From NCBI GenBank assembly GCA_947579605.1, contig OX388321.1, positions 17,041,614-17,105,613 on the forward strand: 64,000 bases of DNA. Direction: 5' to 3'. This DNA comes from Athripsodes cinereus (lineage: Eukaryota > Arthropoda > Insecta > Trichoptera > Leptoceridae). The notes below the pieces were generated by a model, which searched no databases, was not told the DNA's origin, and worked only from the letters and a program-made list of their open reading frames with translations. The position numbers were made by a program, and so were the translations under genes. Every line of letters starts with the position of its first letter. The first letter of the stretch is position 1. Below are positions 1-64,000 of this stretch, piece after piece.

Positions 1-38
1 TAATTTTCTTTTTTATCATTACATTGCATTATCTTTAA

Positions 39-362
39 TTATTCATTTTGTATTAATTTGAAGTTTTTGATGCAATCCAATCCAATTAGAAAATCATAAT
101 TAAAATTTTCATTATCTATTATGAAAATATCCATAATCTTTTCAATATTGAAAATCTTTATTTTAAGTGTTACCATACCTTTAGTTTTCTTCTCACCATT
201 AATAGTTTTCAAGTTAACCATTTGTATATCTCTTGTATCTGGTTTTTGTTGTATTTTTAATAATTTAGCATTAATTAATGATACATTTGAACCCGAATCA
301 TAAATTCCAGAAACATTTAAAGCATCATTTATTATTAACTTTACTTTTATTAATGGTGGCAC
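39..362 (-). CDS. LTR-retrotransposon protease/pol fragment (partial)
   Basis: This is the start of the pol frame of an LTR retrotransposon whose remainder lies beyond the left edge. The translation shows a retropepsin-like active site (YDSGSNVSLIN, catalytic triplet DSG rather than the commoner DTG) and, about 60 residues on, the hydrophobic FLIGLDCI segment typical of the second half of a retroviral-type aspartic protease. No methionine is needed: the frame is open across the gag stop in the -1 register, so expression by frameshifting from gag is the natural reading. The call as a Ty3/Gypsy-like protease rests on motif and gene order; the element family is not identified. Confidence 0.7.
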   Translation of the reverse strand: MPPLIKVKLIINDALNVSGIYDSGSNVSLINAKLLKIQQKPDTRDIQMVNLKTINGEKKTKGMVTLKIKIFNIEKIMDIFIIDNENFNYDFLIGLDCIKNFKLIQNE

Positions 363-364
363 AT

Positions 365-374
365 CTAGTTTTTT
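365..374 (-). promoter_or_regulatory. -1 ribosomal frameshift site at gag stop
   Basis: On the minus strand the heptamer A-AAA-AAC (368-374), in the correct phase of the gag frame, directly precedes the gag TAG stop (365-367). The -1 frame is open from there into the protease. A AAA AAC is one of the strongest known eukaryotic slippery sequences. No downstream pseudoknot was verified. Confidence 0.6.
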
Positions 375-1171
375 GGATTCTTTTCATTCAATTCTATTTC
401 CAATTCTGAGTTATTTACAGTTACAATAGAATTTTGACTTTTAAACCAGCAATTTTCTTCAGAATGGTAACGTTTTCCTTTTTTCTCATTAGCACAGATT
501 TTGCATGGTTTTTTGTATTCATTTTTATTTAATTGAGTGTCAGGATATGAAACACTTTTTTTAACATATTTATTCTTCCCAACAAGATATTCCAATTTTC
601 CTAATGCATTGTATAGATCTTCCGTTCCTTGTAAAGCTTCTCTATCAATTTTATCAGCAACATAATTTGGTAGGCCAAATGCTATGAGGTCTACAAGTGT
701 TCCAGTATCAATTGATTTTCTCACTCTCAACAATAGTTTTTCTTTTTTTAAAGCATACTCAATTAACGGGCCTGTTTGATATTTAAAAGCGAGAGCGTAT
801 CTAATAGGTGACCATCCTTTGTTTTCAAAAGTCACGCAAAAACTTTTTTCCCAGTCTTCCCATCTCGATTCCACTGTATGTTTAATCAACATACAGCTGT
901 ACCAATCTTGACTGGAGTATTCCAAAAAGGCTTTTAATATTTCAATTTTTTTTATATCATCCTCGATTTGAAATCGTTTACATTCTAAATTAAAATCTTT
1001 CATCCACTGGCATGCATTTGTATTTCTGCCTGTAAATTTTTCAATCATGAATTTCTCTGCAATTTTTCCCAAATTTGGATTTTCATATTTTGTTTGCTTA
1101 TCTTCAACTAATTTTGTTAACAATTTTTCCAAAATTTCATTTAGTTTATCCATGTTGTTAAATATTATCAA
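365..1171 (-). CDS. Gag-like protein of LTR retrotransposon
   Basis: A 268-residue frame on the minus strand with the composition of an insect Ty3/Gypsy Gag: a lysine/glutamate-rich start, a central Gag-like helical region (FTGRNTNACQWMKDF, later KFTFE-like and FGLPNYVADKI segments) and a C-terminal zinc knuckle with spacing C-X2-C-X9-H-X4-C around residues 220-242. It assembles the particle and binds element RNA in such elements. It is immediately followed in the -1 frame by a retropepsin. Two in-frame methionines (1171 and 1153) are possible starts. The frame is uninterrupted, so this copy may be recent or domesticated; the rest of the element is out of view. Confidence 0.7.
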   Translation of the reverse strand: MIIFNNMDKLNEILEKLLTKLVEDKQTKYENPNLGKIAEKFMIEKFTGRNTNACQWMKDFNLECKRFQIEDDIKKIEILKAFLEYSSQDWYSCMLIKHTVESRWEDWEKSFCVTFENKGWSPIRYALAFKYQTGPLIEYALKKEKLLLRVRKSIDTGTLVDLIAFGLPNYVADKIDREALQGTEDLYNALGKLEYLVGKNKYVKKSVSYPDTQLNKNEYKKPCKICANEKKGKRYHSEENCWFKSQNSIVTVNNSELEIELNEKNPKN

Positions 1172-1605
1172 TAAATGTTGTTTTATAATGGATGTTTATA
1201 CTTGAAATAAAGCAATCAGTGTTTTTCTGAAATAATATCAAAATTTATTAAAAACATTATTTAAACTAAAGAAACTAAATATTACTAAAAATAAAATAAA
1301 CAATAATAAAACAATTACCTGAAATAATATCAAAAAAACAACATTTAAAGTCTTTACTTCAGGTCTTTCAAAACTAACACAAAATTACTTTACCAACTGT
1401 CAAAACAAAAATTCTAAATTCAAATAAATAAACTAAAGGAAATCACTCCTATGAGTAGGTAGGTGGTTTTCTTTACATATATATGTGTGTATGTATGTAT
1501 GTTTTGTATATATGTTCACTTTGTGAATGTATTTTTTTTTCTCTTTTATTTCCAAAATCCTTTAGATCATTGATTTTATTTTTATCATATGTTTTTTTTT
1601 CTTTT
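1172..1605. other. AT-rich stretch, no gene seen
   Basis: Upstream side of the gag gene; it should contain the leader and LTR of that element, but no LTR boundary could be fixed because the partner LTR is outside the window. A 15-base direct repeat (GAAATAATATCAAAA) occurs near 1229 and 1321. A TATG/TGTA-rich microsatellite lies at about 1475-1520. Confidence 0.4.
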
Positions 1606-1611
1606 TAAGTT

Positions 1612-1762
1612 ATAACTTTTGGGTTAGTTGGAAGAGATCGCGCCTTTGCGATAAACTCGCCCTCTGTATATTGATTGTATTTAATTTGAATGTATACCTT
1701 TTATGTAATTGTTTTTTTATCAATGTACAGTAAAGAATGAATAAATAAATAATTAAATTAGA
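1612..1762 (+). mobile_element. Non-LTR retrotransposon 3' tail
   Basis: Shares the block GGGTTAGTTGGAAGA, then ATCGCGCC, ATAAACTCGCCCTC, TCAATGTACA and a terminal AATAAATAAATAA with copies at 10345-10482 (+), and degenerate copies at 41420-41560, 44540-44680 and 49655-49790 (-). The A-rich AATAAA-repeat end and the orientation fit the 3' UTR of a LINE; the 10-kb copy is preceded by LINE coding remains. Confidence 0.65.
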
Positions 1763-2379
1763 TATAGCATTGCTTGCAGACAATTGATGAATACCATTGA
1801 TGAATGAAAAACTGGACAAGAGTATACATAAATGGAGAAAGGGTTGACATGATTCGATATATCATTGCTTGCAGACAATGAGGATGAGCCTTAGGAAGAA
1901 CTGTCAAAATATAAAAAAAAAAAATAAGTCATGACAAAATGTACCGTTGTTAGAAGAGATAAGCCGAAAATTGTCATAAATGGATTGAGTATCATCAAGC
2001 AGGTAAGAGAATTCCTGACTTGGGCTGCAAAATAAATCAGAATGGATAATCCAAATCTGAAATCGTATGGACTACTGTAACATCATATTATATACAGGAC
2101 TGCTCCAAACTCTTCCTTATCGTCTTCAGATGGTTTTTAATGTTGCCTCCGAATCATTTACAGAGAGAATAAGAGCTTCCACATAACTTCACTACTAATA
2201 AGTCTACACTAACTGTGAGTCCTAGAGATAGTGGTGTTTAAGTCCACTGTCCTCACTGTCCACAAGGCAGCACACCACCCACTGAGCTGTTCCGCTGACG
2301 AAAATGTGTGGCGAAGGCTGTGATCAGCTTCTTGAACTCAAAAGGGCAAATACCTCTAAATTTGCAGAAAGAAGAAACA
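1762..2379. other. Unassigned stretch with a short direct repeat
   Basis: A 25-base sequence containing ATTGCTTGCAGACAA occurs at about 1758-1783 and again at 1855-1879. Otherwise no coding, RNA or transposon signature is recognised. Confidence 0.3.
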
Positions 2380-2490
2380 GAGTCGCAGCGTCATCTGCCT
2401 GGAACAGATTGCCTCCAGACAAAATTGAAAATGCTACCATTCAGGAGAAATCACAGCGCCCTTGAGATGGCCATGAAACATTAAACGGCG
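2380..2490 (+). mobile_element. Degenerate LINE C-terminus
   Basis: Plus-strand frame reads RVAASSAWNRLPPDKIENA, the familiar W-N-x-L-P signature near the extreme C-terminus of many insect jockey/CR1-type reverse transcriptase proteins. Only this tail is recognisable; it is 5' truncated and not functional. Confidence 0.5.
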
Positions 2491-2639
2491 TCATGTATAA
2501 TTTGTTCAATCATCATTATTATGTGTGTATATCTCAAACATGGAGTACTCTAATGGAAACCTTGTATTTGTAATTCAACAAATTGGCAAAAAAAGCTTGC
2601 GTACGCGCATATCAATTAATGGCAGAATTTTGTTTCAAA

Positions 2640-2805
2640 CAATAAAAAGGTATTTTGTAAAAGTATTTTGTGTAAAATACAAAATACTCAAAAAAAGTAT
2701 TTCAAATAAAATACAAAATACTTTTTACAAAAAGGTATTTGAAATACAAATACGTATTTTGTATTTTGTATTTGTATTTTAAATACTTTTATTTCAAATA
2801 CGTCA
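2640..2805. repeat. Self-complementary AT-rich repeat
   Basis: Dense alternation of GTATTTTGTA, its complement TACAAAATAC and TATTTCAAATAC-like words, so the region can fold back on itself in many registers. Resembles the inner part of some insect miniature transposons, but no terminal repeats or target duplication were fixed. Confidence 0.5.
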
Positions 2806-3021
2806 CATCTCTGTCCAGCACTGTGCAAAACGCACAGCACGTGGAGATGCGTCAAAAATATCCTCCACAGTGCATACGACAGGGCACAATGGACACTTCA
2901 ATGAGTGTGGCATGGTCTGTGCTGCACCGCAGTCACACGCTCCAGATTCGTCCTGTAGGAAGCTCCATCTACTTATAGGTATATACGAGGGAAGATCCAT
3001 GACCACATCGAAAAAATCCAT
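2806..3021 (-). mobile_element. LINE reverse-transcriptase C-terminal fragment
   Basis: Minus-strand frame contains CDCGAAQTMPHSLKCPLC followed by a T-x-E-D-x(3)-A-S motif and FAQCW. This cysteine/histidine block (C-x-C...H...C) closes the ORF2 protein of jockey-like LINEs. The frame is short and stops just after it; 5' truncated, non-autonomous. Confidence 0.7.
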
Positions 3022-3283
3022 CGAAAAACTGATGAGTATCGTTTTTTTACAATTTATAAAATTTCAGAAAATATCTACAAATTACTACCTACGTGTAGAT
3101 CTATGACTTCAGTCATTGGTGTAGATAAATAGTTCAATTTTATAGTTACAGTAGCCCGTATAGTAAGAGAACAAACTGATAAAACTTCAGCAACAGACGT
3201 ATTTTACCTACTCTAGAACCTGTCGAACAATAAAAACTAATACTTATATCTTAAACTATTCTCTTTTTTATAAATTGACTAGC

Positions 3284-3620
3284 TGACCCGGCAAACGTTG
3301 TTTTGCCATATACATTATTTCCAATTTACTAATATCACCATGAAAAAATAAGGGCAGATGGTAGAATGGTGAAAATTTAGGACTGTAAGTATTTTTAAAT
3401 GCCTCACCATAAAAAAATAAAAATATTAAAAATTGTTCAAAAAATAAAATTAAAATATCGGGCTGGACCACCCTTAACTTTTAGGGGTATGAAAAATAGA
3501 TGTTCGCCGATTCTCAGGATTCTCAGACCTACCCGATTAGCACACAAAATTTCATCAAAATCGGTCCAGCCGTTTAGGAGGAGAATGATAACAAACACCG
3601 TGACACGAGAATTTTGTATA
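3284..3620 (+). repeat. Dispersed insect repeat (GACCCGGCAAACG...CCAGCCGTTTAGGAG)
   Basis: Starts with CTAGCTGACCCGGCAAACG and ends around AAAATCGGTCCAGCCGTTT, a pair of words I recognise as widely dispersed in arthropod genomes. No protein signature. The class (non-autonomous LINE or Helitron-like) cannot be settled from one copy. Confidence 0.5.
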
Positions 3621-5544
3621 ATTATTAGACTGAAAAAATATCTTTACAATTTGGTGATTTATTGCTAAGCCCAATGACATCTATTGATTGTTCGTAAAAT
3701 TATTTCAATTGTTATTTTAGGTAATGTCAAAAGTATTATCCATATTGAAATGTTAACTCCTTTTTATCTATCTTTGTAATGGATAAAACTTACCAATATA
3801 ATTTATATATAACATAACATATCACGTAAAAACGATTCAATATACAATCCCAAAAGCATTTCGTAAATAACAGTCAGTACCCAAAATTTCTTTTCATAAA
3901 AACTAAACATTAAAAAAAAAACAAAGGATCGACGTGAATCGATATTGTGCTAATTTATATATCTCCTGATATATTTCTCCTAATATATTGCTTTTTGACA
4001 ATATATATTACTGATTGTATTGTCGGTCTCGACACAGACTTTAGCCTAGTGAGGTGGCAAAGTGGAATTATTGGCATATGTGTTGGATATTTGAACTGTA
4101 TTTAATTGTACCCGCTTATTAGAGAAAATAAACGAATTTGAATTTTTTTAAATCATCTGTTACTGTAAAACAATATCACACTTATAATCAGGTTTGCTAG
4201 AAGATACTGCCTCCAGACAATAAGTACGTATGTTCTTTATAATATATTTTATTACAACAATAAAGATTTTATTATTATCATTGCCTAGGCAAAATATATA
4301 TTTGCTTAGGCAATGATAACAGAGGCCCAGGCAAAATATATATTTATGAAAAGCAAACTTTTATCAAGGTAATGAGATTAGTGGATCCGATACCGATCGT
4401 ATTTTCGTCCCAAAATTTCCGGGATTAAATTTAACAAATCCCGAGGTTTTCGGTATTAGTACAATTTTTAAATAAGTCAGGAATTTGGGACATATTCGCA
4501 TTAATAAATCACTAACAGCCGAAACTTGTGTTCGTATCTTAAAAGAGCACCTTTCTGAGTTCGATATCTCACTAGATACCGTTATTGTGGCAATAGTCAC
4601 TGATGGTCCAAATTTTATGGTCCAAAGGTTGGAAAACTTGGTAATGGCGTAGTCACTTAGCCATTTGTGATTTATTGTATAGAAAAATAATTTGAAACTT
4701 AAATACATTGTCACAAGGTAAATAAAAAACTGATGTTGACATTATTTACTCATTTTTTACCACTTTTCATTACCAATACTATCCCGGGATTAATAGTAGG
4801 TAATCCCGAAATTCTGGGATTTCAAAAAAGGGCCAAGTGAGAGCACTTTTCCTACTTTACATTCACCAATCCCACAAATCCCTTTTTCAAACCATTATGT
4901 TCGGCATCCGTTGAGCATAGGTACATGTCATTTAAAATCAAGCATATTTTTTTATGATTAAGTACGATGCTGTTGACAATCCATCGCTAGATGGCACCAT
5001 AAAACTATTCTGTTCTCCTATTTACCACAGGTGTGAATAATCCAGTAAAATGCGAAAATTACGTAAAACAATTAATGACAAGTTTATGTATCTACACAAA
5101 CAAAATTGATTCTACTCTTCCTGTTTTTCATAATTTCAAAGATTAGTAATTTATTAAACATATCAAGAAAGACATATTGTGGATTAAATGGTGATTGAAT
5201 TTGATATTTATTTATTAATGTTTCAATTTACAAATTATGTATAAATATTTTAGTAAGCACGTTTGGATAATAAGGGTATTGATGCATAGTGCCAGCAAGC
5301 TGGCCACTCTCCCATCCACGGTCTCTTTTATTCTTGTATAATATACCTACTCGTAATTACGAGTATATAGTTAACCATTATAAGATATTTTTCATTGATT
5401 ATATCAACTTTTCAATCACATTTTGTACATTGTTAATAATAATTATTGCTTCGTTCAGACCCATTTATGGGAGATGCCGTGATAGTATAGGTTGATAGAA
5501 ATTAATAGAAGGAAAACACATGAAATATTAAGGTTTTGTAAAAA
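3621..5544. other. Intergenic, palindromes and a repeat remnant
   Basis: No gene recognised. At 4282-4316 a near-perfect palindrome (CATTGCCTAGGCAAA ... TTTGCTTAGGCAATG) is followed by a third copy of AGGCAAAATATATATTT at 4330. At 5455-5495 a remnant of the double-hairpin repeat family (TTATGGGAGATGCCGTGATAGTAT) is visible. Confidence 0.35.
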
Positions 5545-5710
5545 TTTATTATCTAAAATAAGATCACAGTTTAAATAAGCATCACTCTTAGATACAATAA
5601 TGACATGATTACGCTGAAGACTATAAAATATTTTGATTTAAAAAAATGGAACTTGATTTGGATGAATAATTATTAACAGGTGACACCTGTACATTCTTTT
5701 ATGATTCTGC

Positions 5711-7600
5711 TTAGTATTGTTTAATGGCGCAAACTGACTGGGTGTGGTTTGTGAATTTGTAGGTATTCCAGTCAAGTCCATCGGCGGCTTGCAAAGCTGG
5801 ATTCATGGCGATGACAGATTCTGGCTTCAAGTAGTTTGTTCTGCTCAAAATCCAACTTTGAACTGTAAAAAAAGAAAACAAATTAAAAATAAATCAAAAT
5901 TAAATTCATTACTTAATGTTAGATATTGGATATCAGGAATGACCCTGTATAAATTAACAGAAAATTAAGGTAGAAAATATTTTATGGCAAGTGTTATGAG
6001 CATGTCAAAAACTAAAATGTGCACCGATATTTGACGTCACAAAGACTTGTAATCTATGTGACAGAGTTCCAAAATATCACTAATCTATCATTCAATTATG
6101 TATATTCGCTCAGAAATCTTTGGTAAAGGATTTAATTTCATGAATTTCAAGATACATACCTCTCTTTTTGTTATTTGGCAAGTTGGTGCAGGCATAGACA
6201 AGAGCGTAGTTGTCATAGTCAGTGCTCAAAACCCAATAGTTGTAGAATTCATTATCTGAAAAATAATGATTGAGAAATTTAATTTGGATATCAAATATTT
6301 CGGAAGCCAGTTCTCCACAATAGCTCTATGACCATCAGATATAAATAAGTATAAATAATCGAAGAAATAAGATATACATATGTATAGTTTTTGGTCCAGA
6401 AGTTAAAACAATAACAAAAAATCAATTGAATCTTTCAGAAATTTAGCAAAATTTCGTTTACTTAAGATACAGTTCTGGAAATTTAGGCGCGTTTATGTCA
6501 TTACATTACATAATGAGAAACACTGACAAATAATTAGCTACTTACAGTGTTGAGATTGAAAGAGATTTTTTTCGGATTCAAGTCATATAGGAGACTTACC
6601 AGATTGATCAATAGGGAAAATGACGATCAATTTTCCTTCACCATCAGGGGAGGCTGAGGCAGTTCCTTCAATGGTAAAGAGTTGGTTGTTGACCACCATT
6701 GAGTTGAGGACTGTCACATTACCCCATTGGTTAATGGTATATTGAGCTGTCACACATTCACCTCCTGGTTGGAACTCATTCTCATAGCGGTAAGTCTCAT
6801 ACCACAATCCAGTGTACTGAAATACATAAAGTAAGATTTGAAATATCAGTCCTAACAGAATAAATTATAAATCAACTTTCTGATAGTCACACAAAGGTGC
6901 ACGGGTATGAGAATTTTGTTGAAATACTGTAAAGTAAACTAAAAGTTAATCAATATCGTTATATTTTTAAATACTTGACTTCAAAATGCAAAACTTTATG
7001 TGGACTCTTTGTAACCATGATAATAATTTGAAGAAAGTCAAAAGAAAAGCTTATTTTAATATTAACTATTTTTTTATTTGTCAACATATTAGGTATACAT
7101 TTTACATATTATAATACATTTTCCAAAATCTTATACGTTTTTTCCCCTCCAAAAAGTGTACCAACACTTTTGTTATACGGCCAAGCAATGTCTACAAACA
7201 ATAATCAATAAGCAACAGATCATTGTACACACTTATACCAGCAATTATATTTGTATACCTTTACTGTACAATATATGTATGCCTAAAAGTACTTTCTTAA
7301 ATAAAAATATTTGCAACGGGTGATCAAAATATTCTATCCATTGCTTCAATATAATAATTACATCCAAGAATACTTATTTATTTATTAATATGCCATAATG
7401 TTACATGCAAGGTTATATCCTACAAATCAATGATTACCAGAATTTGTAGGGTGAAAATAAACAATTTAAAATGAAAATATATCAATTATTACCTTAGGGA
7501 CATCAAAGTTTTTAACAACCTCAACAGGTTGGCACTGTCCATCCAAATCAACTGCCAAACTTGCAGCTAAGAAAGCCGAAAATACAATGAAGAATTTCAT
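5711..7600 (-). CDS. Secreted lipocalin, insecticyanin/bilin-binding type
   Basis: A 190-residue lipocalin assembled from four exons: 7493-7600, 6600-6816, 6160-6255 and 5711-5862, all with GT/AG borders and phases 0, 1, 1. Residues 1-16 are a signal peptide (MKFFIVFSAFLAASLA). The G-x-W motif is YTGLWYE (37-43), the second lipocalin motif is STDYDNYALVY (119-129) and the third is SWILSR. Cysteines at 23, 57, 131 and 185 match the two-disulphide pattern of bilin-binding proteins. Family members bind biliverdin or other hydrophobic ligands in haemolymph and epidermis; the ligand here is inferred only. A tandem paralogue lies upstream at 13994-17078. Likely polyadenylation signal AATAAA at 5545-5550 (minus). 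Introns are AT-rich and hold nothing recognised. Confidence 0.92.
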
Positions 7601-7659
7601 TTTGAAATAAATTATCTATACAAGACTAAACGGAGTTATTCAGTGAACTCCTGGAAGGT

Positions 7660-7696
7660 GTCTGATGAAACTAATAAAAATTCCCAACTATTTATA
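7660..7696 (-). promoter_or_regulatory. Core promoter of the first lipocalin gene
   Basis: TATAAATA on the minus strand (7689-7696) is followed about 30 bases later by TCATCAGA, which resembles an arthropod initiator. The inferred start is near 7664-7667, giving a 5' UTR of about 65 bases before the ATG at 7600. Confidence 0.55.
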
Positions 7697-7700
7697 CTTC

Positions 7701-8572
7701 ACACTTCCTCAATTAAATTTTATATCTATCAAATAACTGATAGATACCTAATCTTAAATTCGTATTAAAAAATATTTTCAGTTTATCTGCTCATACGATC
7801 CACTAACGTATTTGTGTGGAGTGGTTACATAAAAAGATTTGGATTGCTTTTCACGATTACAATAATAATTGTAGGTATAAGATGATCCTTGTATCAGCAA
7901 TTTACATAACGTGTTGAGACTTTTTTTTAATAAACAACTGATATGGAAACAGAGTACGTGACTAATGCGACAGATTTGGAAACTTATATAATAATTTAAA
8001 TTTAAAAAAAATTCAATACATTAGCTGTTGTCAGATGGTATAGGCATGTCACAGATTAAACTTTATATTGAAACGACCCATATGATATTTTTATGGTGAG
8101 GGAGAATGATAGTCTTGACAAAGACATACATTGAAAAGGTTTTTTATGTGGTTATTAGTTGGCTGTTATTATAGCAGCGATATCAAAAAAGAAAAAATAG
8201 TGTTCAAAATATTAGCCAGTCATAAGAAAGAGAAGATTATCAAGTCGCGAAAATTCTACATATCTATGAGATGTCCTTATTTATAACAATTAAATCAATG
8301 CCATAGCAACAGTAGAAAGAACTTAGACCTGGGTGCAACCATTCAGTCGTTGAAACTCTAAGCCTCGGCAATTTTTGTTTTTCCGCTTTGGTGTCAAATG
8401 TATTTCCAGGGAATTTCTGTTCACCCAACCTTGCAAAATGTAACAACAATCACAAGTCTTCATTTCTTCATTTATCTCTATCTTCGTTGCGTCTCCTACA
8501 AATATGGAAGCTAGTGTTCTTAAAACATAATTGTATTAAAAACTAAATCATGATTATGAATGTCGTATAATA
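7701..8572. other. Intergenic, nothing recognised
   Basis: Upstream flank of the first lipocalin gene. Short open frames here lack any family signature. No hairpin, SINE box or inverted ends were found. Confidence 0.3.
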
Positions 8573-8790
8573 TTGACGTCATTCAACAATCATTTGAAAG
8601 CCTCGAGGGCTTTGATGAAAAGTGCAAATTTCATCTTGTTGTATCTAATCCTGAGTAGGCTTTCACAATATACTGTTCCTGTGACAACGACATCAGAGCG
8701 TGGGGGGGAGTTATGTCTGTTGCCGCAAAATCACTCTAAATTGAGGGGACTGGTTTCTGCGCTATGCTCCTGAACGGAGCTAATAAAGCG
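8573..8790 (+). mobile_element. Degenerate LINE 3' coding end
   Basis: Plus-strand pieces read NDIRAW and, in a shifted frame, RGLVSALCS. These correspond to the end of the better-preserved minus-strand copy at 53705-53925 (YNDIRALGMS ... WSRLVSALCS). Frameshifts show it is dead. Confidence 0.5.
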
Positions 8791-9354
8791 TAAGAGGAAG
8801 AATATAGAACATAGGCCAAAAATACCGCCCTTCCGCAACCGCGAGATTGGTATCCACGCATTTTTTTGTCTATAGTCCCATCGCGCGTCGCAATATTATG
8901 ATTAAGATCAAGACAAGATTAAGATCGTATTAAGATTGTGTCAAGAGTAACCCTGCTGATAGTAACACCATGATAATGAAAAATAATCATAATGAGTCTA
9001 AGATTTCGAAGAATTCATATTGTGTGCACTCAAACACTCTGACAGCGGCGATAGAATTCAAACCACTAACAATAATAATTAGTCAATAGGTATATGGCAA
9101 ATAAGTAAATAACAAAAAAATTGTTTATTATCACTTAACAGGTATCAGTCAATACTTTGTTCATTACATAAGAACATTATTCATACCCGCATGGTATAAC
9201 ACGTGGTTATACAATCAAAATTTATGATGGTGATAATAAATAGTTTAAATACTGATTATTTTTTAAGTACTGATTTAATCTCAGTCTTGAGCACAATTAG
9301 TCTTGTAAATACTATGATTACTCATGTAGTCGTTAATTATTATATAACATGGTT
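8791..9354. other. Intergenic, nothing recognised
   Basis: Contains a short run of AAGATCAAGACAAGATTAAG-like imperfect direct repeats near 8900-8945; no gene or transposon signature. Confidence 0.3.
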
Positions 9355-9360
9355 CGATTT

Positions 9361-9530
9361 TATTGGCATGGAGAGGACATCTTGCATGTTTGTTACATGC
9401 AGCTATTCTGCTGGCTACCCCACTTGTGGGATATGCTGTGAAAATATAGTAGCAGTAAGCTACCCCACTTGTGGGATATGTCGTGAGAATATAGTAGCAG
9501 TTATGGTAGTGAAATTTAACAAGTTTATGT
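9361..9530 (+). repeat. Double-hairpin repeat with internal 55-bp duplication
   Basis: Core GGAGAGGACATCTTGCATG...ACATGCAGC...GGCTACCCCACTTGTGGGATATGC. The first hairpin is perfect (GCATGT-TTGTT-ACATGC) and the second is CCCAC-TT-GTGGG. The second half is tandemly duplicated at a 55-bp period (9415 and 9470). Confidence 0.7.
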
Positions 9531-9949
9531 GAACGCATCTAAGCTTTGATTGTTTCGAATTATTTTTATGTAGAAATGTAGTATTTTTTCTGGAGAGTAC
9601 GAATCTGTTGTAATTTCGTGGCTTTATTAAGCACAAAATTAATTATTAACATTTTTCGTACGCTTTTGACATATCACAAGTACCTAGGTACTTATTTTTT
9701 TACAGTTGACTGGTTTGTAAGTTAGGTTACAGTTAGTCTTTGGTGTTTTTTTATGCAAAGGTACATTAATTGACAATCATTTCACTATCGTATCATTTCT
9801 TGGGTGAATAACTATATAATTAGGTGCATAAGAATAGAAAATTCATATTTTTATGAACTCCATTTGCTGACATTTATTCATAATGCTCTTTACGTAAAAC
9901 CATCCCCGTAACAGTATCATCCTACAATCAGGGAGACTTTTGAATACTT
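9531..9949. other. Intergenic, nothing recognised
   Basis: AT-rich, no coding or repeat signature seen. Confidence 0.3.
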
Positions 9950-10482
9950 GGCGAGTCACGGTTTATCTCTGAGGCCTATCAAACAGCGCATCCCGTCAAT
10001 CCCGGCTCATGATACAACACTTTTGCAGTTCAGGGTGCTCGTTGCTGGAATAATTTCCCATCAAACTTTCGACTGTCAAAGCCTGACGTCTTTCAAGCAA
10101 GAGAAATTGATTTCCACAAACACAGCCTCTGAAACCTAAAGCCCATCACATCTACCCTCTCCTCCTTCCCTTTTAAGTTTTTAATCAATATCTTATTATT
10201 TTCTTTGTTATTTATATTGTTTTCTATGGTTGTATGTATATATACCTATATGTATATAATATGTGTGCGTATCTTTGTTTAATAAGTTTTTGATCCAGTT
10301 AATTTGAGTTTTTTATTAAGTATTATAATTTGACTTTTGGTTTTATACCTTTGGGTTAGTTGGAAGAAGTCGCGCCTTTACGATAAACTTGCCCTCTTTA
10401 TATTGATTTTATCTAATTTGAATGTATACCTTCTATGGAATTATTTGTTATCAATGTACAATAAAGAATGAATAAATAAATA
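9950..10482 (+). mobile_element. 5'-truncated LINE: C-terminus, 3' UTR and tail
   Basis: A plus-strand frame near 10040-10110 reads RCWNNFPSNFRLSKPDVFQ, the R-x-W-N-x-x-P signature of LINE C-termini. It is followed by a stop-rich UTR with a TATG-rich segment and then the tail block GGGTTAGTTGGAAGAAGTCGCGCC ending in AATAAATAAATAAAA. This copy ties the orphan tail blocks elsewhere in the window to a LINE family. Confidence 0.65.
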
Positions 10483-10822
10483 AAACAACTTACATATCTG
10501 TTACATACAGTTTAATATCACATGGCGGAGGATCGCTCGATGTGGGGACGGATGGTCAATGAAATGAGGTAAGATGGTCACAATTCTCAAAATTGAGGAA
10601 CCAACGCAGATGACGAGTCTGCTGGTAGGTATAGTAGAAATATTTACAACTACCTGTACCAAATTGTACTTACCAATTAAAAAATATTGTTACGTACATA
10701 TTTAGGTAGGTACTATTATTTGTAATTAATTTTCTGATCAATACTTAGCTTAAGAACTAGTTAATGCATAGATTTTTATATATAATACCTAGATGGAGTA
10801 CTCATATGTATTTTCATTGTAA
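10483..10822. other. Intergenic, nothing recognised
   Basis: No gene or repeat signature apart from a TTGTAA at 10817-10822, which may be the target duplication of the adjacent miniature transposon. Confidence 0.3.
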
Positions 10823-11053
10823 TAAAGTGAGGCACCATTTTTCGGCACTTTTGACAGAATGGTTGGCGAAAAATAGTGTGGTAAATCGCTAAAAACGTCG
10901 ACAAGAACTTCAAAAAATGTCCAATTACGTTTATATAAATGTAAAAAACATATATTTTTATAAAAATGCGAGAAATAATCCATAAAATGTAGGAAACACC
11001 ACACGCTTTCGCCAACCGTTCTGTCAAAAATTCATAGATTTTTTGCCTCACTT
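10823..11053. mobile_element. Miniature inverted-repeat transposon, about 230 bp
   Basis: The outer 60 bases are imperfect inverted repeats: AAGTGAGGCA ... TTTTGACAGAATGGTTGGCGAAA at the left and the complement of AAGTGAGGCA ... TTTTTGACAGAACGGTTGGCG at the right. TTGTAA flanks both ends (10817-10822, 11054-11059), a possible 6-bp target duplication. No coding capacity. Confidence 0.65.
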
Positions 11054-12904
11054 TTGTAAACGAGTCAGGGTTCTAGGTTTTGTATGGACTTCTGTGAGTT
11101 AATGTTTTTTTTTTTGTTTTTCTTATATAATCAAGTAATATTTTAACCGCATGGCCCAAAACGTGCATAATCCATCAAATCGGATGATTAATTTTAATTC
11201 TTATTGAAGTACTGATAAGCTTATATCTTTTCCTTTAAAAGATAATCTTATAAACAATACATAATTGTTATTGTATTACATACTTATAAAAATCTTTTTT
11301 TTAAATTTACTTCTTCTTCACCTATTCTTCGAGTCCTTTTTGTTCCTCTTGAGAACACTCTTATTCTCTTCAGGATAATTTAATTCCGTTATAAAAATAT
11401 AATGAAACCCAAAATACACTTCCTCAACTCGAAGCACAGATAATTGTATCGTTAATTTGAATTAAATCTTCAACAGAATTTAAATCACTGTCAAAAACTT
11501 ACCAACCAAATGGTTGATAAATATTAAGATACCCTCATTAAGTATATGTTTTCATGATATTCTAATCTAAACTTCTTTCAGTCTACAATTCATTTATCAT
11601 CTCTTATACCACCAACTTTGAAGAAATAAGTTTTAAAAAAAATCACCTAATTGGGTCGAAAGGCTTCATAATCTTTCGACCCAATGAGGTAATTTTCAAA
11701 AGTATGACCTCCCTAGTAAAGCCAGAACGTCAAGTAGAAGGAAGGAGACAAGATGGACGCTTTACAGCCTAAAACCCAGCATTATCTATGTAATAATGAA
11801 TACCGCGAAGGCCTACAACAACAGCTATTCTTCTTTTCCATGCTGGTCAGTTTTTATGGATTTTTCTGCTACGTGGTCCTTATTACAGTTTTTAATGCAA
11901 TTTCTGTCATCGGTCATGTCATTAATCCACAATCAGCCATTTTTCCTTTCAAATAGGTCCCTCGGTGCTCCATCGTGTATATTATGGTTGCGCCTCAAGT
12001 TCCTCCACTATACCGTATCCTCTGACTAACAGTAAAATCCCCACATTGTTTCTCATGCAGCCTCCCCAACATGATCAAAACATCTTGTTTCTATGCAATC
12101 CATACTTTTTCTTCCTACAACTCTGAAGGAATTATCTATTTAATTAGCTAATCAAATAGCAACTTATGCGATTTCTCTGTTTTTATCGGTGGTGGTGTAG
12201 ATACTAATTACATTAACCTACATATTTTAAGAATTTTCAACAATATTTAATTATAGGTGCTATTTTTACAATAAACCATTATATGAGGTTATAATATGAG
12301 GTCTCTTTTGTGTTTTTTTTTTCTTTTTTTCTATCTTACTTTTTTTGGATTTCATTTTGTTTTTTTCCCTGCTGAGATCGCTTTGGCCAAAAACTGTTAT
12401 GGTCTCAGTGCAGGGTGACATTTTTAAAATAAGAATAATACATATAAATTCAATATGCAAAAATACCATATCAGGCTTAGAAAATACAAAGTGACCTTAT
12501 CTAGTAATGTCCCAAACGGGACTTAAATGGTAAGACATGTATTGTAGTAGTTTCATGTATTTAAAGTATACCCCTTAGATTATGTTATTCTTTATGGGCC
12601 ATGTAAAAAAATGTGCTTTGCACATAGTTGATTATAAACTGAGTCATCAATCTAAATATTCCATTGATCAACATCACAGTATAATGCATACAATCATACT
12701 AATGAGATACGTGTCAATTATTCGGATTCGAATCAAAAACATACAAATATTGCGATGTTGGTCTCAAGATGAAAATCTAACTCTAGTTTGTACAAAAATA
12801 AAATATTCATTCATTCAATGAAATCGTAAAATATAATTGCCAGTCTTAAAGACATTTCATCTTGTTTATTTATTATAAATCTCGGTTTTTTTCACAAGTG
12901 GAAT
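11054..12904. other. Intergenic with one strong hairpin
   Basis: No gene recognised. At 11645-11690 there is an 18-bp inverted repeat with one mismatch and a 10-base loop (arms ACCTAATTGGGTCGAAAG / CTTTCGACCCAATGAGGT). The remainder is AT-rich with poly-T runs near 12310-12370. Confidence 0.35.
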
Positions 12905-12990
12905 AGTTAGCGGACTAACTGTAGGTATGTAATAAACACGCAAGTTGTCCTCTCCCTGTCGTTAAGGAATTCATGACGGATGACACACTC
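12905..12990 (-). repeat. Double-hairpin repeat copy (minus)
   Basis: Reverse complement contains GGGAGAGGACAACTTGCGTG, TTATTACATAC and CCACTTGTG in the family order; diverged. Confidence 0.5.
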
Positions 12991-13079
12991 CGTCGCTAAA
13001 TAGAGGATTCCAAATGTCTTTTATATGATGTTTCACGAATGCCTATCATTTTACAGAAGGACACTCCAAAACTAACAGA

Positions 13080-13238
13080 TTTTTTTTTTAAAAAAAAGAT
13101 ATATCTGGGTTTGGTTATAAACCCAAATACAACCTTATACACCTTTCACACTAAGCTAAAAGCTTGTGCTGTGAAAGGGGAACACGGACCGCTTGTTCAG
13201 GAGGCCGAGACTCTACCTCCAGGCTACCGACGAAAATA
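13080..13238 (-). repeat. tRNA-derived SINE, partly deleted
   Basis: Reverse complement starts TCGTCGGTAGCCTGGAGGTAGAG (A-box-like) and carries the SINE body (TTTCAC...AAGCTTTTAG...GTGAAAGGTGTATAAGG...GGGTTTATAA). The segment that holds the B box in the 41-kb copy is deleted here, so this copy should be transcriptionally silent. Confidence 0.65.
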
Positions 13239-13309
13239 GCGAGAGATCTATTATTTGCCTAGGACTCTGTGAGGCATGTTTCTACTATAAATCAAAAACC
13301 ATGAGAGAG

Positions 13310-13545
13310 ACGTCTTTCGACTTATCAGGTCTTTAAAGTGTCCTGTAACAAGTAGGCATTCGTAAAAAATAGTCTATAATACATTGAACATATTACATTC
13401 AGCGTTGAATTATACTACCCTTTCTGAATGTCTGGCATTCTTTTATGGCATGGAGAAAACGAGCCGTGTGTTATGTGCATGCAGTTGATATGCTAACTAC
13501 CCAACTTGTGGGATATACCATAATGGTTTGGATAGAATATTTTTT
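13310..13545 (+). repeat. Double-hairpin repeat copy
   Basis: Includes the upstream module (GTGTCCTGTAACAAGTAGGC) and the core (GGCATGGAGAAAACGAGCC ... CTACCCAACTTGTGGGATAT), diverged from the 18-kb copy. Confidence 0.6.
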
Positions 13546-13840
13546 TGTTTAGCACTCTGGAGATGGGCTATACCTATATTTATGCAGTGAGTCCACTGAT
13601 TATATCATTTACACAATATGCCATAATTGTATAAAATAAATATAATTTAAATAAATTAAAAGGTTTGATTAAAAGACTGCAATACATTCCACAAAAATAT
13701 ACTTAGTATAAAATACATAGAAAATTTTCAAAATTCGACGGTTTTCACAAAATAATAAGACATGGTACCTATAACAATAATTATTATTGAAGATTTTCCA
13801 TACTTAGTATAAATTTGTGTTTTAATAAATTATTTATTCG
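13546..13840. other. 3' flank of the second lipocalin gene
   Basis: AT-rich; AATAAA on the minus strand at 13833-13838 is the probable polyadenylation signal of the lipocalin gene, just past the tandem repeat. Confidence 0.4.
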
Positions 13841-14030
13841 ATTAATATAACTTTGTTGGCTCATGTGGTTGTCTATTGATTAATATAACTTTGTTGGCTC
13901 ATGTGGTTGTCTATTGATTAATATAACTTTGTTGGCTTATGTGGTTGTCTATTGATTAATATAACTTTGTTGGCTCATGTGGTTGTCTATTGATTAATAT
14001 AACTTTGTTGGCTCATGTGGCTGTCTATTG
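13841..14030. repeat. Tandem repeat, five 38-bp units
   Basis: Units begin at 13841, 13879, 13917, 13955 and 13993, each ATTAATATAACTTTGTTGG... with one or two differences. On the minus strand the unit nearest the gene (13993-14030) encodes the last 12 residues and the stop codon of the second lipocalin; the other four fall in its 3' UTR. Confidence 0.95.
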
Positions 14031-17000
14031 ATTGACCTGCAAGACGATTCAGATTGGTTTGTGTATCTGTATGAACTCCAGTTCAATCCATCTACTTTCT
14101 CAATAACATCATTGAGAGCAAGGACATCTTCTGGCTTCAGATCCTTGGAACGGCTCAAAATCCATGTTGAAACTGGAAAAAGGACAGTTAATATTACCAT
14201 CAAATTAGTGTTTAATTATTAGCAACTGAAGATGTGCCTATAACTTGAGCATCGTGGTTAGATGGAAGAAATCACATTATAGTGATAATCTCGTCACTGC
14301 ATATCGTCCTAGTTTTTTTTTTTTTTTATATTGTTTTGTTAACACTGTTTTATAATGATGATGTGCAAAAATAATAAATAAATAAATATAAGTAGGTATA
14401 CTAAACAAGGTACTGGCAATAATTAATAATTATTATTTATTCTTTGACATCTCCTGTAGGTCCTTTACAAGACGCTTGGGTTCATCATTCTAAAAAATTA
14501 AGTATTGATTCTTACTTCTTTTCCTGTTGTTGCTCAAATTGTCACACAAGTAAACCAAGGCGTAAGATTTGTAGTCTGTGGCCAGTACCCAGTATGGAGA
14601 AGTTTGACCTGAAAAATAATTAAAAATTGTTTTTTTATATAATCAAAGCAACCATTCATCGAAAATCATTTCAAAATAGGGGTAACCTCTAATGCGTCCT
14701 TGAACGCCCAATAGATATGTAAACTCACACCAACCAAAATCAGATTCTGTTGTTCGTACAATAAAACTCCAGTGTAAAATTGCATTCATCAACAAAATAA
14801 TCATCCACAAAAGGTATCTTCTATAGACTTCGATAATGTTTTTATTAAGATGGTGTTTGAATTTAGAAATTAAAAAGAAAAACAAATTCTTTATCCGGGA
14901 CCTGTACCAAAACGAAATATTGTTTCTTGCGTCATCCGAATCCTTACATACTACACTGCTCGGGGCATTTCAAAGAAAAATCGACTATACTCGGCTTTGA
15001 AAATAAGTGTCTTGGGAATATTATTTGTATTCTATTATATTTTATTCTTATTAAGGCCATCCAAGTTTTAGGCCAATATGAAACAAGAGTTTTATAATTA
15101 TTATTTTTTTATGTAAAAAAAAGTAATCAAATGTTTCATATCAAAATAAACCTGAATACCAAGACGGGGTAGTATATTTAATGTACAGTAGCTACCTATC
15201 ATAACTGATAACGAGTATATCTTTTATATTTCAGAATAAGATGAATGGGAATATCTGAATATTGAATACTGTTTGTTTACTTACCGACTGATGGGAATGT
15301 GACCAATAGCTTTGCATCTCCTGGTTGAGCGCTGGGGTCCACCACAGCAATACCAGTGATATTTATGGCGACAGAGAAAAGAACCATTCTGTTGAATACT
15401 CCAACGCCATCCTCTTGGAGAGTGTATGTGGCTGTTACACAATCTCCTCCAAGCTGTTGGAACTGTTCATATCTGTAAGCCTCGTACCACAGACCAACGT
15501 ACTGAAAAATAATCAATTCGTGTTAATTTGATCAAAGCTACCTATCAGTTTAAAAAATTGATATCAAGTCTTAAAATACCTAGTGTCGGATTATGGACAC
15601 TGTTGACATTATCTTTTTTATAAGTCAGTCTCCAGGATTCAAAAGCCAAGCTTACGACTTGGACCTCAGTAAATTGGGAAAACGTTGGTACATTTTAGTT
15701 TATGTGTCTACGTAGTTTACGCTTCTATGCTTAGAATCTAGCAGATTTGAGTTAAATAATTTCATTAACACATCTACATACCTACAAGTTTTATACAAAT
15801 ATAATATCAACAATAAAGGATCATAATATATTATTTGAATTTCTATGTGTCTGTATTTTTCTGTTATGTTTTACTATTGTCTTGATTGTTTACGTACAAT
15901 GACAGCGAAAAGGTTTTTTTTATTGTAATACTGTTCATTGTTTCATTCATACAATAAATAAATAATATTAACCCAGGCGAAAAGGCTTCCTAGCTGTCAC
16001 GCCAATATAATATGTTTACTATAGCTATTAATAAATAAATAAATAAATTATTTATAGATTGCACATGCATTTTCAAATAAAGATACGTAGCTAAAAAAGA
16101 TTAATAAAATTTTAAACTAAAAAGAAAAAATAGATAGAAGTGAAAGAATTTTTTTCAAGAAAATATTTCGGGCAATATGGAGTGTAAAAATAGTAGATAA
16201 TATATTATTAACTTATTATCATCTTCAGCTCAACGATGAGGTGCCCCACTCATCCTGAGTGTCATAACTTTTATCGACACGGAAAGGACGTCTTGCATGT
16301 TTACCTACATGCAGTAGGCTCGCTGGCTGGTGATGGTTATGAATGAAAAATGTATTATCGATCATCGAAAATATTATTATTATCTTACATAGAATTATAT
16401 TACTTCGTACTTTAGTACCTACATATAAATCTATGTTATCTTATTGGCGCGTGTTGAGCTGTCAAGATAACATGGAGTACAAATTTTTATCCCTGCCTTT
16501 ACAATCACATAATGATGCACCCATCAAATGCATTCATTCATCCGAATAATAAAAATAATAAAAATTTACTATCTTCTTCTTAGTTTGTTTTAAGGCAAAG
16601 CACCCGAATTCGAGTGAATTATGATATTTACTATCCGATCATTGGAAATATTATTATCTTATTGGCGCGTGTTGAGCTGTCAAGATAACATGGAATTCAA
16701 TTTTTTATCCCTACCTTTAGAATGTCATAATAATGCATACCCATCAAATGCATTCATTCATCATGTTGTTGATTTTTTTTTATTTAATAAGCTCTGCCGT
16801 GTATAAATGTAAATAAATAAATATAATTTTTAACATAAGAGATACTTTAAATAAATGTTATAAATGTATGTATCAAATAAACATAAATTTCCATCATTCA
16901 TAATTTAGTTGTTATGATTGCTTTTGAAAAAATATACAATAAATAATATATTTTTACTTACATCTGGGATACTAAAGTTCGATACAACTTGCACTGAAGG

Positions 17001-17078
17001 GTCACATTGCCCTGGAGAAGTTATCTGTGCTGAGGCAAAAGCCACAAAGCAACACAACACAATGATTTTGTTCAACAT
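13994..17078 (-). CDS. Secreted lipocalin, paralogue of the 5.7-kb gene
   Basis: A 201-residue lipocalin from four exons: 16962-17078, 15285-15501, 14516-14608 and 13994-14172, all GT/AG, phases 0, 1, 1. Exon 2 is 217 bases in both lipocalin genes. Signal peptide is residues 1-17 (MLNKIIVLCCFVAFASA). Motifs: YVGLWYE (40-46), ATDYKSYALVY (121-131), TWILSR; cysteines 24, 60, 133 and 187 match those of the paralogue. It should bind a hydrophobic ligand such as a bilin; inferred from family. The C-terminus is about nine residues longer than in the paralogue, and the extra tail is encoded by one unit of a 38-bp tandem repeat. Introns carry a LINE/SINE tail (14250-14395), AT-rich sequence and a direct duplication (16340-16765). 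Confidence 0.92.
14250..14395 (+). repeat. Short retroelement tail (GGTTAGATGGAAGAAATCAC family)
   Basis: Reads GGTTAGATGGAAGAAATCAC, ATAGTGATAATCTCGTCACTG, TATCGTCCTAG, TTGTTTTGTTAACACTG, ATGATGATGTGCAAAAA and then AATAAATAAATAAAT. The same blocks occur at 17870-17995, 40345-40440 and 47485-47625 (+) and about 63808-63895 (-). The tail suggests LINE-mediated insertion; it lies in intron 3 of the lipocalin gene. Confidence 0.65.
15890..16060. repeat. AATAAATAAATA-tailed repeat remnants in intron 1
   Basis: Two short segments ending in AATAAATAAATAATA and AATAAATAAATAAATAAATT suggest stacked retroelement tails inside the first lipocalin intron. No internal sequence was recognised. Confidence 0.4.
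16226..16335 (+). repeat. Double-hairpin repeat copy in lipocalin intron
   Basis: GGTGCCCCACTCATCCTGAGTGTC, then GGAAAGGACGTCTTGCATG-TTTACCT-ACATGCAG; first hairpin intact, second lost. Confidence 0.6.
16340..16765. repeat. Direct duplication in lipocalin intron 1
   Basis: A segment of about 110 bases (TTATTGGCGCGTGTTGAGC, TCAAGATAACATGGA, ATCAAATGCATTCATTC) occurs at 16438-16545 and again at 16656-16762, offset 218, with scattered differences and small indels. Confidence 0.8.
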
Positions 17079-17117
17079 TTTGAAGCAAAAAAAATACTAA
17101 ATTCACACAAGTAATAT

Positions 17118-17154
17118 GAATTGATTGTAAATGATTTTTTCCGCTCCTTATATA
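17118..17154 (-). promoter_or_regulatory. Core promoter of the second lipocalin gene
   Basis: TATATAAG on the minus strand (17147-17154) lies about 30 bases upstream of ACAATCA, a weak initiator match; transcription probably starts near 17122, about 45 bases before the ATG at 17078. Confidence 0.5.
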
Positions 17155-17869
17155 CGAAAAATTTACGATTATTGTTTACTTTTTTTAGTCTGATTTACCA
17201 AAATGATTACGTTTTCCCATTACTAACCAAAAGATTATGTTTTTGTTATATTTGATAAAAAGATTTAATCCCAATAAAATCCACTTCACTCTTAGTCTAG
17301 CCGGAATGTATAGTTACATGTTTCATACAAAACATAATGGATAATCTTTAGATCAAATCAATGATTATTGATGTAGGTAAATTAATTACTTACCTACTAC
17401 CTACTTAATGATAATTAATAGTTATCACATTATTATTGTCTATAGTAGGTACCTTATTAATTAGTAGAATACCTACTCAAATACATAAACTGTGGTAGGT
17501 ACCCAATTATCTTGTTACTATAAACTATTATAAGTTACATATTGCCTTATTACACAACTAATTTATTAAATACTCATCTTCATTAATTAAATGCGTGTAA
17601 AGCATATGGTGTGTTACATTACATTACAATCGAGTTTACACCTATCTGCAAAAAAATACGTACCTATTGGTATGGTATTATACAATATTGTGCTACATCT
17701 TGAAGCCAGGAATATTGATTATGAACAAATTGATTGAGCACACATTTGCAGGTTTTGCTTTAAGTTTTATCCTCATGTTTTATACATGCAATATAAGTAA
17801 ATGAGTAAATTTATTTATTTTATATAAGTAAATTTGTTTTAACTAGGTAGGTATATCTCAATGTGCCGT
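17155..17869. other. Intergenic, nothing recognised
   Basis: AT-rich with many TAGGTACCTA/ACCTACTT microrepeats of the kind common in moth genomes. Confidence 0.3.
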
Positions 17870-17995
17870 GGTTTGGTGGAGGAAATCACTTGATAGTGAT
17901 AATGTCGCCACTAAAATATCGTCCTAGAATTTTAAATTTTATATTGTTTTGTTAACACTGTTATATTATTATATAATGATGATGTGCAAAAAGTA
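17870..17995 (+). repeat. Short retroelement tail copy
   Basis: GGAGGAAATCACTTGATAGTGATAAT, TATCGTCCTAGAATTTTAAAT, ATGATGATGTGCAAAAA; same family as 14250-14395. It abuts a double-hairpin repeat. Confidence 0.6.
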
Positions 17996-18009
17996 CCCGG
18001 TAAAGAATT

Positions 18010-18230
18010 GGTCTCCCACTCTTATCCGTAAGTTTTCGAGTGTCCTGTAAAAGGCAGGTGTTCGAAAAAATAAGACATTTTACATCTTAAATTCAGCAAT
18101 GAGGTGTGCCACCCATCCTGAATGTCTTGATTTTATAATGGCACGGAGAGGACAGCTTGCATGTTTATTATATGCAGCTGGTCTGCTGGCTACCCCACTT
18201 GTGGGATATGCCGTGATGGTATAGTAGTAG
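18010..18230 (+). repeat. Double-hairpin repeat, most complete copy
   Basis: Two modules: upstream AGTTTTCGAGTGTCCTGTAA / AGGCAGGTGTTCG / GAGGTGTGCCACCCATCCTG, then the core GGCACGGAGAGGACAGCTTGCATG, ATATGCAGCTGGTCTGCTGG, CTACCCCACTTGTGGGATAT, GCCGTGATGGTATAGTAGTA. This copy is the best reference for the family. Confidence 0.7.
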
Positions 18231-18402
18231 CAAAAAGAATAAATGAATAAAACATAATATAAAAAGTTCCGAGTGTTTTTAAACATTAAAACACAAGTGG
18301 TTGTTAACATACGAAGTGGTGTTACTCAATCATTCGAAAATAATTGTCGGTAAAAATACCGGGTACATTGTAGAAAAAGGTACTGCGGGAAAATATTGTT
18401 TA

Positions 18403-19444
18403 GTAGCATTCACATTGCTTCACTTTGGATGATCATACAGAGTGTCAGGGTCAAACCTATTCATCGAAAGTGAATACGTCTGTTCACACTTGTTCATCCT
18501 ATGCTTTCACTGCCATGTCAACGTTCTCAGTCATGTTGTATGCAGTTTGACGTATTTTTGTACAAAAATAATTAAATAAATTCAAAAATGGAAAATAAAT
18601 AATATAGCTCTCGACTGCATAATTAGTTTGTACATGATTCTGACATTCAATACAAATTCATAGAGAATAAAACAAATTATAAGATAAAACTTGTTTATGG
18701 TCGTTTCAGTGAAAGGACCTTTCATCAAAATTATGACGAGTGGCAATCTCTTTCCTCCGTCGTCGCTAGTCTTCTTCTTATGGGTTATACCCGTCATATT
18801 CGTATCTCAAGGTCCCGTAGCCATGAGATCGCGTCGTCCGACCCTAAACTAAGTACTTGCAATCCGCCATCGTATGAATATCGGGGACATGTGTTCACCA
18901 CGTGGTCTGTTGTTTGGTCAGCACCACACACACATAACGGAGAGTCTGCGAGTCCCCATTGATGTAGGTGTGACGCTGTGCATCCTACACCACTCCTTAG
19001 TCATCGCTAGTGATCACTTGAAACGCCTGTTCACACCTTTTCATCTTGGAGGATCATCCAGAGTGATCACTGAAAGTGAACAAATGTGAACGCCCCTTAA
19101 TAAAACCGAGGAGTTTTTGGAATACTTCATTGAAAATTTGGCGACGGGGGGTAGAAAAATAAGCATATAACTTTTTTCGTTCCAAAGTAGTATCTGGTAT
19201 TGACTTTAACAATAGTCGGTACAAGTACCCGGTAGTTTGTAGAAAAAGGTAAGTACTGTGAAAAAATATTGTTTAAGAAAACCGAAGAGTTTTAAAATAC
19301 TTCAAATTCTTACATCATTTTGAGAATTTAGTAGTTTTTGGTAGTTTTTGACTTCCCCATTTAGTAGTTTTTGAAAATAAAATCTGGTCACACTGACCCT
19401 GACACTCTGGATGATCATCCAAAGTGAAGCAATGCGAATGCTAC
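18403..19444. mobile_element. Non-autonomous DNA transposon, 1,042 bp
   Basis: 51-bp terminal inverted repeats at 18403-18453 and 19394-19444 (two mismatches; outer end GTAGCATTC), flanked by TTTA at 18399-18402 and 19445-19448. The interior repeats the subterminal words (TGGATGATCAT, CAGAGTG) near 19040-19070. No transposase frame. Confidence 0.8.
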
Positions 19445-19552
19445 TTTAAATACAGGGCGTGTATATCGCAAGATAGCGATATTTTTCAACTGACTCGGAT
19501 ACTATAATCTCCGTATAGGATTTTTCGGGTATAAACCAACTGTCTGATACGA

Positions 19553-20061
19553 GCGCTTCCTAAGAAGGCAGGCACGACAAAGTGCGAACAACACAGAACC
19601 TTAAGCATGATATCACACGCTTCTAAGATACTCACCAACATTATAATGAAAAGGGCGGAAAATAAAATAAACGAAACACTTTCAGAAGATCAATTTGGAT
19701 TCCGCAAGGAGACTGGTACAAGAGATGCAATCCTGAGTCTCAGACTTATTCTAGAAAAGAGAATAACAATTAATAAAAACACATATATAGCATTCATCGA
19801 CCTTGAAAAAGCATTCGATAAAGTAGAATGGGAACAACTTTTTAACACTCTAAACCAGATAGGAATGAGTTATAAAGACAGAAGAGCAATCTGGAGCTTA
19901 TACAAGAACGAAATGGCTGTGATCAAAAGCGGAGAGAGCTGCGCAGAAGCAAGGGTCGAACAAGGCGTAAGACAAGGATGCTCAATGTCGCCAGCTCTCT
20001 TTAACTGCTATATACAGCGAGCCATTGATGACCTGAGAGAAGAAATGAAGAACTGCTGGCC
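19553..20061 (+). mobile_element. LINE reverse-transcriptase fragment (5' part of split copy)
   Basis: Open frame begins LPKKAGTTKCEQHRTLSMIS and carries QFGFRKETGTRDAI, YIAFIDLEKAFDKV (RT domain A, catalytic Asp) and GVRQGCSMSPALFN (RT domain B), placing it in the fingers/palm of a LINE RT. It breaks at GGCC-GATCACGTAA (20058-20071) and the C-terminus resumes at 24832. The YxDD box and thumb are missing from both halves, so this copy was already internally deleted or lost sequence on insertion. Confidence 0.8.
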
Positions 20062-20215
20062 GATCACGTAATTTTTCCATTGTAATTGGCGGTTGTACAC
20101 TCTCGGCCGAGACCTCTCGTCATGTCTCGCCGAGACTCTCGGGCGAGGAGCGAGAGCTCGAGTGGTGGCCCTGTACACTCGCGTCACTTCAGTTGTAGTC
20201 GTGACGGCAAGGGCG

Positions 20216-23058
20216 ATGGACGTAGACGCAGTACAAGTTGCTTCCGCTGTCGCGCTATGCGCAATCAATTATTTTATGTATGCACACGCGTACCATACAA
20301 AAAGAATTAAAACGAAGTGGCGTAAGAGGAGATGGTGGATGGTTGCTATACATCGAAATAGGACCCGGTAAGTCAGTACATATATTTCTTGAAGACATTT
20401 AAAAATAGGCGTAAATTTCCAAAAAGGGGCCTATATTTATCAATTCTGCAATAAAATGAGAGTTTTAAAACAGTAAAGCTGAATTATTATGTGATTTTAA
20501 ATTACTTTTACAGGCAACTGATGGAGAAGCAGTTATCAGAATTGTTAGTAGAACCTTCTGGGCAGTTCAAAAAATTTACTCGAATGTCCCTAGCTGACTT
20601 TGAGTATTTGTTGCAAAAAGTGGAACCTATCATATCGAAAAAAAACACTCGACTTCGAGAATCTATTCCGGCAAGAACACGGCTAGCGATTACATTGCGA
20701 TTCTTGGCTTCTGGAGATAGCTTCGAGAGTCTTCATTTTCTTTTCAAGATATCCAGTTCGTTGATATCACGAATAATACCAGAGGTGTGCATGGCACTAA
20801 ATAACGTATTAAAGGATGAAATTAAGGTGAGTAGTAAAAAAATACTTTATTTTCAAATATTTTTATTTTCAATTTAAAAAACGTTTTATTCTATTATCGT
20901 GAGATTTTCGTATGTAAATTAAATTTTAATTCCGGTATCAACTTAATTTTTGGCTCTTATTGGCTGGAAAGTTTCAGATTCCAGAATCAACTTTTTATTT
21001 ATTTAATATTCACGGCCACATTGGGCCAATACAAATGCATTAATACTAAAATTACACGTAACGTACAATGGCAGTTTCTAATATAAAATATGTCAACAAA
21101 AAAGTATCGTACAATGGTAACAATTAATTAAAAATAACGGAATAAAAGAAAAGAGCAAAATGCTACATTCAATTAAAATAAGGGAATTAAAGAGTAACTA
21201 TTAATTAAGAAAAAGTGAATAAAAGAGTAACTATCGATTAAAAACAAGTGGGTAAAAGAGCTACTATTAATTAAAAACAAGTGGACAAAAAAGTAACTAT
21301 TAAGTAGGTAGTCAAAAATTTTAATTTACGTACGAAGATCTCACAGTTAGGTTCTTACTTTCTTTATAACTTTTAACTACTTTCTCATCGCATGATTAAA
21401 AGCAGTGTTTACAATATCAGTCTTAGGAGAATAAACTAATTCATCCGACAAAACTGTTATTTGGCGAGACGAAGAATGGGGTGATTCATTTATCACGTGA
21501 GATGTTTCTGGTATGTGAAGGACTGGCATGTTGTCTAATGCTCTAGTCATCATAGGTGAAGATGCTGAATATTGACGAGGCGGAACATCTGAGTATGATG
21601 AGCATGACGAATTCGACCAATAGGTAGATGAAGGGCTTGGGGAAATAAATGTATTTTTGGGCGATGGACTACATGGTGGAATGACGTTATTTCTATACAG
21701 TGGAGCATAGTCATAGGCGCCAGACCAGTTTCGCATTTTTTTTATGAACAACCCATCGATTTCATACATCATTTGCAATCGCTCATCATCACTGAGTTTT
21801 CGAAGTTTATTCGCTAATATTTTTCCATATCTATCGCAATCGTCTTCCTGTGTTTCCTTTTTATTTATGACTTTATTTAAAGTAGAGATTGCGTCTTTCA
21901 TGTGTTTGCCTGCTTCAAGTAATTCTGGTGGATGTTTTCGCCTTCGTTGTGTCGTTGGAGGATCAAGCGGTTCTGTTTCAAGTGTCGATCCAGCTGAAAA
22001 ATAAAAAAAATATTTATAAGAACACGGAGTTTATTCATTACATATGCAGTTGTTGATTGTTGAACATCACGAAATTTTAATTAAATAGTAAAAATCTAAA
22101 TAATGCGAACTATCTCACCTTCATTTGTAGCATTATTATCTTCACGTTCATTAATATCGGTATTATCATTACTGTCTTCACGTCCACTTTGAGAAAAAAG
22201 TTGACTCTGTAAAAAAACATGAAAAGTTATTAAAATGTGTTTCTTTTGTTCCAGTTGCCGTCAACTCCAGAAGCATGGCTGCATGTGGAAAATGGTTTTA
22301 AAGACAACTTTCCACGCTGTGTAGGTGCTATTGATGGAAAGCACATTGTAATGCAAAGCCCAGTATTCAGTGGATCAGAATATTTTAATTATAAAAAATG
22401 TTTTAGCATAGTCCTTTTAGCTCTTGTCGACCATGACTATAAATTCTTGTTTGCTGATATAGGAAGTCAAGGGAGGATCAGTGACGGTGGTGTGTTCCGT
22501 AATAGTTTGTTATGGCAGAAAATTTGCTCTAATGATCTTAATTTACCTCCGTCGACCCCTTTGCCAGGTTCAACAAAACCAACGTCTTATGTTTTCTTAG
22601 GAGATGGGGCATTTGCTCTTAGCACGCATGTAATGAAACCATATCCAGGTGAACACACCATAGGAACATCAAAACGTATATTTAATAACAGACTTTCATC
22701 TTCTCGAGTAATTGTAGAGAACACTTTTGGTATACTGGCATCAAAATTCAGAATTTTTAGAAAGCCTATACTATTAGATCCAGAAAAAACTTCTGCCTTA
22801 ACCATGACTTGCATATTATTGCACAATTTTCTACGTAAAAGTGAAACATCAAGGAGCATATACACGCCACCAGGAACTATGGATATTTATGATAATAATG
22901 GGGAATTGATTCAACGTGGTGCTTGGCGAGGAGATATGAATGAATTTCAAGAAACTTGTGCAATAACACCTTTGCCAAATGTAGCGCGGAGATCGCCACT
23001 TGATGCCAGACAAATTCGAGAAGAATTTACATCGTATTTTTTTAAAAATACGAATTAA
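20216..23058 (+). CDS. PIF/Harbinger transposase (DDE_Tnp_4)
   Basis: A 422-residue transposase from three exons: 20216-20367, 20514-20826 and 22255-23058 (GT/AG, phases 2 and 0). The N-terminal half has a helical DNA-binding-like region (MSLADFEYLLQKVEPIISKK, ARTRLAITLRFLASG, LISRIIPEV). The catalytic domain has GAIDGKH (Asp182), FLFADIGSQGR (Asp223) and RVIVENTFG (Glu310), the DDE set of the nuclease that cuts and rejoins the element. No stops or frameshifts, so the enzyme may be active. The long second intron (20827-22254) contains two exons of the antisense MADF gene. An upstream in-frame ATG exists within the terminal repeat; 20216 is chosen because it lies beyond the repeat arrays. Confidence 0.85.
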
Positions 23059-23491
23059 AATTACTACTGTACACTTCGTTCTATATAATAATAAAAAATG
23101 TATATGTATACAAAATAAAGATATTTACCTGATTTTCTGTATTTATTGTATTCTTGCATTTGTATAGATTACCCAAGAACGAGTTCATTAAGTCGAAGGC
23201 AAACCAAATTGGTTTGTGTACTTCTTCACATCCTGCACCAGATTGCAAAGAATTTTTAATTTTTCGTAGGTGTCCTCTGTACGTCGCCATTAAAGAGTCC
23301 TTCTTTTTCTTGAGATCGTCCACAGAGAATCCAGTTTGATCCGATATCCTAACCCAAGCGTCATGTAAACGTTTTCTGTCTTTATGAAACTTGTGATTCG
23401 GTTCCCACAATACGGGTTCCGTTTGGAATATCTCTATGAAGTTTAACTCACTTTCATTGTTCCACATATTTAATTCGTTGCTGTTCGTCAT
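21377..23491 (-). CDS. MADF/BESS-domain protein of the Harbinger element
   Basis: A 355-residue protein from three minus-strand exons: 23129-23491, 22119-22206 and 21377-21993 (GT/AG, phases 0 and 1). Residues about 18-110 form a MADF (Myb-like) domain: FIEIFQTEPVLWEPNHKFHK, AWVRISDQTGFSVDDLKKKK, KPIWFAFDLMNSFL. Further on, LRKLSDDERLQMMYEIDGLF resembles a BESS interaction motif. Animal Harbinger elements need such a partner to bring the transposase into the nucleus and to the ends. The gene overlaps the transposase on the opposite strand, with exons 2-3 inside the transposase's second intron. Intact. Confidence 0.82.
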
Positions 23492-24831
23492 ACCAAGGTA
23501 AATTTGCAGATAACTACGTTTATACACGTACCGCAAATTAGAAAAGTTGACACGTGCAGCACGGTCGCTTGCTGTTCGTGCACTGAAGCACGCGAGAGTG
23601 TACATCAATGCTCTCGCCGTTCCTCGCGAGACATGCCGAGACCCTTTGACTCGGGCACAAAAACCGACACGGGAGCGAGAGCGGACGAGTATGTCCGAGA
23701 CACCCCGAGGCGAGCCGAGAGCTACCATGTACACTCTCGCACTCGGCATGTCTCGGGGTGTCTCGGCGAGAGTGTACAGCCGGCATTATGTATTGTAACG
23801 TATTAATAATTAAGTCATAAAATTGGTATCACGTAAAGCCATAAAAGGCATTACAATTACTATTACAGGACCTTACAATCAATCTCAAGGTTAAAACATT
23901 GGTACACTCGCAGCGTAAATTACCGATACCAGCGGTCTTTTGTGCCAAACTGTGCAAAAGTAATATATTTCATGGACAACGCAAGTTGTTTAGCCAATTA
24001 CCAAAACAGAAATTCTTGATTGTGATATTAGCACATTATTGTGGAATTTGACGCGATTTCAAACTGTTTTTGGTTCACTGTATTCAAATGCGGACAATTT
24101 TGTCCCTTGGGGTGTATCGTTATTTTTATTTTTTGTTGTATGTCGGCAGGCAAGCTTTGTGCGTTTGCGCATAGAATGCTTTAGTACGCATTGGCGCCAC
24201 TTGTTGGCGGGTTGGCGGTCATTGCCGTTGTTGTCGGTTTTTTCTTCCGCAAATTCCAATTATATCACACCAACACAGAAAAAACCTACAGCCAAAATTC
24301 GGTAATATTAAATATGTAATAATTAGCCAAAACGCAAAATCATCGTCGAGTTTCACAAAAAAAATCTTTATAGAGCTTTCTTACTTTCTTCTTACGTAAG
24401 TTTTTACACGATAACACTATACACAATGTGATAACGCGAAGAATACAAAAACAACAAAAACGCAACGCCAATTCGATAATATGAATTATTTAATATTCAT
24501 TAATTGCCAACACACAAAAATAAACGTCTATCCTATTTTTTCAAGACCATTCACTCATTTGTGAGTGATTTAAGTAAAATAAACGTCGTGTTTCACTGAT
24601 AGAAGCATCTCTCGAGACGCTCCTATTAGTAATAGTAATTTTATTGCACTTCGACTATTATTAATGGTTACGTGATCGCTACATTCTAGCAAGTCCATAC
24701 AAAAAAAAACCTTGGGGTGCAATAAAATTATCAATAGCGATTTTGAAGTGTCAGATGGGCTTAGGTGATCGCAAAAACACTTTGACAGTTCAAAATCGCT
24801 ATTACTATAATAGTAACGAAGTTACGTGATC

Positions 24832-25155
24832 GGCCTGCAGGACTACTCATCGCCATCGCAGAGGGTAAGACCGAGGGGACAAATGGCAGAGGCCGTCCAA
24901 GAGACGCATATATGGACCAACTGAAGAGAGACATGAACTGTGGCTCATACGTAGGGCTAAAAAGACTGGCTGAGAATAGAGACGAATGGAGAAGAAAAAC
25001 CAAACTCGTTGCAGACCAATCCAGTGGATTGTAACTCATTATATATATAAACCAACTGGGTTAAAAAGACTGGCTGAGAATAGAGACGAATGGAGAAGAA
25101 AAACCAAACTCGTTGCAGACCAATCCAGTGGATTGTAACTCATTATATATAAACC
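24832..25155 (+). mobile_element. LINE C-terminal end with tandemly duplicated tail
   Basis: Frame reads LLIAIAEGKTEGTNGRGRPR, YMDQLKRDMN, LAENRDEWRRKTKLVADQSS and stops at TAA (25036-25038). The last 80-90 bases (AAAAAGACTGGCTGAGAATAG ... TAACTCATTATATATA) are repeated about 105 bases later. A related end lies at 49985-50130 (-). This is the 3' half of the LINE broken at 20061. Confidence 0.75.
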
Positions 25156-25530
25156 AACTGAAATTTTCAAGGCTTGATTCCTTTATACTTCTGGAGTAAA
25201 ACTTGAAAAGTCTCAACAATTTAAGTATGTGAAATTCCATTCAAAATGGCTCAAGATGACGACCAAGCGCATTGCACCTAAATTAGTTTGCTTGGTTTAT
25301 TTTCCTCGCATGATTTTTTCAACATGGTAACATAAATGTGAAATGTCAAATGGTCACCTGATTTCCAAAATTCAAACCTCGCCTCACGTTTTCCTGTTTA
25401 TGTTAATATTAAATTGTTATGTTGGTTGCATTGTGTGCTGAACCATAAGATTTTTCTTCCTTGCAATTTGCACATTTTGTGCGGTTTTTTTTTCATAAAA
25501 AAAACATATAAAGTGATAAACAAACATTTG

Positions 25531-28500
25531 ATGAGTTTTACAAATAGCACTGTAAATTCATCATCGTTAGGTAATATTCAGCCAATTGAAAAACTTAAAT
25601 CCAGTGACAGTATATCTGATAAAATGGAGTCGAATAGTGAGGTGAATTCTAACACCGATAAACCGCAAGAAAATTCCGAAGGGGATAAGAAAGTAGACTC
25701 CAAAGAAGTTACAATGGAAACCATGAATATTAATGAAAAGTCTGCATCACCTCAAGACATTGAAGAGGCTGAGAAATATAAAACACAGGCGAATGAGTAT
25801 TTCAAAAGTAGGTACCCGAACATGTAGTTTTTTATGTTTTCTTTTACAATTAATCGTTAACTGTAAAAAATTGTATCACTGATACTTTGCCGAGTATTCC
25901 GTGTATCTATTAATATAGTTGTTTGATGATAATATTACAATGAATTCGCAAAATGTGTGAATCAATGACAGATGTTGACATAACCTCACTTTCAGATCAA
26001 AATTACTCTGAAGCAATCAAAATGTATTCCAAGAGTATAGAGCTGAACCCCTACAATGCTGTTTATTACGCAAATAGGAGTATATCATATCTGCGAACTG
26101 AATATTTTGGATACGCCCTAGAGGATGCCACTAAAGCTATAGAAATTAATAAATTTTATCTCAAGGGTTACTACAGAAGGGCAGCAGCACACATGAATTT
26201 AGGAAAATTTAAATTAGCGCTCAAAGACTTTGAATATGTAAGTATTAATTAATTTATTCAATTTTATATTGATACTTTGTATCTTTCACCAAAATTACAA
26301 ATTGGTATGAATCGCATTTTTGGCTAAACAAAACTTCTCAAGAGAAGTCTCGCTCTGTTGGATGTTTGGTAAATCATTTTTTTCAGTTATGTGTTTCTTT
26401 ATTAACTTAAAACTAATGTTAGATGTTATAAAGCACCTTTGAGATGATATCACCTTTTAATCTATGAAAGTAATCCAAATATTATTAATTAAGATAAGTA
26501 TGTCATTTTGCTCTACATCCTTTTATTTGTAAATGGGATATCTGCTATATACGGTAAAATATTTGTTGTGTCTATTTTTTATTGATTGTGTAACACAAAG
26601 TAAATCAAATAATTACATGTGTTAATTTTCAGGTCACCAAATTGGCACCAAATGATAATGATGCTAAGCTGAAATATTCAGAATGCAATAAGATTGTTAA
26701 GAAGTTAGCGTTTGAGAGAGCCATTGCTGTTGACAAACCTGAGAAGAGTATTGCAGACTCTTTAGATTTTGAATCAATGAGTAAGTGCATGGATATGTAT
26801 TATCGTTCGTCCAGTTCCGTAAGCCAACAATTCGAATTTCAAATATTCTGAGAAGTGGCGTGGTAAAGTTTTAAGACACCACGATTTTGACCAAAACCAC
26901 AAATAAATGTATACTTCTTATTTGATAAATTTTGTTTGTGGAATAGAAAAAATATTGCTTTATATATTGTTGATGGATCCATGAAACCTCCAATGTATTA
27001 ATTTTCAAAAATGAGATACTGACACCAAATTATTTGTATTGCCACACTATCAATGAAATAAGATATTCAGAAAAAGTAAATCACATATCTGCTTCTTTTT
27101 CTTTGATTTTTTTCTTGTGTCGTATCAGGTTCCTCCGAGGTTGGCAATCACTGGCAAAGGTTTCTCTGTTCTGCACAATCTTAAAAAATGATTCTGTGAA
27201 ATTTCGCAAATCATGCCTAAATTTCAATATAGATACTGTTACGTAATCACCATTAGGAGGGTACTTAAGTTTGGAAGTTTAATGAATTTGAATTTTTATA
27301 TTATTTTTGGTTATGGAATGTTTGGAAAATAATGACAGGTGGTTGTTTTGGTTTTGATAAAAAGAAAGATCTAGATAGGCTGGAAGAAAGATGTTATATA
27401 ATGTGTATATAAGAAATCTGTGTGAACTGTAATAATATGTGACGTGTATATAAATAATAGATGTTGTAATATGTATTTTAAATAAATAATAATTGTAAAT
27501 AAATAAAAACGTTTAAATAAATTGTTAATTTTCAAGATGTCATCCTTTTAATTGAATTCAGACTTTATTTTCCCTGACACAAGTTATAGAAAAACGATTT
27601 ACGTTACATTGGTGTCAGGTGTGGGGTTGTGAATCAGATATTTAAGTGCTTAGTGGAAATAAAGACTGTGTAAAATATGTCATCAAAAAAATTAACTCTA
27701 CTTGACTTGAAAGTGGTGGATCTGAAGCGCGAACTAGAAGAAAGAGACGCGGATACATCTGGAACGAAGGGTGTGCTCCAACTTCGACTAAGAAAGGTGA
27801 TGGAAGAAGCAGGTGAAGATCCGGAAACATATATCTTCGAGTTGCCTATAACCACCAGTGAGCTTTATAAAGAAATCGAAAAGAAGCTTCAAGAAAATGC
27901 TACAGCTATGAAAGAAGAAATAGAAAGGCTTCGAGAAGATTCTAGAGGAACGAAAGAAGAAATTGAAAGGAAGTTTCAAGAATATTCTGTGTCCTTTGAT
28001 GAAAGGATTAGCGAGTTAACAAAGCAGGTGAAAGTTTTGGAGAATCAGGCGCTTTCTTCAACAGCAAGAACGGATTTTGAGCAGAACACAACGGTGGACA
28101 CAGAGTTCAAGTGTGTAGAGAGTGGTGCAACTTCAATGGTGGAGCATGTGCGTAGTGATATGCCAACTTTTGATGGAAAGAACTCTTGGGAAGAGTACTT
28201 AACTTTGTTCGAAACAGTAGCTATGATAAATGGCTGGTCGATGACAAGAAAAGCATCAGTATTGAGTATATCTTTACGAGGAGATGCTTTAAGAGTCCTT
28301 CAGATGATTCCGCTTGCGGACAGACAAAACTTTAAATCTTTGGTTGAGAGACTGGAGATGCGATTTGGACAAAAGCATATGGAACAAGTTTATAGGTCAC
28401 AGTTGAAGAATCGTGTGCAGAGGCCCAATGAAACTCTACAGGAATTCGAGGCGGATGTAGCGCGTCTAGTGAGATGTGCATACCCTACAGTTTCTGATGA

Positions 28501-31500
28501 TGTATGTGAAAGTCTTGCAGTAGACAAGTTTTTGGATGGACTACGAGCAAGTGAGACACAACAAGCTATAAAACTGGCTAGACCACAAACTCTTAGGGAT
28601 GCTTTAACCCAAGCACTCGAATTTGAAGCTGTAAGACAATCCGTACGAGGTCACGCTCAATCCTGTGTGATGGAAGCTGTACAAGAAAATCAACCACTTT
28701 CAATAGAAGACGTAGTTAAGAAGGTTTTGGAGGCCTTGAAAGGAAAGAAGAGACAACTACGTTGCTGGGACTGTGGACAAATTGGACACCTGCGTAATCG
28801 GTGTCCAGGAAAACTAAAAAGGGTTGATGGAAAGGTGCAACTGTCGACCCGCATTGCCAATGCCTCGAAGAGATATGCAGATGTTGCGTCGTTCAGCGGA
28901 CAAGTCAGCAGCATGTTTATAAATGGCAAAGTAAATGGAAAGAATTTGAAACTTTTGTTGGACACTGGAGCAACAAAGACAATCATGAGACCTGATTTAG
29001 TTTGCGAAAAAAAACAAATAAAATCAACTAAATGGACATTACGGACGGCAACTGGAGTGTCGGCGTCTGTATGCGGTGAGACAGTTGCCAACTTTCACAT
29101 TGGAAGCACCATCTTCGATCATCAGGTGTTGGTGGCTGAGATAGAGGAGGAAGTTATTCTTGGAATGGATGTAATGGCGAAGTATGGATTCAAACTGGAT
29201 CTGAAGAGGCGAACTCTGAAAATTGGGGATGAAGATATTCTTATACAAGAGCATGAAGAATTCGCTACACGTGTGCTTGCGGCAGAAGTTGTTACTATTC
29301 CAAAACAAAGTGAAATGTTAGTACGAGCCTACTTAGATTGTGACATTCCAAATGGACATGTTTTAGTAGTGGAGTCCAACGCTAATACTGAAGCTGGAAA
29401 AGGAGTGTTGATTGCGAGAGTCCTGATTCAAGCTAAAAAGGATATTTTGGTCAGGCTAATGAATATCAATGACTATCCAGTGACTATCAAAGAAGGAGTT
29501 TATTTAAGTATGTGTTCATCGGTTTCGTCAGTAACATGTAGAGTGAGCGGTGGCCAAGTTTCTTCAGAGGAGGTACCAAAACACCTTGACGACTTAGTGA
29601 AGGAGGCTTGTAAGGAACTTACCAAGGAACAGAGCAAACAGATTAGATCCTTCATCGCTAGAAATCAGGATGTCTTCGAGAACCCAAGTCAACCCAAAGG
29701 AAGAACAAGTGTTGTTAGTCATCGAATAGACACAGGTGATGCAAGACCCATTCGTCAAGTACCCAGAAGATTACCTTTAGCAAAACGGGCGGAAGCAGAT
29801 CAAATTATTCAAGATATGGAACGGGACAAGGTAATAGAACCGTCAAGCAGTCCATGGTGTTCACCTGTAGTGCTGGTTAGGAAGAAGGATGGCTCAACTC
29901 GGTTCTGTGTTGATTTTCGCCAACTTAATAATGTTACTAAGAAGGACAGTTACCCTTTGTCTCGTATTGATGATACGTTGGACACATTGGCTGGCTGTAA
30001 AATCTTTTCAACGTTGGATTTGAAGAGTGGATATTGGCAGGTTGGACTGGAACCTAAGGATAGAGAGAAAACAGCATTCTCTATTGGAAGTGGATTATGG
30101 CAGTTCATTGTTATGCCGTTTGGACTTTGTAACGCTCCGGCTACTTTTGAGCGTTTAATGGAAAGCGTGCTGAGAGGATTGTCGTGGGAGACCTGTTTAG
30201 TGTACCTGGATGACATCATCGTGCTTGGAAAATGTTTTGAGGAGCACTTACGAAATTTGGAACAAGTGTTTTCACGATTGAGAGCGGCCAACTTGAAACT
30301 CAATGTTAAGAAATGTACATTGTTCCGAAGACAAGTCAACTATCTGGGTCATGTTGTCTCTGAGGAAGGAGTGGCGGTGGATCCTGAGAAGATTAGAGCT
30401 GTTCAAGACTGGCCTTCACCTAAAGACAAGCATGAAGTAAGAAGCTTTTTAGGCTTAAGCACTTACTATCGGCGATTTGTTTTGGGCTTCGCTGATATCG
30501 CTAAACCATTGACAAAACTCACAGAAGAAAGTAATGAATTTATATGGGATTCAAAATGCCAATGCGCGTTTGAAGAATTGAAGAAGGTATTGATTAATTC
30601 CCCGATTCTAAGTTATCCTCGAGCCGAAGGGAATTTTATTCTGGATACGGATGCAAGCAACGTCGGCATTGGAAGTGTACTATCTCAGGTTCAGGATGGT
30701 CAAGAACGCGTAATTGCGTACTTCAGTAAAGTTTTGTCAAGGCCGGAACGCAACTATTGTGTAACGCGAAGAGAGTTACTTGCTGTAATCAAGTCAGTTG
30801 AGCACTTCCGCAAATACCTATATGGACGGAAATTTCTTTTAAGGACAGATCATTCGGCGCTTGTATGGCTGTTACGATTCAAGAATCCTGAAGGTCAGGT
30901 TGCAAGATGGATAGAAAGATTGCAAGAATATGACTATGATTCTGAGCATCGAGCTGGACTTCGTCATAAAAATGCTGATGCACTGTCAAGGCGTCCATGT
31001 CCAGAGGATTGCCAGCATTGTAATAAAGCGGAGGAAAGGTTCGTCATGATTCGTAGAACTACAGTCATCGATAATTTTTGGCAAGATGATGAAATTCGAG
31101 CGCACCAGTTGGAAGATCCTGACCTTGGACTTTTGATGCAGTGGAAAGAAAATGATCGAAAACCTTCATGGGAAGAAATAGCTTCATGTTCACCAAATGT
31201 TAAATCATATTGGGCACAATGGCAATCCATAGTTGTGGAAAACGGGTTGTTGAAACGTATTCTGGAAAGTGAAGATGGAACACAGCAGAAACAACAGCTA
31301 TTGGTTCCAAGGAAGAGAGTTCCTGATGTCCTTAAGCTGCTTCACGATGATGTGTCTGGTGGACACTTGGGAGTTAAAAAGACTACAGAAAAGATTCGTC
31401 AGAGATTTTATTGGGTCCGTTACACTGAAGATGTAAAAGATTGGTGTAGAAGATGTGTGACTTGTGCTACTTCGAACGGACCTCAAAAACAGAGGCGTGC

Positions 31501-34500
31501 GCCAATGAGACAGTACAATGTAGGTAGTCCATTTGAAAGAATAGCCATCGACATAGCAGGACCGTTTCCCACAACTGAAAGAGGGAACAAGTATATTTTA
31601 GTAGCAATGGACTATTTTAGTAAATGGACAGAAGCCTATGCATTACCAAATCAAGAGGCTACCACTGTTGCTGAAATCTTGGTAAGAGAGCTGATAAGTC
31701 GTTTTGGAGTACCGTTGGAGCTTCATTCGGATCAAGGAAGAAATTTTGAGTCAGCCGTATTTCAGCAAGTATGTGAGATATTGGGAATTCGAAAAACGAG
31801 AACAACTGCTTTGCATCCACAGTCGGATGGAATGGTGGAGCGAATGAATCGAACATGTGGAAAATATCTGTCGAAGGCGGTGTCTGATCATCAGAAGGAT
31901 TGGGACGAATACATCCACTTGTTCTTATTGGCCTATCGTTCGGCAATTCATGAGACAACGGGACAAACACCAGCGAGTGTGATTTTTGGCCGTGAACTAC
32001 GGTTACCTTGCGACTTGCAGTATGGATCTAAGCCTGGAGAGGATCTTGTTGGAGAAGATTATGTATCGGAACTTCGAAGAAAGATGAACGACATCCATGA
32101 ACGTGTGCGGGCTAATATTCAAGTCGCTAGTGACAGGATGAAGGAAAGATATGATGTCAAAGCTGTGGAAGGAGGGTATCAAGCTGGAGATTTAGTTTGG
32201 TTGTTCAATCCTCAACGGAGACGAGGCTATTCACCGAAGCTTCAAAAATCCTGGGAAGGACCGTACGAGGTGATTAAAAGAATAAATGACGTTATTTATC
32301 GAATACGACGAAAATCAAATGGCAAGCCGAGGGTGGTACATTTCAATCGCTTAGCACCGTTTTTAGGAGACAATAAAAGTGAAGGAAACAACCCGATTGT
32401 TCAAGTCTGTAAAGTCCTAAGTGAAGAGAAGAGTTTTGAAGAATTTATGAAGACGCCTCAACGAAGAATTCATCATGGTGTCACTATCGAAGTTGAGCAA
32501 GATCTTTTTGACACTCCAGAGGATTATGTTTTGGCTCATTGCTTGGCTCAGAATGCAAAATTTACTAATGGCATAGCCAAAGTTTTCAAGAAGAAGTACG
32601 GGATATTGGAAGAGATTAAGGCCAAGAGTTTGAAAATTGGAGAAGCGGTCCATCTACAGCATGGGGAACGACATATATTTTACATGGTAAATAAAGCAAT
32701 CCCTGAAGAACAAACAGAGTATGTTCAGATGTGGCACTGTTTACAAAGTTTGCGGGATCAAATGTTACAAATGAATCTTACGAAGCTCGGCATACCAAGG
32801 ATAAGTGGCAATATGGATTGGAAAGTTGTTCGAAATATGATAGAAGAGATCTTCTGTAATACTGGAATTAATGTTTTAGTTTGTTGTTTTAATCCAGGGT
32901 ATAGTGAGAACATCAAGAAGTCTGTACCTTGTTATTTCTTCAAGACTTCACATTGCAGAGAGGATTCAGGATGCTCCTATCTTCATCCAGAGAATTCGTT
33001 CGGGACGAACTAAATTAAGAGGGAGGCAATGTTACGTAATCACCATTAGGAGGGTACTTAAGTTTGGAAGTTTAATGAATTTGAATTTTTATATTATTTT
33101 TGGTTATGGAATGTTTGGAAAATAATGACAGGTGGTTGTTTTGGTTTTGATAAAAAGAAAGATCTAGATAGGCTGGAAGAAAGATGTTATATAATGTGTA
33201 TATAAGAAATCTGTGTGAACTGTAATAATATGTGACGTGTATATAAATAATAGATGTTGTAATATGTATTTTAAATAAATAATAATTGTAAATAAATAAA
33301 AACGTTTAAATAAATTGTTAATTTTCAAGATGTCATCCTTTTAATTGAATTCAGACTTTATTTTCCCTGACACAAGTTATAGAAAAACGATTTACGTTAC
33401 AATACTATAGAATTTCTAAGACACCATAACGAATCAGACATGTAGAAAATGTCATCCAGCAAAACAGATTTTTTGATCTCCTATAAATTCTTGAGAAATA
33501 CACATGAATCCGCCGACATTATATAAATTTGGTTTCACATTGATTTAAAGAAAAAATGTTGACTTTTATTTTTACGAATTAAATCCTCCTACTGTATAGT
33601 ATATAGATTGTAATTTATTGGGGTTTTTCAGCTATTGAAGATGAGTACGATGGACCAAAATTAGAAAATGATAAAGTTACCCTTAAGTTTGTTATGGACC
33701 TAATGGAATGTTACAAACAACAGAAAAAACTTCACAGAAAGTATGCATATAAGGTAATTACATTCTTATTTTTAATATTAGAAGTTTTACTAGTCACTTC
33801 ATTATAGTGACCTAGGTTTTGACACGCAGTATCTTTTTCAAATTTCTTTTCTTTCATTTTATTGTTAATTGATATGGAGTTTCACAAAATAAATACTGAA
33901 AAAATACTCTTCTTCTTTTCGTGTCGGTCAGCAAACAATAAATAACAAAACATTTATATCTATATTACCATTCCCTCCCAGAAAGCCACGACTTCTCTTG
34001 CAGCTTCCCCCAGGTGACACTGTCTGGGAGCCATTGGGCATGTCAGGAGGTGCCCAGTGTTTTGCTCCTCTTCACGGTCACACCGTTTGCTCAGCCAAAC
34101 CCCATCTCTGAAGGTTCTTAAAATACTCTAAAACCAATGTTGTCAACTGGCAGTACTTGGTGGAAATTTGTGCTAAATTAGTAAAAATTAATCATGTTTG
34201 TATAGTACATCTGTATACCTGCTGTAGTAAATCCCTTGGAAATACCTTCTATGTAAAAGTTTTTTTTTATTTTTACTCATTTCAGTGTACCTGGGGTGGA
34301 TTTATTCAAAAACATGATTGATAATATCTATGTCAAATGTGTAGTTTCTCGTTGTCTCAGTTTAAATACTTAAAATAATAAATTGACAGTAAAGTTGAAT
34401 AAATTCTAGATACATTCACCCCCTGTTATCTAAATAATGTTATAAAGAAACGCAAGAGGTATTTTTTATATTCAAATTTAATGATTTGTTTTATATGTTC

Positions 34501-37500
34501 CAGATCCTCGTGGATATTAAAAACTACATGATGAGTTTACCATCTCTAGTTCACATTACCATTCCTGAGGAGGACAAATTTACTGTCTGCGGTGATATCC
34601 ACGGCCAGTTCTTTGACCTAATGAACATATTCACCATCAATGGTCTTCCATCTCCGACCAACCCTTATCTGTTCAACGGAGACTTTGTTGATCGGGGATC
34701 ATTTAGTGTAGAATGCATTTTCACGTTATTCAGCTTTAAACTTTTATATCCTGACCACTTTTACATGTCTAGAGGTAAATATATTTTTTTATAATGATCA
34801 TTTATTAGCAAAAATCTAGTGAACAATTGTAGTCAGTTAATTCCAGAAGTTATTAGTTGTCTGCCTTTTTAATTTTTTAATTAATTAATAAGTACATTGT
34901 ATAGTGAGATGTGAGACTAATTAAAATAAAAATCAAACTGAAAATAAAAATAAAATAAAACTAAAATCATAGTTTCAATATAATTATTAGATTATACTCA
35001 TTAATTTCTTATTTTCTTGCTGGCTTGGAGAGGACAGCTTGCATGTTTGTTGCATGCGGCTAGTCTGCTGGCTACCTCACTTGTGGGATATGCCGTGATA
35101 GTAATACTCATTTATTTTAACTTTTCAATCATTAATGTTGTCTATTTTCAGGTAATCATGAATCTTCGACGCTCAATAAATTCTATGGTTTTGAGGGTGA
35201 AGTGAAGGCTAAATATTCCGCACAGATGGCTGATTTATTCACAGAAGTCTTCAATTGGGTGCCGCTTGCTCACTGCCTTAACTATAAGGTTTTGGTGATG
35301 CACGGAGGACTGTTCTCTGAAGACAATGTCACTCTTAAGGATATTGCTGATATAGATAGAAATCGTCAGCCACCTGCCGAAGGTATTTGTATTAATCATG
35401 AATTTAAGTTTAACTCAAATACACCTGACACTTGCAGTAAGCCATATACTTGTATCGTGAAGTTCTCATGATCAGAAGTCCAAGGTTCTTCCATCAGGAT
35501 ATTGACCACCTCAATATTACAAATGATGATATATGTGTATATTGATTACTATCCCCATGGAGTTTCCAGAATAGAGCAGATAATCCATGAAAATTTATTT
35601 ATTTATTTTAATATATAATCAACAATGAGTGACATGACAGTTGTTACCTTTGCATCACTCAAAGTTCACAACACACAAAACCGTTTCACAATGATACACA
35701 CTCATACAAACAAACAATATTATCAAACAAAACATTACAGCATTTAATTCGTAAATCTATTAAAACAATTAAGTATTGAACAAACTTCATTTAAATTTGT
35801 ACAACATAATTTACACAAAAGTGGGCGAGTTCTGTCATACATACATAGGTACACGATCAAATTGAAAATGTAGCTACATTCAGACAATAACAAAAAAAAT
35901 AATTTACTTGTCCGTCCCATTCGCACCAGCATCAGCCATCCACCAATACTACATTTAACACTGCTCTCAATTTAGCAATAATGAAATATAAAGAACCTCT
36001 ATATGTCTTGTTTCTCATGACATGTATGTTTATTTTATACAATTACTGCACTGGGTACTTTACTTATGGGAGATGTTGTGATGGTATTATCAGATAGAGA
36101 GCTGTTGTCTCGATACGGTTGAAAATGTAATTTCAAATTTGTTATTGGAGAGAACTTGTTATAAAGTTAATGCCAACAATATGAACAGAATTGAACTCTG
36201 TGAGATAAATTTTGACTCATTTCTCAATGTTTTGTGTTAATTTTTCAGGAACAATGTGTGAATTACTTTGGTCCGATCCACAACCAGAGCCAGGTAGAGG
36301 CCCAAGTAAGAGAGGTGTAGGATGCCAGTTTGGTCCAGATGTTACCAAAAAATTCTTAGAACTAAACAACTTACAATACATCATCAGAAGCCACGAGGTC
36401 AAAGACAGTGGTTATGAAGTTGCTCACGATGGAAAATGTATAACTGTGTTCTCCGCGCCAAATTATTGGTAAATTTAAAATATTTATTCTTAAAAAAAAC
36501 AATTGTACAATTAATATAAGCATATATGTAAATTGGATAATCCAAGTAGGCAAACCTGTTTTAGGAGAATCCATTTAAAGTATAGTTGGCAAAATATTTT
36601 TTTTATATTTTAAATGAAAACACTTGACAAAATAGTTTTTTTTATTTTTTCAATTGAAAAGATGTGAATATGTACTTTAAATCTATTGAATGTTTTAAAG
36701 GTTAGAATTCCTTTGCAAGTGTTGTATAGGGATCTAATTTGTGACCACTTATTATTATGAGTATAACTGTCAATTTCATAAAGATAAACTGTCTGTTCCA
36801 TAAAAAATATAGTACCTATCTTAATTTTTGTGGAAAAAAATTGTCTAAATTTCTCGAAGTCTCAAGTTCAATTCCTGGCTAGGATATAAAATTTTCAAAA
36901 GAAGCATCCAGGGTTCGGAAGATGTACTGCCTCTGTAAAGTTGTGAAATATCAATGATTGCTTGGAAGAAATTTTACAACTGATAAATTTGCCTAATGTA
37001 CTGACATCTCTGTGTAGAAAAGATTAAGAAAAAAAATTGTGAACTTTCTGAATTCATGTATACCTATTATTATTCAAATCTTAACTCAATGTATCTAAAA
37101 ATTTATGCGTCTGTTTTTGTGTTATTTCAGTGATACAATGAATAATCTTGGAGCATTTATAACAATGACTGGTAAAGATGTCACACCCAAGTTCACGTCT
37201 TACAAAGCTGTGGTATGTTTATTACCCTCTTTTACCAATGAAATATTATTACATATTATTATATACTCTTGTCACTTTTTATTCTTACAACATCCTCCAA
37301 CACAACACTTAATGTAACACCCTCAATATAAACTTCTGGATATAGCAATTAAGATAAATATATTTGTATGATTTTATATCAGAATTATTAAATTCTTATT
37401 TTTCTCCGAGTGCCCACTTACATCTGTCACTCTGGTGTAAATATCAATGTCTTTGCTAGTTGAAACGATACTTCCATTCTCTAATTTTTCTCAGTCAGGA

Positions 37501-37640
37501 CATTTGCTTGTTTCCCATGCCATACCTATTTTCTATTTTGCCATTTATGGTAACATAAATTAATGATATATATTTTCTTTCAGCCTCATCCCAATGTAAT
37601 GCCTATGAAATATGCCAGTTCGCTTCTAACAGGATACTAA
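25531..37640 (+). CDS. PpD3: Serine/threonine-protein phosphatase 5
   Basis: PP5 from nine coding exons: 25531-25807, 25996-26237, 26633-26780, 33632-33753, 34504-34774, 35152-35382, 36249-36468, 37131-37212, 37584-37640 (all GT/AG; 549 codons before the stop). A start at 25624 (ATGGAG, better context) gives 518 residues, close to the usual PP5 length. N-terminal TPR repeats ([47 protein letters not shown]) bind Hsp90. The PPP catalytic core shows GDIHGQ (293-298), GDFVDRG (322-328), GNHES (354-358), MHGG (403-406), RSHE (477-480) and SAPNYC (499-504), the metal and phosphate ligands. It dephosphorylates Hsp90-associated kinases and receptors. A 6-kb Gypsy element sits in intron 3 in the same orientation. 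Candidate AATAAA signals at 37968 and 38038. Confidence 0.95.
27237..27608 (+). repeat. 5' LTR of the Gypsy element
   Basis: TG...CA bounded, 372 bp. Contains TATATAA-like words and AATAAATAAT / AATAAATAAAAACG in its second half that can serve as polyadenylation signals. Confidence 0.95.
27677..33013 (+). CDS. Gypsy Gag-Pol polyprotein with C-terminal macrodomain and CCCH finger
   Basis: 1,778 residues, single frame, no stop or frameshift between gag and pol. In order: SAP-like DNA-binding helix pair (about 6-46), coiled-coil-rich segment (65-125), retrotransposon Gag (about 160-320), CCHC zinc knuckle [14 protein letters not shown] (363-376), retropepsin [10 protein letters not shown] (426-435), reverse transcriptase with DLKSGYWQ and YLDD (843-846), RNase H (989-1105, LDTDAS), integrase with HHCC finger (1223-1263) and DDE core (Asp1292, Asp1352, Glu1388), GPY/F module (1528-1562). 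Then comes an unusual extension: residues about 1601-1740 resemble a TARG1/OARD1-type macrodomain ([45 protein letters not shown]) and 1752-1770 form a C-X7-C-X5-C-X3-H zinc finger. The core enzymes copy and integrate the element; the extension's role is inferred. Confidence 0.93.
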   Translation: MSSKKLTLLDLKVVDLKRELEERDADTSGTKGVLQLRLRKVMEEAGEDPETYIFELPITTSELYKEIEKKLQENATAMKEEIERLREDSRGTKEEIERKFQEYSVSFDERISELTKQVKVLENQALSSTARTDFEQNTTVDTEFKCVESGATSMVEHVRSDMPTFDGKNSWEEYLTLFETVAMINGWSMTRKASVLSISLRGDALRVLQMIPLADRQNFKSLVERLEMRFGQKHMEQVYRSQLKNRVQRPNETLQEFEADVARLVRCAYPTVSDDVCESLAVDKFLDGLRASETQQAIKLARPQTLRDALTQALEFEAVRQSVRGHAQSCVMEAVQENQPLSIEDVVKKVLEALKGKKRQLRCWDCGQIGHLRNRCPGKLKRVDGKVQLSTRIANASKRYADVASFSGQVSSMFINGKVNGKNLKLLLDTGATKTIMRPDLVCEKKQIKSTKWTLRTATGVSASVCGETVANFHIGSTIFDHQVLVAEIEEEVILGMDVMAKYGFKLDLKRRTLKIGDEDILIQEHEEFATRVLAAEVVTIPKQSEMLVRAYLDCDIPNGHVLVVESNANTEAGKGVLIARVLIQAKKDILVRLMNINDYPVTIKEGVYLSMCSSVSSVTCRVSGGQVSSEEVPKHLDDLVKEACKELTKEQSKQIRSFIARNQDVFENPSQPKGRTSVVSHRIDTGDARPIRQVPRRLPLAKRAEADQIIQDMERDKVIEPSSSPWCSPVVLVRKKDGSTRFCVDFRQLNNVTKKDSYPLSRIDDTLDTLAGCKIFSTLDLKSGYWQVGLEPKDREKTAFSIGSGLWQFIVMPFGLCNAPATFERLMESVLRGLSWETCLVYLDDIIVLGKCFEEHLRNLEQVFSRLRAANLKLNVKKCTLFRRQVNYLGHVVSEEGVAVDPEKIRAVQDWPSPKDKHEVRSFLGLSTYYRRFVLGFADIAKPLTKLTEESNEFIWDSKCQCAFEELKKVLINSPILSYPRAEGNFILDTDASNVGIGSVLSQVQDGQERVIAYFSKVLSRPERNYCVTRRELLAVIKSVEHFRKYLYGRKFLLRTDHSALVWLLRFKNPEGQVARWIERLQEYDYDSEHRAGLRHKNADALSRRPCPEDCQHCNKAEERFVMIRRTTVIDNFWQDDEIRAHQLEDPDLGLLMQWKENDRKPSWEEIASCSPNVKSYWAQWQSIVVENGLLKRILESEDGTQQKQQLLVPRKRVPDVLKLLHDDVSGGHLGVKKTTEKIRQRFYWVRYTEDVKDWCRRCVTCATSNGPQKQRRAPMRQYNVGSPFERIAIDIAGPFPTTERGNKYILVAMDYFSKWTEAYALPNQEATTVAEILVRELISRFGVPLELHSDQGRNFESAVFQQVCEILGIRKTRTTALHPQSDGMVERMNRTCGKYLSKAVSDHQKDWDEYIHLFLLAYRSAIHETTGQTPASVIFGRELRLPCDLQYGSKPGEDLVGEDYVSELRRKMNDIHERVRANIQVASDRMKERYDVKAVEGGYQAGDLVWLFNPQRRRGYSPKLQKSWEGPYEVIKRINDVIYRIRRKSNGKPRVVHFNRLAPFLGDNKSEGNNPIVQVCKVLSEEKSFEEFMKTPQRRIHHGVTIEVEQDLFDTPEDYVLAHCLAQNAKFTNGIAKVFKKKYGILEEIKAKSLKIGEAVHLQHGERHIFYMVNKAIPEEQTEYVQMWHCLQSLRDQMLQMNLTKLGIPRISGNMDWKVVRNMIEEIFCNTGINVLVCCFNPGYSENIKKSVPCYFFKTSHCREDSGCSYLHPENSFGTN
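33030..33401 (+). repeat. 3' LTR of the Gypsy element
   Basis: 372 bp, no difference from the 5' LTR seen on reading both through. Confidence 0.95.
33955..34115 (-). mobile_element. LINE C-terminal fragment in PP5 intron 4
   Basis: Minus-strand frame reads [20 protein letters not shown] then [13 protein letters not shown]: the C...H...C block and the final A-x(3)-V-A-x-F-W of jockey-like LINE proteins. Short, 5' truncated. Confidence 0.65.
35020..35105 (+). repeat. Double-hairpin repeat copy in PP5 intron 5
   Basis: TTGGAGAGGACAGCTTGCATG-TTTGTTG-CATGCGGCTAG, then CTACCTCACTTGTGGGATATGCCGTGATAGTA. Confidence 0.65.
36010..36105 (+). repeat. Double-hairpin repeat remnant in PP5 intron 6
   Basis: CATGACATGTATGTTTATT, then GGTACTTTACTTATGGGAGATG-TTGTGATGGTAT; diverged. 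Confidence 0.5.
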
Positions 37641-40344
37641 ACACTTCCATGAGAGAAAAGGGAGTGGTATTACAGAATGAATTATAGCAAATTTTTATAT
37701 GCTTTTTATACAATTTTACGAATAGTTTGTTGGTTATTTCTGAACAAAAATGGCTTAATTTTACTCTATTATGTGTATCGAAGTGGATTTATATTTATTG
37801 ATTGTATAAAAAGGAAAACATGTTGTGTGTATAGGCAATGTAAGATATGCCAAACCTTCTTATTATTAGCATAGCTTATTCATATCAGGATGCACGAATA
37901 ATTGTACCAAACATCAAAAGATTCCCATCTTAAATTGATTCAGCTTGTTTTATTTTTTAATCGAACTAATAAATCATTTGTTTGTCTTTATTCACATGAC
38001 ATAAGTGATAATGCAAGTCAATTGAATCTGTGTTGTTAATAAATTGTATATGTAATTTTGAAATGGTCAGTGAATATTTAGAGTCTCGCTGCCCCAATGT
38101 TGAATTGTAATATTTAGTTCATTGTTTGTGCTCAAAAGATCTTTGTGTATTGTTTCCATATAATTCATGTTCTTATTCTATTTGCTCAATAAGGTTAATT
38201 CTCATAATATTCATTCGCCTTTGAATGATCCTTGTGGGAGCACAGTGCGAAAATGAAAGTACGACATTGACAATGTCAACATTAAGGAGTTTATGTCTGT
38301 TGTTACCTATAATTCTATTAATGATTGAAGCCGTCACTAATGTGACTCGTATAGATAATAAATACAATCAATAAATGTTTATCAAATGTTTCGTTTATTT
38401 GATGGTAAATAAAAATGTTTTTGGTTGATAAGAAAACCATAGTTGTCGCGTATTAATATTTTGTGGTTCATATTTAGTGAATGATTATTTTCTTATGATG
38501 TAATGATTAAGTAGAGAAGTTCACATATCATTTGGTAAGTGCCAGCTACATAATATGTGATTAATATAGTTCTTTATAACTAAACCTACACTTTGTTGAA
38601 TATGCATTTATTTTCAAAGCAGTTCAGTAACATGAATCTTTTAAGTCTTAATTAGCAGAAAGAAAAAATGGAGTACTGTGGAATGATTTTATTGTTAAAA
38701 TATAATGTTGTAACGAAACAATAAACAGTGTTTGCATGTGAAAATTTTTCATATTGTTAGTTATGTATTTATTACATGAAATGCATTTAGTTAGAAGACT
38801 ACTAATATGCAGACTTCTTGTAAACGTATTTTGGTCTTCAACATTGAACTGTCAACGCTAGTAAATATCATGTTGTCTCGAGATGATGTCAAAAAAATAT
38901 AAATTACAAGTTCAATTTCATGTCGCTAACTAGGATTCAATATTGGCTTACTAAAAATCGGTCTGGGCACCTCCAAAGATACTCTATAACATTATGTACT
39001 CATTGGTTCTGATTAATATTTATCACTGATATTTTTTCATTGATATATGAAAATGTATATGTCAGATAATTACTCACTATAGAGTATATTACTATAATCA
39101 ACATGTGTGTTGTCACACCTGTTAATGTTTTGAATTTAAAATTTATATTAAAGTTCTAATCACATTATGTATGTACGTTAATTGAATTGTATGTTAATTG
39201 AATTTCAGATTATGTTTACAGCGCAATGCAGAAATTGTAGCGTGCAGTTGGCTATAGACAAGTTGTTCACATTAAAACCAATTTGGTTCTATTATAAACT
39301 CAAAATCTAAAAAAAACACAATGAAACAACTTTTTGATTTCCTTTATCCAGTGTCACTGTTCAAAGATCACAATTTATTATATGGAGTTGGGATTATTTG
39401 ATATTATAAATATATAACTAAAAAAATGCAGAATTTATTATAAACATGCAATTTATTTACTAGCTTAGGCATGATGTGATTATGGCTTAGATGGGACAAT
39501 AAAAATGAACTTTATCACACAAAAAACAAGTTTTTAATACAATAAGCAATTGTTATCTTCTCGTGCAGTGGGCGATTAAATGTTTGTTTTGGGTATAGTT
39601 TCTTTTGAACAACTTTTCTACATCCAGCATATTGAAAGACAATCATAGAACTCACATTCCTATATATTCATTAGAATCCTCTCACTCCCATAACTTAGAA
39701 TGAATGTCTACTACATTAGTACATTTATTTAAGCAATAATAGAAACTAATATTATACAAAAAGAATACATTTATTTTTTATCCAAACTTCCCTTATGTAT
39801 TATTGTTAAACTGAATATTAATAATTTACTTTTATTTACATCACAATTAAATGGGGAAATGTCTCAAACAACTAAGACTTTTTTTGCAATATTTATTATT
39901 CAAATCTGAATAAAAATGATTATGTGTTAACTCCATACAAAGTTAGATAAATGTATATATCTACAGATATTTGATTTCAAATATGTATTATTTCAGTATG
40001 ATATGTTGAAATTAAGTTTTACATTAAAAATCATTGTAAATTCATCTACAAATTACAAAGGCAATCTAAAATCTTTATTTTAAACATTTTGTGAGGTATA
40101 CTTATATTTGTTATAATATATTCTCGATTTAAATATCTCAATATTATTGTGATGAAGTTTATTAGATTCCTATAATATTTTATATTGCTACCCTTTACTT
40201 TGATGTAAAATAGGTTCATACATCCAATGGTGAAATTTAGACAAAATTCACTCAATTTGGGGTGGTTTGCCATAAAAACTTAGATAGAAGAGTTATAAAA
40301 TTAGAATCAGAAAAGAACTGATTTTCAGTAATGGAAAATTGATG
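37641..40344. other. PP5 3' UTR and intergenic AT-rich sequence
   Basis: Several AATAAA signals between 37968 and 38380 could end the PP5 mRNA. Beyond that no coding or repeat signature is recognised. Confidence 0.35.
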
Positions 40345-40440
40345 AATGATATCACTTCATCTCGCCACTGCATATCATCCCATTTTTTTTATATGAATTG
40401 ATTTTGTTATGTAAATGGTGATGTGCAAAAAGAATTTGAA
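40345..40440 (+). repeat. Short retroelement tail remnant
   Basis: ATATCACTTCATCTCGCCACTGCATATCATCC then GTGATGTGCAAAAAG; decayed copy of the 14250 family. Confidence 0.5.
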
Positions 40441-41084
40441 AAAAATTAATTCAACTCAAATCATGTTTTTATAATAGTTTAATCCGATTATAATTTTTTT
40501 TATTGAATTTCTGCTATTGTCAAAAAGTTTCGTACGTCTTTCCGATGGTTTCTTTGTGTTGTAAATTTCTCAAACTGATCCTAAAATCAGAAAATAATTT
40601 TGTTTTAAAAATTCTCCAAAAAATTACGATAATTATTGTTGACATATTTTATGTGTACTAACCAGGCAATTTATTATATAACAGCATTATTTTTTTGTTC
40701 TTATTTTATTGTAATCATTTTGTTTGTATTGCACAGATGTTCCTTATGTAATCAATTTATTAAAATTAATCTCAGTTGTCAAATATGATCCTATCGTTAC
40801 TAATTTATATTAATGTTTTTGATAAGAGAAACATTTTTCAATCTTACGCAACGAATTAGCTCCAATGATAATACTGTAGTGATCTTTTTTTTTTCGACCT
40901 ACCTTCAAATTGATAATATATAATTTATATTACAATCTATGTTTAACAAACTAGAAAAATTTATGTTGGCTGTATACAAATAGTGATATAATGCAATAAT
41001 TATGTTTATTTAGTATGCTGTTTATATTAAAAAGATATAAAAAAATTAAAGGATACATAATCTTAATGGGAAGATGATGCCCAT
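40441..41084. other. Intergenic, nothing recognised
   Basis: AT-rich; no signature. Confidence 0.3.
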
Positions 41085-41268
41085 AATTTTTTTTTTAAAA
41101 AAAGATATCTGGGTTTTTATTATAAACCCAAATACAACCTTATACACCTTTCACATAAAGCTACTAAAAGCTTGTGTTGTGAAAGGGGAGTTTGCCGGCA
41201 CCTGGTATCGAACCACGGACCCCATGTTTACGAGGCCGAGACTCTACCTCCAGGCTACCGACGAACTC
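41085..41268 (-). repeat. tRNA-derived SINE, best copy
   Basis: Reverse complement begins GAGTTCGTCGGTAGCCTGGA. It has an A-box-like TAGCCTGGAGG and a clear B box GGTTCGATACC about 40 bases on, the two internal pol III promoter elements. The body folds through TTTCAC...GTGAAAGG, and the 3' end is GGGTTTATAATAAAAACCC followed by an A/T-rich tail. Confidence 0.75.
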
Positions 41269-41419
41269 ATATTAACATTTTAAAACGATAACGAACTCAT
41301 TTTAAAACGATATATAAAAATAACTTGAAGGTATTAAATTATCTCTGATTTACAGTACTTCTTTCAAAATGGGTGGCATCTCTCACCATTGAATGTCAGT
41401 TTGAATTTTTGTAATCTGC

Positions 41420-41560
41420 ATTTCTTGTTACAATTTTTTTATTCGATTTATTAATCTTTCTTTACTGTACATTGACTACAAACAATTTTTAATAAAAAGA
41501 AATTTCGTATTGAATACAATCAATATAATAAAGAGGGCAACTTGTATTTAAAATAAAATT
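41420..41560 (-). mobile_element. LINE 3' tail (minus)
   Basis: Reverse complement has GTTGCCCTC, TATTGATTGTATTCAATACG, GTAGTCAATGTACAGTAAAG and AATAAA-rich end; same family as 1612-1762. Confidence 0.55.
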
Positions 41561-44394
41561 TATCAATTTTTGTAGAGATAATGATAAGATTATTCATCAA
41601 TGTAGTAAAACTGATTTCATCGATTACAACTTATTTCACAATATTTTGTATTATGAAACGCATCCATCTGACAACCAGAGGCCGTAGACAAACCGTACTT
41701 AGCAAACGACTACTGGCGAACTTTTCGACAATCTACCTACATGTACCATATAATTATGCGTGATTGTTACGGTTATAGTCGAAATTTCTTTTGTAGTCGA
41801 TCGCCAAATGCATGTTTGTCTAGGGGGGCAGATCATAATGTTTATGATGCTGTTACTGTGGTTACAAGAAATATTAAAAGACAGGCTTGAAGGATATGAG
41901 ATTTCTTCCAGCCATCCCGGAAATATACCACAAAAAAGTATCTTGTAGATTCTGAAGAAGGAATTTCATTCCGATTTCACAGTGTGAACAACTTTTGGGT
42001 CACACACAGTGGATATAATATTACAGCATAAGTAAGATATCAAACTAAATGCAAACTGTTATTGCATAATCTCCCAAATAAGGGCATGTCTGCAAAATAA
42101 GTTTCATATAGACCCTTATTTGGACTCCTTTATTATCTAAAATTTACTTCACAGGGTGAAGTTAGCTTTTATTTTTTCCTTATTGTAATTTTTCAACTAT
42201 TCATTCTAAATATTACTAGTTTATTTCTTTGTTTGTTTTCTGTGCATATTTATTTATGTAGTGTTTATTATAATTTTGTTAACAGTTGTAATATTTTTAA
42301 AATAAATTGTAAAATTGTTTAGTCTTTATTTGTCGTTCTTTATTTTACATAAATATTTTTATTTTTTTTTGTCATTTTTATAGTCTCCTATTTTTTCTAC
42401 TTGTTATAAATAATATTTGAATTCCCTGAATAATAATACTTGAAATATCATAAGTTTTACTGATTGGATGTTTTTCAAACCAATAAATTACATTATGAAT
42501 CACTTTCTCTATCAAAACATTTTTCAACTAAGGACAATATCAGGCTATTACCTCTACCGAGGAGCAATCTTTTAATTTCAAATTTATACAAGTGATGGTG
42601 CTTCTCTTGCACATTTTTTTTTTGTCTGGCTACATTACTTATACTTGCAGTACGTTAATAAGAAATTATAAAAATATGTTTTTCCACTGCTTTCCTTTTT
42701 GAATGTTATTTCTCTTTTCTTTTAAAAATACATCTTCAAGTTTGTACAATCTTTATAATTTTAAAAATTATACTTTTCTGTGGCGTGTCCGATACATGGA
42801 TTGATTTCAAATCTCAAATATTTAGATTTAATGGAGTGTTCATGTTTTCCGAATGTTTCATTTAATATTTTTTATGTAGGTACCACTCATAGCTAATCTT
42901 TGAATTCTTTCTTAGGCCATTCAAATGTTTTAGATATATTTCAGTATTGAAATTGCATTTTACCGTAACACCAAGATATATTCAACTATAGTCTTTACAC
43001 TTTAGTATCTGCCTTACAATTTTTAAGATTTTCATCGTGTTCTCTAAAAAATTAACATATATAAGTTCCTTTTATCTAGTACCCATTACTAGAAACCATA
43101 TTTATACAAGTTAGAAATTTCGTATATAGTAAAATAATATGGATCAAGTTATAGTTTTAAATTATCCGTTCCATATATAAAATTATACCAGCAACATCAC
43201 TCGTCACACTATGTCGCCAGTGTTATAATATTGATCATTTCATCAACTATGAATATTTTTAAGCGCTGGTTATGTTCAACTGATAAATATAAGTGAGAAC
43301 TGTTAATTTTAATAGATATAATAATTATTAATAGTGATGGCAATGGTTGAATTATTTTGCACTTAGTAGAGTTATGTGCATTGTACTGTAATTTTATTGA
43401 CACAACAATCAAATACTGTATATTACGTTATTATTGTTTACTTGCAATACTAGTTAACTGATGGCAGCCCCTAAAAATTGTGATTAGTTCAATGTTTTAA
43501 AACTTGTTCCGCAAACCATAACCAATTCCAATTTTGATACTTCTTTAACACCATTGACATTTAAAATCATAAATGAAATCAAATTGAATTTAACATCATG
43601 TACATTATATGTGGGTATAAAATTTATGTCATTTATAGGGAAATGCTCCACTATATAAATATTTAGTAGTGGCTTTTAGCTAGTATTGTTGTGTACAGTA
43701 TTTGGTATATTTTTAGGGCCAGTATTCATTAAGATTTTGTAATCTGAGTTACAAATGCATTGCCTTTATATATGTCGTCATCACCATGATTAATAATAAA
43801 ATAAATATGTAAACATTTATGTAACTTAATACAGAAAATTTGATGAAATAGTTTACTCGGTTATTATTAGTAAAAAATACATTATTATTATTAATATTGT
43901 TATAGTAATTTTATGATTAATTGAAGTAATATAGAATATTGTATATATTTTTATTAAATACAATAAAAGAAATTATACAACATTAATGGTTTTTTGTCCA
44001 CATCTGTATCTTATCTGTGTAGTCAGGAATTTAAACATTTGGTAAAACATTGTCATAGTATTGTAGTTCTCGTTTTGCCCTTTATTCTTCTTTAGCCACA
44101 TTGAAAATTCATTATATTTTGTGATATGTCAAATTTTTGACAAGGCTTATTTGACACAATCATGAAGGTAATTTTGTTTACAAAGAAAAACTTTAAAGGG
44201 CTATAAATACTACAATTTTGTTCCAATGTTTGGAATTATTTGATTGTTGTGTATTCCTTCAGAGCAATCAAAATAAATACATACTATTTTCAGAAATGGA
44301 GATTTACTGTGTTGGTAACACCAGTTTGATTGGTTAAATAAAAAACATTTGAATTATTTCTCATTTATTACATTTTATGGCATTAAAATTATTA
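41561..44394. other. Intergenic, nothing recognised
   Basis: 2.8 kb of AT-rich sequence without a convincing gene. Short open frames show no family motifs and no plausible splice structure. Confidence 0.35.
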
Positions 44395-44395
44395 T

Positions 44396-44530
44396 GTTAA
44401 CATGAGGTAGCCAATAACCTGATGGTAGAATCTCGAAATTTCAATCGAGAAACCCGGGTTCAATTCCACCCACTGACGACCTTCTCAACACAAACATATT
44501 GCTTAATGTGAGGTGTTTTTGGGTTAATTA
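44396..44530 (+). repeat. Second tRNA-derived SINE family
   Basis: GGTAGCCAATAACCTGATGG resembles an A box region and GGGTTCAATTCC a B box, 40-50 bases apart. The 3' part (GCTTAATGTGAGGTGTTTTT, GGGTTAATTACACACCC) differs from the other SINE family except for the closing GGGTT...ACCC stem. Confidence 0.55.
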
Positions 44531-44539
44531 CACACCCAA

Positions 44540-44680
44540 ATTTATTTATTTTATTCCTCACTGTACATTGTTTACAATAATACAAATTAACATAGAAAAT
44601 ATCATTTATACAATTCAATGTACAGAGGGCGAGTTTATCGCTAAAATGCGATGTCTTCCTTCCTTGTCTATCTTCCAACT
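44540..44680 (-). mobile_element. LINE 3' tail (minus)
   Basis: Reverse complement: TTAGTTGGAAGATAGACAAG, ATTTTAGCGATAAACTCGCC, CTCTGTACATTG, and CAATGTACAGTGAGGAATAA with an AATAAATAAAT end. Inserted directly against the SINE at 44396. Confidence 0.6.
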
Positions 44681-44816
44681 AAATATCTTAAATAATGTCA
44701 CGTTTTAATTGTAGGTGTTAGGGCACTTAATAATATTACAATGAAATATTGTCATTTGTTTTTGATTTGTTTATTACAAGTAGCAGTGAACGCTCTATCT
44801 TGTTGAGATTCATTCG

Positions 44817-47800
44817 TTACGAAGGAATAACGTTTGATATTATCTTCATTATCGTCTTCTTGTCCAATTGACATCTAGGATAGAGAGCCTGGCAATCCGT
44901 ATTCACATTCTTTCCAACTTCCACAGCTTGTTTTATTGATGTTCCATCTAGCATATAGTCGACCAAAGAATTGCTAAAACAATACATATTCACGTTACCA
45001 TTTACTAAACAAAATATTACAGTAAAATTCATAAACCATAGAATATTTGAGCTCGTCGGTAGCCTGGAGGTAGAGTCTTTGAGTTCGTCATAATTTGAGT
45101 TTGTCGGTAGCCTGGGGGCAGAGTCTCGGCCTTGTGAACAAGGGGTCCGTTATTTGATCCCAGGTGCCGGCAAACTCCCTTTTCACGACACAAGCTTTTA
45201 GTAGCTTACTGTGAAAGGTGTATAAGGTTGTATTTGGTTGTAAAAGAAATATAGTCATTTAAATAAATACAATAATACTAGACTAAATGTATGTGTTGTT
45301 GTGGCTACGGAACGACCTAATAGTCTTGTTTTGAGAATGACGAGAATATCTTATGAGATTTATTCATCAAACTGTTGTTCTCTCTTATTTTACACACAGT
45401 AAATAGTAAAATAATCAGTCCTGGTAATGATTAATAAATATAAGTTACTTAATTTCCTTTTGTTTTGGGGAGATTGGTACATGATATAGTTTGATGATAA
45501 TGTGTCCACAGAATTTACATGTCTATGTCATAAACATTCATTAAATAATTTTTCACAATTTAACTGCTATACAATAATACCTATCACTAGAGTTCAAAAT
45601 CAACCGTTCATCAATTATTTTTTTTTTTAAAAAAGATATATCTGGGTTTTGTTATAAACCCAAATACAACCTTATACACCTTTCACAGTAAGCTAAAAGC
45701 TTGTGTCGTGAAAGGGAATTTGCCGGCACCTGGGATCGAACCCCGGACCCCTGCTGGACCTAATTGGAACACTGCTGTTTAAAGTCGACCTATGATATCA
45801 CATCTGTACAATATTACTATTGATTCGGAGAAATAAGCTACAATTACTTTCAATTAATTACGTTTTTGAATTCTAATACTAGCATAATCACGTATTGTGT
45901 AGGCTGTGTATTTTAAGAAAAAAATTAAGGTATCAATTTTACCTGGACATTGTAGCGATGAATCTGTCAATGTCTGTTGCATTGCCAACTGAAAGATTGT
46001 CCATGGATGATTGCACAAATGAACATGTGATTCTCTGGGCACACGATGATGAGTCTACATTACTCTTTTCCAGAGTCTCTTCCACTTTAGACAGCAAGGA
46101 GGCGAAGGCATTCATTTCATCTTCTACACCTGTGAAAGTTTTGACACATTTAAATTCCAGGAACGAAATAAGTACAATTACTTCTGGTCACCCAGATTCA
46201 TCACTTGACCAGGGACCTCGTGTCCAGAAGATGTTTAGTATTATTTATAGGAGACGAAGATATACTTTCTGGTTTAGAGATTTCAACTTACTTCTTCCAT
46301 AACCTCCGCCATATGAATATGAGAAGGCGTTGATAAGTTTAGGCAAAATGAGGATAGCTCCGAGTCCTATTAGAGAGCCAAGAAGGACTCCCCCAAGGTC
46401 TATTTTTACGGGACCGTAAAGTCCTGGAGTGCCGCCACCTGCTGGGTAGGTCCCCTGAAAATTTTTGATATAAAAATTATTTTTAGTTATATTTTATGAC
46501 GAGAGCAATTGAATTTCACACATGACAAGATTCCTATCTAATACCAGTTGGATTCCTATAATTGTTTGCTCACGATTTTGCCAATACATAACATTTATAG
46601 GGGTGTTGTCATACCATTAATACTTGCTCCCTATTTCACACCTACGCGACACAGATCTGTAATCGCAAGATCATTTCATGACAGAAATGTATGATTTATT
46701 GAGATAAGTAGATACGAGTGTTCCTATGGACACTATTTAATCTGGTTCATAGTTAACATTTTTATTATCGTATATTTTATATACTAACCTAGCTCTATTT
46801 CTTTCTATTAGGTAGGTACTACACAATATTTGAGACATATTTGTATGTCTCAAATATTACAAACGGCTGCAACTTTATATTGGTGTGAAGATACGTCTTC
46901 AGATATTATTTTTTTTACCCATGTTAATCCACGGAAAGAGAATATAGTATAGGTATTATACCTTCTTCTTGAATAGACACCTCATTACAGACAATTATGC
47001 GTAAATTAGAGTAAAAGTAATTTATGCATATCGCACGAAGACAATATTTAGCTTACCTGCACTCCTGTTCCACCATATGTAGAAATCCCGAATCTCTGCG
47101 TCCTTTGTTCAGAGGATGACAGGGAATTTCCATCGCTGGCTGGATCCTGGATGTTAGATTGTCTTTCTGATGCTTCAGCCATCTGGTCTAAGCTTCTGTA
47201 GAAGCCAGGGTTAGGTTGAAAGCCTCTCCTTCGAATCAAAACATCACGATTTTTTTATTAATTTTCGATACTTTTGCAAGGATTATTTTTAATTGATTTA
47301 TAAGCTATTATCTCTATTATTTCATTACTGGATACTTCAGTTGTGGGAGATTAAAAAAATAGTAAGCTCATTCTGTTTTTTTATTTAATCAATAAATTAG
47401 GCGTGACTAATTCAACAGAATCGATTTAATAACTGACCTAAGGATTTCCTGAATAAAATTTAAATAAAGTAGGTATATGTAACGTGATTAGATGGAAGAA
47501 ATCACTTCATAGTGATAATCTCATCACTGTATATTTTATCGTCCTAGTATTTTAAATTTAGTAATGTTTTGTTAACAATGTTATATTAAGATGTACAATA
47601 GGAATAAAAATAAATTAAAACGTAAAAAAGTACACATTGCAGGTAGATCAAATATAATAAAAGTAAATGTAATGTAATGGTAGATCGATAGGATTACTCA
47701 TTATTGAATTTTTGTTCTATATGTATAGCTGAAATTTTACGAATTTTACCTCTATTTTATAATACGATTCCAGAAAACTTAGATACAGGAACATATGGGG

Positions 47801-47951
47801 AACCAATTATATTCTAAAAACTCCACGAAAAAAGAAATGATGGCGATAAATATTAATTTACTCACTCAGCATATCCTTGACTCATCGTTCCACCAACGGA
47901 ACAGAAAACCAAAATCACTACCAACAAATTATTAATTTTCAACCCTTGCAT
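44817..47951 (-). CDS. Secreted/membrane cysteine protein, DM4/12-like C-terminus
   Basis: A 254-residue protein from five minus-strand exons: 47866-47951, 47057-47228, 46292-46454, 45943-46129 and 44817-44973 (GT/AG; cumulative phases 2, 0, 1, 2). The exon 2 acceptor has a poor pyrimidine tract and is the least certain border. An N-terminal hydrophobic stretch (LLVVILVFCSVGG) looks like a signal peptide; a second, DLGGVLLGSLIGLGAILILP (105-124), looks like a membrane segment. The C-terminal domain has CAQRITC (170-176) and DCQALYPRC (229-237), the arrangement of insect DM4/12-type domains whose function is unknown. A divergently oriented gene at 55536 shows the same CxQRxxC motif and closing intron phases, so the two are probable paralogues. 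Confidence 0.8.
45040..45245 (+). repeat. tRNA-derived SINE with duplicated head, in intron 4
   Basis: GAGCTCGTCGGTAGCCTGGA then GAGTTTGTCGGTAGCCTGGG: two A-box heads in tandem, then TCTCGGCC, a weakened B box (TTATTTGATCCC) and the full body ending GTATAAGGTTGTATTTGG. It lies in intron 4 of the cysteine protein gene. Confidence 0.7.
45615..45755 (-). repeat. tRNA-derived SINE (minus), in intron 4
   Basis: Reverse complement contains GGGGTTCGATCCCAGGTGCC (a B box), CGGCAAATTCCC, the hairpin body and the GGGTTTATAAC...ACCC end. The head with the A box is missing. Confidence 0.65.
47485..47625 (+). repeat. Short retroelement tail in intron 1
   Basis: GATTAGATGGAAGAAATCAC, TAGTGATAATCTCATCACTG, TCGTCCTAGTATTTTAAATT, TTGTTAACAATG; same family as 14250-14395. 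Confidence 0.6.
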
Positions 47952-49214
47952 TTTAAACAAAATTAATAAATTATAACAATGCATAAAACACCAACAAAAA
48001 AAATCTCTATGTTACAACTTTCAAACATAAGACAAGCTATCTCAACAAACAACTAAATGTTTTAAATTTGTCAACAATGTTTTATACATTTCGCTCGTTC
48101 TACATTTTAAACATATACAATGAATGATTTTCATACAAGATAATATAATAATTTCGATGGTGTAATGTGTAATGTGTGGTATAATTTTATGAGGTAACAA
48201 TTCCTTTTAACTTTTCCTCCTAGCATTGTTTATAATGATATTTTGTCTATAACCATCTTCCGCCTGTTGCTTGCTATTCATAATATTATTATTATGATTG
48301 TTATAATATTTTACATTGTTTGATAAAACTCAAATAATTATTATTGTTACCCACTGTTATCGAATATTATTTCATAACAGCACGTAAGTATGTGTTGTAA
48401 TCATATGATTTTACTATCAGAATTATAGTTTATAACATCTTCACTGTATATATATTGTAATACATATTATAATTATGTGGTAGATACAATGGGTAGACAT
48501 AACATAATATTATGGTATTATATTATTATTATTCTTGTAGTTGTGTGACATCTCTGTTTTCCGAAGCGTAACCATGTAGAGTTAAATTTGTCACCACGCT
48601 GCATTAAATTCATTATTGTTACGCGGCCGTCTTTCCAGATTTTTAAAAATAAATTTACTGTATTTTTTTTTGTTGAGGTGGTCTAGAACTCTAGAGTCTA
48701 GACTCTAGACATAATAGGAACGAATCAGTGGCGAAGAAAGTAGATATATTATGTATAGATTGTATAAGTAGGTACATGTGTGGGCACTTATTTGATAAAA
48801 CATTTATTTCTTATTTTTTGATCTATTGTTTGTTATATGTAGGTATTATAAAATAATATTACCTCTCACACCTAGGAACTTTATAATAATAATTTATTGA
48901 ACATAATAGTCAATACAGATACAACAACATGTATCTACAGACTATTTGATTAAAATTATTATCAAAACACATCCCCTTTTTAGAAACAAGTCGCGTGTAA
49001 AGAAGTTTAAATGCGGTTATGATGCATGAAGAGAAAAAACTCGTTCTAAATTACTAAAAAAACAAATTTATGAATCATGTCCCGTAGGGTTCCCGGTAAC
49101 GAATAGATCTCTCACTTTTTAATCTGTGAATCTTCGATGGTCATGTGAAAAACAGATATTCGTTTGGCATCAGGTTTAAGTACATTTAATAACTTTAATT
49201 CGGTGATGAAGTTC
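47952..49214. other. Upstream flank of the cysteine protein gene
   Basis: No gene recognised. Contains overlapping CTAGA-type palindromes (TCTAGAACTCTAGAGTCTAG near 48680-48710). Confidence 0.3.
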
Positions 49215-49640
49215 GGCATCCATTCTGTACGTCTTGCTTTTTTATTAGCAGGTAAATGACGATCTGTATGTTTATTATATACAGTTGATCTGCTGGCTAC
49301 CCCTACTAGGTAGAAGATGCTGTGATGATATATATTATTATCTATTAGTTGGTAGCCCTATTGTGTTTGCCCAAAATAGATGTACCATTTTATTGTGCCA
49401 TGGGTGTAATATACTTAATGTAATTTATTAATTCTACTATGCCCTTGGAGTGCTTTGGCACATAAACATCAAAACATTATTTTCTTTTAAAGTTTTTGAA
49501 AGCCCTGGAAAAGGAGATTTACCCACCCTGAATGTCTGTATATTTTGTAGTACGTAGATAACTATCTGCATGTTATAATATTCTATTATAGTTCGTCACT
49601 AGCTAGCCCATTCATGAAGGTATTGTGATAGTAAAAAGGG
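49215..49640 (+). repeat. Two double-hairpin repeat copies
   Basis: Copy one at about 49215-49340 has CTGTATG-TTTATTAT-ATACAG, a T:A swap on both sides of the stem relative to TGCAT...ATGCA elsewhere, so pairing is kept. Copy two at about 49525-49640 (CCCTGAATGTCTG ... CTAGCCCATTCATGAAGG) is weak. Confidence 0.55.
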
Positions 49641-49654
49641 AATCATTTTATTTA

Positions 49655-49790
49655 ATTATTTATTCATTTCTTACTGCATATTGACTATAAACAGTTTCAC
49701 AGAGAAATGCATTCAAGTTAAATAAAATAAATATATAGAGAGCTAGTTTATTGCGATGGTGCTACCTCTTCCAACTATTGAACTAATCAT
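49655..49790 (-). mobile_element. LINE 3' tail (minus)
   Basis: Reverse complement: AGTTGGAAGAGGTAGCACC, ATCGCAATAAACTAGCTCTC, GTTTATAGTCAATATGCAG, AATAAATAATT end. Confidence 0.55.
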
Positions 49791-49984
49791 TTTAATCTTT
49801 TTGCTTTACTTTATAATTGTGTGGTAGCGGAGAGCTTACATATTTATTACACGCAGTCCGTCAATTTTGTTATAACCAATTTTATTAAAATATTGCCCAC
49901 CAAACTGCTATTTTTCTTCATCAAACCCATTCCCAGTCACAATATAAATCGTGAAAAAGTGGTGTTGTCGAATTCTTTCTTCTT

Positions 49985-50130
49985 TTAAATTATAATCCAT
50001 TGGATTGGTCTTCGACAAGTTTGGTTCTTCTTCTTCACTCGATGTCTCCTACCAATCTTTTCAATTCAACGTATGCAGATGTCCTCCACCACTTGATCCA
50101 TATCCTTGTCGGTCTGTATAATTCCGGACT
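49985..50130 (-). mobile_element. LINE C-terminal end (minus)
   Basis: Reverse complement aligns by eye with the LINE end at 24890-25040: GACATCGAGTGAAGAAGAAG, AACCAAACTTGTCGAAGACC, AATCCAATGGATTATAA. Degenerate. Confidence 0.6.
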
Positions 50131-50166
50131 TCGGCAAAATAAAACATGTGGCACGCGTCATCGCTG

Positions 50167-50595
50167 AATGGGCCACTTGCAGATTTTTTTTTATTGCATA
50201 AAATTGTAAATTAGTATGAAAGAAACACGACCACAATTTATTTTAATTTTTCTTGCACTATTTTCTTAGATATTAGCTTTTAAAAATTGGATTTTCTCGG
50301 AGTGATCAAAAACGATATGGCGGCGCTGTGACGTCACGGAATCCCATGAGTGTATGAGATTATAATCTGTAGTGCGAAATTTACTATGATTCACGGGATT
50401 CCGTGACGTCATCAGCTGTCAAAATCCATTTAGAGTGTTTTGCCAAACGTCAAAAATTTTGGGTTTTATTTTTGGAAATTCTCCATAATTTAGATATTTA
50501 AATTTTTTTAACTGATATACTTGTGTTTTCCAACCTCAAATTTACTTAATTCGATCATTTTTATTAAAATCCCCCACGACTGCAAGTGGCCCATT
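50167..50595. mobile_element. Miniature inverted-repeat transposon with TGACGTCA core
   Basis: Perfect 16-bp terminal inverted repeats AATGGGCCACTTGCAG (50167-50182) and its complement (50580-50595). Near the centre, TGTGACGTCACGGAATCCC and its complement GGGATTCCGTGACGTCA form a second inverted pair, each containing the TGACGTCA palindrome. No coding capacity; target duplication not resolved. Confidence 0.75.
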
Positions 50596-51285
50596 GTAGA
50601 TGTTTATTGACTTACACGTGAGGTTTTACGAACACCTGCCTTTAACAAGACACTCGAAGTTTTTTCACTTTTACTACGTTTTCAAAATCCTTTTATATAT
50701 TAGTTGATTTATTACATAATTTATTCGTTGTGATTTTTTTGGCAAGATATATTAATCCTTTGTTTATTGTGTATTATATTTTTTTATACGCAGCACGCCT
50801 CGATACAGGACAACCTAATGAGGCTGCTAAAACTTAATTGTAGGCATATTGGTAATAAATTGTCTCAATATTTGTGCATTGTTATTGATTGATTGAATAA
50901 AGTATTGATTGTTGTATTCCTTTTGTATTTGTTTACTTCCCTCGGTTAGAGGGACATCGAAAGATTGATGTCATTAGTTCCACGCGTGATGGTTTGGTAA
51001 TTTTGGCCGGCCAACCCTTCAGGCTGCCCACACATAAACCACCTTTCGTATGTACTAATTTGCTAATGTAGACATTAAAGTTGGATATATGGAAGTCCAG
51101 TCCACCTTCAGGCTACCCACTATGGCGCTTCCGGTGTAGATAATGTTTGCTTAGTGTAGAATTCCGGACAATGAAAGTCCCTAAACTTCTGTGCTATCCG
51201 GGTGGTCGGTGGATCTCCTTCAACGTTGTGCAAACTCCAGATCGCTCTTCTATCTTTATTGCTCTTCCTGCCTACTTAAGAGTTT
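50596..51285. other. Repeat debris, unassigned
   Basis: 50618-50665 is the upstream module of a double-hairpin repeat (minus: AAGTGTCTTGTTAAAGGCAG by order). 50935-51250 is more GC-balanced than its surroundings, with CTTCAGGCTGCCCAC and CTTCAGGCTACCCAC about 90 bases apart; it looks transposon-derived but is not assigned. Confidence 0.3.
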
Positions 51286-51375
51286 TAAAAAGTGTAACAC
51301 AACTGGAGCAGCCAGCGCACTAACCTCATGTTTTAAGCATGCGAGTTGTCCTCTCCGTACCAATATAAAAAATTA
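51286..51375 (-). repeat. Double-hairpin repeat copy (minus)
   Basis: Reverse complement: GGTACGGAGAGGACAACTCG, CATGCTTAAAACATGAGG, GCTGGCTGCTCCAGTTGTG; diverged. Confidence 0.55.
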
Positions 51376-52379
51376 ACCAGAATGGGCATACTTCTTCAAT
51401 AAATTGAAAATGTCAAATATCTTATTGGATCATTTCTAATGTTTTCTGCCTTTTCTGCCTTTTACATGGCACTCAAAACTTACAAAAAAAGTAGGAGACT
51501 TATTCTTTTCCGGATACTCCTCGAAACAGATTTCTATTTTATATTATAGATAACTACCTTATTTCAAATGTTGCCCTATTATAGATAAATTTTCATTTCC
51601 ATGAAGCAATGAAAATGCAAGTGCTCTGTTAACAATACGTAAGTGTATGGTAGATATCGTCCAATCTTATTTCCTATAGGTAATAATGCTACACAAAATA
51701 GCACCAAATCGTTTAGTAATAATAGCACAACAACTATTTTGTAATTTAACCATTATATTACAATATTTTACTGTTTGCATTATGCTGTCTAAGATAATTT
51801 TTTTGTCTCTATTAGAATGTTTAGTTCGTAATAATGTTAGCAACAATAATTGTTTATGTCCGTACGGAACTCGATCAAACTCACAGATATGATTGTATTA
51901 AATCAGGATGTTAAAGACACAAGTTTATTGTTGTATGAATATACATAAAACTCTATTTATTTTTTTTATAAAAAATGTAAATATCTTATTTATTAAATAG
52001 TCTAAGGTTAGCGGTGCTGCGAAAAGCATTTACGAGATTATTTTCGCGAAAAACAGTAACTTATTGATTATTTTTTAATTCAAATAATTTTTATAAAAAA
52101 AATTAAGAGTTAATTATGTAAATATTCAGGCAATATAGATACTCGTAGCATTAGATAATATATATAAATATCAATATGATTCTAACATAGTAGGTATATT
52201 AATTAAACGTGTCTTCTATTTCACGTAAATAAAGGATTTTCTTTTCTATTCTTTTATTCACATTATGGAGCAACGGGTTTTTAAAATATTTTTTAAATAA
52301 AAAAAGTAATTAAATGTAATGTAGGATTTAGGTCAAGTGAATAACAAAATATTGTTTCGTTTGTGAATAATAGCTGTAG
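51376..52379. other. Intergenic, nothing recognised
   Basis: AT-rich, no signature. Confidence 0.3.
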
Positions 52380-52990
52380 TATGATGGGATGAAAATGCAA
52401 AGATGATATTGAGAAAATTATGATAGTGCTGGTGTTTGAAAGAGAGAACGGAAGAACGATTTGTAAAATTAAGGTTGGCAATGAATGTTTGGAACAAGCG
52501 AGTGAATGTGTTTTTTTTTTTTGTATGGATGTGAAATTTAGACGTTGTTCAATAAAGGCAGAAATAGAATAAATGCTGTGTGCAAATGCGATCGCTGAGA
52601 AGAATGGTTGGTAATATTTTACGTGATAGAGTGACGAATAAGGATACTTTTAAAAAAAAAATACTAGGAGAGTGAGTGGATACAAGAATAGTGTTATGAA
52701 TAGAATGCGTTAAAATGGTTTGAACACATGAAGCTAATGGATGATGAAAATATGACGAATAATGTAGGTATATTATTTTATTGAAAAAAAGAGGTGTAAG
52801 AAAGTGCGGACGTCCGATAATTACGTGACTTGATCATGAGAATCAAATTTTCAAGGATTGTCACCTGTTGAGTAAAAAAATCGACGTGCAAGTGTGGTAA
52901 ATTGCATAAATAAGGAGGAAGCGAAAAAAGTATGTTAATAACTAAAACGAAGTACCAGTCTCTCTGCCTACCCCACATGGGAAACATATG
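52380..52990 (+). mobile_element. Decayed LINE reverse-transcriptase C-terminus
   Basis: Across several frameshifts the plus strand gives words such as RMVGNILRDRVTNKD, WFEHMKLMDDENMT and KCGRPI, matching the post-RT region of insect endonuclease-RT LINEs (usual order: chain of RxLRR, LGxxR, xRGRPR). Poly-A and poly-T interruptions and stops show it is long dead. Confidence 0.5.
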
Positions 52991-53704
52991 AGGGTTTTGC
53001 AGATAGTAGTATAGAATTCTATTTCACACTATGGATAGAGCACAGAGCCATTTGCCAAAAGTCATGTCTCTTTATACAATCTGTACAATGTTAGAAATAT
53101 CATAAGTAGGTATAGTTAATGTATTTAAGACGAATTTCATAAAATAAATTATCAGTTTGAAAAACTAATTTAAAAAGTAATAGATTAAATAAATTTAGTA
53201 GATTCATATGAATGAAGGTAACTAACATACAAGTCAAATTATAATCACATACAAGTGTATTGCATCATCTGGAAGGAAAATGTATTTAACCATTACTTTA
53301 CAACTAAATACGTGAGTTATGAAAGGTGGTGCAATTTCCTATTGCCGCTACCATGTCGACATAAAATTGTAAAAGACAATAAGATTCCTTCAACATAATT
53401 TACATAATGCATGTAAATTACTTTGGGAATCTCACTGTACATCAAAATAAATAAATTACTTAACACTTAAGTATTTTTAAATATACGTTTCATGAACATT
53501 CAAATTAATTTTCAAATCAGTCTTTAAAATCATACGGATGTAAAAACATGTGCTGTGCTTATTATAAGTAAAATGTGTGTTTTTAAGATTTTTCTTTCTT
53601 TTTTATCAATTGTGTATAACACGTGGCTAACACTTTTATTCACTCGTATTATAACTATAATATAATATAACTATAATATAAAATATTAATTTAATATAGT
53701 ATCG
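52991..53704. other. Intergenic, nothing recognised
   Basis: AT-rich, no signature. Confidence 0.3.
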
Positions 53705-53925
53705 TCCTCATCGCCCTCAACGCTCCTCTCGGGAGCACAGGGCAGAAACCAGCCTACTCCATTCAGAGCGACTCTGCGCCAATTGCGTCACCTCTTCTCA
53801 CGACATTCCCAGCGCTCTGATGTCGTTATAGGAACGGTTCATTGTGAAAGAGGGACGCCCGGGCTGTCGAAATCCTTGCGGACGGAAGAACAGTGCTCTT
53901 TTTGGCCAACTATCATTGGCATAAT
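53705..53925 (-). mobile_element. LINE C-terminal fragment (minus)
   Basis: Minus strand reads RPGRPSFTMNRSYNDIRALG, then a stop within the frame, EEVTQLAQSRSEWSRLVSAL and CSREER. Better preserved relative of the fragment at 8573-8790. Locally GC-rich. Confidence 0.65.
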
Positions 53926-54594
53926 ATAATATGTGTATATTTGTATAATATATACCTGTGAATAAAGCTTTTGTATTTCGCGAATACTATTTTACGCTTT
54001 ATATACCTATGTGATATTTTTTCTTTGTTTGTGATGCACTCAGATTCAAAAGAGAATTTTCCCTAAATATTTTAATCAAAATTCAGTCAAAACATCATAT
54101 AAATTATTTTAGGGATAGAATAATAATAGCTGAAAATAATTTATACCAAACGATGACTATGAAATCTTTTACGGTATCTTTATTATTTCTGAAACAGTTA
54201 AATTATTTAAATGTTTTATGAAAATGTTCAGTCAAATTTTACTGACAACGTTGGAAGCCAAAACTTGCAGAAAAAAACTGTATCTAAAAATCCTTGAGGA
54301 CCTAATACATATCAACATCAAAACAAAACCGTAAAGAATACTATGAAGAATGTTTGATTCTTTATATTATCTCCTCGCGTGGAATCCAAAAATCAATTAT
54401 TTACTTCGTTACAGAAATAAATAATGATGAAAGACACTTGGATGTCTTGGAACATATTGAATGATACTCATCTGACGAAAGCAATCCGTCAACTGTTTCA
54501 GAAAAAAGTTGATAACTGTCCTATCTAGCGTCTTTGAGATGTTTGAAGGCTTTCACGAAGACAAACCATACATTACCATTACCTACCCAGTACC
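53926..54594. other. Intergenic, nothing recognised
   Basis: AT-rich, no signature. Confidence 0.3.
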
Positions 54595-54830
54595 TACCGC
54601 TACCATACCATCACAGCAAATGGGGTAGCCAGCAGATTAGCTACATGTAATAAACATACAAGCCATGAAAAAATAATTTTATTCAGGATGGGTAGGAAAA
54701 TTTACCGCTGAATTTAAAATGTAAAATGTCTTTATTTTTTTAACACCTGCCAAAAGGCAAAAACACTTGTCCTGTAAAAACAGGACACTCAAAAACTTAC
54801 GGAATATAGTGGTACACCAATTTTTTGCCG
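54595..54830 (-). repeat. Double-hairpin repeat, near full length (minus)
   Basis: Reverse complement runs upstream module first (GTAAGTTTTTGAGTGTCCTG, TTTTGCCTTTTGGCAGGTG, TACCCATCCTGAATAAAA), then GGCTTGTATG-TTTATTA-CATGTAGC and GGCTACCCCATTTGCTGTGA. Confidence 0.6.
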
Positions 54831-55520
54831 GTTGCTCCACGGTATCATCATACAGTACCTACTTATTAAAAAAAACAGTTAATGTTATCGATGATTTCTT
54901 TGTTTTACGTTAATTTTTTTAAATCATAAAATAGCAGATTCAAACAATACAAGTATTTTTATAGTCATATTTTATTTGGGCCAATTTGGATGTTAAATTA
55001 CCCATTGTTTTCAATTTTCAACTTCACGGAACAACATACTGTACAGAGAGTAGGTACATCGCCTATTTCAGCTAAGTAGTCATTATTAGACTGTCGCAAG
55101 GCTATGTCGCCATTTCGCCCTTTGCATTGTAAAAATATTTCGAAAGAAAATAATATACAACAATAATAATTTTCTTCTTCACCTAAACTTAAACGATTAA
55201 TATATTGCAACAGAAAAAAATATATGATTCAATTCATTGCATCACAAATATATTAAAATCAATATATTTTTCGGACAATCGATTATTTTGTGCAAAATGG
55301 AATATATGTTCGATTTTTTAGATAAATCTTATAAGTTTTCAATCGATATAAGTTTATTCGAATTTGTTTTCATGTTTCACTTTCAATAATGATTCTTATT
55401 ATTTTTATATCTAGATTTAGTTTTTAATCGTAATATAATTAATTAAATTAATCATAAAAGTCTGTCGATGTGATAATATTGTTAATGTTAATAATAAATA
55501 AGTGTTATTGCCATAATAAT
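54831..55520. other. Intergenic, nothing recognised
   Basis: AT-rich upstream flank of the next gene; no clear TATA box chosen among many AT-rich words. Confidence 0.3.
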
Positions 55521-55535
55521 AATATGCATAAAGAA

Positions 55536-58500
55536 ATGTCAAAAAATATTTTCAAAATATCTACAAAATGGATTGATTTGAATTGTTTGACGACTGTGTT
55601 CCTGTTATTATTTTGTCCCACTTGGTTACAAGCTCAGGACAACACGACAAGAGAATTCCAGTCATTTGATGAAGACTATCTTATGAAAGGGAAGTTCCTA
55701 GGACATGATAATGAAAATAAACAACCAAAATTTATCACTTTCAATACGAATGATGAAGACATTTCAGTGAGTACCTTTACTTCATATTATCTACTTAATT
55801 TTCCATACAAATATAGTTTATTTGACAATCAAGCGAGCTGATAGCGGAGAAGATAGAATTGTTGAAATTCATATTTTTGTGTCTCTCCTATAAATGAATG
55901 AGAACAAAGTGAAGAATTGTATTTGATCAAAATTTGAACAATTGTACTATAGTAGATTTTTTATAAACCTTTTTAAAGCATAGAAAGTTTAAAACAAAGT
56001 TGTTGTAATATATTGAACCACCCTGCTTTTATTATAATAGATCGGCACCTAATTGTTTTGTTTTGGATCGTGTTCATTGGTAAAATTGCAACAACATTCC
56101 CTTCCACTGCGGGTGGGGAGAGGGTAGTGTAACCATAGTGTAACTATTTCAATAATTTCATGACATGTTTACTGTGATGTATTTGGTATTTATATGACAG
56201 AGAATATTACGAAAACGAATAATTTATTGTTGATGGAATACAGTTTATTATTTTGTGCTGGAGAACTTTTGATTTGAATTGCAATACATATCTAAATATG
56301 GAGATTGATAAATGCAGCATCACTCAAGTGGAATATTTCTTGGGTTGGGGAATCTTGGGTGGAATGCCAGAAAGACAGAGAGAAATTCTTATTTTGTTAT
56401 CTATAATTGTTACAATTCATTAGCAAAATTGACGTTCATTTGTGTCCGTTCACTAGTTATTTGTTCTTTCCGAATTAGCTCGCATTACAATAATCCAAAT
56501 TAGCTCGCATGGCATATTTCTAAAATAGCTACCATTTAACAAAAATGATTATTTTATACTTGCTCCATATAATGGCATTGTGATGATAAAACAAAAAGTT
56601 GAGTAACCAGTACACTAACTGCCTTTAAATAACATCCATGTCATGTTCTCTGTATAAAAAAAAAACAATCAGGATCCGTGAGGTAATTAACCCGTAAGAA
56701 ATTCACTCAGCTTTTCACCCAACTGATCAAAGTTTCTTTAGGTACTTTCCCACTTATCGATTTAGAATCTTCTTTGATTACTTAGATATTTAGAATTTTT
56801 TAGGCTTACTTACATCAACTTTTTTTATGCCTTCATCAAAATTTATTATTTTTCAGATAGAAATGACCATCGGAGTTCCATTCATCACTATTCCTATGAA
56901 AAAATCTGAATCTGGTACCGGTGTTGCCAAGGTACGGACTGGAAATAATTATTTTCACTCATGAAGTTTCTATTCTATTCTATCTTTAAAGGCCACCCAC
57001 TCGGTTACGAGTGATCAGGTCATGAAATTTCTAACGACCAAATAGGTATATTTCATAAATAGAATTAGAAATGGCAAAAAATACAAACTATTCTATTTTC
57101 TGAATTATATACAAGATTTCCTTGTCCCACTATTCACGGAAATAAATATTTAAGTAATATAATTATAAGAACCATGAAATTTTTTTGGAGTATTCATAAG
57201 TGACATTTTACATTTTAGCCATTACCAAGTGTGAACATCAATACAGGAGCCCTCGCTGTAACATTTGGTGTCACAATGGGCGCTCTCTACATAGCGCCGT
57301 TAGTTGGTAAAATAGTTTCTAAAAGTTTCTTCTCCAAGAATTCTGAAACAACTCATAAAGGTAGGAGTCTATTGTTAAATTTTATAATTTTATTCTGAGC
57401 ATATCAAATTATATTTATTGACATGTTTATTGCATTTTAATTATATAGGTATATAAATATGAGGATTGATTGATTGTTCCGTCTTCTCTGCCTTCGCCAC
57501 TTGGAATACGGGTTGAGAATAAAGTATAGTACAAAAAAATCTTAGGAAAACAGAAGTACCTACCTACAAAGCCATAAGTTTACCATCTACAAAATAATAG
57601 CAATAATTCGTAGTATACTTTACTTTTTTCACTTTTAATATACCTACCCATATGCATTAGACTGAAGAATTTGACAGTTAAGTGAAAAAAAAATGAGCAA
57701 TGAAATTATTTTTATTTTCACAAAAAACATTATCGAAAAGCAACAAATAACAATCCGCGATTATGTTCATACTGCATGCATTTTGACAGGCAGTACTATG
57801 TGATTCGTTGAAGATTTCATTCATCACCAAAAAAACTTTGTTATTCTTGTGAAGTAATCTTCAAATTACAACAATGTAAACATGAGAACAACGTACATTA
57901 GATACTAAATATATGTGGTCACCGTATTATCGTTCGCTTTCCGCTAAATTTTTCAACTTGATACTTGATTGTGTCTGCGACTGAGAAGCACGGGAACGTT
58001 TCCACCTCAACTTATTCTTGCCAGGCGGTGGGGCGATATCAGATTCCAACCACTGTGTCTCCACATGAACCATCACAGGTTTCTTTGGTTTCATTCCAGT
58101 CATGGCATATGGCGGAGTATATTCCACATCCCAATCAGAATCCTCCGATTCACTCACCTCCGTTCTACAATTACAAGGCGTAGAGATGTTCAAAGATGGT
58201 GGAGATTTTTCAATCACATGATCAATGGCACACAGATCTGTACAATACACATCTTCATACGCACACTGACAGATATTCTGCAAAGCCGTTTCCAAAGCCT
58301 TTCTTACATCATCTTCATATCGTTTTTTTTCTTTAGAAAGTCTATGAGCAACCATTTTTGCCGTAGGTGGTTGAACTAGCTTAAAAACAATTGGTTCACA
58401 TTCGACAAAGGGATCTTCACCAGGTTCCAATTTAAGAAGTTGTTTGAGTGGATGAATGGTAACGTAGATGGCATCTTTTACTTTGTTTACTCTTAGAGCT

Positions 58501-61500
58501 GATTTGAATTCTGCTGGTGGAGGTTCTGCATCAGCTTCTGAATCATCATCATAATATTCTCCGGTGGATTTTTGACTTACGACATCGCCGCTTGCATCAC
58601 CTGCTGAAATAGCTACATTTGTTCCTCCAAGTGAGCCACTTCCACCTCCAATCGGGCCAATATCTGTAGCTTTAATTTCTTCTTTGTGATCAGAAATCTT
58701 TCTTCTTTTGCTCTTTTTCTTCTTCGGTTGTTCTTCTCCCCCCGTATTAAGCCTTAAAAATGAAGAACATAATTTATAATAATACTTGTTCGAAGTAATT
58801 CGACATTTCACCTTCAGTAATTGTCACTTTCAAAAATACTTACTTCAGCGTCATCCATCTCTTCACACTCCTTCCAAGAGCTCCCGGTCTCCATCCCTTT
58901 CTCTGAAATATAATTTATTTATGTATCATGTGTAATTTTATTTTGGGTACATGCCTTCATTTTTTAATTATAACATTTATAAGATCTACGAGTATATGAA
59001 GAATGCACTTCACCTGGGCTAGATTCCAAAGCCAACCCATATCAGCTGGAACACCTCTAAATCCCTTTACTGATCCAACACATGGGACATGTCTATACGT
59101 ACTATCTAAAATACATACATATTTATTTATTTACTCAAACGGCTTATTACAATATAGTGTAAACTGGACATATAACAATAAATTATTATATACCTACACA
59201 AAATATTCATATACAAAAATATTCCATAGTACCTACTCAGAAATGACATTTATAAAAATTGAAATACATAAGAATAAATAATATCATTATTTAAAAGTTT
59301 CAAAACCCACAACTGAAAAAACTTATAATGTTTATGTGGAGAATATTCTCACCAGGATATTTGTCTCCAATGTTGTAAAGATATTTCTTATTATGCGTTG
59401 CTTTCTTTTTTCTTTTGGGTGTGGCTTTGCTAACATTTTCAGTCGACATTCTACGGCGGCTTTACACTTTCTCAATTAATTCACAAGGCGCACTATAAAA
59501 ACAATTTAACACTAGAATGATATCAAACTTTACTATGATTACATCAATTATACTTTTTATTCACAAGGTACACTTTTTGGTTTTGGAATTGTTATTTTTA
59601 TTGGCAAACAACATCCTTGTCAATCCTTCATAGACCAGTCGTTCTACGTCTGTCTCGTCAATTCGCTTCCCTCCTCCACAAGTTGCTTGACATTGTCCAC
59701 ATTTGGAGTGATCGGGGGGCTCAGAACAAGGGGCGTGACATGTATAACCTGGTATTGGCTCACATGCACAAGACGTCATCGCCATGGGACATCGCACATC
59801 ATTTGATATGGGTAATTGGCATAACGATTCTCTTCTTCCTATATTCTTTGAACAATCTGCATTTTTTTCTGCTGCAACTTTCGCCGTTATTTCGTATTCG
59901 TTTGGTCTTTGTAAATAATCTTTAATCATTTTAATCAACGTACATTCAGGATTCCCACATGGAAATGGTATATCACAACAACCAAATTCACTTCTTCTTT
60001 TATCTCCTGTCACAAATAATATACATTCCTCATCCAGCCCAGCAGCTTTGAGATCTTTAGATACTTTGTTTCTTCTATGTTCTGCTTCTATTTCATCTGG
60101 ATCTTTGGCCTCTAGTGTTTCATAAATTATTCCAATTGGTTTTAAATCTTCAGGAACAGTTTCCATGCCGTATGCCTTACATTTATAAGATTTATTTTGT
60201 GCTCGATTTCTAAAAACGAAGCCAAATCCTTTGTTTGTTTCTTTAAATAAGGTGATGTAAGTTTTACCCAGACATGATAATCTTATTAGTAAAGTTATTT
60301 CACCCATCCCTGATCCAGTGATTTCGCTAGTGAGTGATTCAGTTACTTTAACTGTAGTCGGATCAATATTGTAACAGCACATGTTTGCCTGGTCTATGGA
60401 GTTTACTATTTTTGGATCCCAAATAATTTTTGCCACTCCTACGCATTCTCGACGTTCCTGTTTTATGTCTGCCCATACAGATACATTCAATGGAAATAAC
60501 TCAAAAGACTGTTTCAATCCATGTGGGTTTTGAGAAAATAATAACGATGCTCCATTATTCATTCGAACTTCAAATTTAGCTAATTTTTCATTTTTATTTG
60601 GAAAAAGTATGTTAGTAGCACTTCCGGCAGGTGAATAAATACCTTCCTTTGCTAGTATTTCCGCACAATTTAATTCATTGGCTTGCTTTTCTGCTGCTGA
60701 TTTGCCTAACAATTCCAATGTTGCATTTGGAAGAAGATCATTTTTGAACTCGTCTTGACGAATTTCAAAGAAAGCGATTGTTCCAAAATCTATATTGACA
60801 GTCAGCTTAGGTTCAATAATTCGGATAGCTTCCTTGCATTGAAATTTGACATTGAGTACGTGGATTTCTAAAAAATACAAATCTTCCATTCCTGTGAACC
60901 TGCGAATGGGAGACGTCATCATTAGTCACAATTCAAAATTTAGGGATAACATTTTTTTATATATAAATAATCAATTGTTCAATCGATTGTTGCTTTTTTA
61001 TTAACTGTGCAACATGCTCCGGTAGCACAAGTCCCACTGTGGAGATAATCCGGGCAAAAGTTTCTATGATTTTCATCTTTCACACTTTTTAGCATAGCTG
61101 TTAGTCCTTCGTAAACCAGATTTTGTGCACTTGTAAAAGCACCGAGAATGTCATCCTTGTCCCTATTACAAGGCCCAGTACATTTCTTTTTGTTTGGACC
61201 AGTTGAAGCTGATGGTTCATCATCATCTCTACAAGGTCTTCCAGCTAAATAGTATCCACCACAACCAGGACATAGGACAAAATCCATTTTTCCCTCATGT
61301 AGTTGTTCGGATGATGTTCTGAATGTACAAAGTGCACCTGGTTTTCCACATGGTGTTTGCCCACAGGTACAACGTTCTTCTTTTTTAGGAACTTCTTCTT
61401 CTAGTTTCTTTTTTGGTTCACAATTTTGTCTTTTAATAGTTTCTTCTATTAATTTTACAAGATACTCAACATATCCACTTTTCTGATATGTTCTATGCAC

Positions 61501-63507
61501 ATTTTCAGTCTTACGTTTCGTACTGACGCCATATAAATTACACGATAGTGAAGTTTTACCTTCGACACTTGATCTCCCTCCAATTCTGCATAAACAGTCT
61601 TGAAATTTAGAATTAATTGATCTTCCTAATAGTGTGAACCTAACACCGAATGCAATGTCTCCGATATTGGATCCATTTGATTCACTCATTAAAGGCTCAG
61701 TTGTATGCCAAGTGCGTTGAGTGTGACTATCAGGAGTATTTTTTTCTTCCAATAACTCACAAAATTCCATATTCCAAAAAACTCTACTTTGTCCGATACA
61801 CGTTTTTTTCTCAAACTCGTTATTAGTATACACATATATCTCCATTGGAAACGTTTTGAAAATTTGTCTTAGATTGTGCGGTGTATTAGCAAAGAGTAAA
61901 GAAGCACCACATTTGAAACTTTTTTCTATAACAGTTGACACATCTGCAGTTGCTTCTTCCTCCTCACCGTATACATCATCACTGGAGTCACATTCTTTGA
62001 TCCCTCCAGGGTTAAGCATTGCTGCTTCACAAGCTGCCGTATCAACATCTTCATCATCTGTGTCATATTCCAAGATATCATTATCAAACTCATCTTGTTT
62101 TATGCCTAACGAAGCAAATTTACCAATATCAATATCGACATTCAGTTTGTTGTCTTCTGGTTCATCAAAACCCTTTGTTAGCATGCATCTAATACTTATC
62201 TTGTCAATATAGAATTCTAATAAATACAATTCTTCCATCTTATACCTGGAGGGAGACAATTCACGCTGTATTTTTACATTTGATTTACCTAATATAATAA
62301 TATAAATTTGTTTTTCATTTAAATAACTGAACACATTTTATGTTTTGATAACAGTTACGATCTGTCTTCACCGTTATCCTGTTATTTGCATTTAGACAAG
62401 TACAAAACCAAAATAATAAACAAATAATACATTGAACTTAACAAAGGCATCATGTCTTGGATACATATTATGCACATTATATTCACATATTATATTGACA
62501 GAAATATTAATATAAAACATGGAATAGCATACACACCTTTATATATTCCGTATAGATATTATAAGCAATTTAGTATTTTCTTGTGAATTATCTTATAATT
62601 TTGATTAATTAACTCGAGATTTCATTTTCCGTGACGGACATTTTTTATTTTTGTGAGTGTAAACAGTTGAAATTTCATCAAGGTTCCATCAATTCAAAAA
62701 TCACATCAATCGATTAGAAATGTTTTCACTGGCAGATTATATTAAGTAGGTTCATTAATAAAGTTGTCGGAATTTTCGATTATATCAAAAACATTTAGGT
62801 ACCTAACAAGAAATAATATTTAGATACGTACATATTATATAGTACCTAATGTTTACACATTAGGTACTAAGTATATAATTATTCCACAATATATATTTTT
62901 TTTATTTTCTGTCATACACTATAACAATTATAACAAAGAAGCTGTATATAGGTATATTAGAATTGTAATTCACACTCCAATAGTAAGCTGACTTTCGTTC
63001 AAAAATTTCGTCATAGACATTTTTTGACGAAATTTAGTGGAGTTTTTAAAGATCGTCAAAGACATGTTTTTGACGAAATTTAGAAGAGTTTTTATAGTAG
63101 GTATTATCATAATCGCGGGAACCTACGTTTACTGTTTTCAACTTTTTCTAAGTATACCAACAATATTTATGTTTCTTTTACTGTTTTCAAACTACAAACA
63201 AATAAAAAGCTCATTTTTACTTTTAAAAGATTCATAATAAGCTGAAGTGTTAAAATTCAGGATTTTTTTAGAAACCATTAACTAAAAAATATTAAACTAT
63301 AGTCATAGCCATTGAATTTCAATTTCCAGACAGAAACTCTGAAGACCCCGAATCTCCATCTATAATGGATAACATTCTTCGAATTCTGGAAGATCAAGGA
63401 ATACCCGTCCAGGATTGTATACAAAGAGCAGTATGTACCCTAGTCAAGAGATCACTAGAGACAGAGAATCCAACGAGTAGTGATAAGATTATAGATGGGA
63501 TCACCAG
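55536..63507 (+). CDS. Secreted/membrane cysteine protein, paralogue (3' end off window)
   Basis: Four plus-strand exons: 55536-55766, 56857-56931, 57219-57360, 63330-63507 (GT/AG; phases 0, 0, 1, then 2), with the last exon or exons beyond the right edge. An upstream ATG at 55524 is also in frame. Residues about 13-33 form a signal peptide (LTTVFLLLFCPTWLQA). Residues 112-134 (GALAVTFGVTMGALYIAPLV) are a membrane-like segment matching the glycine-rich hydrophobic stretch of the 44.8-kb gene. CIQRAVC (179-185) matches its CAQRITC, and the donor after exon 4 splits a codon after AG in both genes. Function unknown; DM4/12-like by analogy. Intron 3 (6 kb) houses three minus-strand genes. Confidence 0.75.
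56555..56695 (-). repeat. Double-hairpin repeat remnant in intron 1
   Basis: Reverse complement: CAGAGAACATGACATGGATG, AGTTAGTGTACTGGTTACTC, ATCACAATGCCATTATATGG; diverged. Confidence 0.45.
57927..59449 (-). CDS. Nested insect protein, K-rich N-terminus, cysteine clusters
   Basis: A 357-residue protein from four minus-strand exons: 59353-59449, 59014-59105, 58844-58902 and 57927-58752 (GT/AG; phases 1, 0, 2). The N-terminus is basic (TPKRKKKATHNKKY) and leads to RKGWRPGALGRSVKRW (64-79), then a second basic run (KKKKSKRRK), a glycine/acidic low-complexity linker, a charged helix (RLSKEKKRYEDDVRKALETA) and a cysteine cluster (CQCAYEDVYCTDLC). No signal peptide. I do not recognise the family securely; it recalls uncharacterised insect DUF4776-type proteins. 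It is the last gene of a tight three-gene minus-strand cluster inside an intron of the 55.5-kb gene. Confidence 0.75.
59561..60922 (-). CDS. Nested intronless insect protein, tandem paralogue 1
   Basis: 453 residues, no introns. The conserved core shared with the neighbour at 60979 includes MEDLYFLEIHV (12-22), VNIDFGTIAFFEIRQDEF, GASLLFSQNPHGLKQSF, SGMGEITLLIRLSCLGK and a C-terminal VYEGLTRML. The C-terminal third is cysteine-rich with paired CxxC-like groups (CGQCQATCGGG). Start at 60922 keeps the shared SPIRR segment; the methionine at residue 12 is an alternative. The stop overlaps its own polyadenylation signal (TGAATAAA, AATAAA at 59556-59561, minus). A TATA-like TATATAAAA lies in the 56-bp gap upstream. 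Family not securely recognised; DUF4788-type insect proteins are a guess. Confidence 0.78.
   Translation of the reverse strand: MMTSPIRRFTGMEDLYFLEIHVLNVKFQCKEAIRIIEPKLTVNIDFGTIAFFEIRQDEFKNDLLPNATLELLGKSAAEKQANELNCAEILAKEGIYSPAGSATNILFPNKNEKLAKFEVRMNNGASLLFSQNPHGLKQSFELFPLNVSVWADIKQERRECVGVAKIIWDPKIVNSIDQANMCCYNIDPTTVKVTESLTSEITGSGMGEITLLIRLSCLGKTYITLFKETNKGFGFVFRNRAQNKSYKCKAYGMETVPEDLKPIGIIYETLEAKDPDEIEAEHRRNKVSKDLKAAGLDEECILFVTGDKRRSEFGCCDIPFPCGNPECTLIKMIKDYLQRPNEYEITAKVAAEKNADCSKNIGRRESLCQLPISNDVRCPMAMTSCACEPIPGYTCHAPCSEPPDHSKCGQCQATCGGGKRIDETDVERLVYEGLTRMLFANKNNNSKTKKCTL
60979..62334 (-). CDS. Nested intronless insect protein, tandem paralogue 2
   Basis: 451 residues, no introns. Shares with the downstream neighbour MEELYLLEFYI (33-43), VDIDIGKFASLGIKQDEF, GASLLFANTPHNLRQIF, SNIGDIAFGVRFTLLGR and VYEGLTAML. 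An acidic insert (YDTDDEDVD, SSDDVYGEEEE) is specific to this copy. Cysteine motifs near the C-terminus (CTCGQTPCG, LCPGCGGYYLAGRPC, CTGPC) suggest metal binding. The SPSRY segment before MEEL is conserved, so translation starts upstream of residue 33; whether 62334 is the true start or an upstream exon exists is unclear. Separated from the next gene by 56 bp. Confidence 0.75.
   Translation of the reverse strand: MFSYLNEKQIYIIILGKSNVKIQRELSPSRYKMEELYLLEFYIDKISIRCMLTKGFDEPEDNKLNVDIDIGKFASLGIKQDEFDNDILEYDTDDEDVDTAACEAAMLNPGGIKECDSSDDVYGEEEEATADVSTVIEKSFKCGASLLFANTPHNLRQIFKTFPMEIYVYTNNEFEKKTCIGQSRVFWNMEFCELLEEKNTPDSHTQRTWHTTEPLMSESNGSNIGDIAFGVRFTLLGRSINSKFQDCLCRIGGRSSVEGKTSLSCNLYGVSTKRKTENVHRTYQKSGYVEYLVKLIEETIKRQNCEPKKKLEEEVPKKEERCTCGQTPCGKPGALCTFRTSSEQLHEGKMDFVLCPGCGGYYLAGRPCRDDDEPSASTGPNKKKCTGPCNRDKDDILGAFTSAQNLVYEGLTAMLKSVKDENHRNFCPDYLHSGTCATGACCTVNKKATID
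62335..63329. other. Remainder of intron 3 of the 55.5-kb gene
   Basis: Presumed promoter region for the nested cluster on the minus strand. No repeat family recognised. A 20-base phrase (ACATTTTTTGACGAAATTTAG-like) occurs twice at 63017 and 63062. Confidence 0.35.
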
Positions 63508-63807
63508 GTCAGAAAAGTCTTGGATTCTTTTCAAAATTCTTTCTTAGTTTCCTTACAATATTTATAATTATTTTGTAAAATATCGACACGTAATCTTCTT
63601 CGTTTCTTTTATTGTTGTATGTACGTGTATATTAGAAATTTTCATAAACTAGCTTCAAGATATGCCTTAACCTTTACCATTGATAAAAAAAATTGTTTTA
63701 AAAAATATAAGAATCATTTGGCGTGTCAAAATATTAATCCAAATAAATATAAATATATTTTATTTATTTATTTTATTCGTCTAGCACATCATCATACACA
63801 CAACAAA

Positions 63808-63895
63808 ATCAACAAAGCAGTTTGCATAAAAAAATATTGTGATGATATGCAGTGGCGAGATTATCACTTTATAGAGATTTCATCCATCTAACCAC
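63808..63895 (-). repeat. Short retroelement tail (minus)
   Basis: Reverse complement: GGTTAGATGGATGAAATCTC, TATAAAGTGATAATCTCGCC, ACTGCATATCATCACAATA; same family as 14250-14395. Confidence 0.55.
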
Positions 63896-64000
63896 GATTT
63901 TTTAGTTTGTTCATAATTTTAAGGAACCTATCTCTTTACAATCAAAAACTTATACTTCCGCTTTTTTATTACTAAATTAAAGCACACCAAAAATTTAATC

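Follow-up and report, generated by a model that had tools for sequence, protein, structure and literature searches.

A Ty3/Gypsy retrotransposon of Athripsodes cinereus (Trichoptera) carries, behind the integrase of its single gag-pol polyprotein, a macrodomain homologous to TARG1 (OARD1) and, after it, a CCCH motif. We predict, with about even confidence, that this TARG1-homologous tail strips ADP-ribose at the incoming or integrating copy of the element, likely travelling there with the integrase. The stretch analysed, referred to here as the window, comprises 64,000 nucleotides of contig OX388321.1 (positions 17,041,614 to 17,105,613), within which the element has the following features:

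27233..27236, no strand: target-site duplication ATAC, left copy, by direct reading (repeated at 33402-33405)
27237..27608, plus strand: 5' LTR, 372 bp, TGTTACGTAA...TTACGTTACA, identical to the 3' LTR at 372/372 positions
27610..27627, plus strand: putative primer-binding site TGGTGTCAGGTG..., one base past the 5' LTR, which we take to be tRNA-Leu-like
27677..33013, plus strand: single gag-pol ORF, 1778 aa
27707..27796, plus strand: SAP domain at the Gag N-terminus, residues 11-40 (Pfam PF02037, E=1.1e-5, exceeding the cutoff)
28922..29173, plus strand: aspartic protease, residues 416-499, with DTGA at 429 (Pfam and motif)
29876..30355, plus strand: reverse transcriptase, residues 734-893, with YLDD at 843 (Pfam E=3e-35 and motif)
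30629..30931, plus strand: RNase H, residues 985-1085 (Pfam E=1.5e-34)
31304..31810, plus strand: integrase H2C2 zinc-binding part (residues 1210-1267) and core (1285-1378) (Pfam E=6.9e-20 and 1e-15)
32258..32359, plus strand: integrase C-terminal, GPY/F-type module, residues 1528-1561 (Pfam Integrase_p58_C, E=6.2e-13)
32489..32881, plus strand: TARG1/OARD1-related macrodomain, residues 1605-1735
32693..32695, plus strand: K1673, counterpart of catalytic K84 by alignment (K in 58/58 TARG1 rows)
32816..32818, plus strand: D1714, counterpart of catalytic D125, with the Lys-Asp spacing of 41 residues seen in TARG1
32930..32986, plus strand: CCCH motif C1752-x7-C1760-x5-C1766-x3-H1770, from the sequence
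33030..33401, plus strand: 3' LTR, 372 bp, starting 16 nt past the gag-pol stop codon
33402..33405, no strand: target-site duplication ATAC, right copy, by direct reading

Protease, reverse transcriptase, RNase H and integrase succeed one another in one pol (Pfam; motifs DTGA, YLDD and HSDQG), the order of Ty3/Gypsy elements, and the LTR pair has the TG...CA termini and short target-site duplication that go with this group. Given this domain order, the motifs, the identical LTRs, the ATAC flanks and a stop close to the 3' LTR, the element looks like a young, complete Ty3/Gypsy retrotransposon. The first-pass annotation had called the frame intact and the element recent, in agreement with the uninterrupted 1778-codon ORF and with the LTR identity. 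Neither a frameshift nor a stop separates Gag from Pol. The SAP module (27707-27796) is of DNA-binding type and is followed by an apparent coiled coil; a CCHC knuckle after SAP is visible in the sequence, its Pfam score being under the cutoff. The 23 Pfam families listed with E values of up to 10 include no chromodomain, and the element is not a chromovirus by this measure. No further copies of the tail or of pol were found within the 64-kb window at E 0.01, nor were any tRNA genes.

Residues 1605-1735 (nucleotides 32489-32881) matched human TARG1 with E=8.8e-20 in phmmer, which rules out a chance resemblance, and with E=1.4e-22 using a two-sequence profile. The general Pfam Macro model went unlisted for the protein of the window at E values up to 10, HMMER filters discarding most matches above 0.1, and scored weakly (14.1 bits where the cutoff is 22; E=0.047) in P0002, a protein of 242 aa from a 990-base contig. 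P0002 aligns without gaps to residues 1539-1774 (174/236 identical) and hence has the same integrase-macrodomain-CCCH fusion; with the TARG1 match strong and the general model unlisted in the one sequence and weak in the other, the match is of TARG1 type. A predicted model of the tail (window 32441-33013) reached pLDDT 77.8, and both Foldseek and VIA-align ranked TARG1 first among PDB structures. A model built from the two element sequences alone reached only pLDDT 38.7, so the better model depends on the 58 TARG1 rows. Sequence homology to TARG1 and a predicted macrodomain fold with TARG1 as its nearest structure thus bear out the initial description of a TARG1-like macrodomain after the integrase of a Ty3/Gypsy polyprotein, as does the Foldseek comparison with PDB macrodomains that it had proposed, with TARG1 on top; the extension that it expected in related elements was found in one other sequence, P0002. 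An assembly join of a host gene to the element is ruled out by the stop 16 nt from the 3' LTR and by the LTRs and ATAC copies that enclose the element, and is also contradicted by the same fusion in P0002.

We numbered residues after human TARG1 as set by the published signature TKx(30,35)Px[IL]GxGxD (PMC6397177), with T83-K84 and D125 falling where that source has them; PMC7050489 calls residue 125 Glu, whereas the human sequence and PMC6397177 have Asp. The MAFFT alignment included 58 of the 119 matches listed other than P0002, with P0004 lacking its N-terminal part and some columns having n=57. The window protein has N1672-K1673 and P1707-R-I-S-G-N-M-D1714, with lysine and aspartate 41 residues apart as in the human protein. 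Neither element matches the signature, the corresponding residues being NK...PRISGNMD in the window and NK...PKISDGMD in P0002, and the domain is therefore filed, on its sequence, as a divergent TARG1 relative (ALC1-like class) and not as canonical TARG1. K84 and D125, invariant in the 58 aligned rows, are both retained in the window and in P0002, as are D20, L21, F22, C33, G43, I44 and P118. Both elements have A for S35 (S in 57/57 TARG1 rows), N for T83 (57 T and 1 S in TARG1 rows), V for L47 and S for G121, and lack the stretch 126-128, including L127, which all 58 TARG1 rows share; C122 is replaced by G or D. At H32 the window has H and P0002 Y, at G123 N and G respectively, and the GxG phosphate loop reads SGN in the window and SDG in P0002. 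S35 and T83, both altered, are distal-ribose contacts in TARG1; for the adenosine-side residues Y150 and L152 the elements have no sure counterpart.

The catalytic aspartate, which the first-pass annotation had found not obvious, can be assigned to D1714 by the best-scoring alignment, with a modest margin: among eight gap placements, D1714 on D125 scored highest (13.4 versus 10.8 for the next), and the same placement in P0002 scored 17.6 versus 14.8. A Lys/Asp dyad is thus likely kept within a remodelled pocket and, with the dyad retained, an active hydrolase is possible. That the ALC1-like class tolerates change is indicated by DarG, which keeps the lysine only, and by SCO6735, which has neither residue (PMC7050489). 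Against a hydrolase stand the altered ribose contacts and phosphate loop, the departure from the TARG1 signature and the modest margin in placing D1714.

TARG1 removes ADP-ribose from acidic residues and nucleic-acid ends, and clears it from thymidine in DNA, for which K84 is required (PMC7050489, PMC8501950). Host ADP-ribosylation acts on retrotransposons: in mammals, SIRT6 MARylates KAP1 and so promotes L1 silencing (PMC4695847), and in parp-1 mutant Drosophila 8 mobile elements were significantly changed, 5 up and 3 down, while ten more rose short of significance, a derepression that may be indirect according to the authors (PMC7712786). On these two grounds, we favour an eraser delivered with the integrase over an ADP-ribose reader, a nucleic-acid-binding tail or a passenger, and rate it an evenly balanced proposition. 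The tail would move together with the integrase, remaining joined to it or being freed by the protease, and would act where a copy arrives or integrates, stripping ADP-ribose off host proteins or off the ends of nucleic acids, with K1673 as the nucleophile and D1714 resolving the intermediate, as in TARG1. The element might benefit if marks by which PARP1 or sirtuins silence elements were undone, or if ADP-ribosylated ends and proteins were cleaned at integration gaps; we infer a role in countering PARP-based defence or one at integration. More tentatively, and with the balance somewhat against it, the integrase-delivered hydrolase with its remodelled pocket could serve in counter-defence, erasing PARP/sirtuin marks from the incoming DNA and from the chromatin site.

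As a naturally occurring variant of TARG1 whose pocket is remodelled, the domain would be useful for understanding mechanism differences within the ALC1-like class, an open matter according to PMC7050489. An element with its own TARG1-type domain behind the integrase would also make the relation between retrotransposons and ADP-ribosylation testable. We know of no retrotransposon enzyme acting on ADP-ribose marks, and the proposed activity, if true, would point to an ADP-ribosylation arms race between retrotransposon and host.

The domain could instead be an ADP-ribose reader, which would recognise chromatin-borne ADP-ribose or PAR and direct integration from the position where chromoviruses have their chromodomain. 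Its location C-terminal of the integrase would suit such a role, and altered ribose contacts and phosphate loop, combined with a retained predicted fold and several retained adenosine-side residues, may fit binding free of turnover; macrodomains serve as readers and as erasers (PMC7050489). We nevertheless consider a reader unlikely: both catalytic residues, unnecessary for pure reading, are retained in two elements, G121S and G123N fall in the diphosphate-holding loop, and RNA was displaced only poorly by PAR from G123E-mutant TARG1 (PMC5928194).

The CCCH motif (residues 1752-1770), of which the earlier description made no mention, lies within the last 40 residues, and its C-x7-8-C-x5-C-x3-H spacing is kept in both elements. 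For the window only the Nab2-type PF14608 was listed, under its cutoff (E=0.12, tail alone), and in P0002 PF00642 was marginally over it (20.9 versus 20.5 bits). This conserved motif directly after the macrodomain, and the ability of TARG1 to bind RNA not, or not solely, through its pocket (PMC5928194), are consistent with a nucleic-acid-binding module in which the macrodomain surface and CCCH tether element RNA or cDNA to the integrase and the ADP-ribose pocket is largely vestigial. This strikes us as improbable, given net charges of -2 for the macrodomain and 0 for the tail, unlike a strong RNA binder, and a retained Lys/Asp dyad that such a module does not need.

The window protein and P0002 are identical at 25/29 positions in the integrase tail, 22/33 in the linker, 102/140 in the macrodomain and 25/34 in the CCCH part. 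In neutral simulations halted at the observed identity, with 1000 runs for each of three transition biases, at least 28 conservative replacements occurred in 3/1000, 4/1000 and 14/1000 runs, zero stops in 5/1000, 8/1000 and 15/1000 (a count biased by the P0002 database, which consists of ORFs), and both together in 0/1000 runs for each bias. Conservative replacements beyond the neutral expectation support selection acting on the tail as a whole, as judged from one relative, so that the earlier claim of a module under selection holds only indirectly and for the entire tail. The least probable reading makes the tail a passenger, host coding sequence that was captured, is translated for want of an earlier stop and is now decaying: the altered pocket, the absent Macro and weak CCCH matches to Pfam in the window and the single relative found would suit it, but the frame is open in both elements (for P0002 partly a selection effect, which weakens this point), conservative replacements exceed neutral expectation, and identity in the macrodomain is higher than in the linker, though lower than in the integrase tail.

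The protein search gave 3410 matches among 3697 candidates, and the 120 listed comprised P0002 and 119 others, of which most of the named ones bear OARD1/TARG1 synonyms and some are hypothetical or unnamed; more distant copies of the element may lie beyond these 120 of 3410. Relatives of tail length amounted to 1/17 candidates (P0002), and long polyproteins with the tail to 0/71 candidates at E 0.001. Pattern scans returned 67, 1 and 60 matches in viral contigs and 54 and 151 in genome contigs, with 0 relatives in each set. In a tree of 59/60 rows (short P0004 dropped), the two elements were joined at 100/100 on a very long branch, apart from the 57 others; the tree, drawn from a sample with 5 nameless rows and no named insect row, singles out no donor of the domain.

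Chromoviruses are Ty3/Gypsy elements with a chromodomain fused to the integrase; the present element, like them, bears an additional module C-terminal to the integrase, but here the module is a macrodomain and no chromodomain was listed. TARG1 (OARD1/C6orf130), a hydrolase of the ALC1-like class, is a stand-alone protein of 137-258 aa among the matches listed, whereas the element domain is fused behind an integrase and is set apart by S35A, T83N, the altered GxG loop, the loss of three residues and the added CCCH motif. The macrodomain of DarG, the antitoxin of DarTG, is bacterial, has much lower identity and conserves only the dyad lysine (PMC7050489). Fish epsilon-like endogenous retroviruses are reported to carry macro-domain ORFs (Basta et al. 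2009, cited in PMC4977317) and are thus likewise a retroelement lineage that acquired a macro-domain protein, but they are vertebrate and have these as additional ORFs, with the macro type unstated and no integrase fusion described in the excerpted text of PMC4977317. Among the literature matches listed (titles and abstract openings, with most subscription journals and all repeat databases outside), there was no Ty3/Gypsy element with a macrodomain. When the tail model was compared with predicted viral proteins, Kadipiro virus VP8 ranked first (29% identity), and matches also included a cressdnavirus macro-domain protein (28%) and Invertebrate iridescent virus 6 032R (30%). These proteins of mobile agents have a similar predicted fold at about equal identity, though their replication systems are unrelated to that of the element; the models suggest that viruses, including arthropod ones, also acquired TARG1-like domains, and hence that uptake of this fold by a mobile agent would not be unique.

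The Gypsy element apparently lies in sense within an intron of a gene encoding protein phosphatase 5 (region 25953-34794): a TPR exon precedes it at 25953-26252 (E=7.2e-32 to PP5), and at 34486-34794 there is a catalytic exon (E=4e-41). Elsewhere in the window, a reverse transcriptase fragment at 19607-20071 (RVT_1, E=4.9e-24) is by its look from a non-LTR element, and a DDE_Tnp_4 transposase ORF (22237-23058, plus strand) adjoins a MADF ORF (23081-23749, minus strand), a pair at 22237-23749 that is presumably a PIF/Harbinger element. At 59561-62334, two neighbouring minus-strand ORFs look like tandem paralogues, the first matching MAP10_N (E=1.1e-14).
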